Source: Cornus controversa (Eukaryota > Streptophyta > Magnoliopsida > Cornales > Cornaceae). Taken from it: a DNA stretch of 64,000 bases. This document shows positions 1-64,000 of this stretch, piece by piece; position 1 is the first letter of the stretch, and each line of letters starts with the position of its first letter. Made by a program: the position numbers and the translations under genes. The stretch lies in the NCBI GenBank assembly GCA_026545225.1, contig CM048851.1, forward strand, positions 35,859,956 to 35,923,955, in the 5' to 3' direction. The notes below the pieces were generated by a model. It saw nothing but the letters and a program-made list of their open reading frames with translations, made no database searches and was not told the origin of the DNA.

Positions 1-396
1 ATTAGATGTCCCTATGAGTCTTTCCATCCCAAAATATAGACTTGTTGGGGTTTAACCATCCATCCTAAATCCTAACTACCAGAAAGTATACAATATCCTG
101 TGATATTTTGACACTGCTAGTTTGGAATTAATGCAGGTGATCAATATGAACTGCATTAGGGCCATTCAGAGGGAATATTGGAATCTTCCACAATCCATAA
201 TGATTTCTTGATCTTGATAATTATGCTGTCAAGGAAATCTATTCTCTACATCTACATCTGGTCAAGGTTGGATTGTTGTGGAGCTTTTGGCTTCTCTGTC
301 GCACATATGCTTTTGGCTTCTCCGTCGAACTTTGGGGTATTATCCTAGTAGCGTGCAAGTGTTATATTTTTTCCGGTGAGTCTTATTCTTTCCTTT

Positions 397-398
397 TC

Positions 399-458
<60 letters not shown>
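397..458. repeat. (TA)n-(GA)n microsatellite
   Basis: A run of TA dinucleotides passes directly into a run of GA dinucleotides. Short open frames across it only translate the repeat. The first 400 bases of the window otherwise show nothing I recognise. Confidence 0.95.
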
Positions 459-460
<2 letters not shown>

Positions 461-1821
461 GAAAGAGAGAAATAAACTGCTTTAATAATGCACTTTCGTT
501 CAAATTAGATCCAACTTTTTGTGAAGAAATACCAACCATTGAGTTGATTCATATTCCGATTCAATTAATTAACCCCTCTAGGTTGCTTTATTTTTATATT
601 TGTGATTTTGAGTTCATAATTCCCATAATCATGATTACATATCTTAATTAATATGTTAATAGTCAAAAGAGAGATGCCATGGGGATGAAACTGATTAGTC
701 TGTGAGACTGACCATTGAGTTGCATGCTCCATGTTGTGATTTTTTCAATATTTTGTTGTAGTATGTGTGTATATATCTATATATATACATATATTTCCCA
801 TATACATGTGTTTGTTTTTTTCGAAAGTTCAAGAAAACAATTATATGAGTGGGGCGACTTTGAACAATAAAAATATACAGTGGGTATTGTCAAAAATTCA
901 GTAAAACACTTCTAAACTTTTAACAAATATTATAGAAAATTTTGTAAATAAATAAAATTTCAGTGGAGATAGCTGACCCCCAGAAGAACAAACTCGATAT
1001 AACATGTATACCAGTACCAAAGACCCAATGGCCCACTATTTTAACTACCAAGATCAACTCTAAAGGTCTAATTACACTATTTAGGTATGAGAATACATAT
1101 GAGTTGGAGTAAGAATTCAGTCACTTTGTACAAATAATTTTCAAAGTTAAATTGATTGGTAACAACTTAAATAATTTTGTTTGTTTGACCAAAGGGATTC
1201 TCAGAATCAGAATGCTAACACAAACTAATTTTGAAGGGTTCGCAGATAAATTAATTAAGAAAATTAATATTGCTTACCAAATATAAACAACATTTTAATC
1301 TAAATAAATAATTTCAGGTTGTTCAATTGTCAAATCATCCACTTTCCTAGTTCATATATGACCAACAGAGATACAATAAGCATCACATAAGTTCATTCTG
1401 ATCATATTGCAAGCAATGTCAAACAAAGAGAAAAAAAAATAGAATTATTTCAAACAAGTAAATCCATTGCAATTCAAACAAAGAAAAAGAAGCTCATCAT
1501 CTGCCTTGACATACATTATTTCTTGCCTGTATCTAATGACCTGGCTTACATTCAAAAAGAAACAAAAAAACTTTCACCATCCATGCAGAAGAATCAAGGG
1601 GGGAGAGAGAAAGGCAATTTGGATACCATTCAAGAATCATTTTTCTTCTACTCAAATACCTTTCTTGCACGTGTTCTGAAGCTTGAGAAAAGTCACTCTT
1701 TCTTGATTAAGAAGGAACTATAGGCAATAGCCTACATATTTCTTCTCTAGTTGTGACACACAGAGATATATATATATATATATAGACACACACATGCACA
1801 CGTATAATCAGTAAGAAAGGT

Positions 1822-1858
<37 letters not shown>

Positions 1859-2220
1859 CATCAAGCTAAGAAGTCAAGGTCTTATGTGTACTTGAATGTG
1901 TAGTAAATATCCACAGTGAAGATATATAGTAAGAGTACCACACATGTACAAGCTCTTTTTACTCCACATAATAAATCTTCTTGTTGAACATGTGCATGCA
2001 CGGTTGTGTTAATGGCATCTCGGAAATTACTTAGATACAATATTTAAAACCATTGCCTTTTTATTTTTATTTTTTTCAAGAGACTTACTAATATAATGGC
2101 ATATGCTATATATACATATATATTTATATATATATATAATTACCAAAAATAAAAGCAAAAAAAATGAATTCCACGCGTTTGCTTGCGTTTGGAAATATGA
2201 ATCCTCCCCTCATAAAACCT

Positions 2221-2227
2221 TATAAAG
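2221..2227 (+). promoter_or_regulatory. TATA box of first GLOX gene
   Basis: TATAAAG lies 82 bases before the ATG at 2303, within a block (TATAAAGGCTTTAAAGCC) that is closely conserved in front of the second GLOX copy. Conservation in both copies supports it as the core promoter. Confidence 0.7.
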
Positions 2228-2302
2228 GCTTTAAAGCCACCACCACCACATTCTCAAATCTCACCTATCAAACACCCACAGACACCAGAAAAAACATAAT
2301 CC

Positions 2303-3952
2303 ATGACCAAAAGCTTGATTCTTTCCTTCCTCCTCCGGCACCTACTATTAATTATAGTAGCCGGACAATGTTGCCTGAATCTGACCCACGCCGCCGGTGG
2401 CCGGTGGAACTTTCTAACCCCCAGCATTGGCATATCAGCCATGCACATGCAACTCCTCTCCAACGACCGAGTTGTCATCTTCGACCGAACCGACTTCGGC
2501 CACTCCAACATCTCACTGCCCAACGGCAAATGCCGAGTCGACCCGAAGGAATTGGCTTTAACTACTGACTGCACAGCCCACTCAGTCGAATACGACGTCG
2601 CAACCAACACTATACGTCCTCTCATGGTCCTCACCGACTTGTGGTGCTCCTCAGGTGCTGTCATGACTGACGGCCGTCTGATACAAACTGGCGGGTTCAA
2701 TGATGGCAGTTATGTGGTGAGGATTTATCGGCCATGCACTGACTGTGATTGGGAGGAAGTCAACTCTGGGTTAGCTCGAAGTAGATGGTATGCCACCAAT
2801 CACATATTGCCGGACGGCCGGCAAATCATCATAGGTGGTCGGCAGCAGTTCAACTACGAGTTTTACCCTAAAACGGCTTCCTCTAAAAAAGCTTATAATT
2901 TACCCTTTTTAGCTCAGACCAGTGACCGAAACATAGAGAACAATCTATACCCATTTGTTTTTCTTAATGTGGATGGAAATTTATTTATTTTGGCTAATAA
3001 TCGAGCTATATTATTCAATTATTTGAAAGGTGTTGTCGTGAGGACGTACCCAGAAATCCCCGGTGGCGATCCTCGGAGTTACCCGAGCACTGGGTCTGCA
3101 GTTCTCCTTCCATTGAAGGACTTACAGGGAGCTGAAATTGAAGCTGAAGTTTTGGTTTGTGGTGGTGCACCGAAGGGATCGTTCACCAGCGCGCGAAGTC
3201 GTAAGTTTGTCGGGGCTTTGAATACGTGTGGCCGAATCAAAATAACCGACCCGGATCCGTGGTGGGTTGTGGAAAAAATGCCTCTGGCTCGGGTCATGGG
3301 TGATATGCTTTTACTACCAAATGGCAACGTATTAATCATTAACGGAGCGGCGGCGGGTACTGCCGGATGGGAACTTGGTAGGGACCCGGTTCTTAATCCC
3401 GTAATTTACCGGCCCAATAACCGAATTGGATCTCGATTTGAGGTACAAAACCCAACCACTATACCTCGTATGTACCACTCTACGGCAATTCTGCTACGTG
3501 ATGGTAGGGTTCTTGTTGGCGGTAGCAATCCTCATGAATTATATAAGTTTACCAGAGTCCTTTTTCCGACGGAATTAAGTTTGGAGGCATTCTCGCCGTC
3601 GTATTTGGATCCAGGGTCCGCAATTTTGCGTCCGAAAATTGTTACACCCATTTCTCAAGCTAAGCTCGGGTATGGGCAGAAGTTGACAATTCGATTCACA
3701 GTCACGGGTGTCCTAAATGGAAATTTGGTCTCTGTTACAATGGTAGCACCATCATTTAACACACACTCATTTTCAATGAATCAAAGATTGTTGGTGCTTG
3801 GCGGAAAAAATGTGATAAAAGTAAGAAAATCTGCTTATGAAGTGACAGTGACGACACCGGGTTCAGGCAATCTTGCACCATCTGGATATTATCTTTTATT
3901 TGTGGTTCATCAAGAAATTCCTAGTAATGGTATATGGATTCATATAGGGTGA
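2303..3952 (+). CDS. GLOX: aldehyde/galactose oxidase-like protein (GLOX), copy 1
   Basis: Intronless gene for a 549-residue secreted copper-radical oxidase of the plant GLOX family. Such enzymes oxidise aldehydes or primary alcohols with O2 and release H2O2, usually in the cell wall or apoplast. Residues 1 to about 30 are a hydrophobic signal peptide ending near THA. A glyoxal-oxidase N-terminal seven-bladed region and a C-terminal DUF1929 immunoglobulin-like domain (about residues 440-547) follow. Catalytic residues known from galactose oxidase can be placed: Cys115 (LWCSSGAV) and Tyr163 (RWYATNH) for the thioether-linked radical, Tyr391 and His392 (PRMYHS) and His488 (NTHSF) for copper. 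The start fits the TATA box 82 bases upstream and the length fits the family. Nothing is broken. Family members are often expressed in anthers or mucilage-secreting cells; that is family knowledge and the sequence does not show it. The substrate cannot be told from sequence. Confidence 0.95.
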   Translation: MTKSLILSFLLRHLLLIIVAGQCCLNLTHAAGGRWNFLTPSIGISAMHMQLLSNDRVVIFDRTDFGHSNISLPNGKCRVDPKELALTTDCTAHSVEYDVATNTIRPLMVLTDLWCSSGAVMTDGRLIQTGGFNDGSYVVRIYRPCTDCDWEEVNSGLARSRWYATNHILPDGRQIIIGGRQQFNYEFYPKTASSKKAYNLPFLAQTSDRNIENNLYPFVFLNVDGNLFILANNRAILFNYLKGVVVRTYPEIPGGDPRSYPSTGSAVLLPLKDLQGAEIEAEVLVCGGAPKGSFTSARSRKFVGALNTCGRIKITDPDPWWVVEKMPLARVMGDMLLLPNGNVLIINGAAAGTAGWELGRDPVLNPVIYRPNNRIGSRFEVQNPTTIPRMYHSTAILLRDGRVLVGGSNPHELYKFTRVLFPTELSLEAFSPSYLDPGSAILRPKIVTPISQAKLGYGQKLTIRFTVTGVLNGNLVSVTMVAPSFNTHSFSMNQRLLVLGGKNVIKVRKSAYEVTVTTPGSGNLAPSGYYLLFVVHQEIPSNGIWIHIG

Positions 3953-5003
3953 TTTATATAAGTGTACATGCCAATACACAATCATTCTCGAACATGTTTC
4001 ATGTGTATATTTTTATTCTATTTTTCTTAATCCACAAGTGTGATTAGAATTTCTGCAAGAGTTGTGTTTAGAAGATTAAGTACATTTGTAAGGTACCAAG
4101 GTTTGAATAATTTGCAAGGAGGCATGAAAGCTTGATGCTTCTGATGATGTCATTTGACAACTTTGCATTGATCATTGAAAATAATGTAATTCGATTATGT
4201 AATGCAGTGTAAATTGTAATAGTGTGAATTTATTGACTTCTTATGGTTAATAAATTCACTAGTCTTATTATCTTATAAGTTTGGTACGTTGATGCAATAG
4301 GAATTAAATTTAATATCTGCAAGTTGTTCAGGAAGTGCTGAGTTGTATATATAGATCATGGGGACCATGTTTACTACCTATACATTTATATATTATATAG
4401 GCCTGCTTCTAAGGCCGACTCTATTTAAATGAAATTAAGATGATGATATGACGAAAGGCCTTGCTTTTACTTTATATATAATAAACTACTACGTATATAT
4501 TATATAGTATCTATAATATATCATGTTGTATATGCATTTGATGGCTGTGGTTCACATCATGTTGGGAGATACTGTATGGCAATAAACCACACATTCCTTA
4601 AAGGGGAGATGAGTGTTGTTTTGTGAATGAAAATGCAAAATATATATAGATGAAAAAATAATAAACAAATATATCTTCAACTGCCTCTGTGTATAAATAA
4701 GCTTGAAAATGTAGCTGGGACTTGATAGTGATGATAGGGGTACTAGAATTGCTTTTATTTTAAAACAGAGATAGTGATATATATGTCTGTGTGTGTGTAT
4801 ATATATAGACACACATATCCTAATTTGTTTATAAATTTGTTTTCTATACATTTATGATTCTGGGATTAGTGAGAGGATATATATTTTATGAGGTGACACA
4901 TTTTATTTTATGGCGTGGCTTCTTAAAGGTGAAACTTTAATGAAGTAATAAACCCTCGTGAAAAAAATTGGTGTGCTAATCAATTTTGTCACGAATAAAT
5001 TAA
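3953..5003. other. 3' flank of first GLOX gene
   Basis: AT-rich sequence with a candidate polyadenylation signal AATAAA near 4249. Several segments match the flank of the second GLOX gene (for example 4275-4370 against 17255-17350). TA-rich microsatellite patches occur near 4480-4520 and 4780-4810. No gene seen. Confidence 0.6.
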
Positions 5004-5268
5004 GGGTAAAATATACTGAACTTTATTCAGATTTGGTTAAACTACACACGAGAACTATGTTTGTAAAATAGTTACACTCACCCCCTTCAACACGTTAAAA
5101 TGATCCTTACGCTCTTATTATTTGAAAATAGTTGTTCTTTACCATTTCAATGGATTTGAGGACATTTTAGTCAATATTTGAACAAGAGGGGAGTGAGTGT
5201 AACTTTTTTACAAACATAACATCTATGTAATTAGGTCAAATCATAAGAGAGGTCAGTGTATTTTACTC
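5004..5268. mobile_element. Mutator-type MITE, 265 bp
   Basis: The ends form terminal inverted repeats: GGGTAAAATATACTGA on the left, and the reverse complement of the right end reads GAGTAAAATACACTGA. The element is flanked by a perfect 9-bp target duplication, ATAAATTAA, at 4995-5003 and 5269-5277. A 9-bp duplication is characteristic of Mutator-like elements. It has no coding capacity and is absent from the matching place in the second GLOX unit. Confidence 0.8.
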
Positions 5269-5277
5269 ATAAATTAA

Positions 5278-6774
5278 CTGTTGTTTCTAGTGGCCTAATT
5301 GATGAGAAAATGTACAATATTTCAAAAATACCGATGATGATATCTGAAAGTGTAAGCTTTCTATTTTTATTTTATCTTAGAAAAATTGATAATTTTTAAA
5401 AATGATAAACGATTTACACTTGTCAAAAATATAACATCATCAACACTCTATAAAGTGTACTCTACGAAGTGTTATATAATTTCTCATAATCGAGATAGGA
5501 CTCTGCAATTTGCTTAGACTGCTTTTGTTGTTCAGCTCTTGGGCCTATCTGCACCCACAAATCCATCAGACAAAAGCCTATTGTGCCCATAACTATTAAA
5601 GCCCACTACAAGATATTTAAGGCTTTGGGCCTAGCCAGCTGTCAACAGGATTCATCTCATTGAATACAATATTTACACGTGATTCCGTGCGCCTAATTGC
5701 TAAAAGAACCGATCAAGAATAGTGAAATTCTCTCTCTCTCTCTCTCTCTGTCTCAACTTTAGTGCTCCAAACAGAAAGCAACCTTTCCACGTTAAAGCAG
5801 ATTATCAAGTGTATGTACAATAACTAATTAACGTACACTATACAAAAGTACAGTGATATGACTAATCTAACTCTTAACTTTTCATATTTCACTCTCTTTC
5901 TCTCTCTATATATATATATTTTTATAACACTTTCAATTTCGGTTCTAAGGTCTCGAACCGAAATCGTAGTAAATAGTTCTTAAAATTTTAAATTGGAATC
6001 AAAAGTGTAATGAACAGTTTAATTCAATTCAGTTATTAATTTTTATAATTTCAGTTTCACCGATCGTTTGTTCACTACTAGTTACTTTATATTTATACCA
6101 GTGATTTTAAGTCTATAAATTCTCATAATGATCATGTATCTTAATATATGTCAAATATATGTAAATAGTCAAAAGAGAGATGCCATGGTGATGAAACTAA
6201 GTCTGTGAGACTGAAAATTTGAGTTGCTTCATGTTGTGATTTTTTCAATATTTTAGGTGTATTATGTGCATATTTATTAGTGATTTTGTTAACCCTACTT
6301 TTCCATAATTTATTTCATGATTTTGAATCCAAATATATTTTTATTGGAAATATGCATGCATGTTTTGAAAAGAGGGATGCCTTAGTTACAGAATTTTGTA
6401 TTGCATGATCGATCTGGAGTTTCTCTCTTTACAGTGTGTCATTAGCAGACACCGAAAGATATATATTCAGACCAATCTATTTTACACTATACACAAGGAA
6501 CAGTTTAAAAGCATTAGGCACTACAACGTTGCTTTTCAAATGCAAGTGTCAAAAGCAATATATTCTGAAATCTTCTTCGACCCCCACCACTCATATTGCA
6601 GATGTATTATGGATAATTAATCACTATTGTAATAAGATACAATTGTTGTCGTTTGTGCGAGGTCTAGAAAGAAACCATACTAAACTCATTACAATTGCTA
6701 AAAAAATCTGGTCAAGATCATTCAGTTGCTTAATTAGCCGGGAAAAAAAAAAAAAAAGTAATAATACACGAGTT
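5278..6774. other. junction between the two GLOX units
   Basis: AT-rich sequence with a CT microsatellite near 5732-5750 and a CT/TA tract near 5890-5920. From about 6070 it resembles 575-760 of unit 1. No gene is supported; the short frames near 6400-6800 have no recognisable motif. Confidence 0.55.
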
Positions 6775-6775
6775 G

Positions 6776-7104
6776 TCCGACTAGTTCGAAGGAGAGTTTT
6801 GAGAGTGGAATGGTGAATCCGACCACATGATATTATTCGATGGAACCCATCATTTCACTCACACAACACCTATTCAAACTGATCCGTTACTTGTTCGAAG
6901 GAGAGTTTTGTAAGTGGAGTGGTGAATCCGACCAAATGATATTATTCGATAAAACTCATCATTTCACTCACACAACACCTATTCAAACTTATCCTCGACT
7001 AGTTCGAAGGAGAGTTTTGTGAGTAGGGTGGTGAATCCGATCACATGATATTATTCGATGGAACCCATCATTTCACTCACACAACACCTATTCAAACTGA
7101 TCCG
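6776..7104. repeat. three-unit minisatellite, 109-bp period
   Basis: Three tandem units each contain GTTCGAAGGAGAGTTTTG followed by a segment ending in CACAACACCTATTCAAACT. The common core begins at 6784, 6893 and 7002, giving a 109-bp period with a few substitutions. No coding role is evident. Confidence 0.9.
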
Positions 7105-8016
7105 AATTTGTAATAATTTAAAAAAAAAATGTTTATACTTAATCAACAAAAAAAAAATCAAAACCAATGACATTAGTTAAGATAGTATGATCTAATACTT
7201 ATAGCAATTAAGCTCATAATTCATAAAACTTCCATTGTGAAAATTAAGAGAAAAGAAAATCAAACACACAAATTTATAAGGTTTATTTAAAATTTAGAGT
7301 TACATCCTTGATGTTGTAGGTTTTTATTATGATGAGAAAAATAAAACACTTAAGTTGAATCAAAATATACAATATAATCACGCTCTACTTTTTATCTACT
7401 TCTACGTCAAATTAGGCGTTTAGAGGTAACACCAGACACCTAAAGCCAAATCAAGTGATTTCTCCGGAGAAAAAATACATGCCAAAACAATTTTTGGCAA
7501 ATTGGCAGTGCATTGATGCTCAATGTGGGCTCTCCTTAAAAACAATCATTTATGGCCTTTATTTGAGCTAAAGCTTGGGCCCCTCTGTTGACGATGTTCC
7601 CCAATTATACAATAATTATTTGTATGGTAAAGTAAAAAAAAAAAAACCACACACACATACTTAAGTCTCATAACCAAGAGAGGTACAATAATAAATGGCT
7701 ATATAAACATCATATAAGATCAGTCTAATAATATTGTTAGCAATGTCAAGCGTAGACCAAAAAAAAAAAAAAACAGAATTGTTTCAAATCAAGTAAATCC
7801 ATTGCAATTCATACACAGAAAAACAACTCCAATGCTTCATACATTATTTCTTTCATGTATCTAATGAACTGTCATCCATTAAAAAAGAAAGTAGACACAG
7901 GCAATCTAGATATTGTTCAAGAATCTCTTTTTTCTGTTGTTTACCTTTCTTGCACATGTTCTGAAGCTTGAGAAAATCAATCCTCTCTTGATTGAGAAGG
8001 AACTATAGCTAACATA
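7105..8016. other. distal upstream region of second GLOX gene
   Basis: AT-rich sequence without a gene. From about 7690 to 8015 it aligns with 1370-1735 upstream of the first GLOX gene, for example around AAGTAAATCCATTGCAATTC and TTGCACATGTTCTGAAGCTT, until the element at 8017 interrupts it. Confidence 0.6.
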
Positions 8017-10751
8017 CACTACAACAAATTATGTCTTTAGCGACAAAAAATTATTTTGTTGCATAATCTAATTTGGTCATTTTCCCATTCGGGAAAGTGA
8101 TATAGCGACAATAATTTTGGTCACTAGTAACTATATCTTATTGCCAGAAGTTTTTGATTTGATTTTAGCGACAAATATTCTTTTGTCTGTGAGATGGATT
8201 GGAATCAACCAACAAATACATTAACATTAACTCTGATACCACGTGATTCAAACAACATGGGTTTTATTGATTAAACTCGGAAAGGGATATTAATTGAAGA
8301 GGATTTGACTGAGATAGTATAGTAACAACCAAGCAAAGCACACAATTTACTTTTAATTTCAATACTTTTAAATCCCTTTTGGAATTCTTCAATTCTAATA
8401 TCAATTTACTTATTTGAATGCTTCTAATTCATACTTGTGAAAAATAATGATCATGAATAAATTCTCAATTCACAAATATAAAGAGAGCAACATGCAAATA
8501 AAGATAAAGTAAAGAGAGAATAAGAGATCATCGATATACGTAGAAAAATCACTCAATTGAGAGTAAAAAAAATCATGGGAGCCTTTGCAAGGCTAAGAGC
8601 AATCCTCTATGAAGAAATTGATGTACACTCGAATCCTTAGTTGATCTCTAGACACTAAAGACATCAAACCTATAGTCCTTCGAAGGTCTTCCAAGTCGCC
8701 TTTAGATCTATGTATGGCATCTTCAGTATACTCGAAACTTTGCTTCTTCATGATTCTCCACTTCTTGTAACTCCACCCTTCCTTGTATTTGATTGAGGTA
8801 GAATACGGCCTTTAAAGATATTCAATCATCCAAGTATATAAATAACATGGTGCCTAGATTGATTATATAAAAACAAATCTACCCAAGAGTGTATTTGTAT
8901 GACAATGAAAATCTCACTCTCAAGTTATGAATCTCTAACATAAGATGTGTATATGCAAACCCTAAAAGGTTCACAAAACTTCTCTCTAGCAATATGTATG
9001 CATATGCAAATCCTAGGAGATAAGAAGCATGGAAGAAGAACTCTTTATCTAACAATGAATGAATACATGAAAATTCTAACAAAAAAGAGACATGAAAGCT
9101 TCGAAAGAAAATAATCTATTGTGTTACTCACACAATGATTCTCACATCCAAAAATGATGCAATCTTGTTATGCACATTTACAAAGACTCACGCATGCATA
9201 TAGACTGACCTAAACTTTTATTTATAGATAAATAACTTGCTCACCAAGTTTTAGGTCATTCTAGAAAGAAAAAAAAACTCAGTTTAGGAAAACAAATCCC
9301 GCACTATTATTTTCGTCGATCAAAGAGGGCCAAAATTTTGATCGATCGAAGTTGGATTTTAGAAAATCTCAACTCTCGGTGATCGAAGCAGTTCGACTTC
9401 TCGATCCATCGAAGCTATCAATCGGAGTTGAATTTTTAACTATGTGATGGACGCATTGATCAATCAAAACTATCAATTGAAGTTGAAAAACTCAGACACC
9501 CAAATTTTGTGTGTAAAACACCACAAAATTCTCAATCGATCAAAGTTATCAATCAAATTTTTTTGAATTTTGTAAAAACATAAAATTCTAGAAATGTTTT
9601 GACTTAATGCACAAGTATTGGTCTAAATAAAATAAATATTTTTAGACTTAAAATAACATGTGTGCATGTATAGCAAGTCACATATATGCATATATAAATT
9701 TTTCAAAACAAGTTTTAGAAAAATAACTTACTTAGTACAAATGCACATATGGAAACCTTTTATTGGTGACTAAGGACAATATATATATATGAGAAAATTA
9801 TGGAGACTCTTATATTTAGATATATACACGTAATCCTTAAAGTCATATATAAAAACAATATTTAGAAGTATGCTTAGAAACTTAACATATTTAGCTGATA
9901 CACATATCCAACATCTTTCCTTAAGACATAAGAAAATCATATATAAAAACATATATAAGAAAATTCTAGAAACTTATCATATATGTATTTAAACATATGA
10001 AAATATATTTTTTTAATGCTTAAATAAAATATCTTTTTTATATATAAATCAGTATATAAAAGTGGGTTATAGTAGATAAATACAACTAATATGCATGAAC
10101 CTCTCTGTATGCCTATACTTAATGAATTTGATAATATAATCAGGCATAGTAAATATAGACTTTTTCAAAATCATTGAGACATGCTTTAAAATGTTTAACA
10201 ATTTGCCTAAATATGTCTAACATGTATATATGTCTAGAAAAGTCCAATGGATATATCAACCCATACTTATAATGAACTAACCAAAGGTTAAGGTAGGTCA
10301 TTACCTGAAAACTCAAGTGATTGAATATCATTGCTTCAACTGTTGAATGTTGTGTTTGGTTTAAATGTCAAGTCTGCTTTATTGTTCTCTGAACTAGATT
10401 ATGACAAATTATAATTCAATTTTGATAAGAATGACTCAATTTTCTAACAGTCTCTATTGATGAATTTTAGCGACAAAATATTTGTCACTATATACTATAT
10501 TTTAGCGACAAATGTTATTAAGGTTGGGTTATATGAGGGGCCAAATGTTTTATTTGCAATTTGACTGATATTTTGTGATGAAATGCACCTTGTTGCAATA
10601 TATAGCATCTTTAGCAACAAATATGATTGTGGCGAAAAAATATCTAATGACGGGCTTCTTGCGATGACCTTGCGACTAAATTGCTTTTGTCACAATAACT
10701 TTTTGGTGAAAAATGATCACTTTGTCACAAAAGACCTAATTTGTTGTAGTG
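8017..10751. mobile_element. CACTA-like DNA transposon, non-autonomous
   Basis: The left end reads CACTACAACAAATTATGTC and the right end is its inverse, ending in TTTGTTGTAGTG. Subterminal regions on both sides repeat a TTTAGCGACAAA-type motif, a pattern common in plant CACTA elements. A clean 3-bp duplication is not visible. The flanks (GCTAACAT and GCTACATA) look like a damaged 8-9 bp duplication, so a Mutator-like origin is possible. Most of the interior is a younger LTR sequence at 8244-10449. No transposase is seen. Confidence 0.65.
8244..10449 (-). mobile_element. long LTR with adjacent primer-binding site (truncated retrotransposon)
   Basis: Read on the minus strand this 2.2-kb segment begins TGTTAGAAAATTGAG and ends TTGAATCA. 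Two bases later comes TGGTATCAGAG (8231-8241), the primer-binding site used by many plant copia and gypsy elements. Only about 50 bases of internal sequence remain, so it is an LTR with a stub. It sits inside the CACTA-like element and must be younger. The short frames inside it are not genes. Confidence 0.5.
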
Positions 10752-10809
10752 TGCTACATATTTCTAGCGGTTTGAATTCACACACACACACATACACACA
10801 TAATTTTTG

Positions 10810-11342
10810 GAAGGACAATACTTACCTACTGACTGGTGAGTAAGGGTTTCCTCCTGACTGCTGATGTGATCTAATCACAAATGCACACATCTCCTTTAAT
10901 TACAAGATTAGGAAAGTATGGTATATGGTATTATCAAAATATTCTCTATTGTATAATGTCTAGATTTAATTTTTTATTTATTACTTTTCTTATTTTGTAA
11001 TTAAAGAAAATGTGTACATTTGTGATTGGCAAGGGCGGATCTAACAAGGCACCAGTGGGTACTAATGTACCCACTTAATTTTATAAAAAAAAAAAAATCT
11101 ATACATGTAGTAAATACAATTTTTTGGGGGTTTAGAACTAGGAGGGCCTATTAAGGCTCGAGTGATTAGTTTTATAAAAAAATAAATTATACATATTGTA
11201 TATAAATATTATACCTATTAAGGCCCGAGCTCTTACGTTCGTACTCATTTGTTCAAATTCCTGACTACGCCCCTGATGATTGAAGCATATAGCAGTGAGG
11301 AGGAACACCTACTCACCGGTGAATACATGAGTATTATTCTTC
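10810..11342. mobile_element. inverted-repeat element upstream of second GLOX gene
   Basis: The first ~68 bases and the last ~68 bases are imperfect inverted repeats; GGTGAGTAAGGGTTTCCTCCT on the left pairs with AGGAGGAACACCTACTCACC on the right. The centre, about 11032-11275, looks like a further small insertion with GGGCGGATCTAAC and GACTACGCCCCT ends. No coding sequence is present. The matching stretch is absent from unit 1. Confidence 0.55.
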
Positions 11343-11435
11343 TAACACATATATATTTAAGGCTAATAAAAAAGAGAGGTGATAATATATGGGAGCATCA
11401 AGCCTAAGGAAGAAAGTATGTTACGTACCCCCAAC

Positions 11436-14157
11436 TAGGGGTGCACAAAGAACCGTTGGAACCGAAATCGAGCGGAATCGTACCGAACCGTTGCCAACAG
11501 TTCCAGTTCTGATTCCTAAAATTAGGTTCCAGTTTCTAAAATTAGGAACTGTTGCCAACGGTTCCGGTTTCGATTCCTAAAATTTGAAACTGTTGCCAAC
11601 GATTCCAGGTCTAGTAGAACCGAACATGAACTATTGGGGTAACAGTTCCCTATAACCAAACTGGATTCGGAACTGTTATATATTAATTATTTAAGTTACA
11701 ACTTACAAGATATATCTCCTAACCCTAAATTGTTGTTCATTTTTAACGCGCAGCAGATCCAGAGAATTAGAGATGGCACGAGTCAACCTTGCCCCTCAAT
11801 TGAATCACAGTTCCTCAATTCTCACCAATCCATTGACCCCTCATTTATTTATCAGTCTGACACCGGCTTGTTCATCATCTCTGGCGCGGGCCATCACTCT
11901 TCACTCCAGCACAAATCCAAGATCTGGTATTTCTCTCTCTCTCTCACTCACTCACTCAGTCAGTCTCTCTCTCTCACTCTCTCTCTAGTCAGTAGTCTCT
12001 ACGACTCTACAGTCTTTACCATCCAGCGCATCTTTGGACTCTGGGACACCACTTTGGAAGCTTTTCGACTTCAACCACAAATTCACTAGGTTCCTCATCT
12101 TCCTCCGTTAAGGTAAATATAAATCATCTATCTTCTAAATTTCTAGTAATCTTTGAACATCAATTGATGTATGAATCGTATACTATGTTTTATGGAGTTT
12201 TCTGGGGTTTCATTTCTTTTATGGTATGTTCAATTTCTATAGTTTTCTGATGTTTCATTTCTTTCATGATTTTCTAGGGTGTATGTATAAACTCTCAATG
12301 GATTGTTTGAAACCTATTAAGTGCTGAAAAGTAGAAGATTTCAGTGATTGCACCATTTAAGTGTTTTCGATAACACACAGGTAGCCTGAAGTAGGTACCA
12401 CTTAAAAAGTAAAACGTCTTTTTAAAATCTAATTAGAAATCAGATTTTTATTCTTAAGCTTCCATTTACAAACCTTTGTGGTTATATAACTTGATGTACT
12501 TTCTTGTCTAAATTTTCAATTTTACTAAATAGTATCTTAGTCTATCAAGTGTTTTTCAGTGCTTAGGGTTAGCCTCTCTCTGTTTTTAACTTTTGTGGTT
12601 ATATAACTTGATGTACAAAACTAAGAAGGAAAATATACTTTGAATCAAACAACAAATAAAAAAGTATTATATTTATAGCCTTTTATGCTTTACTTTTTAT
12701 TTTATTTCTCTTCCTATGTTGATATTAGGTATCATAACAAATGATGAGGCTTAAGGCTTAAATTAAGCCTTTCGATTCAACAAAATCAACACCAATGCTT
12801 TCTAAATCCATAGATGCTAACACTAACATTATTTACTACTTACAAGCTTTACTAAATGGAAGGTAATGCCCTCCAATAGTAGATTGGAAAATTGATCATT
12901 AGCAAAATATAGTTAATTTTGTTAAATTATAGGCATCATAAGAAGACTTATTGAACATAAGAACAGAGGATCCAAACAGATGCTAAAAATTGAGTACAAA
13001 ATGGTGGTATTATTTCATATTACTAGTTGTCAGTAAATAATAAAATAGCTAAAATATGGTAGAAAATGATGTTTTCAATATTTTCAAGTGAAGGAAGAAA
13101 ATGATGAGCCAGTGTCACAACAATTTTTCGAAAGCCGTGTTGGAATTTTCCTATTATATCTTTATGTATTCTTAGTCTTCATTTGTATTTTCAAATAGTC
13201 TTTTTCTCCATTACACTTGATAAAGCATTTGAGACTTTAAAAATATAGTGCAGGTTCAAGGCATTTGAGTTGTTGGTGAAGTAGGTATCAAACGAAATTG
13301 ATGTTGTCTATAAAAAAAACTTTCATTTGAATTGAATTTATAAAGAAAGAGAATAATTATCATATTCAGGATATGTAGACATGTAGATTGTATGTACTCT
13401 ATGCCAACTATCAAGATGTTTGGCTTAATTACCTTGTTTCTTTTGTATGTGTAGATTGTTGGATTGGGATATTAAGTGTTGTTCCTAAACTTGTTGGCTA
13501 CTGCTGTGGTTCTGGAGAGTGCAAATGGTGTTCTTTTCATTTTTTATGAAACTTATGTTAGTCTGTTGTTTCTGAATTTTATGTTATTATTAAGGTTACT
13601 CAAGAAGACAAGAACCCGTTAGTTTTTTGCTGCTTCATTGTAATGGTAATATGTAGATTGGGTGCATCATGTATGGAGCTTGCTTTGGTAATATGCATGT
13701 TACTAGTGAAATTATTGTGTTGTATGTCAAATGAGAACACCAAACTTCTTGTTTACGAGTATTTAGAAAATGGTAGCTTAGAATCACACCAGCATGCATT
13801 TTACATAATTTGATATATTATCATGTATGGGCTTGCTCAGTTGTTGTGGCTTAGAAATTGGGTGTGCATTTTACATTAATTTGGTATATTATCATGTATG
13901 GGGCTTGCTCAGTTGTGGTGGCTTAAAAATTGGGTGTACGTATGATGAATCATGTACATGACTTGTGACTTGCTGTAGAATCAAACAGGGTGTCATTTTC
14001 AAGCATCAAGCAGTACAAATCTGTTCATTGAATTGTTTATAAAAAAAATTAAAGAACCGTAATTCAGAACCGAACCAAAAAAATTAAAAATCGTTGGAAA
14101 CGATTTGAACTCTAATTCTACCAAAAATCGTGAAAAAGGGAATCGTATAAAACTCTA
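11436..14157. mobile_element. hAT-like element of 2.7 kb carrying gene scraps
   Basis: The element begins TAGGGGTGCACAAAG and ends CTCTA. It is flanked by a perfect 8-bp target duplication, CCCCCAAC, at 11428-11435 and 14158-14165, the length typical of hAT transposons. Subterminal regions are rich in GTTCCGGTTT/GAACCG motifs. No transposase is visible, so it is non-autonomous. Inside are a CT microsatellite (11931-11985), a short unidentified frame at 11773-11988, kinase-like fragments at 13481-13518 and 13733-13787, and a 70-bp internal direct duplication near 13800-13935. Confidence 0.75.
13481..13787 (+). pseudogene. receptor-like kinase fragment inside the hAT-like element
   Basis: Two short coding scraps match consecutive parts of plant receptor-like kinase subdomains IV-V. 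At 13481-13518 the frame gives PKLVGYCCGSGE, and at 13733-13787 it gives ENTKLLVYEYLENGSLESH. In intact kinases these are adjacent (NLVKLIGYC...LLVYEYMxNGSL). Here about 215 bases of non-coding sequence separate them, perhaps an old intron or insertion. This looks like capture of a host kinase fragment by the transposon. It is too short to be functional. Confidence 0.65.
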
Positions 14158-14453
14158 CCCCCAACCAATTCAGAATTTCTCCAAGCTAAGAAAGTCAAGG
14201 TGGTCTTGACTGTAGTAAATACCCACAGTGGTGTACAGGCTCTACGAGCTCTTTCACTCCACAAATTTTGTTGAACAACATGTGTACTATTAAGCCGTAC
14301 AATTGATATTAAATAGTATAAATTCCTTACCAGTATTCAGATCCAAATTAATGCAATATCTTCTCAATATTTAAAAACTTTTTTCTTTCATAGCCTTATA
14401 ATAGCAGTGCTCATAAGCCAATAACTGTGCATGACTTCAAATATACCTGCTGA

Positions 14454-14486
<33 letters not shown>

Positions 14487-14749
14487 GCATATACCCTTCG
14501 TAACACACAACTACCACCGAAAAAAAAACCTGGTAACTTGGTAAGTATACATACATAGGAGTTACTTATTTCGATAAATATATAAATAAAAAAATTTACT
14601 ATATATCTCGAATAAATATTATGTCATACTTCACATAAATTCAAAATATATTTTGAATATTTATTAGAGACACGTATAATTGCTTAAAGAAAAAAAAAAA
14701 AAAAACTGAGTATGAAGTCCTTCCCTCATACTGGAGCACATCTTCTCCT
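14158..14749. other. proximal upstream region of second GLOX gene
   Basis: Resumes the sequence equivalent to 1855-2220 of unit 1, with a TA/GA microsatellite near 14456-14487 and an A-rich tract near 14690-14705. No gene. Confidence 0.55.
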
Positions 14750-14756
14750 TATAAAG
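14750..14756 (+). promoter_or_regulatory. TATA box of second GLOX gene
   Basis: TATAAAG in the same context (TATAAAGGCTCTAAAGCC) as the first copy, 67 bases before the ATG at 14817. Its position shows that the in-frame ATG at 14712 lies upstream of the expected transcription start. Confidence 0.7.
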
Positions 14757-14816
14757 GCTCTAAAGCCCCTACCCCTATCATCACATTCTCAAATCTCACT
14801 CCAAAAGTCAAAATTC

Positions 14817-16463
14817 ATGACTAATAGCTTGTTTCTATCCTTCCTCCTCCGGCACCTACTATTTATAGCAGCCGGACAATGTTGCCTGAACCTGACCCAC
14901 GCCGCCGGTGGCCGGTGGAACCTTCTAAATACCAACATTGGCATATCAGCCATGCACATGCAACTCATCTACAACGACCGAGTTGTCATCTTCGACCGAA
15001 GTGACTTCGGCCCCTCCAACATCTCACTGTCAAACAACAAATGCCGCGTCGACCCGAAGGACATGGCTTTAACCACTGACTGCACGGCCCACTCAGTCGA
15101 ATACGACGTGGCAACCAACACTGTACGTCCCCTCACGATCCTCACCGACGTGTGGTGCTCCTCAGGTGCTGTCATGCCTGACGGCCGTCTGATCCAAACC
15201 GGCGGATTCAATGATGGAGATCATGTGGTCAGAATTTATCGGCCATGCACCGACTGTGATTGGGTGGAAGTCAACTCCGGGTTAATTCAAAGAAGATGGT
15301 ATGCCACCAATCACATATTGCCGGATGGACGGCAAATCATTGTCGGCGGTCGACGGCAGTTCAACTACGAGTTTTACCCAAAAACAGCTTCGTCTATGAA
15401 AGCTTATGATTTACCCTTTTTAGCTCAGACCAATGAGCCAAAGATAGAGAACAACCTATACCCGTTTGTTTTTCTTAATGTTGATGGAAATTTGTTTATT
15501 TTTGCTAATAATCGAGCTATTTTATTCGATTATGTGAACGGTGTTGTCGTGAGAACGTACCCGGAAATCCCCGGCGGCGATCCTCGGAGTTACCCGAGCA
15601 CTGGGTCTTCAGCTCTCCTTCCATTGAAGGACTTAGAGGGACCTGAAATTGAAGCTGAAGTTTTGGTTTGTGGTGGTGCACCGAAAGGTTCGTACAGCAG
15701 CGTGCAAAGTGGTAAGTTTGTCGGTGCTTTGAATACGTGTGGACGAATCAAAATAACCGACCCGGATCCCCAATGGGTTGTAGAGCGAATGCCTCTAGCC
15801 CGGGTCATGGGTGATATGCTTTTACTACCAAACGGCAACGTACTGATCATTAACGGCGCCGCGGGGGGGACTGCCGGATGGGAAAATGGTCGGGACCCGG
15901 TTCTTAAACCAGTAATTTACCGGCCCAATAACCCAATTGAGTCTCGCTTCGAGGTGCAAAACCCGACCACCATACCCCGTATGTACCACTCTGCAGCAAT
16001 TCTGGTGCGTGACGGTAGAATTCTTGTTGGTGGTAGCAATCCTCATGTGTTGTATAACTTCACCCGAGTTCTTTTTCCGACGGAGTTAAGTTTGGAGGCA
16101 TTCTCACCATCATATTTGGATGCAGAGTCTACAACTTTGCGCCCGAGAATTCTTTTGCCCATTTCTCAAATTAAGCTTGGGTATGGGCAAAAGATAACGG
16201 TTCAGTTCACAGTCATGGGTGTGCTAAATGAAAATCTGGTATGGGTTACAATGGTAGCACCATCATTTAACACGCACTCATTTGCGATGAATCAAAGATT
16301 GTTGGTACTTGGTGAAAAGGACGTGATAAAAGTAGAAAAATTCACTTATGAAATGACAGTAATAACACCGGGTTCGAGCAATCTTGCACCATCCGGGTAT
16401 TATCTTCTATTTGTGGTTCATCAAGAAATTCCTAGTGAGGGTATATGGATCCATATAGAGTAA
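14817..16463 (+). CDS. GLOX: aldehyde/galactose oxidase-like protein (GLOX), copy 2
   Basis: Intact 548-residue paralogue of the first GLOX gene, predicted to be a secreted copper-radical oxidase that forms H2O2. The frame is open back to an ATG at 14712, but I chose 14817. The protein from there aligns from its first residue with copy 1, begins with a proper signal peptide, and the 14712 ATG precedes the TATA box. Catalytic residues correspond one position earlier than in copy 1: Cys114, Tyr162, Tyr390-His391 and His487, in the contexts LWCSSGAV-like VWCSSGAV, RWYATNH, PRMYHS and NTHSF. One residue is missing in the signal peptide relative to copy 1. Substitutions are scattered and no stop or frameshift is present, so both copies appear to be under selection. 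The distal promoter has been pushed away by insertions, so expression may differ from copy 1. Confidence 0.93.
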   Translation: MTNSLFLSFLLRHLLFIAAGQCCLNLTHAAGGRWNLLNTNIGISAMHMQLIYNDRVVIFDRSDFGPSNISLSNNKCRVDPKDMALTTDCTAHSVEYDVATNTVRPLTILTDVWCSSGAVMPDGRLIQTGGFNDGDHVVRIYRPCTDCDWVEVNSGLIQRRWYATNHILPDGRQIIVGGRRQFNYEFYPKTASSMKAYDLPFLAQTNEPKIENNLYPFVFLNVDGNLFIFANNRAILFDYVNGVVVRTYPEIPGGDPRSYPSTGSSALLPLKDLEGPEIEAEVLVCGGAPKGSYSSVQSGKFVGALNTCGRIKITDPDPQWVVERMPLARVMGDMLLLPNGNVLIINGAAGGTAGWENGRDPVLKPVIYRPNNPIESRFEVQNPTTIPRMYHSAAILVRDGRILVGGSNPHVLYNFTRVLFPTELSLEAFSPSYLDAESTTLRPRILLPISQIKLGYGQKITVQFTVMGVLNENLVWVTMVAPSFNTHSFAMNQRLLVLGEKDVIKVEKFTYEMTVITPGSSNLAPSGYYLLFVVHQEIPSEGIWIHIE

Positions 16464-18069
16464 TTTATATCCATTTCAAATTGATCTAAACCGGTATTGT
16501 TTATAAATATTTTTTTAGTCCAAGTGTGATTAGAATTTCAGCAAAAGTTGTATTTAGAAGATTAGGTAAAGTTATAAGGTGCTAGGGTTTGAATAATGTG
16601 TAAGGATATATTCTGCTATCTTTGCAAGTGGAGGCATGAAGGCTTGATGCTTCAGATGATGTGATTTTACAACTTGCAACTGCTCAGGAGTTAGGCCAGC
16701 CATATGCATTCAAAGCATTGTATTAGTAATTAACGAAATAAAAGAGAACCAAAATTTTGGGGAACAAATATTGTAATTTTCACTGTTTCAAACTTGTGTA
16801 GTATTATTTTAGTGGTAGATTTTCAGTGCACCATATTGTATTGTATTGTATGTGAAGTTGCGTAAGCGTTGTAAAATTGTTGTGGTTTGAATTTTGGAAT
16901 TAGAGTAATTCAGTTAAAAATTTGAACTAAATTTTTTTTTTAATTCCAAACTCAAGTAAATCGGTGCTTCCAAACATAGCAATATTCAATTCTGAAATAC
17001 AATTGTATGTAGAAGCCATGCATTGAACAGTGAAAATAATGTAATTCGAGTCTTCTAATAAGGTGTAAATTGTATGTGAAAGAAAAAAGGCATTAAGGTC
17101 ATTTTAATAGCCAGTTCATAACTTATGAGCAGTTAATTTTACTCCCCCATTATTCCTTGTGTCCTTTTTTTTTTCCCTGGTATTAATTAGAGAAGTTAAT
17201 AGGGCTTGCTTTTACTTCTTATGGTTAATAAATCCACCAGTCTTGTTTTCTTACAAGTTTGGTACGTTGATGTAATAGGAGTTAAAGCATCTGCAAGTTT
17301 TTCAGGAAAGGCTGAGTTGTATACATTGATCATGGGGGGCCATGTTTACTACCTGGCCTTGCTTTTACTTTATATAGGAGTATAATATATATATATATAT
17401 ATATATATACACTTCATATATATTATATAGTATGTATAATATATATGTAGCTAGTTCATTAACTAATTCTCAATTGGATAGGATAAGATTAGTGGAACAC
17501 TTGCATAGATACTTACCGGTGGAGCAATCTGAATGTGTTGTGTGTGATGGAAAGTTGAAGTTGCAAAAAGATCCATATGATGCCTAAACGCTTGAGGCAT
17601 GAGTTTTCAACATAGAGAAGCTAGCTCTGCCAAAAAGGTTAATTAAAATTTGAAATTATGTGCCATATATGCGACTGGCCCTGCATATTGCTAGCAATGC
17701 TGGGAATTGTTTTAAGGCAGCCCCATGCAGGTGCAGTGGGTGGTTCCATGTCTTTAACGGGTCATGATCATGACAGTAGGGGAGTGCCCAGGCACTTCCA
17801 GATTTTGTCAAACTTAGTACGGATTCTGGGTTTTGTGTTGATGGAGGTCCGGGACCACATGAGAGAGAAAATTTACAACATTGGTGTAAATACATCGAAT
17901 AAATTTGGATCGTATACGCGTGTTATACACACGTGATAAGTTTTATTGTGTGCACGATTCATATTTACCATGTGTATTTACACCGGATGTATTGTAGACG
18001 TATTCCACATGAGATTATTAGTCTAGAAAGATTAGAGTTTTTGAATCAATTAAACATGTATCAAACCCT
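16464..18069. other. 3' flank of second GLOX gene
   Basis: Non-coding sequence partly matching the flank of the first GLOX gene, with TA microsatellites near 17383-17408. The open frames near 17650-17940, on both strands, have no recognisable domain and I do not call them genes. Confidence 0.55.
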
Positions 18070-18336
18070 TCTTTAGGTAGAGGCATTGGTGTTGAGAAGA
18101 GCTTTGCTTCAAGTTCAGGTCAGTGAATGGGGTTATCATAGGGTGCATATATAACTGCATATTGAGACTGATGTAGAAGCGTTATCTACACCACAATGTA
18201 AGTGATTGTCCTATATATATATATAGAGAGAGAGGATATTGCATCTTTGATTAGCCAACAGAATGATTTTGGCCTGCTATTTGTTCCGAGAGAAGCAAAT
18301 GGAGTGGCACATCTCCTCGGCTTTGAATTCTAATTT
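18070..18336 (+). pseudogene. degenerate RNase H-like (RVT_3) fragment
   Basis: Broken frames give ALVLRRALLQVQ, then IETDVEALST, then FVPREANGVAHLL. In order these are characteristic pieces of the RNase H-like domain found at the end of plant non-LTR retrotransposons and in related plant proteins: AEALALREAL..., a VxxETDS aspartate, and a final FVPREANxVAHxLA. Frameshifts and a TA/GA microsatellite interrupt it. No reverse transcriptase remains nearby. Confidence 0.6.
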
Positions 18337-18557
18337 TGAATGTTGATGATCTTCATGGTTTTATCTAGAAGAGTGAGATCTGATGTAATTATTTCCAAGT
18401 TATATTAGGGACTCAAACACCTCACCTCTCCCTCCCTCAAGGCCTCAAGGGAAGAGAGATTATAGCATTAGGCTATGATTATGATTCTTGTCCGAATCGG
18501 ACTAGTCCTACTAAAAATTGTGTGAGTGGGAGTGGTGGTCACAATAGTGCCATGGAC

Positions 18558-18595
<38 letters not shown>

Positions 18596-19088
18596 GTTTG
18601 TTTAAATCATTTTTTATATATTTATGATTCTGGGATAAGAGAAAGGATATGGGCTGACGCAGTTTTTATATATATGGGTTTGGGACTTGAATGAAGTCAC
18701 AAACGCTATCTGCACCTGCAGAGGAGGTGAAAGGGGTGTGCCAATCACTTTTGCCATAACCAATAAATTCAGCGGTTACTGCTTGCTGGTGCTCCTTTGT
18801 GATTGATTGAGATCAGACTTGGCAATATGCTTACTCTGCCTTCTAGGGTTGACCTCTAGGGCCGATCTGCACCGACAAGTAAGTTACGAAAGTTTTTTAT
18901 ACTTTCGTAACTTAAAAAATTCATAATTTTTGTCTTAAGTCGGAAATAGCCTAAGCAGTGGTCAAATTAAAACTTTCGAAATTCTTTTTCTAGCAAAAAT
19001 GATTTCATCGAAAAATTAAGTATTGAGTTTTAAGTAAATGATACATATATAAATATATACATAGCACAAATTCCAATGTAAGTTGAAG

Positions 19089-19130
<42 letters not shown>

Positions 19131-19275
19131 AATGCTTGTGTATGTGCTGGGCCAAATCCAACTTAAATCTTCAGCCAAGCTCATGTGGGATCCATCTTTT
19201 AAGCCTAACAATTGTATAACTTTTTGTGGACATGGGTCTGACCAAGTTGTTGCTACTGTCGTAATGTTGGTGGAC
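18337..19275. other. non-coding, microsatellite-rich
   Basis: TA microsatellites near 18559-18590 and 19091-19128. The part near 18600-18880 matches the end of GLOX unit 1. No gene. Confidence 0.6.
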
Positions 19276-19912
19276 TAGGGCAGCAACTTGAGCATATTGG
19301 GCGGCTTAGAGATACAATTCGGGTTCAACCCTAAATATAAAATGTTTAATTATAATTCAATTCTAATCCTACTTTCAACCCTAACTCAACCCATCCTAAA
19401 ATTTTCAAACTCAAATTTGCAACTCAGGTTGAGATTTCGGGTTAAAAAGTCAGATTAATTCGAGTCGAGTTATTTATATCACCAATCTCCATGTCAAAAT
19501 TTGAAAGTGATCTTTAATAAATTTCACGTTACATTACTCCTAAACACATACAAAATTAAGAACTTAATACAAATTTCTAAAAAGTTACAAATAATTTTTT
19601 AATAAATTAATTATCAAAACTATTAACATACAATAAATTAAGATTTAAATTAAGAAAGTTGAAAAAAAAAAAGTTATCATAATTAGAATATTATATATAA
19701 TATATTTAAAATAAAAAAAATATGTATAAAAATAATATTACAATTCAGGTTCGGGTTGAGCTCGAGTTATTGGCACATCAACTCAAATCCAATCCTAATT
19801 AAATTCGAATTAAAGTTTTTCAACTAAAGCTCAAAGTTAATTATAAAAATAGTTGATCAAACTCGTAAAAATTCAAAGAGTTAGATTGGGTTGTCCAACT
19901 CAAATTGGACTA
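19276..19912 (-). mobile_element. hAT-like non-autonomous element, old copy
   Basis: Related over its whole length, in inverted orientation, to the better preserved element at 29472-30094. The left end TAGGGCAGCAA matches the inverted right end of that copy. The right end is decayed and no target duplication can be read. A TTCGGGTTGAGCTCGAGTT motif near 19747 is typical of the family. Confidence 0.6.
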
Positions 19913-21300
19913 TCATATGAAAAAGTCGCGCAACAGCCTCTCATGATGCCCCAAAACAAAGTGTAGTACTTTGCGAACTGACATCATTTGCCAAGCCTGA
20001 AAAATGATCAGAATAAAAAAAAAAAATACTACCAGAAAATGATAAATTTTGGGCTAGCAATGTCTGATGTAATCACATTGATTCAAGAATAAGTGATTTT
20101 GATTTTAGCTTAATTGTGTTCAAATTATAATTTATAATTGTGTTAGATCCAAATTAACACTAATTAATAGTGTCTAATCCGTTTATTCTTGTTTTGACCA
20201 ACCATCCGTAACTAAAACGGGTAATGTTCATCGTTGCGTCTTTATTTTGCTCTTCAGCTCACATTTTCAGTTAAATTCAAATCTTACACAACGAATCGAC
20301 CTATTAAACGACGCTTCAACAAATGAAAAACCAGTGGACCTTAATTGAGCCTTCAACCAAAGAACCACTTTTAGGCCGAAGTCTTGTGTTACTATTTTCG
20401 CAAGACACTCATAATTTTAAGCCATTTGAAGGCCTAACGAACACACACACTTGTGTTACTATTTTCACAAGTGTTACTATTTTCACAAGACACTCATAAT
20501 TTAAAGCCATTTGAAGGCCTAACGAACATACACACTACCACACTAAAAGTGTCAGACACCACGTCAAACACTCGTTCACCGTAATGAGCACTATATTTTG
20601 ACATTTTTTCTTTTCCAAACACTTCATTAGTGATATATATTTAAATATTTCAAAAATTAAACTATATATATATATATATATATAAAGAAGTTCTGATACC
20701 ACAATTTGTCTATTTTGTTTCGTTTATAAGTTTATTTACTTCTTAATTAATTATGAATTAAAGTATATCGATAATATAGTTATTATTATAATTAATATAT
20801 ATTAATATGTTACTTTATAACCATATCCTCACCGTCGTGTTTGTCCGTGCTTCCTGGGTTTGAACCCTGCCCGAATTAATAGATAGACCTAAAATAGCAG
20901 CTCTTTCCTTTTTCTAATCAATCAACCCCAAAAAAAACAACACCGCCGACTTTTCCTTCCGTTCCCATTAAAACAAACTGCAGAAACACATTGATTCCTA
21001 AACAAATAAAATAACCACACAATCAAATAATGAACATTGGTTTGAACCCACGATTTGATAACACTGTAGAAACGACTACATACCACAACACCACAAACCA
21101 ACCACAAAATTATTGCCAAGAACAAAAAAATTATAATCTGTAAAACGGCATTATATAAAGAACTAAAATTTTACAGAAACAAAATGAGGCCTTAAAAACT
21201 ACTACCAAATTCTAATGACTGTAACAAAGATTCCCAAGCTTACATACAAAATTAAAATAGGGGTAAGTAAATAGTCGTATTAAAAAGAAATTATCATTGT
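19913..21300. other. intergenic, with a local duplication
   Basis: No gene recognised. Around 20385-20535 a segment of roughly 80 bases (CAAGACACTCATAATTT...CCTAACGAACA) occurs twice in tandem. TA microsatellite near 20663-20684. The lower part, towards 21300, includes the 3' UTR of the histone gene. Confidence 0.6.
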
Positions 21301-22202
<902 letters not shown>

Positions 22203-22243
22203 TTAGCCTCAAATTTGCAGAACACACAGTTAAAAACCTGGAT

Positions 22244-22343
22244 CTGAAAATAAGAGAACACGGTAAGCGTCTAGATATAACCACCTATAGAACAATTCAA
22301 AAGAATAGATGGAAGAAAATTAGGGTTATGGGATGAAGATTAC
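22244..22343 (-). other. probable 5' UTR intron of H3.3
   Basis: On the minus strand a donor (CTCTTG|GTAATC) at 22343 and an acceptor (TTTTCAG|ATCC) at 22244 bracket 100 bases ending 41 bases before the start codon. Leader introns are usual in plant H3.3 genes and often raise expression. The call rests on splice consensus alone. Confidence 0.6.
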
Positions 22344-22841
22344 CAAGAGAGAACAAATATAGAGACGAAATCGCAAAGAGAGATTAGGGCTTTTTTAGTT
22401 CTCCGAAAGTTGATTACCTATTGAGACGTACAAAACTTGGTACGTAATATATAGAGAGAGAGAGAGACAAATACGTGGACTTGAAAAGTCTTCAACGTCT
22501 ATTTAGAGAAAAATTTTAAAAGGCTAAAATCCGTGTGCTTTGCAGTGATTGGCTAGTCAGTGCAAATGAGAGTCTCTTATTGGATGATTTGGTTTCACGC
22601 GGATCCTGAACTTTGTGTTTCTTTTGTCTCTGTATTTTGGCCGATTTCTCATTAGCATTAACTCAGCTTGAATCAGTGCTGCTGAGTCGAGTTTTGAGTT
22701 TAAGAGTTTTTGGCTTTTTATCCCCGGTATTTATGAGTTAAAGAGTGTTAGATACTATAATAAGTTCCTAACCCCTTTTATTTTTAATCGTTACTAATAA
22801 CATCCCATGCAATAATAATCAGCTTACATATTTATTACTAA
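22344..22841. other. H3.3 promoter region
   Basis: Divergent side of the histone gene. On the minus strand a TATATATT-type TATA candidate lies near 22445-22455, next to a GA/CT repeat. Nothing else recognised. Confidence 0.5.
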
Positions 22842-23052
22842 GGTCCTGTTTGGCAGAGCTTTTGTTTCGATTTTTACGCAGAAAAAAAAAGAAACAGAAG
22901 CTAAATGAGGAAGCTGGTACCCACCAGCTTCCTTTAAACGCTCTTTTTGGACTCCAAAATTCTTCCGCCTTATCAATTTAAACACTCTCCAAAACGATTT
23001 TTGAAATTGAAAAGTCAAAAGTCGTTTTTTAAAAGCCAATCCAAACAGGGCC
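22842..23052. mobile_element. Tourist-type MITE, 211 bp, copy A
   Basis: Terminal inverted repeats GGTCCTGTTTGGC and CCAAACAGGGCC, flanked by the 3-bp duplication TAA at 22839-22841 and 23053-23055. The TAA/TTA duplication and GGxCCTGTTTGG ends identify the PIF/Harbinger-Tourist group. A copy of identical length is at 35582-35792. Confidence 0.9.
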
Positions 23053-23055
23053 TAA

Positions 23056-24304
23056 GTATCGCATAGATTAACTAACATTCAACAGATATATTTTAGTCGG
23101 ATTCTATAATCAATTCATATTTCATTATTCATATGTAACTTTGTAAGTGAGACGTAAACTAGTTATCATAAAATAAAATAAGGTGTGACATAATCTAATA
23201 CAATTAACCGATTAACATCACATGGTCGATTAAAAGAAAGTGCTAGAACAATTTTGTGTGTTGGCAAATTTTATTCAATAGTCAAGTTTTCTACGATACT
23301 GTGGATAACATGTAATGTGAGTGACTTCTTATTGGATGAGGCACATAGCCAACCAAGCATGACCTTACCGATTTAAGCTAGACTTCAGACATATATATAT
23401 CATTCACTTAAATCTCAATAATTTTCACTATAAATTGAATTTTTTGATAAAATTAATTCTGTTAGAAAGACAATTTCGAGAGCTTTAATTTGAGTATCAT
23501 TTAAGTTATTTTTTGACTTAAAATGAAAAAATTATGAATTTTTCAATTTAAACAAGTATAAAAAAATTTAACATGTATATGTATATACATAAAATTTTAG
23601 ATTACTTTAATTGTGTAAGATTATTTAATTGTGTAAGTAGTGAAAATCTAAAAAATTTGTTGTCGAGTAAAAATTTAGAGATCCTGACATGATAATGTGG
23701 CTGGCTAAAATGTTGAGGTGACCGACTAAAATTCAAATTTGGATAACCATTTATAGCCAACCCATAGTGGATGCTTTAACATATCTTGCAAAGTTAGTTA
23801 ACTTTGTGATTAAGTTGAGAGCATGAAGTTTTGTTGATATTCCTCTACTTCCAATTAGGTTTAATTATAAACGATTTTCTTCTCGAAAGCGTTAGATCAC
23901 TATAAAGGTAGCTAATTGTTTGCATAGCAAGAAAAAACCATCGAGATGTTGCTTAACGTTTATTACTTAGGACGCTCAGCGGTAGCGTTGTTTTAAAAAA
24001 TACTATAATTATCAGATTGACCTTGTATCCTCATTTATATCATCATAGTTCTCATGTTTATGTGCACCGACTTTTTTTTAACGAAGGATAAAATAAAACT
24101 TATTATAAATAATTATAAGTGTATTGAATAAATATTTTATTAATCCATATTTACATTTTCTATTCATTATTTTGATCTAATTATTTAGGAAAAATTTATT
24201 GTTTTATATATGTTTTTATATTACATATCTGTAATATTTTTTATAAAAATGTTATGAATGAGGGCAAAAATGTAACATGTACAACTGTTTGATCAATTAA
24301 TTAG
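23056..24304. other. intergenic, no gene seen
   Basis: AT-rich sequence with no open frame of note, no RNA gene and no repeat that I can define. Confidence 0.6.
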
Positions 24305-24818
24305 TGTGTGCGAGCGTGCTAGAGTCTGCCATAAAGAGTCGTTAAGTCAGCTTGATATAAAATCAATTGGTCGAACATAAGTATCTCATTTGAATTTTGT
24401 GTTAGATTAGGCGATTGGCTAGGAATAGAGAATATTAAACTCCCTATTGAGTTATTTTTTGTCTCAATTAAGAAGAATTTAATTATGCATAAAGAATTGT
24501 AAGACTGAATCAAAGCAGATGGAGGTAGAATGAGGGAGATATAAAGTGAGAGAGATGTAGATAAATAGGCTAAGTAAAGGATGTAGGGAGCAAGAAATTT
24601 ATGAGGGAAATATATTGTGTTTGAGAAAGATTGCACGTGATTCAATTGTTTTTAAAGTGGTTGTGGAACCCCTAATACAGAGTCTCTGCATTTATATATA
24701 GGAATTAATACAACTAACTTCCTAAATCTAAATTACAAGATAATAATGAAATAAAATAATTACATAAAAAGAAATAAACAAAATATATCGTAATGCACTG
24801 TGTCTTCAAATCCCAACA
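24305..24818 (-). mobile_element. probable LTR (remnant retrotransposon)
   Basis: Read on the minus strand it begins TGTTGGGATTTGAAG, directly preceded by a purine-rich tract (AAAGGAGGTACAT) like a polypurine tract. It has a TATATATAAATGC promoter-like box followed by pyrimidine-rich leader-like sequence and may end ...GCACACA. No coding internal region remains. The 108-residue frame here is a chance frame in the LTR. The far boundary is a guess. Confidence 0.45.
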
Positions 24819-26199
24819 ATGTACCTCCTTTAACGTCAGCCTTCATAGAGTCCAAGTCTCATTCAACTTCATCTTCAATACAGCCTTCATTTGTACATAG
24901 TCCATGATTCACCAAAGTCTTCCAATGTAGCTCAAATTCATAGGAGTCCTTGCTCAATACAAATTGACTCATGCATATACATAGATCATGTTATACATAT
25001 ATTATGTATAGCCAACTTCATATTAGTAACTTCATTATAAGAGTTTTTATATACGAAAAGTTCACCAATACCCATCTTCTGTTTTGCATGAGACTTAGTT
25101 AAAGTCCAAAGCGTGGATGACTTTATCCCTAAACTATTAGAGAGTCAAAGTCACATTTGGACTTATGCACACAATCAGTCTTACCCATAACAGCCTACTA
25201 TCGCAGTCGTCAGCCTTCATATAGTCCATAATTTAATAAATACCTTCCCATTAATGTAGCATAGTCTTGTAAGAATTCACCTTCAATATAAACTAATCAC
25301 ACACACGTATATATATAAAGTCCACATATATCCAAACTCAATGATGAAGCTTCAAGAGTCAAAAACATCATGATCCTATTCGTATCAACCTTCAAAGTCA
25401 TTATTTCCATGGACTCTTGATAGAGTCCAATTCCACTGATATCTCTTGGTTAATTTATTTATCTTTCCATATATATACTATTTTTTGTTTTGTCACTACC
25501 AAAGTGGTAGCCACGTGTCACACTACTTTTGGGTATCAACTACAACATTGAGATTTCAATTTTTATATTTAACAAACAATCTTAGGGTGAGTTTGGTTAG
25601 TCACGACTAGCAGGAAGGAAAAGAAAAAAAAAAAAAAACTTTTAAGAGTTTGGATAGCGTAAAACAGGAATTTTTTAAGAAACTAGGGTCTTGCTTGGTT
25701 TGTAACTCTCAAAACTGTTTTCAAGAACAGTTTTCAAAGAATTAGAACAGAAAATAGTTTCCAATTTTTTCAGTTTAAAATTTCGCTTGGTATAGAAATT
25801 TATAAAACAGTTTTCAGATAACAAAAACTCAAAAATCTGCTTGACTGTATATATTGAAAATAATTTTGTAAAACTAAGATTATAAACAATATTGTACATC
25901 ACTCTTTTATTTATTTATTTTTAAGATGTTAACTACTAATGCAATAAACTTTATTTTTCCTAAGTCTAATAATGCAATATTTATTAATAGGTGTTCGAGG
26001 TGCATTACTTTTAAGATAGTGTTCTTAACTTAATAAATATTGCACAAAGATAATATCACAAGTTTAAATAAAACATGAGAAGTACATGACTTGATTTAAT
26101 TTAAATAGAGTTACTTTAAGTGTCATGTGCTCTTTTAGTTCTACATTCATTAAGTTTATTTATACATACCAAAATAAAATATTAAATAATTAAAGAAAC
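24819..26199. other. non-coding, possibly internal remnant of an LTR element
   Basis: From 24830 to 25440 diverged phrases such as CAGCCTTCATAGAGTCCAAG recur several times. No coding sequence. From 25680 the sequence is AT-rich and unremarkable. Confidence 0.45.
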
Positions 26200-27500
26200 A
26201 AAGCTTCATCTATCATTGCCTGCGAATGATGTCTACATAGAATTCGTCATGTGATTTATACCATCAGACGATTCAATATACCATATCCACTACTGCTACC
26301 ATTCCCCCCATTAACATATTCTTCTCCAAACTGCATAAAAAAAAGTATCATCTAATGCAATTTGATGAATAAAATTGTGAATCGTACAACAAGCGTTACT
26401 ATGAGTCATTGTCTAGTCAACTTATAAGAAAATATAAGCTTTAAAATGAAAATATGAGCTTTTAGAACTCCAAAGCAACGTTCAATAACATTACGAAATG
26501 ATGAATGTTGATGGTTAAACAACTCATTTGCACCACATGGTTACCGATTGCTACCCCTATAATCTTGTAGATGATATATTTTACTAGATGGAGAAATTAT
26601 TTCATGCATGGATAACCAGAATCAACTACGTGATATTTTTCTGTAAAATATTATTTAAATTTTATTAGGGTAATCATTTGTAATATGATACTATTAATGT
26701 TAGAAAGACATTAGTATTACCATCAGTTGGTACAGGAAATCGTGCAACAGCTCTTGTAATTACATCAAGAAAAATCCTCAAGTCATTTGTTGTACTATCC
26801 CAACCCGTGTAAATGAAAGTAAAAATCATATCAAATGAGCAAGCACACATAACATTTGTGTCACTATAGCCTTTATTCCTCTATAAGGAGTTTGTTTGAT
26901 GGTAGGTGCAAAAACACTTACATGTGTGCCATCAATTGCTCCAATGCTTTTCTACGATAAGTTAAGTTAAAACAAAATACATAAAAAAGAGGTTATAAAA
27001 TGAATGAACATAATTCAAGTAAAAGAAAGTAATACCTAAAACCAAGGATAATATTTGAAACTATGGAGTATATAAGAAAACACATCATTATTTTGTGGTA
27101 GACATGTGAGGTTTTTTCCAAGGTGACATATTGCTCTCAATATGAGCTTAAAATGTCTAAAAATTATTTCGTGAGAAAGTTAAAAACGTTCAGCTACCAC
27201 TGCATGACGAATATTATGTCTTACAATGAACAAAAATATTGCCACTGACTCCTCAATTGAAATTATACGTGTGCCTTCCAACAATTGACTTACTCTCAAT
27301 ATTTGAATTTTTTTTATAAAAACTTCTATATTCATATGTAATATATCAAAACATCAACCGGCATGATCATTCAATAATTTCATAACATACTCATAACCTG
27401 TTAATCCTAAAGTTCGTTTAAGTATCTTGGCCCTAAAGGAATTTCAAACTCCAATAACAAATTCACAGCCATACAACCCAAAAATTTATCAAGATCATCT
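26200..27500 (-). pseudogene. PIF/Harbinger transposase, decayed
   Basis: Frames on the minus strand, broken by stops and shifts, reproduce a Harbinger-type DDE transposase in order. Near 27270-27030 is a helix-turn-helix-like stretch (RHAVVAERFQLS...IFRHFK). Near 26950-26880 is CIGAIDGTHV-like GAIDGTHVSVFAPT with the first catalytic Asp. Near 26640-26590 is KYHVVDSGYPCM with the second. Near 26430-26370 is NACCTIHNFI, the usual C-terminal motif. It is clearly inactive. Three MITEs of the same superfamily lie elsewhere in the window, though nothing shows this copy moved them. Confidence 0.85.
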
Positions 27501-27891
27501 TATTCAGAATCACCAAACGATGAAGATGATGCGTCACATCCACCTTACTTTTCCAACAACCTAAACAAATTTTCAATAATCTGTATAAATTATTTCATCA
27601 ACTAAATTTATCATCACCATCAAACATTAACTATATAAGAAATTCAGGTAATCTGCACTAAAATTTTCATAACATAAAATATAATAAATTGTCCGCACAG
27701 GAATATAACATAAGGTCACATGCATGAAAATAAAAATAGTTTAATGATACATAAAATCAAATATTGTTTCAAGTCACACGCATCCACAAACAAAACCATA
27801 CTAGAAAGTAACCATCAAAGTAAGTCTTTGTCATCTACAAGTTGTTTAACCAAGCAAGTTTCTGGAAATAGCCATGTTAATGGACAGTTCT

Positions 27892-29100
27892 TTATGGTGC
27901 TCTTCCTTGAACTTTTCTCGCCAAGTAAAAAAAGTGAGAGGCGGTGGTGGTTGTGGAGGTGGGGGATGACAATACCAAAGCCTTCAAATTGGTGAGATTG
28001 AGAAGGATATCGATTGGTAGCTCACCAGAGAAGTTGTTATTAGACATATCAAAACTTTGCAAAAAAGAACATGTACTAAAGCTTTCTGGAACAGTACCAG
28101 ACAAATTGTTGAAAGAAATATCCAACTCTATTAAGCTCGAACACAAATCAGTGACATGCCAAGGTATCTCGCTGTGAAAATCATTGACAGAGAGATACAA
28201 CTGCTCTATGTTTCTACTTAGAATCTTCAGAATCGGACCCCAAAATTGGTTGTTGGTGAGGTTCTAGAAGCTCAGGCTCTTGCAGCCGGAGATAGCGATA
28301 CTAATGTCGCGGGAGAATTTGCTCGACGACAAGTCGAGATGCTGCAAAATAGAGTAGTCACTGAAAGGAGAAAAAGTTGAGTTGAAATTGTTTTGAGAGA
28401 GATCGATGTACTCCAAGGTAGGACACTTCGACACTAGAATAATAGCTCCGACGACTTTGTTGCCCTTCAAGGACAAGTGCCAGAGTTCTCCGCAGCCATT
28501 GGAGAACAGCTAGGGGAAGACGTTTTCACCAAAAATCCGATTGTTGGAGAGATCAATAACCTATAAATTGAGGGAGAGAGCAGTGGAGAACTCTTTGGCA
28601 TTGACTGTGAAATCAACGTTGTTCTTGGAGATGTTCAAAGTCTTCAAGCTCGAGCAAGATGACCAGCTCGAGAGCTTCAAAATCGGCCCAGAAAGGTTGT
28701 TTTCAGCGAGATCTATCGAGCTGAGAACCTCACTACATCTTGATTTAGCAACACATTTGAGTGAACTAGTATGGTTTGTACTTTTCAATTAAAGGGTCTC
28801 CAAATTGGGAAGAGTGAACAGAAAAGAGCAAACAGACCCAATATAAAGATTGAGATGAACATTGCTTAGATCTACAGATGACACTTTGGAGTTTCTTCAT
28901 AATATTCCGGTGAAATTACATGGGTTGTTGTTGGGAAGCCAGTTTTGGAGTGTGTTAGGGTTTGGAAGTGAAACTTTGAAGTTTAGAAGCTGTTGTGAGT
29001 CCTTGGAGAGTCCATTAATGGATGTTAATGAAGCTTTTAGAGAGAGAATTGTCAATCTTACCATAAGTGTCGGCGCACCTACCATTCCGATGCCACGCAA
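27892..29100 (-). pseudogene. BRI1-like LRR receptor fragment, decayed
   Basis: Minus-strand frames in succession match the N-terminal part of a brassinosteroid-receptor-type LRR kinase. At 29100-28897 is DSQQLLNFKVSLPNPNTLQNWLPNNNPCNFTG, the N-terminal cap, here given in pieces: DSQQLLNFKVSLPNP and LQNWLPNNNPCNFTG. Then come LRR repeats at 28788-28561 (SIDLAENNLSGPI), 28476-28264 (YIDLSQNNFNSTFSPFS) and 28200-27892 (FDMSNNNFSGELPIDILLNL). Frames change between segments and stops intervene. The rest of the ectodomain, the hormone-binding island, the membrane segment and the kinase are missing. A functional BRI1 is about 1,200 residues, so this is a truncated, dead copy. Confidence 0.85.
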
Positions 29101-29471
29101 TTCAACCGGAGAATTTGGTTAGAGGTGCAACGAAGGCAAAATTTGTATCACTGTTGATGTGATAGAGGGGTGTTTGGGAGGCAGAGTAAATAAATATTGG
29201 ATAAGTACAGTTTATAAGTAGGGTAGTTTAGTTATTTTAGCATTTTGTTAACCAAAGTCAACTAAAAATTACTAACAAATAATGAAAATGAAGATTTACA
29301 AATGTGAGGGGTCATATTGACGTATTGACAAACATTAGGAGTTCAAATGTAATTTACCCTTTTAGATTTGACATGACATGAATCCGTATCATCCTAAAGA
29401 AAAACGATTACATATTTGGCTGAAATTGGGGAAGGCTGAGAGGTCGTCGTTCTAATTCTACAGACTACTAC
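29101..29471. other. non-coding flank
   Basis: No gene. It lies upstream, on the minus strand, of the BRI1-like pseudogene. Confidence 0.5.
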
Positions 29472-30094
29472 TAGGGGTGCAACTTGAGTTGGACAACTCA
29501 AATTCAACCTGAGCTCAGCCTAATTTTTTACAAACTTGGGCAACTATTTTTACAATTAGGGTTGAGCTTGGGTTGAAAAACTCTAACCTGAACTTAATTA
29601 GAGTTGCGCTAGGGTTGAGGTGCCAACAACCCGAGCCCAACCTGAATCCGAATTATAATATTAATTTTATACATATTTTTTATTTTAAATATATTATATA
29701 TAATATTCAAATTGTGATAACATTTTTCTTTTCAACTTCCTTTATTTCAATATTGATTTATTATATGTTAACATTTTGGATAATTAATTTCTTAAAATTT
29801 GTTTGTAATTTTAGAAATTTGCATTAAGTTATTAATTTTGTGTGTGTTTAGGAGTAATATAATGTGAAACTTATTAAAAATCACTTTAAATTTTTAACAT
29901 GGAAATTGGTGATATAGATAACCCGAATTAACCCGACTTACTAACCCGAAATCTCAACTCGAGTTTAAAAATTTAAGGATGGGTTGGGCTAGGGTTGAAA
30001 GTAGGGCCAGGATTGAGTTAGGGTTAAATATTTTATATGTAAGGTTGAGCCCAAATTGTACCTCTAACCCGCCCAACCGGCCATTGCAGCCCTA
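29472..30094. mobile_element. hAT-like non-autonomous element, 623 bp
   Basis: Ends TAGGGGTGCAA and TTGCAGCCCTA are inverted repeats. The flanks carry a perfect 8-bp duplication, ACTACTAC, at 29464-29471 and 30095-30102. Subterminal blocks are rich in GGGTTG/CAACCC words. An older copy in the opposite orientation is at 19276-19912. The insertion ends about 100 bases before the start codon of the next gene. Confidence 0.9.
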
Positions 30095-30202
30095 ACTACT
30101 ACCACAGTAAGCGACGTCGTATCACTCGGGTACTAGTTTCGCATATAATCACAGAAAGCAAAATACATCTGACTCTGGTGTTGTCACTGGACCTGCGCCT
30201 GA

Positions 30203-30765
30203 ATGGAGAGCAACAAGAAGACAGGCTACGCATGGGCCCTTTCAGCCGGACTCAACGCTGCTCTCGCTGCCATTTCAGCTAAACTCTTCTCATCTCAGGT
30301 AATTTCTCACCTTCCAATCCTCCACCACCTGATCGATCAACAAACCCTAGATAGTATCTAAGATATATCCTCTTTAGATCTATTCAGCTGATTACGCATC
30401 TTACAGTTTCCCATCTCATGTCTTGAATTGGAGTTTTTGATCACCACACATGTTCATATGATACATGCATCAGTTTGTTCTATGATTAGAAATTAACAAG
30501 GACATTTTCAAATTTAGTTTGTTCAGTGAAACCCATATAGAAAATTAACAATGGAAAGTAAAATTGACCTCCCCCAATTGAAATACGCATAGAATTAAAA
30601 TTTATTGTATTAATATAATTTAATGGAATGTGATTGTCTTTATGAGGATTACCGCATTACAGATCCTCCTCAATCTACCACCTCTACTTCTTCATCTTGC
30701 CACCATTGAAGTGTGTACATTGTGCATGATTGAAAACAGAGTAGATGGATTGGAACCTTATGAGA

Positions 30766-30809
<44 letters not shown>

Positions 30810-33145
30810 TTTTCAAGAGAATGGATATTCAAGTATGCTTTTAGAGCTATAATGCTATATATTCATAGTGGTATCATGTGATTGGATTTATCGGACATTC
30901 CTTCGTACAATTGTTGTTGCTGGACAGCTAAACAGTGTTTTATGGGGTTGGAGTTATAACCTAGGTGAGGGTGGGCCTTCGCACAACAGTGAGGTTGCTC
31001 CACTATGACCTGGACATCACGGGTTTGAAATCGGAAACAGCCTCTCCATACGGAGGTAAGGCTATGAACATCTGACTCTCTCCAGATCTTGCAATGGTGG
31101 GAGCTTTTGCACTGAGCTAGCCCTTTTAGTTGTAACCTAGGTCCAAATGCAATGTCATGCTGATATGGTCCTTTTACAAACCCCATATACCCAAAGGATG
31201 GAGCAACCCTTTAGTGATATGTCATCATCATCCTTGCCTGTATCTTATATGACCGGATCGGCCATTTGTATATGAATCTCAGTCATATACAAAATGTCAT
31301 ATATTTACTACATTTCATATAGAAGGAACGCACACACAAGAATTCATTTCATCTGCAAGGAAGATGTCGATTGGGTATCCATTTGAATCTCAGCTTTTAA
31401 GCCTGACAGGGTTGTATTTACAGCCTTGTAAATCGAATGATAACTTTTTCTCTGTTTGTCTTTTGGAAATGTGCTGCTTATGGTGCATTTAAAACTTATT
31501 TATCTGTCTCACTCATGAATAATCTTCACTTGGTCAAATGCATGCCACCACAAAATAACCATATGTAAAACTTTTATACTTGTCATAATTAGTAATCAAA
31601 ATTTTCTCATTTTGACAGGTCATTAGATATGGTCTGGTCATATTTTTCAATGCGATCATGTGGGGATCTTACGTTAATAGCCTAAAAGCTCTCTCGTCTT
31701 TACAAGCTACAGTTACAAACTTTGCTACCAATTTTCTGTTTTCGGGTCTAGCTGGATTCTCTCTCTTTGAGGAAGCACTATCATTTCAGGTAATGTGAGA
31801 AATTTATATTCAAGATGCATCTGGATTTCAAATATGGATTCTGACCATATCGCTATCTTCAAGTTATATAATGGGTTATATAAATGTTAAGAATATTAGA
31901 AGTCCGTGTTTATTTTATGAAATTTACTAATCAATTGCACAGTTATACATTTCAAAGTAAAATATTCTATCCATCCTTTGTGTTTGTGTGTTTCTTCATG
32001 GGGAAATAGAGATTCAGAAATAGGATATAATGGTGCTTCTTTTCTCTTTTTTTTAATTGTCAAAAATAATGATTTAATGTTGCAATTGCTTTATATATAT
32101 TTGGCACAAGAAAAAAGGATTATTTAAGTATGATTCAACTTTGTTTATACTCTGTTATCTCTCTACTCAGAGTTCACCTTACCAGTTAGTACTGACTTTG
32201 GGATTGTTGTATAATGTATATAGATGCAGTTCTATGTCAGTTACATTGAGGTATATATCATAAACAGAACTTGAGAAAAATTGTTTCTGTTTTGAAACAT
32301 TTTCGCTTTATATTGCCATATGCACCCATGCATCTTCTTCAAGTGTTGTTAGTGGCAAATAATTTTTTAGAAAAAGGTAGCAGTACACTTACATAAGGAG
32401 TTAAAAATGTACATTTGACTGCTTATCACCATTGATATTCTTTATATACTTGAGACCAAAGAAATAAATAATGAAAATTTTGAATCTAGTGTGTTATTTG
32501 CAATACAAGTGGCATGGGATAAGGGACTCGGTTTACTTTTACCTTTGTGAAACCAGAAAGTAGATGTTGAACTTAGTTGCCAAACTGATATTTGGCATCA
32601 AGGATCTCCCAAGTGGACCATGTACTGTACTTACTGGGACTTTACTTCACATCTAGTTATATCACTTACAATAGCATGTTTCAGGTTGTAGACTTGGATT
32701 CCAGTCATTTCTAGAACTGTAGAAGCTTGGATGATGAGCGCCTTCTGTATGATAGCCATAACAATTTGCTGGCATGCACACAAGACACACATACACCAAA
32801 GAAAAAATTATGTCAAGCAATTGAGTGCAAACCTGTGTTCAAATCCCTCCTTGAGCTTACAACCTTAATCGGCATTCCGGTTACCCACTAGCACTAACAA
32901 GAAAAAGTACAAGTAATATTATATTTCCACTGTTTCCCCTTTGACGTTGGATATTATTCTTGTTTATGACTTATTTCTGGTAGAATGATAAAATCAAAGT
33001 AGTTCTGTTTCAGCTCTAGCCTTAATAGTCGCATTTCTGAAAAACAAGGTTGCTCTTGCAGTGGTTTGCAGGTGCTCTGCTCATTGTAATTGGCGTACTA
33101 ATACTCAGCAAGTCAAGTATAGAGGAGAAGACACATAAAGCTTAG
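30203..33145 (+). CDS. TMEM234-like small membrane protein
   Basis: Three exons, 30203-30298, 31619-31789 and 33062-33145, joined at GT-AG introns in phase 0, give a 116-residue protein. It begins MESNKKTGYAWAL, and all of it is predicted as about four hydrophobic helices with a short KSSIEEKTHKA tail. Composition, length and the motifs SAKLFSSQ, FFNAIMWGSYVNSLKAL and FEEALSFQWFAGALLIVIGV fit the eukaryotic TMEM234 family, related to the EamA/small-multidrug-resistance fold. Its molecular role is not established. Plant members are single small genes of this exon pattern. The downstream region near 33400-33540 has 3'-UTR character. Intron 1 contains a SINE. Confidence 0.88.
30966..31128 (+). 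mobile_element. tRNA-derived SINE (Au-like), copy 1
   Basis: Begins GGGTGGGCCTTCGCACAACAG, corresponding to the pol III box A region, has a box B-like GGGTTTGAAATC near 31020 and ends GAGCTAGCCCTTTTA. The layout matches the plant Au-type SINE as I remember it. It lies in intron 1 of the TMEM234-like gene in the sense orientation. Confidence 0.7.
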
Positions 33146-35581
33146 GTATCTGTTTCAATGGTTTTGCACCTCTCAGTGAGATTTGACCTCGCATGCAATC
33201 CTGACTTTTAAGCTCACTACTTGTTTTGAGACAAAGTAAAATTGACGTTGACATTATTTCATGTAAAACATGGAGCAACGGCGGAAGATCTGGCATGGGA
33301 TCAACAAATGGCTATGATGCTCTGATTTGATGAATGGTTCCGCAGGCAGGGTGAGAGTGAATCAATTGGCTGTATACGGAAAAAAAAAGAAAAAAGAGTA
33401 GGTGCATTCAATAGTTCAAGTTTTCAACAACTTTAATAATGTTATTATTCTTGTTAAAATTTATCGGACTTGGTATAATTGTTTTTTTTTACCTTTTCTT
33501 TTTTGTCAAATTATAGTATAAGAAGAATGTTTTATGAAACTTTCATTGTACCTAAATTATCTTTAAATTGATGAATAATTGAGAGAAAGTGGCGGCTTTC
33601 ATTGTTTGGTATTTGTGAAAATCAAGGAATGCGCTACTGTTTAATGAGAAAACAGGTCAGAGTTCGATATAGTTTCCAAGGCTCTGGATCCATCTCAGAC
33701 AAATCCAATATTCAAGGGTCCTTCATTGACTTCTAATTGATTGAATAATCAATCATAATTTCTATAATTAAAATTATTAATTAATTGTCTCTTACTTTTA
33801 TAAAAAAACTAAAAATATTATATTTTAGGACATTATTATCTCTTTTAATATCTTCTTGATTAATTAGCCTTTTTTTTTAGTTGGAGTAAAATTGTGTAAC
33901 AGAGTTTCAGTACCTTGTGAGTTGTGAGAGAGACAGACATTGATATACAACTAATGATAGATGATAGGAATTAGGAAGTGATATATATATATATATGTGT
34001 GTGTGTATATATATAGTAAAATTTCAAAATTCAATGAAATAGAAAAGATATTAAAAAGGGTAATAATATTTTAAAATATATTACATTTAGTTTTCCATAA
34101 AAGTAGGAGACAATTAATTAGTATGTTTAATTATAAAAGTTATGATTGGTTGTTCAACCAATTAAAAGCTCGACTAAGGAACAGTCATGTGGGCAATTGG
34201 CATTAGCATTTCTCTTAAATTACTCATTTTAGTTGCAGGATCAAAGAATCAACGACATGTTTTAGTTTAGTTTTCTAGAAGTAATTTTCAAAAATTCAAA
34301 AAAATTATTTTGAAAAAACATAAAAGATAATTCTCTGAAAACATATATTTATTTAAAAATAGTTTTCATAAGCTGTTAAGCAAATAGATTTTTTTAACAA
34401 TTTTATCATTTTTCAGTTCTCAGAAAACTGTTTGGCAGTCAATTTCTTTTTAAATCACATCTGGGAAAAAAATGCTTAAAAAATCACTTCTCTAAAAGCA
34501 AAATATCATTAAGTAAATTTCAAATTTAATTGAATTTAAAATTTATCCTTTTAATAATTTAAATTCAATCAGTGCATGGAATTACACTTGCATTATGGAA
34601 CAACCTCCTATCACGTGATCCTCCGAATTTCATAAATTTTAAAGTCCAATTGGCATTATCGTATTAAACTATTCTTAGTTGTTTTAACATATTTTAAATT
34701 TGTCTTGTCTTTTCCTTTCCTTTTTTTTACTTTTTACTTTCTTCTTCAAATTAATCTCTCATGTGCTTGTCTGGTTCAGAAATGATATCCTCCTTGTACT
34801 TTTGTTCTTGCACTGCATTTGCTTTCTTAAATAAATAATTAAAAAAATATAGTATTAATAATAAAATGAGCCAACTGTCTTTCAAAAGTTCCAGTAATTC
34901 TACTATATTCTAAAAATTCTTTAAATATACGAATCTTATCAGTAATAAAATTTCATTTCCTATTATTATAAAAAATTATAAAAGATGCAGTCTTATCAGT
35001 AGTGAGATTCTCTCAATACACGGAATTCCCATGAATACAATAATTTCTCCAAAAGTACTCTCACACTTCACAAATATTTCAATATTCTAAACAATGTTAT
35101 TTCATTCCACTTTCAAAAAATAATTATGCAATTTTTTTTGTTAAGAAAATCAAATAGAGCGAGAGTGTAGAAAAATAGAGTGCTAATGTCACATCTCTAC
35201 AAGGTTTCAATAATTAGATTTCAAATTAAAAGGTTAAGGATTCGAGTCTCCACATATTTTGCGAAACTTACGTAAATATTATACTTGAACTTATATTCAG
35301 ACTTGTCTCATATGACTTGTGAGATGTTTTCTATGAGTATAAATATATATATAATCCACATTCTTTATTTTTTTTAAAGGTATTGTGTTCTTTATTACAA
35401 AAGCGTCGTTTTCTTGCATTGGTCCTCTCTATGCAATATTTTTCTTCCTATTTTTACTTAATTTCACAATGGAATATGAAATTGGAATTTTTCTTTTTCA
35501 TTTGCACTTCAATTTAATATTTCAATTAATAAAATTAAGACATAAAAGTAAAATGTGAGAGTGCTTTTTGAAATAATCTTA
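33146..35581. other. 3' UTR and intergenic region
   Basis: The start includes the TMEM234-like 3' UTR. The rest is AT-rich with a TA/TG microsatellite near 33980-34015 and no supported gene. Confidence 0.6.
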
Positions 35582-35792
35582 GGCCCTGTTTGGCAGAGCT
35601 TTTGCTTCGACTTTTACGCAGAAGAAAAAGAGAAACATAAGTTAAATTAGGAAGCTGGTACCCCCAGTTTTCTTTAAACGCTCTTTTTAGATTCCGAAAC
35701 TCTTCCGCTTTATTAATCCAAACACTCTCCAAATTGACTTTTGAGTTTGAAAAGTCAAAAATCGTTTTTCAAAAATCAATCCAAACAGGACC
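35582..35792. mobile_element. Tourist-type MITE, 211 bp, copy B
   Basis: Ends GGCCCTGTTTGGC and CCAAACAGGACC with the 3-bp duplication TTA at 35579-35581 and 35793-35795. Same orientation, same length and close sequence similarity to copy A at 22842-23052. Confidence 0.9.
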
Positions 35793-36279
35793 TTAAAGTA
35801 AATGTATTTCTAAACACAATTATATCATCTTTTAAAAATATATATAAAGTGCAAACAAAAAGAACTCATCATTGTCTTTAGGATAATGATTTGGAAGTAG
35901 ACGAATTAGTCCAATTATATTTTTATACAAGTGAGTAGTGGTCCCATCACATGATGTCACTGTTATGTGGTGGGATCCACCACTCCACTCATATATATAT
36001 ATATATATATGTTTTTTAATTCTATTATATCGTAAACCATTTTTCTATTAGTTTTTTTAAAATAAAAATAATTTCTTATTACTTTGTCCGTATCAAAAAA
36101 ATGGAGGGTAAAAAAAAAAACAAAAAACGGAAGACAATAATTGACTCAATAGCTGACTTAGGTAAACAATACTAATAAAGTAATAAATAAATAAAAGAAA
36201 AACGTAAGAAAAAGAAAAAGAAAAAGAAAAAAAGGTTGTGGTGTATTTATACAGTTAATCATGGAAGAAACGGTAGAAG

Positions 36280-36441
36280 AAGAAAATTAAAGAAAAGATG
36301 GTGACAGGTAAAACTGGAATAAAAAGTGGGTCTTCTTTGCCCCCTTCAACAACTCCTGTTCCTCTTTCAGACATTTTCATCTCCGATTTAGGGTTTTGAC
36401 TCTCTATCTGTCCACAATTCGTCTCTCGAACTTCATTCACT
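36280..36441 (+). other. probable first 5' UTR exon of the BPC gene
   Basis: Pyrimidine-rich leader-like sequence (CTCTTTCAGACATTTTCATC, GATTTAGGGTTTTGACTC) ends at a strong donor, CATTCACT|GTAAGCTC, at 36441/36442. The following sequence has intron character. No coding gene other than BPC follows on this strand before 48.6 kb, so it probably belongs to it. A TATTTATAC box near 36245 could be its TATA element. Evidence is consensus and context only. Confidence 0.45.
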
Positions 36442-38120
36442 GTAAGCTCTGCAAACTATTTTACAGCGTTCTGTACTTTATCATCACTTGTTCCTTCTCT
36501 GATCAGCATCATATTTTGTTCACACCCACCTCATATTCACGTCCACTTCATTGTCACAACTGATTTTTTTCACTAAAGTTTACACCTAGTATGTGTTGTT
36601 CTATGTGGTGTTAGTTTTGGTTATGTTTGATTTTTTGCCTCAAATATGAAGCTCGCTCTTATGCTTTATGCCTTTTGGTGTTTAGGGTTTTGTTATGTTA
36701 GATTTAACTTTTGTTTCGACTGAGTACCAACGAATCTGCAAAATTTATACCAAAGTGACCTGTGGATTTTGATGATTGAATTAAGCTCGTGGTTAGATTG
36801 TTAAAAGCGCTTTGTGTATGTGCCTATCTCGTGGAATTTGTTTAGTGACTCTTAATTCTTCATTCAAAGTTTCTTCACTTCTTGAGTTGTTTGGGAATTT
36901 TGAATTGAATATTTTGTTGTTGATTTGTGCTTAGAGACTTGGTCTTTGGTATTACGGCCACAAATTATTCTATATATAGCAGCTAATTTGAATTCATGGT
37001 CAGAGGAATTTAGTTGTGGATCTCTAAAACCCTTGTTTGAAGTTCTTGGAATATGCTTATGCAGTTCTGCTAATTTACATAGTTAAGTTTCCATTGGTTA
37101 TTAGTTTTATTTTAATTTGTCGTTAAAATTTGTATGAGTTGGATGGGACATGGAGGTGAGGTTGTTTGCCCAAAGACTGACAGTCTAATACTTGTATCAT
37201 ATGCCATTTTCTTCAGTCTTTTGGCCACATAAGCGTTCTATTCAAAAGGCTCACTAGCTGATTCTATTTGGTATTTGTCCTGCATAAATTTAAGTTTGGA
37301 TTTGTGTCAAATAGCAACTCATTGCACTAATGCTGGTTTATTCCCTTTGATGTGACTACCTTTCTGGATTTATGAAGCACAAGCTATCAAGATGATGCCA
37401 GTGGCTTTTGTTTGAACACTTAAGAAATCAGGATGCATGGGCACAAGTACATGGATGATGGAACTAAGAAATGTAGGACAAGACATAAAAATTAGCAGCT
37501 AGATGAATTTCATTCTTTTCTTCCCTGGAATTAAGCCTTTGAATTTTTGAAATGAGATGTTCACTACTGCACAAACAAAAAAAAACATTAAATATAAAGC
37601 GGAAGTAATCTGCATGAGTTTTCTTTTAGTAAGAAATGTAAAAGGACTTGTCAAAAAAAAAAGAGAGGAAGAAAATGAAAAAGGATATTTTGTTTATACT
37701 AAAGAAATAATTAGAAAATGGGATACATGGAAAGAGGAAAAAGATGCAGAAAGGAGAATGATGAGGGAGCTTAGCTTGGGCAAGTTTATACCTTACCTAA
37801 ATAATTTGACTTCTATTAAGTATTTTTTTCTTAACCAATGGCCTCTCAACAAACTTACTGTAGTGGGACCCTAATAATATATAAAATCTTCTTAAACTCA
37901 TACTACTTATCAAACCCATTAACACTTGTTATTCCCAATCCATTAAAATTCTATAATTCTTTGCAGCAATTAAGTAAGGCCTTGCGTGACTCAAACTGTT
38001 AAAAGTTTTTTCGTGCTCCTTTAGTCATTGTGTCACGAATCAAATAATTCTTTGAGGATTTGTATGGTAGTTGATGGTATGACTGAAGGGCAATATTAGT
38101 GGTATTGCTTTTTCTAGATA

Positions 38121-39061
38121 AAAAAGGGCTAGCCCAGTGCACGAAGCTCTTGCCATTTCGAGGTCTGAAGAGGGTCAGATGTACACAGTCTTACTTCTCT
38201 ATGTGCATGAAGCTCCCGCCATTTCGAGGCCTGGGGAGGATCAAATGTACACAGTCTTACCTCCGTATGGATAAGTTGTTTTCAATTTCGAACCTGTGAC
38301 CTCCAGGTAAGGGTGGCAAAATTGGACACGACTCGAACACGACACAAATTAAGCGAGTTTGGGTTTGAGGTAAGCCGACACATTTAATAAATGGGTTGAC
38401 ACAAACACGACACGCAAAAATTGGGTTGAGTTTGGGTTTAAGCTGTCTAACCCAGTGACACGATTACAACACGATTATAACACGATTACAACATGAGTTA
38501 TTCATATATTATGGTTTTATACAAACTTATACATACATAGTTATATATTTTGCAATTGTTTGTAATATATTTGTTTGTTTACAGGACTCATGTAGCCATA
38601 AAACGTAAGGATGAGATTGTTACAGTGTCTTCCCAGTTGTTAAATCACCTTAGTATGTTTTTGAGTTTATATGTAGATACAAAATTTATAATAAAGTTTG
38701 ATTTTAGGATTTTTGTATTGATATGTACTTTATTTTTATATGATCTTCAGAGAAATTTTTAGGGATAGAGAAACTCATATGATATATGTTAAACGGATTA
38801 AAAAGGTTATAAACAAGTCGTGTCATTATAGGACATGTTTATTAAACGGGTTACACGGGTCGACACGGATAACACGTTTAATAAACGGGTTGGGCTAGTA
38901 TTGAGGGACTTTAACACGATTATTAAATGGGTCGAGTTAGGGTTGAGCTGTTTAGTAGAATACTTATAGTTCGACACGACACGAACACGACACGGGAACA
39001 CGAATTGCCACCTTTACCTCCAGGTCACAATGGAGCAACCTTACCGTTGCGCCAAGGCCTT
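38121..39061 (-). mobile_element. Au-like SINE, copy 2, split by a hAT element
   Basis: On the minus strand it starts GGCCTTGGCGCAACGGTAAG (box A) at about 39060, continues to TGTGACCTGGAGG, is cut by the element at 38308-39016, then resumes with the box B-like GGTTCGAAATTG and ends AGCCCTTTTT near 38121. The 3' part, from GTGCACGAAGCTC to CAGTCTTAC, is present twice in tandem (about 38138-38195 and 38200-38260). Confidence 0.8.
38308..39016. mobile_element. hAT-like MITE inserted in a SINE, 709 bp
   Basis: Inverted ends TAAGGGTGGCAA and TTGCCACCTTTA, flanked by the perfect 8-bp duplication CCTCCAGG at 38300-38307 and 39017-39024. Subterminal blocks repeat ACACGACACG words. Non-coding. Confidence 0.92.
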
Positions 39062-40405
39062 CATTATTTTACTTGGATCTTTAACATAATTGGAGAACTT
39101 TTATGAATTTACTCCACATCATGCCACTTATTTGAGTGATTGACATGTTTTATTCCTGTTCCTTTTCCCATCTTAAATGCTTCCATACAAGTGTAATGAA
39201 CTTTCATCACTTACCAAAAAAAAAAAGGTGTAATTAACTTTCATTATGGTTCCATGATGGCTACAGGACTGAGTGTTTGCTATCACCTTCTATATGTGGG
39301 TATAAAGAAAGGTCATAGACTTTGATTAATATATAGTTATTATTGTTGGCGCATGACACCAGCAATGCACTTGATATAGACTGCAATTTAAGACAAATTA
39401 GGTGACATTAAATAGTCATTATGAAATTTCGAAGTGATTTATGGTGAATCCATGTTATAAAATATAATGTAAAATATCATATTGCAACATTTTCTTACAT
39501 CTTTGTGTTTGTTTGCGTCCATGCATGTGCGTAATGATGGTTGAATTACTTCTAGATTTTTGGTTTCTTTGCTTTATAAAGTTCATTAAAAAAGTTGATA
39601 TTTCAGAGGCGGGTGCATTGAGGCATACTGCATGCACTAGAAGTGTTTGATTGCTGCATGCCTCACTGCCTTGCCTTTTAACACTTCGTACACTACCTAC
39701 ATCAATCTTGTTGACTGAGCCTTATCCATATTATTTTAATGTCATTTGCTTGTGTTATGCTGTGGTCCGAATTTTGTCTTGATCCCAGTTTTGACCCGAA
39801 AAATTCCCGGAGTAGTGCCCCCAGGAAAAAATTTATGACTTGTTTTTCGCTTATGGGTTTTGGACCCTGATTAGGATTCTCTTGTAGCCCAGTATATAAT
39901 GGCATCTAGGGTTTAGAGTGATTTTGATTAGAAAACATTGAAAATCTGAGAAAGAGAGAGAGAGTGAGAGCTAGGGTTTGGAGGTTGAAACTTGTAATCT
40001 CTTAATATTCGCATAGTGAAATCTTTCGCCGAATCTTTCCCGTGGATGTAGGCTTGCATTAAGCTGAATCACGTAAATTCTTGTGTTCTGTGTGTTGTGC
40101 TTGTTTCGTTTTTGTCGTGTTTCGTGATTGTGTTTGGTTCGCGGTTGTTTGTTGTAACAAACTAGTATCAGAGATTTCGGTTCAAAGCTGAGATGACAAC
40201 CAAGTTTCTGGAAATCAAGAAGTTTAATAGCAGAAACAATTTCAACCTGTGGCGAGTGAGGATATAAGCCTGGTTAGCTCAACACGGGTAAGGTGGCTGT
40301 TTCAGAGGGTAATGATTCAGATGGTGGTAATGTTCCCATGATTTCTGTCCGTGGCTCTGGCGATGAGTGGATTCTTGATTCGAGTTACTCGTATCACATT
40401 TGTCC

Positions 40406-43029
40406 TGTTAGGTTGGCTCAAATTCCTATTGTGATTAGGTTTCTATTATAGAGTTGTGTCTTATTAAGTAGTTTCTTAGAAGGCAAGTCTTGGTTTTAAG
40501 AAAGGAAAGTACTTGTTTGGCAAGTTTTGGGCTCTAAAGAATTGAAATCCTTGTACACCAAGGAATTGAGTTTTGGGCTCTATAAATAGTTGCCTATGTT
40601 ATAGGTTCAGACAAGTGAGAAGAAAAGATGCAATACTCTCATTCTAAGAAGTATCGACACGGACATGGGACACGGGTACGATATGACACAGACACGGCGA
40701 CACGACGAATTTAAAAAAAAAGGACACGGACACGACGGGGATACGGCTATGAAATAATAATATATTAATATATATTCAACAAGTTAACCAATATTCACAG
40801 TACCATAAATCTAATAATAAATTACACAAATACTTCAATTTATTATCAAGCAATTAATGTATTTGTCAAAAGGAGTGTTTTCATCGTATTCAAAACTCCT
40901 TGAACCTTGCACATTACTCATTTTTGTAATAACAAACAAATAAATTTAAATACAAAATACCAAACAAAATGACATGGCTTTATGTTAAATAAAGTTCTAT
41001 TGGTTTTTTTATTTTTTTGTTTCTAAATTTATTATTTAGAAATTTTATCCAACTATTTTTTATTTTTCAAATATTTTATTTTATAAAATACAATATTTAT
41101 AAAGAAAAAGGGCATAATAGTCATATGAAATGGTATATATGTCATTATAGTTTTTTTAGGGGGGTCAAGATGTCAGCTTTTAGAAAATAAGGGGCTAAAA
41201 TGCTCAAAAAAATAGTTCAAAGGGGTCTTTTTGCAACTTTGGAAAAGTTCAGGGATTTTTTTGCACTTTTAAAAATTACAAAATGTGCCCCGCTATGTCC
41301 CTCGCATGTCCTATCCTTGTCCCTCACGTGTCCTATCCGTGTCCTTGCTGTGTCGAGTTGTGTCCCCTGCGTGTCCAAAAAAAACAAATCCAAGACACTT
41401 CTAAGGAGTGTTCGACACATTTCCGAGTGTCTGACAAGGGTACGACACCCTTATATGAAGTGTCCGTGCTTTCTAGCTCTCATTGTATTTGAGAGGTTAC
41501 TCTCATTGTTTTGAGAAGGCAACTCTTGCGTAGAGGTAATACTCTCATTGTTATTGAGAGGACACTTAGAGAGAATTCTTGTTTAGAATTTGTGATTTCC
41601 TTTTGGGTGTACAAGGGTTGAGTGTTGAAAGTTGAGCGTACTCTTGATACAATCTTTCAACCTGTACTGTTACAATCTATATAGTGAAATCGAACTCTCC
41701 GTGGACGTAGGCTTGTTTAGCCGAACTACGTATAATTCTTGGTGTGTTCTTGTTACTTATCATCACATCGTAATATTTGGTGGTTCGTGATTGGGGGCTT
41801 ATTTCTCAACAAATTGGTATCAGAGCTTCAAGGTGCACACAAGGTGTTTGATAAAAATCTTGTGTAGATTTTTCTTCATAACATGAGAGTTGTTCGTCTT
41901 GGGTACTTGTGACAATCATGGCTGATAATATTGTTACACAATACAAGGTGTAGAGATTTGATGATAAGGGTAACTTCACCCTATGGCAAGGGAGGGTGAA
42001 GGACATCCTAGTTCAACAAGGCTTAGCGCAGGCGTTGAAAAGGAAGGATGGAAAACCGAAAAAAAACACTCTTACTCAACGTGAGTGGTTTTTTTATTCA
42101 CCCAAGTTATGGTGTAATTTAATTTCCTTGAGTCAGTTGGACTCCATGGGCTACAAGTGCTCCATTGCAGGGGGAATCATGAAGATCACCAAGGGTTGCA
42201 TGGTATTAATGCTAGGAGAACAGAGTAGAGGTTTGTATCGTCTGGTGGGGAGTGCTAATGGCACTCAACGAAGCCCCCTTCCAAAGTCACTTGATATAAC
42301 TGCATGAATACATTGGTTGTGTGGATCAAGGGGAGTATTGTTTCATACTTAATTCGGGTTATGTAGCTGGAGCTTGAAAGGCCAATGGATCGTTTGTGGA
42401 TTTGCAGACGGGAGTCTCGTGTATTGAAGACTTGTCAAAAATTTTGCAAAGGGGGAGATTTGTTAGGTTGGCTAAAATTCCTATTGTGATTAGGTTTTTA
42501 TTATAGAGTTGTGTCTCATTAGGTAATTTCTTAGAAGACAAATACTTGTTAGGCAAGTCTTGGGCTCTAAGGAATTGTAATCCTTTCCACCAAGGAATTG
42601 GGTTTTGGGCTCTATAAATAGTTACCTATGTTATCGGTTGAGACAAGTGAGAAGAAAAGAGGCAATACTGTCATTGTATTTAAGATGTTACTCTCATTAT
42701 TTTGAAAGGGCAACTTTTGCGTAGAGGTAATACTCTCATTGTTATAAGACACTTAGAGAAAGAATTCTTGTTTAGAATTTGTGATTTTCTTTTGAGTGAA
42801 ATTAGGTGTACAAGGGTTAAGGATTGAGAGTTGAGCGTGCTCTTGATACAATCTTTCAACTTGTACTGTTACAATCTATATAGTGAAATCGAACTCTCCG
42901 TGGACGTAGGCTTGTTTAGCTGAACCACGTATAATTCTTGATGTGTCCTTGCAAATTTCTTCGTGTTTGTTTACTTATCATCACATTGTAATATTTGGTG
43001 GTTCATGATTAGGAGCTTATTTCTCAACG
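40406..43029 (+). mobile_element. Ty1/copia retrotransposon B, nested in A
   Basis: Both LTRs begin TGTTAGGTTGGCT. The left LTR is 40406-41811, lengthened by the element at 40644-41476. The right LTR is 42461-43029. The target duplication TGTCC is perfect (40401-40405 and 43030-43034), and removing B restores the reading frame of element A's protease. A perfect primer-binding site TGGTATCAGAGC is at 41815-41826 and a polypurine tract AAAGGGGGAGATT at about 42448-42460. Internal coding is reduced to a gag start (near 41919) fused by deletion to a pre-integrase piece (LISLSQLDSMGYKCS), so B is not autonomous. Confidence 0.93.
40644..41476. mobile_element. hAT-like element C, nested in the left LTR of B
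   Basis: An 833-bp insertion bounded by the perfect 8-bp duplication CTCTCATT (40636-40643 and 41477-41484). Ends CTAAGAAGTATCGACACGG and the inverse of GTCCGTGCTTTCTAG are imperfect inverted repeats. Comparison with the uninterrupted right LTR of B confirms the empty site. ACACGGACACG-rich ends. Open frames here are not genes. Confidence 0.9.
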
Positions 43030-44422
43030 TGTCCAAACAAGGACTGGTTTACCTCTTATCGTTCCATTGATGGAGGAGAAGTTCTGATGGGGAATAAGGT
43101 GTCGTGCAAGGTTGTAGGTATCGGTACAATTTGAATCAAGATGTTTGACGATATAGTGAGAATACTGACTGACGTCAGGCATGTTCCAGAAATAAAGAAG
43201 AATTTGATTTTATGGGGTACGCTGGATTCCATCAGGTGCAGTTACAAGGCCGAAAGTGAAGTTGGTAAGGTTTCAAATGGTGCTCTTGTGGTGATGAAGG
43301 GACTGAAGTAACATGGTTTGTATGCGCTGCATGGTAGCACAGTTACAGGTTCAACTGTAGTATCAACTTCGGGTCCAGATTTAGATACTATCAGATTGTG
43401 GCATGTGCGACTTGGGCATATGAGTGAGAGGGGGATGGATGTTCTGAGTAAGCAGGTTTTCTTGGTGGTCAAAAAACTAGGAAATTGGATTTTTGTGATC
43501 ATTTTGTCTTCAGAAAACAGTACAGAGTGAAGTTCAATAACCATTCTGATCTTTGGGGTTAGGTTACTTCACATGGTGGTGGTAGATATATGATGATGTT
43601 AATTGATGATTTTTCTCAAAAAGTTTGAGTTTATATTCTAAAATGCAAGAATGAGGCTTTTGTCATGTTCAAGCAGTGGAAGACCTTGATTGAAGAGCAG
43701 ACTGGAAAACAAGTTAAATGCTTGAGGGCAAACAACGGCTTGGAATTCTGTGAGGGAGAATTTAATGAATTCTGCAAAGCTTACGGGATTGTGAGACACC
43801 GTATAGTGAGGAAAATTCCGCAACAGAATGGAATTGCTGAACAGATGAACATAACGCTATTGGAGAGAGCACGGTGTATGTTGTCTAATGCTGGGTTAGA
43901 CAAAGTGTTTTGGGTTGGCTGTAAGACTCTAGAGGAGGTATGGTCTGGTAACCGATTCAGCTAGAGCTCAGGGTGTCAGTGAGCAGGTGGGGTAATCAAA
44001 GGTTTAGTTAGAGAATGTTCTAGATCGGTCGAATGATAAGCGGGTGCAGTTTGGAGTTGAGGAGGAATATGCACAGTTGTAGGCTTTGTGTGGCTCAAAA
44101 TGGGCCTTATGGCCCTTTTTTGCTCACGTGTTTTGGATCTTGATTAGAACTCTCTTGTAGCCCAGTATATAAGGGCATTTAAGGTCTGGAATTGTTCTGA
44201 ATGAGAAAACACTACAAATCCTAGAAAGATAGTGAGAGAGCGAGAGCTAGGATTTGGGGGGTTGAAACTTGTTATCTCTTGATATTCGTATAGTGAAATC
44301 TTTCGCCGGATCTTTGTCGTGGACGTAAGCTTGCATTAAATTCTTGTGTTTCGTTTTCTGTTGTGTTTCGTTTTCTGCTGTGTTTCATGATTGTTCTTGG
44401 TTCGCGGTTATTTGTCGTAACA

Positions 44423-44926
44423 ACTTGGGTGATGTTCCCTTTACCTCCTTAATCTTTCTAGGATGGGTGGTGCTTATGTATACAAATATAAGACAACTAG
44501 TGTAAAATTTATCAGTTTCATTCACAGCTGCATGCTAAACAATCATGTGAATCAAATTATAATTTTCTTGTTCAATTAATTGATCACAATGAAGGTTAAA
44601 AGTATTCCATTTTTGTTGTGCATTAGCAGAGTGTCACTTTTGTAGTAACGTAAACTATAAGCAAGCCGTTGCAAATGCTTTGAAAATTATCCTGCAAGTG
44701 GATCCCTATGTGGTCGCATATTTAACTTCTTTCCTTATCATTTTCAATTTGTACTTTGTGAAAGACATGTCGAGATCAACCATAGATGTTGCCTTATTAC
44801 ATGCAATGCCATCATTGTGAGAAGAGTGGCATGGCATGTCAGAATGGTTTTTGGTACTAGGTTTTTCAATAAAACTATATACGTTAGGTGTTGTAGTTGA
44901 AGTTGAACAGCCTCTGATGTCTTTTA
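44423..44926. other. intron sequence, nothing recognised
   Basis: Ordinary AT-rich sequence between copia A and the next MITE. Confidence 0.5.
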
Positions 44927-45411
44927 GGCTCCGTTTGGATTGACGGATTTGGAAGGATAAGGAGAGAAGAAAGGAGAGGATAGGCCATGTTGTGTTTGGA
45001 TAGACTTCATTAAAAGAAAAGAAAGGATAAGGAGGGCTCAGAAGGGATAACTATCTCTCCTTATCCCTCATATCCTATCCTCCAAAAAATGAGAAGATTA
45101 GGAGAGAAAGAATAGTGTTTAAGTAGTACTTTCATAATTCCGAAATTGCCCTCAACAATTAGAAAAAGAAAATTGTTATTCCACTCATGTCCCATAAATA
45201 TAAAAGGATATGATAGTAATTTAGTTGTTATCCTTTCTCTCCCCTATCTTATCCAAACAAGAATGCTATCATCTCCTTTCTTTTCTCTCCTATTTATCCA
45301 AACATGAATAGAGTTTGTTGCTATCCTCTCCTATCCTTTCTTTTCTCTCATAACTAATGTTATTCTCTCTTTTTTCTTTTTTTTTTCTCGCGTGTCTATT
45401 CAAACAAAGCC
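44927..45411. mobile_element. Tourist-type MITE, 485 bp
   Basis: Ends GGCTCCGTTTGGATTGAC and GTCTATTCAAACAAAGCC are inverted repeats with the 3-bp duplication TTA at 44924-44926 and 45412-45414. GGATAAGGAG and TCCTTATCC words recur inside, giving a partly palindromic structure. A different family from the 211-bp copies. Confidence 0.88.
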
Positions 45412-46121
45412 TTACTGTATCACCATAGAGTCATCTGGTAAGGCTCTTAATGAAACACCATTACCTTGGTGTGCTTATCCTTGCGAGTATTAGAGCTAGT
45501 GGTTCCATTATATTTTATATGCATAGAGGCTAAAAGATTTATACATTGATTGTGAGATGTGGGCTCTGCCTGGTGGAGAACAGTAGTTTTCTAGTGCTCT
45601 GTTCAAGTTGATTGTCAGATGTGGGTCCTGCCGGGTGGAGAACACTAGTCTTATAGTGCCCTGAAAGATTACCTTTCAAGTTAGTATATGCATGGTTGTT
45701 TATCCACTTAAGTGACCTGTCCGTCTTATCTGTTTAATTTCATTCACTAACCTCTACCGCACATGTGCGGTATCATTTGTTTCAAAAAGAGTGCTTTGGA
45801 TTCTAATGGCTCCCTCTGATTGTTGTATTTCTAAAACTATGGGGAACTCTAGCTGAATCCATGTACAATTTCAGATTTAGTATCACGGATGTTTTAATGA
45901 AAATTAAACGTTTCCTCATTTTCTGCTATATTTATCAGAATTCTAGTTGGGTGATCTCTGTTTCCCTTTTTCTGGTCCTATCTAACCTAGTCTGTGGCAA
46001 GATTATACCCTATATCTTAACCAGATCGCTGGGTGTCAGTTGGTGACCATCTGAGGTTGCTCCTGGCAGGTGTATGAGGATTTAGCACATGGCATTAATT
46101 ATGTTCTTGTGATTGCAGCAA

Positions 46122-46677
46122 TTTTGCCCCACCCCGTTGAGTACCCGCCCCGTTAAAAACCCGTTTACGGAACCGTTTAAGGAAACGGGGTGAGGATGGG
46201 GTTAGGGAAAATAATTCGTGCTTAAACGGGGCGGGAACGGGGTAACACCCTACCCCGATGGGTACGCGCCCCGTTTAAATATATATATATATTTATACTT
46301 ATATATATAATATATAAAAGAAATATTAATAGTATATGAAGGAAATATTAATATTATGTATATCATACAACTATACAAGTTTATTATATCAGTAATGGAT
46401 GACTCAATATTAGCCATTGTGTTGCATGTACCTAAATGTGTGTTTTTGGTGTATATGTATCGAAATATCAGATTTATTATTATAAAAAAATTTGCATTAA
46501 AAAAAAAAGGATAAACGGGGTGGGGCGGGGAAAGTTAAACGGTTTTGGGAATGGGGAAGTCAAAACCCGCCCCGCCCTGTTCATATACGGTTGTGGGGCG
46601 AGGACGGGGCGGAGAAAGTTAAACGGTTGCGGGGATAGGGAAGTCAAAACTCCCCCCCCACCCCGTTGCCATCCCTA
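46122..46677. mobile_element. GC-rich hAT-like MITE, 556 bp
   Basis: The right end CCCCGTTGCCATCCCTA mirrors the TAGGGATGGCAACGGGG end common in plant hAT MITEs. The left end has lost its first bases. Flanks TGCAGCAA and TGCAGCAT match at 7 of 8 positions. Both ends are packed with AAACGGGGCGGGG words, making sharp GC islands in an AT-rich intron. Confidence 0.75.
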
Positions 46678-46868
46678 TGCAGCATGGCAGCATATTATTT
46701 GCTGCAAGGGTTACATTATATGCTTGGATACAAACTCTCTTTCAAAGTAATGAATTTTTGTTCTGCATGAATCTGTTGATGACTGTGAGCTCTCTGCAGC
46801 TCTTGTTTACTGTGTACTTCCGGCTGATGCTATTGATTCATCAGGCTTATTGATTTCTGTCTTCCCAG

Positions 46869-47364
46869 GTTTGGGGCAGTTTACAGAAGGCTTATTCATT
46901 ATCAGGTAATTTAACTGTTGCTGATTTTCTGATTCTTGAATGCAATTTTGACTAAAACATGTTGTTCTCTTGCAGTTCAATGTATTAAGCTGTTATTCAA
47001 TGTTGGATTCTTTTTGCCTGATATCAGATTTATGCATGAGTATTTTTTTACAGGGAAAGATCCTGCAAAGGGATGGGTTTCTACTTTTGATGTCTATCTG
47101 CTGATGGTAATTTAGTGGGCGCATATTTTCCATTTCCTTGTTTTCTAATATTGAAAGAATTAAGTTTTGTGCTCCTTCGTTCAGAAAATATGTTCCAGAA
47201 CGAACTTCTAACTGATTTTTTTTGCCCTTTATTTGTTTTAATGGTTTGGTTAAGGGGTTCTGAGACTGGGCAGCTGCTTGATGCTCATTTCACTATGTCA
47301 CATTTGTAGCAGAGGTTAAAAGTTGAAATTAATATCTGCAGCTGTTGCGGACTTTGGATCTCAG
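46869..47364 (+). other. candidate internal 5' UTR exons of the BPC gene
   Basis: Three stretches have splice-site borders: 46869-46905 (CTTCCCAG|...ATCAG|GTAATT), 47054-47106 (TTTACAG|...CTGATG|GTAATT) and 47342-47364 (TCTGCAG|... running to the start codon). These are consensus-based guesses; transcripts are needed. Confidence 0.35.
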
Positions 47365-48576
47365 ATGGATGACAGTGGTCATCGTGAAAATGGAAGGCAT
47401 AAACCAACTCAGGGTCAGGTATCTAGAAGCAAGAAATCTCTGCAAATAAATAATTGACTATTGTCCCATTTATTTCTTTATTGTTTAGCTGAAACCAACA
47501 GAACACCTAGATGAATTCTTTGATAGAATAAGCACCTTTTTTTTTTTTTACTAATCTTCGATAGAATAAGCACTTAGCAGTGGGTTTTTTCCCAAACATC
47601 CACTACCGTTCCTTAATTACTTCTATTTCAGTGGTTGATGCAGCATCAGCCATCTATGAAGCAGATAATGGCCATTATGCAAGAAAGAGACGCTGCTATT
47701 CAAGAAAGAAATTTGGCCATCTCCGAAAAGAAGGCAGCTTTGACGGAGCGAGACATGGCTATTTTGCAGCGAGATTCAGCAATTGGAGAACGAAATAATG
47801 CCATTATGGAACGAGACAGTGCCATTGCTACTCTTCAATATCGAGAAAACTCCATGAACAGTGATAATGTGTCCCCTTGCCCACCAGGGTGCCAAATTTC
47901 ACGCGGGGTTAAGCACATGCACCATCCGCAGCAGCATTTCCACCATCAGGCCCACTTGGGTGAAGCTCCATACAGTACAAGAGATGTGCACACGAGTGAT
48001 GCCCTCCAAATGGCTCCAGTTGCTTCAGAGCCTGCAAAGTCCCGACGGACTAAACGCTCAAAGGAGGCCAAAGCAATGACATCTATTAAAAAGGCTTCAA
48101 AATCATCAAAGAAGGTTAAAAGGGAAGGTGAGGACCTGAACAAGATGATGTTTGGAAAGTCGCATTCATGGAAGGGTGGACAGGATGTGGGTGGTGGGGA
48201 CGATGACCTCAACCAACACCTGGGCATGCCGAAGCCTGATTGGAAGAATCAGGACCTGGGGTTAAACCAGGTTGCATTTGATGATTCATCCATGCCAGTG
48301 CCAGTTTGCTCATGTACCGGAACCCTAAGGCCTTGCTATAAATGGGGTAATGGCGGTTGGCAGTCTTCATGTTGCACAACCACCGTGTCTATGTATCCGC
48401 TGCCAGCAGTGCCTAACAAGCGTCATGCCCGAGTTGGTGGTCGGAAAATGAGTGGAAGTGCTTTCAGCAAGCTGCTTAGCCGGCTCGCTGCAGAGGGGCA
48501 CGATCTATCAAATCCAATTGATCTTAAGGACCATTGGGCGAAACACGGTACAAATCGCTACATCACCATCAAATAG
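47365..48576 (+). CDS. BPC6: BASIC PENTACYSTEINE transcription factor (BPC6-like)
   Basis: Two coding exons, 47365-47418 and 47632-48576, with a GT-AG intron give 332 residues. The N-terminus [29 protein letters not shown] is nearly the Arabidopsis BPC6 start, which fixes both the ATG and the intron. Residues about 30-90 form the class II coiled coil with repeated ERD/ERN units, used for dimerisation. A lysine-rich basic stretch lies at about 150-185. The DNA-binding BPC domain fills the last 90 residues, with conserved Cys244, 246, 253, 265 and 266, the [10 protein letters not shown] motif and the terminal [14 protein letters not shown]. Family members are nuclear, bind GA-rich repeats and in Arabidopsis can recruit Polycomb complexes to homeotic and developmental genes. 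The gene looks intact. The leader appears to be very long and transposon-filled. Confidence 0.96.
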
Positions 48577-50100
48577 ATATATGTAAAGAATCTTGAAAAT
48601 GGATGGAGGGAAAATAAAGTCAGAAAACAGCATTCAATGATCAGGGTATGCATGCTCAATTCTCCTTTTGTTATGTGGAAGAAAGAAAATTATTAGTGGT
48701 CACAATGTTACACTTATGAAATAGAATGTCCAGCCAAATTACTTCACTTCTGCAACCCTTTAGATTCTCTATCGATATTGGATCCCCCCTTTCTTTCCAT
48801 CTTCTCGCGGTATAAAATGGGTAAATGATATTGACCCAAGGATGAGGAGGAGCTGTTCATCATTCTCTTGGTTAAAAAGAAGCTAATATGGCGAACTCGA
48901 ACCATCTATCCATGTAACTGGAAATAATTGTAAAGCAGAGTTTGTATTTCAAATGCTTCTGTTGTATTTGTATTTGCATTAACAGTAAATGTTTAAATTA
49001 TCATAGGTGTGGTGTTGCCTTCTTTTCTGTTTTTTAAGAGGTGTTCATCTGTTTAGGGTTTCTTTCTTCAAACACTATGCCCATGTGCTAGACTGGTTAA
49101 TTGTTTATCTATATTAAAGACGGTGACCGAGAGTTGTTTGGATATGTAAAATATCGAATAATTCCATGACCGTGCTTATACAATTTTTGTAAATCTTCGG
49201 TGTGATTTATTAATTATATGACAATTATTTCACTTATACGAGCATTTCAAATACAAACGAGTATAACAAAAATTCATTACAATTACAGCTTAAAATTTCA
49301 GCACAGCCACCTCAACAAGCACTTCTAAGGGAAATCTGATTTTTGAATTTTGATAGTCATAATGTATAACTTGATTATAAAGATTCACTTCAAAGATTAT
49401 AATAAATCTAAAAAGCATTAGGATAGCCCTTCCACAAACCAGGACTGACATCCTCAACTGGGCAAACATAGGGAGTATAGAGATCAAATCAGGGACCAGA
49501 CATCCTCAACTGGTCTAACATTGGGAGATTTAGGAGTACACAGAAATATTCTGTGTGCAGTGTGCATTCAATTATACAATATTTGAATTATGTAACACGT
49601 TATTGAGATTGAGGTTAGAAACAATTTGTACTGAAACTCAAAACACTAAAAACACTAGCAAAACAAAGCCTTTTTTACTCGGAACTATTTGAAAGTAACT
49701 CTTATTCATTTTCAACTCTCTCCAACCAAAAAATATTCTAAAACAATTGAATTACTGAATTGATGGAATCCTTCACATGGTAGTATAATATATGCATATA
49801 AAATGAAAGAAAATTAACCAAACATATAGAAGAAAAGAGACAATCCTATAAATACTAAGATGTCAATTCTTGAAAAACACCAACATAGCCATACAAGAAG
49901 AAGACAGATAAAGAGAGTATTATGTTAATATACTCGTAATAAATTATATTATTTCATGGATACAAAAAAAAAAAGAGTACATATGCTTGGAACAATATCA
50001 CAACAAAATTGTAATTGTACATCATCATCTAAAAAAAAGAAATAAAAAAAAACAAGAAAGAGAACTAAAGACAAAACATAGATACACGATACACCAAACT
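48577..50100. other. 3' UTR of the BPC gene and convergent intergenic region
   Basis: The BPC 3' UTR probably ends near 48960-49010. Near 49440-49525 a phrase (ACATCCTCAACTGG) is repeated. No gene. The snoRNA transcription unit approaches from the right on the other strand. Confidence 0.5.
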
Positions 50101-50194
50101 AAACTAATAGGTCCCTAATCCTAAGCTTCAAAAACCTGATGCTGCCAAATAAGGTTTGAATAAAAATCCATACATCTTCCTAGCCAACACTTTG

Positions 50195-50290
50195 CACCGC
50201 TGCAAATATTCCATGAAGATGCATGGCAACATGCTCAGATTCCTGCAAAAATTCTATGAACATGCATGGCAACATGCTCTGCAAATTTAA
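50195..50290 (-). repeat. tandem duplication near the 3' end of the snoRNA unit
   Basis: Two copies of a ~50-bp segment containing GCATGTTGCCATGCAT on the minus strand, each preceded by an acceptor-like TTTGCAG. It could be a duplicated exon end of a non-coding host transcript. No protein is encoded. Confidence 0.5.
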
Positions 50291-50925
50291 AAAAGAGCGA
50301 CCGGTGACTAATCATCAGTAACAGGTGACTAACAAATAGGAGGAGAATAGAATTCAACATAGCATAGAAGAAATGTGAGAAATTATAATTGCATGTTTTT
50401 TTACTAACTGGCTAAAACCATCCTAGCACGGGGAATTCACCTCAACAAGCACAGAACTGTAATAATGGAAAACACAAAATTTCAGGCTTCCTTTTAATCT
50501 GAACTGTCAACATGGAATGCTCTTAAACTGCTTAACGGAGCATTAGCTTCAAAATTCTCATGTTCTTGCTACTAATTGACTACTTGGATAAAATTTCCCA
50601 GAAAGGAAGAAATTATAGAAGTGTCAATTCTAAAGAGGCATGGAGACAAAAGCATAAGAAGCACTCTCAATTGATGTTAATAGCATTTTATACAAATTTT
50701 ATAAAAAATCACCAAATAAAATTCAAAATCAATCCTAAACCAAGGATCTGCTACCGTCTGTAGCTTAATCAATGTTTCTGCAACAAGTATGATCCAATTC
50801 ATAAGGAACAAGGAAATAGTTAAGCTTACAAAACAAGATAACAGCTAAATATTATGTATCTAGATTATATTATATTATTAAAAAACTAAAAACAAAACCA
50901 TTCAAAAATTCAGCCTGAGGTTACA

Positions 50926-51012
50926 GTGTTTTGTGTCAGATAACAAATATTCAGCACACAACTATCAGACAGGGATAACTGTTAAATATTTGCTCTCATC
51001 ATTCAAAAACAC
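50926..51012 (-). ncRNA. C/D box snoRNA, 25S guide (snR38-like), copy 1
   Basis: Minus strand. Box C AATGATGA (51003-50996), box D' CTGA (50968-50965), box C'-like GTGCTGA (50957-50951) and box D CTGA (50939-50936) lie between a terminal stem GTGTTTT/AAAACAC. Directly before D' is AACAGTTATCCCTGT, complementary to ACAGGGATAACTG, the universally conserved peptidyl-transferase segment of large-subunit rRNA. By the box-plus-five rule it directs 2'-O-methylation of the middle G of GGG. As far as I recall, yeast snR38 modifies this residue (Gm2815). Two similar copies lie nearby. Confidence 0.85.
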
Positions 51013-51305
51013 TGCAAAAAATAAATATCTAAACTATAAATATCATGAACCTAGAGTGAGAATATATATCTCAATCAAAAATATGTAATTCAATCTTTGT
51101 TTATGTGTACTGCAAAAACAAGATATTTAAACTATAAATATCATGAACCTACATGAACCTAGAGTGAGAATATATATCTCAATAAAAAATTTGCAATTCA
51201 ATCTTTGTTTGTGTACTGAAAAAAAAAAAGATATCTAAACTATAACTATCATGAACCTAGGTTGAGAATATACATCTGAATCAAAAAATTGTAATTCAAT
51301 CTTTG

Positions 51306-51392
51306 TTTATATGTCAGATAACAAATCTTCAGCACAGAACTATCAGACAGGGATAACTGTTATATATTTGCTCTCATCATTCAAAAACACTG
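51306..51392 (-). ncRNA. C/D box snoRNA, 25S guide (snR38-like), copy 2
   Basis: Close copy of the gene at 50926. Box C AATGATGA (51381-51374), the same ACAGTTATCCCTGT guide, D' CTGA, C'-like TGCTGA, and D CTGA (51317-51314). The left side of the terminal stem is weaker, with CATATAAAC in place of CACAAAACAC. Confidence 0.78.
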
Positions 51393-51590
51393 CAGAAAAA
51401 TATATCAAAACTATAAATATCATGAACCTAGGATGAGAATATATATCTCAATCAAAAATTTGCAATTCATCTTTTGCTTTATTTTTTCAAATAAAATCAT
51501 TAATCTATTAATACATAACATAATTCATGAATAAACACAACATATGAGTTTCAACCTCAAATATGTCACGGCAGTACAAAGAAATACAAA

Positions 51591-51681
51591 AGCCTCAGAC
51601 CGTCCTAGTTCAAGCATTTCAACACTATAGCAAATATAGAAACTTGCATTTCGGTTTAATTACAAATTGTCATCATAGGCT
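51591..51681 (-). ncRNA. C/D box snoRNA, 18S guide, copy 1
   Basis: Minus strand, 91 nt. Terminal stem AGCC/GGCT, box C TATGATGA (51677-51670), box D CTGA (51598-51595). Immediately before D the sequence GAACTAGGACGGT is complementary over 11 bases to ACCGTCCTAGT of plant 18S rRNA, in the conserved GATACCGTCCTAGTCTC segment. The fifth base from D points at the U of ACCGU. The identity with a named family is not established here. Confidence 0.8.
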
Positions 51682-51856
51682 ATATACTCAGTAATTTGCT
51701 CTGCAGAAAAAGATATCAAAACTATAAATATAATGAACCTAAAGTAAGAATATATATCACAGTCAAAAAATAGTAATTCAATCTTTTGCATTAATTATCA
51801 TTAATCTATGAATACATAACATATAAACACAACATGTGTGTTTAAAGAAATACAAA

Positions 51857-51947
51857 AGCCTCAGACCGTCCTAGTTCAAGAATTTCAACACTACAGCAAA
51901 TATAGAAAATTGCATTTCAGTTGAATTACAAATTGTCATCATAGGCT
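51857..51947 (-). ncRNA. C/D box snoRNA, 18S guide, copy 2
   Basis: Second 91-nt copy with the same stem AGCC/GGCT, box C TATGATGA (51943-51936), box D CTGA (51864-51861) and the same 18S-complementary guide. Substitutions fall mainly in the interior. A CTGA appears here at the possible D' position, where copy 1 has CCGA. Confidence 0.8.
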
Positions 51948-52177
51948 AGATACTCAATCAATTACATGGTATTTCAGAACAAAACCTAAAAACCAAAGAA
52001 AAGGAGGACCACAAATTCATAGTTTACCCGAAAGGGAAAATAAAAAAGCGGTTTTTATTTGCACATTAAGGAAAACAAGTAATACTTCCAAATAAAATAG
52101 ATTTCTCTTATATATCGCAAAATTAAACAGAAATATGACATAAAAATATTTTATATTAAAAATTACGGCTAATTAGC

Positions 52178-52266
52178 AGCTTCAGACTTGAGAGATATCA
52201 GCAGGGAACTGAATAAGTCAGACAGGGATAACTGTACGCATTAAATTTCTCTTCATCCGCGCTATC
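52178..52266 (-). ncRNA. C/D box snoRNA, candidate double guide
   Basis: Minus strand. It contains ACAGTTATCCCTGT followed by D' CTGA (52221-52218), the same 25S guide as the copies at 50926 and 51306. The D box CTGA (52185-52182) is preceded by CTCTCAAGT, complementary to ACTTGAGAG of plant 25S rRNA. Box C is weak (CGGATGA in place of RTGATGA), and the terminal stem is imperfect. Two rRNA matches at the correct distance from D and D' support it. Confidence 0.65.
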
Positions 52267-52404
52267 TATGCCGCAAAAAAAAAACCACAAAATAGACAGA
52301 TATACAAACACTAACGATATATATATATATATATATATAATGCTGTTTATGGAAAAATAACAGTAATGTATGTATGTGTATTCATGTTCAAAAGATAGCA
52401 AAGA

Positions 52405-52500
52405 GAGACATGAGGCATCAGATCTTCCTATTCAAGTGTGACTCATAATACCCAGATCAATGTAGGAGTATTCAACTCGATAAGCTCATCATTTGGTCTC
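52405..52500 (-). ncRNA. possible C/D box snoRNA
   Basis: Box C AATGATGA (52493-52486) and box D CTGA (52421-52418) are bracketed by GAGAC/GTCTC that could pair. The guide before D, AATAGGAAGA, has about nine bases of complementarity to the large-subunit segment TCTTCCTAT, with a mismatch next to the box. Less certain than the others. Confidence 0.4.
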
Positions 52501-52850
52501 TTCAATATTTGTAAAAATAAAAATGAATACTTTCTCAATATCCATTAGGTCATCACAAAAAAAAAAAAACGAATCGGAACAAAAAAATGAAGAAAAATAT
52601 AAACTTGGATTTCTAAAGAACCTTCCGATCCTTTTTCATTCTTATTTCACAATACCAAACGGAAAAGGAAGAAAGTTCATCACTTTCCACGATTTTCCCA
52701 GAAATTAGAGAGAAAACAAGAAAAGAACAGGGCATAGGAAACCATGTTTCAAGATTGGAGGAACAAGATGTATTCGTTTTGCAGATCCAAAACAAACGAA
52801 TTAGGGTTTGTCGGGTGACAAGATGGAACGGCGAAACAAGCTATGGTAAC

Positions 52851-53032
52851 TAGGGTTAGGGTTTCACATTCTTGTGATGTGGAATGAGCATTAATTTATA
52901 GGGTATTTTGTAGACGGTTCCGGGAATCGAAAACAATGGATGGATGATCGGACGGACATGATTATTCATCGCTAGAACATTGATGGGCCCCGCCGAGTTT
53001 TGTGCGTATACACTATTGTGGAGAGTTGGGCC
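52851..53032 (-). promoter_or_regulatory. promoter of the snoRNA transcription unit
   Basis: Read on the minus strand: two site II motifs (GGCCCA, plus-strand TGGGCC at 53027-53032 and 52984-52989), a TATA box TATAAATTAA (52900-52891), then a telo-box AAACCCTAACCCTA (52864-52851), with another AAACCCTAA near 52808. Site II plus telo-box is the usual promoter of plant snoRNA clusters and ribosomal-protein genes. The start of transcription would be near 52865. Confidence 0.75.
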
Positions 53033-54120
53033 AAGCTTCAAGAGCTCATTCAAGCAGGCCTTGGTGTTTACTGTTTAGGCCTACGCAAAGGTAACCAAGC
53101 CAAGAAGTTAGTCGAATTGGGTTTGGTTCTAGAAAAGACACAGTTGTTTTGTTTGGTTGAATACAAGGGATAATAGTTTTGTTTGGTTGAATATAAGGGA
53201 TAATAGAAAAGAAAGATAATGTGACATATTTTGTTTGGTTGGTTGGTGTAAAGAAAATGCAATACTTATATTTTTTTTTTATCAATATACCCTTGTTATA
53301 TAAACTAATACAAAGTGTGGTTTATCAAAGTAATTTTGTAAGCAATTGTAGGGGCATGGTATTTCATATTTATGAAGCAACTTCTTTTTCCTCTCTTTTG
53401 TCCAATTTTTGAAGGATGAAAAATATGGGGTAAGAGAGATGCTCGCTTCCTCCCTCTCTTCCTTTCCTTTCAACCAAACAGTGACAGCTTCTTCTATCAT
53501 TCTCAGTTTTTTCTTCCAACCAAACAAACCACCAGGCATGCATAAATATTGATGCCATAGCTTTTGCTACCAACTCCTCTCACGGTGATGATATATCCGC
53601 AAGCACATTGGCAACCTAAGGTTTGTCTGGTGCAATTCACAACAGTCCACGCCTTTAAAGTAGATCATGCATCGACTTATCACCCAGAAGATGGACTACA
53701 TTGGTTGTTCATTGTGTGATGCCAATGTAGTTTTTTTATTTTCCCGAAATAGGATTTGAATAAGAAATTATTTCGTTATAACAGATTCAATGTTTATTTC
53801 CTTTCCTAAATCAATCCATAAAAGAGATCTAATATGGTGGGATAGTTTTTCTCTCTCTTTTCCTCTTCACAATAAACTCACGCACCCACGTTACCCTTTA
53901 CGAGAAGTTGAATAGTTGACCTTTTACTTTGGAAGACAAGGGTACTATTGGGCTACATCCCTTAGTGTATGGTGAGATAGTCAATTTTCAAAATTCAACT
54001 ATTATTTATGTTAATCGGTAAAAGACTCATATGTAGAATAAATGATATGACCTTAATTTGACTCAACACGAGAGCCAATTACTTTATTATATTTTGTTAT
54101 TGTTTATAAATGATGCTCCA
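53033..54120. other. intergenic with a short tandem repeat
   Basis: Near 53146-53210 the phrase TTTTGTTTGGTTGAATA-AAGGGATAATAG occurs twice in tandem. The inverse CAACCAAACAAA at 53516 suggests an old foldback element between about 53140 and 53530. No gene recognised. Confidence 0.5.
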
Positions 54121-54680
54121 GAATAAGGATGGCAATTTGCCCTGTCCTTGTCGGTCCTCCCGCCTCCAAGGGAGCTGATTTTAGAAAGTTCTAGGAAATA
54201 TGGATATATATATATATGGGTATGACACAATACAGACACAATGATACAATAAATCTAAAAAAATAAAAAAATAGGACGAATATACTATAAGAATATGTCA
54301 AAAAATAATAATATAATATATTATTGTACATATAAACTAGTATTTCCCTTTTTCATATAACCATTGGTTTTGAGCTGATAACTACATGTTTGTTGTTTTC
54401 TAAAATTTTGTAGTGCTTTTCCAATTAAAACATACAATGTTCTAAATTGCATTGAATCTTATCCTTTTAAGAAAAATTTATTACAAAATTACCTTATCGT
54501 ATCTTGAAAGTGTTATAAATTGTGTTTAACGCATATACAATAAGAATATGTCATTGTCATGTCTCAACTGTCTAACTAGAAAATAAAAATATTCAAATTT
54601 TAAGACACTTCTAGCAAAGTTGTGGTTGTATCCTACTCATATTCGCGTGTTCGATACATTCGCAACACCCCTAGAAAAAA
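54121..54680. mobile_element. decayed hAT-like elements
   Basis: AAGGATGGCAA at 54126 resembles a hAT MITE end. From about 54190 to 54675 CTAGGAAATATGGATA and the closing CAACACCCCTAG, with GACACAATACAGACAC words, resemble the family of the element at 40644-41476. Boundaries are unclear. Confidence 0.35.
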
Positions 54681-54682
54681 GT

Positions 54683-56202
54683 TGTTAGCCAAGTATTGAC
54701 CCTAAAGGGGGTGATTAGGGTCAATGATAAACCACATATAATTTTCGTGTTTTAAAAGCAATATATCAACAATTAAATTTCTCCTATTATGCAATATAGG
54801 CAAGATAAGAAAATGAGATAATTTAAGCACAATATGAAGAGATAGGGATAGAGAAATCAAACGTCAATGAACACGATGATTTTTGCGAGGTTCGAAATTC
54901 CTACTCCTCGGCTCAAAACCACTCTCGAGACTTCCCGAATCCAATAAAGCACCTCCTTATAAGTGGAGAGCAAAATCTTCTTGTTAAGAAAAACTCTTCC
55001 TCGTAGCCTTCCTTGGGTCACACCAACTCTTACTAAAGGAATAACCTCCTTTAGGCTTTTTATGAATCAAACCAATCATTTGAGTGGAAGAAGTGAATAC
55101 AAATGAAACTCTCAAAGTATATTTACAATGATAAGCTCTAAATAGATATCTTTGAATATATATGAATACACAAGTGTAATCTCACAAGACTAAAGTATGA
55201 AATGAATTCAAAAGCTCAAGTCTCTTGAAATGATTTTAGCAAAAAGGGTAGATGAAAATATTGAATGCTCAAGTTATATGTAGTAATATCTCTTCAATGC
55301 ATGTGAACATTATACAGACAGAGCCATCTAAATCAAGGCAGTTAGAGTGGCTGAGGGAGCATTACATGTAAAAAATAGTCGTTGGATTCAAATTTTGATA
55401 CTATCAATCGGCTAATGAATTCATCAGCCGGTTGAAACAATGTTTCAGCTTTCCTTGTTTTGCACACTCTACTGGAATGAATTCCAAGTTATACTAGTCG
55501 TCTGATGGTTTCATCAGCTAGCTAATAACATTGTTTCGGTCCGCTGAAGTTATGATTCAGTCGGATGAAACAATGTTCCAGCTTTTCCTATTTTGCACAC
55601 TCTACTAGAATGAATTTCAGGTTCTGTCAACCGACTAATGGAATCCATCAGGCGACCAAAACTCTATAAAAGTGAGTTGGCCATTTTTGAAAGGTTTAAA
55701 TATTCAAACGCATTTAGAAGTTAATGAATTAATGTGAATGATGTTTAAACCTATTGTATGATGATGAAATATCAAGAATAAGTAAAAAATATTTTTATGC
55801 ATGATCTTTGAAAATATTTGAGCTTCATAAGAAATCAAATATGCTTTGACATAAATTTCTAAGCACTTACCATCCTATCTACCACTTTATTCATGTGGAT
55901 TGATCGGTTAAGCTTTTGAAGGTATGACTTACTTATTTGAGATGCTTTATTGAACTTGAATGACTTTGTAATCTTGAAGGCTTTCATTTTGGCGTTTCTT
56001 TAATTTTCGTACACTTGAACATGTACGTGATACTTCTTTGAGCTCGAAGTGTTGGAATTGGATTTGATTTATTGAGTCTTATATTTGAATTTGATCACTA
56101 GCATAATCACTCAATGTAAACATTAGTGGTAAAGACACCATTAATGGTTTATAAACATCAAAATTACTAGATTACCATTAGGTCAACACATTTGGATCAA
56201 CA
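54683..56202 (-). mobile_element. 3' LTR of the Sirevirus-type element
   Basis: 1,520 bases from TGTTGATCC (minus strand, at 56202) to GGCTAACA (54683), so the ends are TGTT...AACA. A polypurine tract AAAAAAAGGGGGAGAT (56218-56203) abuts it. Internal tandem phrases such as TTGCACACTCTACT recur at 55455 and 55595. Confidence 0.8.
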
Positions 56203-56524
56203 ATCTCCCCCTTTTTTTATGAAGACAAATTATTGATATATTTCATGATATGAGGATTGCATAAAAAATGCTCCCTCTATCAACATGCATATAATTGATA
56301 CATGAGTATGCAAGAAATTTGTATTTCAATTATATAAACACTTTTGTGATCATTTAGCATTTAGAAATTATAAGCATCATTTATCAATAAGACATATAAT
56401 TCATAGAAAATTTAGAACTTCATTGATATCCGTGCTTTCAAATTTAAAGATAGACAATACATAAGTATAAACATAGACAAAAATATCAAGACATAAGCCC
56501 AACAAACATCAAAATACCTCAAAT

Positions 56525-56540
56525 TTTCTCCCCCTTTGTC
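56525..56540 (-). other. additional polypurine tract
   Basis: GACAAAGGGGGAGAAAA on the minus strand, just after the end of ORF3 and about 320 bases before the LTR-proximal tract. Confidence 0.7.
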
Positions 56541-56543
56541 AAA

Positions 56544-56786
56544 TCAAAAAGGCGGGAGGTCCAAGCCAAGGTGAATATCTGTGAGATTTTCTGAATGTTT
56601 CTCAACTTCGTCGGTTATCTCTTCAATTCGCTCGCTAAGCTCGTCCACTTGACTTTGTCACACTCTCGAAACGCCAAGCTCATTAACCTCCCTTACCAAA
56701 TCATCTAATTTATTTTCATTTCGTTTGGCAATGGCTGGGTTTTCAGCTAGCATTTGAAAACCGTGACCATTTTTGTTCGATTTTTT
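56544..56786 (-). pseudogene. Sirevirus ORF3, C-terminal part
   Basis: The minus-strand frame reads KKSNKNGHGFQMLAENP, then a charged heptad-like stretch (KLDDLVREVNELGVSRV, one stop near 56660, VDELSERIEEITDEVEKH), ending DLPPF and a stop at 56544. It has coiled-coil character and lies where Sirevirus ORF3 should end. It is the same strand and order as 61239-60712. Confidence 0.6.
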
Positions 56787-59450
56787 GTTATTATCATTTA
56801 TTGTCATATTAATACTTTAAATGATTATATATGTGTTTTAAATGTAAAATATATGTTTAAATAACTTATTTAAGATTTAAAAAAAATTTCAGAGCGTTTG
56901 AAAAAAGTTAACTTTTTCGAGTTCGATTGACCCTGGATGCGGGCCCAGTGGGCCTAAAAAATCTAAAAGTCTCGGAATGACTTCAAATTTAGAGAGTAAC
57001 TTAAATAAAATATTTTACGTGCTACAGAATTGCTTTCATGTCAATCGGAGTTACAAAACTCCGAAAATGAATCCGGAAGGTTTAGGAAAAGTAATGGCAC
57101 TCTTGTAAATAAGAGTAGGTCATTTTGCTATAAATAGCAAAGGGAGGTCAGCCATTCTCATCATCTTCTCCCGATAACCGTATGAGTATATATACATACA
57201 TATATATGTAGCAACTTCATCTTCTTCATTACTCCATTGAATTGAAAGGTCTTCGGGTGAGAATTAAAGTTCACCGAATAAGAGAGAAATGATCTACACG
57301 TCGAGTGCTTGAGATTGATCGGTCCAAATTCAATTTCAGAGAAAAGAAAGTTGATTTTGAGATAATTGGGAGAAATCCAATGGGAAGCTCTTCCAATTTG
57401 AGGTAGGGATACCTAACCCATAAAATTCAGAGTTTTTATGAGTATATTGGTTGTTAAGACAACTAATTGGTTATGTGGAATAATTAAATATTTTTTAATA
57501 GTAAATCATGCTTAATTATGTCAATTGATGAATTCATTATGTAAGAGTTGATGATTATATGTTGATAATTGTCTTAGGTAATTTTGAAGTATGTTGAAAT
57601 TGAAATGTGAAAGAATTATGTTTATTCATGTGTATGTGAAAACGTGACACTTATATGTTTGTGAAAATGCCTTAGAAGTATATTTATGTGTAAATCATGT
57701 TTAGCTATCATATTGATTATATGGAATGTGGATAATGTAAATTATGTACAAGGTGATTGTGGGTTGTATTTAAATGGTGAATTGTGCAAGCATGATCATT
57801 AAATGTTAATTGCCTTGAATTACTTGGTCATTATTATCATGAATATATGTAATTCATCTTTATTTGTGGGTAGACATGTGGTGAGGGTGGTGAGTTCAAT
57901 TGGGCAGTCAAGTCCTTTTGAGGAGTGGCGAGGTAATTCGGTAAAGGGAACCCTCGGGGGCAATCCGGTAAAGGAACCCAATAGAGTGATCCAGTAAGGG
58001 AGCTCCGGTTATAATGGAATAAGATACTCCTTAAAATGGAGTCTTATGTTGAGGTAATCCAGTAATGAAGCCTTGGTTAGGTGGTATTAGATAATCCTGG
58101 GTAGCAGAGTCCAATGGACGTGTGGAAAGCACGATGAAGTTATACATATCATTTTGCATTATATGTTGCTTATAATATGAATATGTTATATGAGAATTTT
58201 CTTAACATGATTAAATGCAAATGTATGCTTATGTGATATTCACGGGACTTACAGAATTGTGTTTTAGACATTTCTACTGAGCATGTGGTTGCTCATCCCA
58301 TGAGGATTAACTTTTTTAAGGAAATGAAAATGAGGTAGTGACGTACCCCCAACAGTAGAGTTGGTGTGGAGTGGATTGATTTCATTTAAAGACTTTCATT
58401 ATCACTTTATTTGAATGCATGTCCGGGTTGTGGACTATATGCATGTGACAAACATGTAAAAATCATTTGATGTTCGGAAACATGTATTATTTATGTCTTA
58501 TGATTGATATATTATAAGCATGGTTTGAGTATGGTAGAATGCTTGACAATTTAAACGATGATATAAAATTTGTGGATGATTATAAGGTTACATAATTGAT
58601 TTGAAATTGCTTATGCCATGGATGATCTTAGTTAGGTTTTGGAAAGTTTGGAATATTAGATTTGGCTTGAATTTTCATGCCTTAAAGTTCATGTGTGTGT
58701 GGATTGAGACTTGGTGAAGTGGAATTTTAAGTTGCAAAGTTTTTTACAAAAAAATCAAGTATCAGGGAAGTCCCACCTGTCCTACTTTTTGGACACTTAT
58801 CCAACTTTTCTCGGTATTTTAGACCTGCAAAAAGTCCCACCGGTCCTACTTTTTGGAGACCCGTCTCACTTACAGCATATTTTCCTCGCACTTCAACGGG
58901 TCATAACTTATTCGTTTCAAACCCAAATCTAGTGATCTTTTTTTTAAAATTGAGTATTTTGAAACTATCTTTCTAATGGTATTATTTTAAGCATTTGATA
59001 AAAAATGTACAAAGTGTTATGTATTCACACTTGTGTGATGCAATCATTTGAAGGGTTATGTATGATGGTATTGATGTGTAAATGATGCTTCCGCTGATTT
59101 ATGAATGATAACTTAGATTGTCGTTCATTGTAACCTATCTAGTAAGAGATGGATGTATTGATAATGTAAAGGCTTTCGCGATGAGTCATGACCCAAAAAT
59201 CGGGGCATGATAGCTTGGTATCAATGGGGATATCATAAGGTGTGATATCTAGGGTCGTGGGATGACAATTGGGCAATCGAGTAGGTGATGGTAAATGAGA
59301 AACGAGAGATTAAATAGCTTACCATTGAGTACACACCACATAAGAAATGCTTCCATGAATGAGACATCCAAGCGACCACCGGATTTGGGAAAAAATGTAT
59401 ACATAATGATATTATATACAAGTTGACGAGTGTAGATTATTGGATATTTG
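56786..59450 (+). mobile_element. probable gypsy-type LTR with internal stub, inserted in ORF3
   Basis: Starts TGTTATTATCATTTATTG at 56786 and runs about 2.4 kb, with a TATA-like CTATAAATAGC near 57131, to GGGGCATGATA near 59212. TTGGTATCAATGG follows immediately, resembling a tRNA-Met primer-binding site. Little internal sequence remains and no second LTR is seen. GGTAATCCGGTAA-type phrases repeat near 57930-58060. Confidence 0.45.
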
Positions 59451-60711
59451 TCGTTACTTTTCTACACTTTATACAAAAATAATAAAACCTACAAAAACTT
59501 TACTAAAAACTGTATAGCAGTAAGCAGGGTCGAACCACTCTCAAGTGAGAATCAGTAACAAGTCTAAACTTCAAAACTTAAATCTCCTGAGATGAAAAAT
59601 TAATATTTAAAAAATAAATTTCTGATTTTTTATTTAATAATAAAAACTAATATTAAATGTCTTAGATCAAATGATGGGACAAATCTCAAAGAAAGAGAAT
59701 TCACCACCATGGATCCATATAAATAAAGTTTTTTTTTATATTCTTATCTAGTTTTTTCTCCAATAACCAATACACTTCACCAATCCAATTAAAACTTGGA
59801 AAGATGAAGGAAAACATGGAATAAAAAAGAATAACTTGATTATATATGAGAGCGACATTTCTTTACTTAATCTGATGCACATTGGCTAGGTAAACAGAGG
59901 TAGGCATTCTTCGAATTACTATTATTTGGCAAACACGAAGAATCCTTCCTCTAATTTTAGAAAATAAAATTCAGAATAGAAGAGTAGAAGAATGCTCTTG
60001 GACGGAAAAAGTAGACAAGAAAATAAAACAACTTACCTATACTTCAGCCATGGTGGCTTCATCACTCCCTTGAGAAGAACGTTTACGCTTGCATATTAAT
60101 AGAAAATAAACAAATAGAAATGAAACTACTACTCATCATTGAAACAACAATTATACTATTTTTCTCTATAATTTCTCTACAATTTCTAACCCCCTTCACC
60201 ATCCCCTAAGACCCCCTATTTATAAAGTTAGAGGGGAATGGTTTAGGTGGGAAAAATTTAAAATACAAATTTGAAATACAAAATTCAAAAACAAAAATAC
60301 AAAATACAAAATTTTGAATTTAAATATCTAAAATTTGATTTTCATATTTTTAATTTCAATTCTGGACTGCAGATGTGGCCGTGTAAAAAATATTTTGCAA
60401 AGTTTTGAACTTGAGACCTCTTGTGAAGTAGATTGCACAAAATACCATCTCTCCTACAATTCTTCTTATGTTCATCTTTGGCTATATATATCCTTTTTAG
60501 CCCTTTTTTGCTACTTTTCTTCTTATTTGAAAATCAACCCCTATAAAACATAAAATACAAAGATAAGAACATTTAAATAAAATAAAAGATGAATTAAAAA
60601 CTTATTTTAGGATATAAAATAACAAGTTTTGTATATTTATCACTAGTCGGGCTTCCACAATTAATTGGATTGATTTCACTTTTATGACATTCGTGGTAGT
60701 CCTATCATGAC
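59451..60711. other. non-coding repeat sequence within the Sirevirus
   Basis: AT-rich sequence with AGCAGTAAGCAGGGTCGAACC near 59515, a phrase type seen in several plant LTR elements. No coding sequence, and the border with ORF3 at about 60700 is not clean. Confidence 0.4.
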
Positions 60712-61239
60712 TCATTTGATGAATGACATCGAAGGGATTGAAGCTTTCGCCTTCGTACCAAATATAGGAGGTATAGTTCTGAACTCCTCATTCGGGAAGG
60801 TTGAGAAGCCTTTAAATGATGCTTGATCAATTAAAATGTCGGTACCATCAAAGAATGAGTAGAGTGTTGAGACTGGGGAATCATCCACCAATATCAAATG
60901 AGCATATAATAACTTCACTAGTTTTGAAAAGTATAGAATATCCATGGATACAAAATCTCTAAAACCGATTGCATCAAACAAATCATATGTATTAAGATGT
61001 AGAGACGAACATTCGGAGCGTGTGAGAATCTTACCAACGATTCGATTGAGGTTTTTATTCTCATATGTAAGACATTGATTCTTGAATTTGAACCATCGAA
61101 TATGAGGAACAAGAGGAAGACCAGTGAAATCTGAAGCCATAGGTGGTGAAGGATTTGATTGAAATACTTCATGATCATGAGAAACATTGGTTTTCTTCTT
61201 TGATTGTGTGGTTCTCTCGGGATTTTGTCTAAAAACCAT
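60712..61239 (-). pseudogene. Sirevirus ORF3, N-terminal part
   Basis: A 175-residue open frame starting MVFRQNPERTTQSKKK with a basic, serine-rich N-terminus followed by a globular stretch (RWFKFKNQCLTYENKNL). It lies about 430 bases after the RNase H end on the same strand. The position fits ORF3 of Sireviruses, sometimes called envelope-like, whose function is unknown. It stops where the foreign block begins. I assign it by position and not by a recognised domain. Confidence 0.5.
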
Positions 61240-61649
61240 TATGGGTAGAATTTTTGGTGAGGGTGAAGACAGAAGAGGAGAGTGCTCAATAGATTTATCA
61301 AGAAATAATGAGGAAGAAGTACCTTAGGGTTTGCCAAGGAGGAGAATAGTCTGTTCTTCAGTCGGTTGGAGCTTGGGGGGAAAGTGGAAAATGAAATGAA
61401 GTTAAGGTTCGCAACTTAAAACTGCTCAGATCACAGGTTCGGTCGGCTGAAATATTTATTAGTCGACTGATACATGCCTGAGTTTAATGTATTTCAATAC
61501 TTATGGTTTGGTCAGCTGAAATGTCCTTTTTGGTCCGTTGAAGCATCCCTTCAAGTGGCTGAGGGCTTCATCAATCAGTTGAAATGTGCAAAACATCAAT
61601 TTTTACAAATTTTGGTTACTTCATTTTTCTAAGGCCATCCCTAATTATC

Positions 61650-62600
61650 TCTTAAGTGTATTAAACCTATCTTCTTAAAGAGGTTTGGTGAAAATATCGG
61701 CAAGTTAATTATCAGTATTAACAAAGACTAGCTCGATATCTCCCTTTGACAAGTGATCTCTAAGAAAATGGTACCGTATTTCAATATGCTTTGTTCGCGA
61801 ATGTTGAATAGGATTTTTGAAAATGTATTGCACTTGTGTTGTCACAATAAATAGGGATATGATCAAATGTAAGACAAAAATCTTGTAGTTGTTGTTTAAT
61901 ATAGAGTGTTTGAGCACAACTACTTCCAACGACTACAGATTCAACTTTCGTCGTTGATAAAGGGTTTGTTGATTTGCAAACCTAAGAAAAAGTTGAGTTC
62001 ACCCATCATGCTCATTTCAAATTCCTTTTACATGTTAGATGATAATTATTTACATAACTTGTCATTTGTTGAACTGAAAATAATATCATCAACATATACT
62101 TGAATGATTAACAAATGACCACTTATGGTTTTGGTAAAGAGAGTGTTATCAATTTTACCTCTAATGAAATCATTTTTAAGTAAAAAGCTACTTAATCTCT
62201 CATGCCAAACTCTTGGAGCTTGTTTTAATCCATGCAGTACTTTTTAAAAAATCAAAATTTTTGAAACCCGGTGGTTGTTCAACAAACACTTCTTATTCTA
62301 TTAGGCCATTTAGAAAAGTATTTTTTACATCCATTTGAAATAATTTAAAGTTTGTGTTGAAGGCAAAAACAAGTAACATTCTAATGGCTTTTAATCTAGC
62401 TACAGGTGCATTGATTTCTTCATAGTCAATACCTTATTCTTGATTATAACCTTAAGCAACAAGTCTTGCTTTGTTTATAGTAATGATATATAATTCATCC
62501 TTTTTGTTTCTGAAAACCCATTTGGTAACAATGATAGTTTTTTCTTTAGCCCTCAAACTAAATTTCACACTTTATTTTTTTTAAATTGATTTAGTTCCTC
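61650..62600 (-). pseudogene. copia reverse transcriptase and RNase H, internally deleted
   Basis: Frames with stops give INAPVARLKAIRMLLVFA, FQMDVKNTFLNGLI, KVLHGLKQAPRVWHERLSSF, then YVDDIIFSSTNDK with the catalytic Asp pair, then FEMSMMGELNFFLGLQI. Sequence then jumps to the RNase H C-terminus (CDNTSAIHF, FLRDHLSKGDIELVFVNTDN, LADIFTKPL). Several hundred bases between the two are missing. Confidence 0.85.
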
Positions 62601-62821
62601 TTCCATTGCAAGAATCAAAAACTCATCATTTTTGCCTCACGGAAGTTTTTAGGTTCAAGTTGAGACACAAAAGCCGAATGATTGCATCTGTTGCTAAGTT
62701 TGGATCTTGTGATAACATATTTGGATGGACTACTAATTATTTGATCTATTGAGTGATTTTGTACAAATTTTTAACTTTTAGGAAGGTAATCATTTTCTTC
62801 TTCAATAGGTTGATCATTACT

Positions 62822-63990
62822 TTAGTTATCTTTTGGGGAATCATCAAGTGAAGACTCATCATTCTTAGTCTTCACGCTAGGGTTACCATTAGACATTTCT
62901 ATATCAAAAATATCACCATCATCATCTAAAATTCTTTTGAGAGGTGGGGGTAGTGATTCATTAAATACTACATATATGGATTCGACTACGGTTAGAGTTC
63001 TCTTGTTGAACACTATATAAGTTTTGCTTCTATATGAAAATCCTAGAAATACACCTTCATCGGATTTGACCTCAAATTTTCCTAAGTTATCATTATCATT
63101 TAAGACAAAGCATTTGCATCCAAATACTTTGAAATAGTTAGTGATAGGATTCTTCTCATTCCATATTTCATATGGAGTTTTGGCAAGGATTTTTCTAATA
63201 ATGACTCTATTTATCACATAACAAGAAGTACTAACGACTTCGGCCCATAGGTATCTAGGAAGATTATGCTCATTCAACATTGTTTTAGCCATTTACTAAA
63301 GAGACCTATTTTTCATTTCAACCACATCATTTTGTTGAGGAGTTCTAGGTGCAGAGAGATCGTGATTGTATCCATTTTCATCACAAAAGCTTTTTATATC
63401 TTAATTATCGAATTCTCTACCTCTATCACTTCTAATAGTTTTAATTTTGAAATCCTTCTTATTTTGAACTCTTCTACAAAAATGGAGGGAGTTTCATATT
63501 TTTGAGTTATGAAGAAAATTCAAGTGTATCTAGAGTAGTCATCAACAATTACAAAGGCATAGAGTTTTTCACTAAGGCTAGCAATTCTTTCTAGACCAAA
63601 CAAATCCATGTGAATTAAATCAAGTGGCAAAATAGGTGTGATGTCATTATTTCTTTTAAATGATGATTTGACTTATTTTTCTAATTAGCAAGCACTGCAT
63701 GTCATATATTTCACATACTTAGTTTTTGGGAAGCATTTGACTAAGTCTTTTGAAGACAATTTATAAATAAAATCCATGCTAGCATGTCCTAATCTTATAT
63801 GCCATAGTTAACTACTATCACTAGATGATATAAAATATATTACATCTTGATCATGTAATTCACGTAAAAGCAAGGAATATAAATTTTTATTTCTATTTGC
63901 AGAGAAAAATTGTTTTCCATCAACAATGCATCTATTAGATTTGAATGTAACACTGGATCATAAATCACATAGTTGACTAATGTTAAATAA
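62822..63990 (-). pseudogene. copia pre-integrase and integrase
   Basis: The open frame 63292-62822 holds the integrase C-terminal part (NEHNLPRYLWAEVVSTSCYV, PYEIWNEKNP, FKVFGCKCFVLND, GVFLGFSYRSKTYIVFN) leading to an acidic linker. Upstream to the window edge, broken frames give NLFNISQLCD, LWHIRLGHASMDF, DLIHMDLFG and VIVDDYSRYT. The catalytic DDE core is partly damaged by stops. Confidence 0.85.
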
Positions 63991-64000
63991 ATTATGCTTC

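Follow-up and report, generated by a model that had tools for sequence, protein, structure and literature searches.

A covariance-model search (Rfam cmscan) of the 64-kb window, that is, the whole stretch of DNA analyzed, recovered six box C/D snoRNAs on the minus strand between 50,929 and 52,486, all scoring at or above the Rfam gathering threshold. Along the transcript they are ordered snoR64a, snoR38, snoR20a, snoR20a, snoR38, snoR38, and a set of promoter motifs lies upstream of the first of them (Table 1). The initial annotation, which had named such a search as the check to be run, described five minus-strand C/D segments; the segments and their strand are real by Rfam, whereas their number is six rather than five.

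Table 1. Features of the snoRNA cluster and its promoter, with positions in the window
Feature	Position	Strand	Details
Site II motif	53027..53032	-	GGCCCA on minus strand, TGGGCC on plus
Site II motif	52984..52989	-	GGCCCA on minus strand, TGGGCC on plus
TATA box TATAAA	52895..52900	-	motif read from sequence
Telo-box AAACCCTAA	52856..52864	-	at about the inferred transcription start
Second telo-box AAACCCTAA	52801..52809	-	in leader
snoR64a (RF01163)	52404..52501	-	Rfam match 52,415-52,486; 52.5 bits, threshold 45; C box ATGATGA 52,492-52,486; D box CTGA 52,421-52,418
snoR38 copy c (RF00213)	52175..52266	-	45.4 bits, threshold 45
snoR20a copy 1 (RF01193)	51858..51946	-	76.8 bits; C box 51,942-51,936; D box 51,864-51,861
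snoR20a copy 2 (RF01193)	51592..51680	-	69.5 bits
snoR38 copy 2 (RF00213)	51307..51388	-	57.0 bits; C box 51,380-51,374
snoR38 copy 3 (RF00213)	50929..51010	-	61.5 bits
Span with five diverged spacer-repeat copies	51016..51796	-	about 93-108 nt each
Spacer-repeat copies	51,704-51,796; 51,393-51,485; 51,222-51,314; 51,124-51,216; 51,016-51,108	-	

Boxes, stems and family membership

Box C/D snoRNAs were defined by a C box (RUGAUGA) and a D box (CUGA) flanking an RNA of 60–100 nt. A CTGA D box is present in all six genes, with C-to-D lengths of 67–82 nt, and the guides are likewise kept in all six; an exact C box is found in five, the exception being snoR38 copy c, where it is degenerate (CGGATGA). 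The terminal stems that had also been read by eye beat shuffled flanks in four of the six snoRNAs, with pairing as low in only 0, 1, 7 and 19 of 1000 shuffles. The possible stem of snoR64a (AGAGAC/GTCTCT) is weak (108/1000), and that of snoR38 copy 2 does not exceed chance (593/1000).

Compared with their Rfam models and Arabidopsis counterparts, the three families agree in guide and target. The snoR20a copies share the D guide and 18S target of RF01193 and SnoR20.1 and score far over the threshold, the Cornus cluster holding two tandem copies. In copy 1 the guide is ACTAGGACGGT; copy 2 no longer has a D' box (CTGA to CCGA), with the D guide intact. The snoR38 genes share the D' guide and 25S target of RF00213 and SnoR38Y, and here three copies are present. 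Copy 2 carries the guide CAGTTATCCCTGT before its D' box, copy 3 has a terminal stem (CAGTGTTTT/AAAACACTG) extending partly beyond the Rfam match, and copy c, the lowest-scoring, passes the threshold by a margin of only 0.4 bit, its guide before the D' box being intact and its external stem strong. snoR64a shares the D guide and 25S target of RF01163 and SnoR64 and exceeds the threshold by cmscan of the window, whereas the same copy reaches only 41.6 bits in the genome-wide search, below the cut-off of 45. Its 5' half has diverged from the model, and its C box sits at the border of the Rfam match.

AT-rich repeat sequence often contains CTGA, TGATGA and single TGGGCY motifs, and a cluster of this appearance could in principle be assembled from chance matches. 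The Rfam search of the whole window rules this reading out, leaving it a probability close to nil: the E-values of the six snoRNAs range from 2.2e-11 to 2.6e-4 (search size 64 kb x 4227 families), and no gathering-level match was found elsewhere in the 64-kb window. Moreover, in a whole-genome pattern search, all three places with the exact snoR38 guide and D' box fall in this cluster.

Guides and rRNA targets

In box C/D snoRNAs the methylated nucleotide pairs with the fifth guide position ahead of box D or D' (the D+5 rule). By this rule the guides of the three families pair with the plant's own rDNA. The snoR20a guide forms 11 bp at three of three 18S places and the snoR38 guide 13 bp at both LSU places, two counts that hold by construction, as the rDNA places were fetched with patterns overlapping these sites; independently of the choice of pattern, Rfam identifies the pattern regions as rRNA. 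The snoR64a guide ATAGGAAGA forms 9 bp with the 25S site equivalent to Arabidopsis U2884 at one of the two LSU places (L056). Its target is missing from the other (L055), a diverged LSU copy, and from six of eight foreign eukaryotic rDNA contigs. The two LSU D+5 positions are 68 nt apart, exactly 2884 minus 2816, a spacing that also occurs in two of the eight foreign contigs. Arabidopsis RiboMeth-seq reports 25S U2884, 25S G2816 and 18S U1013 as methylated and attributes them to SnoR64, SnoR38Y and SnoR20.1, respectively (PMC8053127, Table 1).

On the minus strand, four distinct guides next to a CTGA match one partial rDNA contig (L008, one of the eight fetched) over 9 bp, three being the same snoR38 guide, against a mean of 0.43 and a maximum of 3 in 300 random sequences. 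The plus strand yields none, but it holds only 4 CTGA against 16 on the minus strand. Scanning every CTGA between 50,800 and 52,900 against this contig for further hidden guides returned only snoR64a and the three snoR38 guides; the snoR20a guide was missed because the 18S of this contig differs at that site, and the scan would thus also miss other plant-specific sites. As for the source of plant 18S, a 33-base pattern had no match in viral_contigs, nor did a 22-base LSU pattern, and a 15-base 18S pattern found 19 stretches in public collections, none with 18S context; the 18S was later supplied by the plant's own genome.

Promoter and transcription

The initial annotation placed a TATA box, a telo-box and two site II motifs upstream of the snoRNAs. 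Two site II motifs, the TATA box and two telo-boxes indeed precede the first snoRNA, with the correction that both telo-boxes lie downstream of the TATA box. Judged from the sequence, transcription would start about 30 nt downstream of the TATA box, near 52,870. A grouping of one telo-box, TATAAA and two or more site II motifs inside 200 bp occurs once in the 64-kb window, and any such grouping in 1 of 200 first-order Markov windows, under a rule fixed after the locus had been seen. Individually, TGGGCY is not specific to the cluster (39 in the window versus 27.8 expected). The telo-box AAACCCTAA occurs eight times versus 1.0 expected (0 of 100 shuffles reach eight), and six of the eight lie away from the cluster promoter.

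Independent clusters in plants are marked by a telo-box with site II (or TEF) near the start, by one capped Pol II precursor that spans the snoRNAs and by a location outside the introns of coding genes; telo-box and site II are found here near the start as placed from the TATA box. The promoter type fits the descriptions of non-intronic clusters in PMC3022908 and PMC4660826, as had been proposed, and its layout is repeated at a second genomic locus. These two sources describe independent polycistronic clusters of Arabidopsis and rice that, like the Cornus cluster, comprise several C/D snoRNAs in one direction behind a single promoter; site II, TATA and telo-boxes lie close to the start, and no host coding domain was found. 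In contrast to the Cornus arrangement, PMC4660826 locates telo-box and site II upstream of the TATA box. lncCOBRA1 of Arabidopsis is also a non-coding transcript with snoRNAs and a telo-box, two site II and TATA promoter (PMC9175010); the available text names none of snoR64, snoR38 and snoR20, and the likeness is one of layout.

Intronic plant snoRNA clusters are also known, and their host promoters bear the same motifs (PMC3022908), so the snoRNAs might instead be intronic, their host gene being either protein-coding or non-coding and spliced and having the telo-box/site II promoter as its own; in addition, several spacers end in a T-rich stretch plus GCAG, resembling 3' splice sites. We regard this reading as improbable. 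The three minus-strand frames of 48,600–52,900 yielded no Pfam match up to E = 1, in a search whose HMMER filters discard most matches above about 0.1 and which short or domain-free exons could escape. BPC6, the closest coding gene identified, lies on the opposite strand. At snoR38 copy 3 the CAG belongs to the terminal stem, and reading the preceding GCAG as a splice site is unneeded; at snoR38 copy 2 it may still be read so, because the stem there does not exceed chance.

We consider it very probable that the locus is a non-coding gene transcribed by RNA polymerase II into one precursor, within which lie six box C/D snoRNAs belonging to three known plant families. We infer polycistronic transcription from the telo-box/site II promoter; by analogy with established systems, the precursor made by RNA polymerase II would be cut between the snoRNAs and then trimmed. 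Each snoRNA would join fibrillarin and partner proteins, and the snoRNP would direct 2'-O-methylation at the nucleotide opposite guide position 5 before D or D'. The predicted targets, in Arabidopsis numbering, are the equivalent of 25S G2816 for snoR38, 25S U2884 for snoR64a and 18S U1013 for snoR20a.

Local duplication and decay

The cluster grew by local duplication, and tandem events of this kind have multiplied snoR38 and snoR20a. Five diverged copies of a spacer repeat lie among the genes, and two of them (51,222-51,314 and 51,124-51,216) lead into the next spacer copy instead of into a snoRNA. A genome search found no occurrence of the five-copy repeat elsewhere. Its interpretation as a conserved RNA structure was unsupported and rejected: among 21 pairs in the RNAalifold consensus of its copies, 0 show compensatory change, and the covariation term (+1.52) counts against it. 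A bolder proposal, which we judge very improbable, would make three deeply conserved rRNA guides dependent on one locus and the genome-unique spacer repeat a working processing or recombination module by which the lineage could amplify individual snoRNAs in situ, tuning the dose of snoR38 and snoR20a.

On the same chromosome, a second, decayed locus at C7:15.687 Mb carries snoR64a-like and snoR20a-like sequences in the order of the cluster, with no C box, indicating that decay does occur in the lineage. Genome-wide family counts are lower bounds, because the 43.9-bit snoR20a match at this locus, a third one, was not among the matches listed for the family, which gave only the two window copies.

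Decay could likewise have reached the cluster itself, such that some copies are pseudogenes and only a subset is expressed. The degenerate C box and lowest score of snoR38 copy c, the chance-level stem of snoR38 copy 2, the lost D' box of snoR20a copy 2 and the second locus all point that way. We nevertheless hold this to be unlikely: all six copies keep their guides and D boxes, and recent paralogues differ at 0 of 57 positions within the listed elements versus 10 of 114 positions outside them (Fisher p = 0.03). The sample is small; its element positions were chosen with the alignment already in view, and both the altered D' box of snoR20a copy 2 and the outer stem of snoR38 were placed among the other positions.

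As a gene cluster with six snoRNAs, the arrangement is ordinary for plants, and its three families are already well known. The literature searched, as far as those texts extend, showed no cluster that combines snoR64a, three snoR38 and two snoR20a with repeated spacers. No snoR64/snoR38/snoR20 composition was found in print there either, older key papers lying outside that literature, and we do not claim its absence; the three names do not occur in the available portions of PMC4660826, PMC5122169, PMC9175010, PMC7762058, PMC8351944 and PMC11542601. The locus adds one cluster from a Cornus-like plant in which local duplication can be seen and which has a decayed partner locus. It leaves the general picture unchanged and illustrates that a genuine snoRNA gene cluster can be located by eye from promoter signature, boxes and guides. 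Beyond plants, a Neurospora table pairs snoR38 with yeast snR38 (PMC2780460).

The snoRNA cluster and its promoter

When all Rfam models were run against the whole 64-kb window, and the minus strand of 50,400–53,600 was also read directly, six matches reached curated thresholds, every one on the minus strand; no match to any family attained this level in the remainder of the 64 kb. The covariance search proposed in the initial annotation thus came out positive, and the minus-strand C/D segments that it had described were recovered, numbering six rather than five. A permissive search of 50,000–53,600 added nothing beyond sub-threshold matches to Afu_328, a fungal family, overlapping all three snoR38 copies. 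The locus is an ordinary plant box C/D snoRNA cluster, with known families and a standard promoter.

The TATA box, telo-box and two site II motifs previously read as this promoter are present, with their order corrected: both telo-boxes lie downstream of TATAAA. In this respect they differ from the snoRNA promoters described in the relevant passages of PMC4660826, where the elements are placed upstream of the TATA-bearing region. For translation-related genes, PMC3022908 locates most telo-boxes between -50 and +50 relative to the start; for non-intronic Arabidopsis snoRNA loci it reports telo-boxes with site II or TEF motifs in 34 of 40. Of 200 random windows, one contained the motif grouping, under a rule set after the locus had been seen. 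Just upstream of the promoter is a near-identical 30-nt tandem pair (53146–53206).

Features of the cluster, the adjacent gene and the second locus (window coordinates, except L049 rows)
Feature	Position	Strand	Details
site II motif	53,027–53,032	-	motif match
site II motif	52,984–52,989	-	motif match
TATAAA	52,900–52,895	-	motif match
telo-box	52,864–52,856	-	motif match
telo-box	52,809–52,801	-	motif match
snoR64a	52,486–52,415	-	52.5 bits, threshold 45; 1st in transcription order
snoR38 copy c	52,266–52,175	-	45.4 bits, threshold 45; 2nd
snoR20a copy 1	51,946–51,858	-	76.8 bits, threshold 42; 3rd
snoR20a copy 2	51,680–51,592	-	69.5 bits, threshold 42; 4th
snoR38 copy 2	51,388–51,307	-	57.0 bits, threshold 45; 5th
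snoR38 copy 3	51,010–50,929	-	61.5 bits, threshold 45; 6th
BASIC PENTACYSTEINE6 (GAGA-binding)	47,617–48,576	+	long exon; opposite strand to snoRNA unit, pointing towards it
L049 unit 1	site II 4243, 4210; TATAAA 4095; telo-box 4062; snoR64a guide + D box 3925	-	
L049 unit 2	site II 3538; TATAAA 3422; telo-box 3389; snoR64a guide + D box 3246	-	after unit 1
L049 snoR20a	3194–3107	-	43.9 bits, threshold 42; after unit 2

Guide pairing with rRNA

Short rRNA patterns were used to seek rDNA throughout the 772-Mb assembly (the window being C7:35,859,956–35,923,955), locating 18S at three places and LSU at two, with SSU or LSU rRNA confirmed by Rfam. At 3/3 of these 18S places the snoR20a guide forms an 11-bp duplex, with U at D+5 (the predicted methylation site, paired with guide position 5 before the D or D' box), and at 2/2 LSU places the snoR38 guide forms one of 13 bp; both counts hold by construction as the fetch patterns overlap both sites. 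The snoR64a site lies outside the pattern, and its guide pairs over 9 bp (guide positions 2–10) at one of the two LSU places, L056, the other (L055) having diverged there. In L056, the snoR38 and snoR64a D+5 nucleotides are 68 nt apart, as are G2816 and U2884 in Arabidopsis 25S, which RiboMeth-seq in that species assigns to SnoR38Y and SnoR64, with 18S U1013 assigned to SnoR20.1 (PMC8053127). This spacing recurs in two of eight foreign eukaryotic rDNA contigs.

Against one of these contigs, the partial L008, whose fetch pattern contained the snoR38 site, 9-bp guide matches adjoin four distinct minus-strand CTGA of 16, three being the snoR38 guide; 300 random sequences yielded a mean of 0.43 CTGA-guide matches (maximum 3), and the four plus-strand CTGA had no 9-bp guide match to L008. 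All eight contigs carry eukaryotic LSU rRNA (Rfam) though deposited in bacterial metagenome-assembled genomes, and therefore look like eukaryotic contamination of bacterial bins; L004 also carries a group I intron (Rfam).

Integrity and duplication of the snoRNA genes

The C box ATGATGA is exact in five of the six copies, snoR38 copy c having CGGATGA, and the D box CTGA is present in all. Scored against 1000 shuffled flanks, terminal stems were rarely matched for snoR38 copy 3 (0 as low), copy c (1) and snoR20a copies 1 (7) and 2 (19); that of snoR64a is weak (108), and that of snoR38 copy 2 is not above chance (593). Set against randomly chosen positions within the cluster as a further control, the copies ranked alike (0, 2, 17, 14, 67 and 428 of 1000). 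The D' box of snoR20a copy 2 is lost, suggesting that the D guide alone matters there. The cluster is very probably in working order; that this species expresses it, transcribes it as an unspliced polycistron and methylates the target sites is inferred, and of the three snoR38 copies one or two may be weak.

The snoR20a copies belong to a duplicated segment of 120 nt (93% identity), and snoR38 copies 2 and 3 form a 93-nt pair (94%). A spacer of ~93 nt occurs in five copies (71–89% identity to the reference copy), two of which directly precede the next; a genome search with one copy returned these five places and nowhere else, and spacer folding was without covariation support. Between recent paralogues, 0/57 element positions (snoR20a: inner stem, C, guide, D; snoR38: C, guide, D', D) differ versus 10/114 others (Fisher p = 0.03), in a small sample with elements chosen after the alignment was seen; the D' box missing from snoR20a copy 2 and the outer stem of snoR38 were counted among the others.

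Neighbouring genes and the second locus

On the minus strand of 48,600–52,900, no Pfam domain was found in any frame, including the unit's two minus-strand ORFs of 75 and 77 codons. Among the matches listed, the adjacent BASIC PENTACYSTEINE6 is closest to Cornus florida (92% identical), with Davidia involucrata (87%) next, so the plant probably belongs in Cornales or close to it. Elsewhere in the window, two plus-strand genes ~12 kb apart (2300–3952 and 14688–16463) carry the Glyoxal_oxid_N and GO-like_E_set domain pair, and a retrotransposon polymerase SH3-like domain lies at 62825–63292 (-). Plus-strand translations at ~42000–44000 perhaps resemble, by eye, a broken Copia-type polyprotein; two ORFs at 42–44 kb had no Pfam match.

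Cluster DNA gave 20 genome matches at E<=0.001: itself, 14 restricted to query 681–754, around an AT-rich simple repeat at 52,317–52,339, and five others, three of them at C7:15.687 Mb (L049). This locus repeats the cluster's promoter layout and snoRNA order with C boxes lost, as the motif order matches and neither RTGATGA nor the snoR38 guide was found in 2,700–4,400; it has the appearance of a partner cluster that has decayed. Its first snoR64a copy scores 34.7 bits (sub-threshold), and across the same minus-strand interval the promoter and snoR64a unit stand in tandem duplicate. The C8:52.5486 Mb match resembles a fragment of snoR20a whose guide has changed and which lacks a C box; the C9 match, restricted to the cluster's downstream flank, is hit by no Rfam model at E<=0.1. 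An exact genome search for the snoR38 guide together with its D' box located three places, all inside the cluster, and one for the snoR20a guide with its D box also located three, two in the cluster and one in L049; a genome family search placed snoR64a in the cluster and at C7:15.687 Mb, both under that search's cut-off. Also in L049, a long inverted repeat (6,864–6,989) is probably a small inverted-repeat transposon; on each strand it matches several miRNA precursor families, all below threshold.
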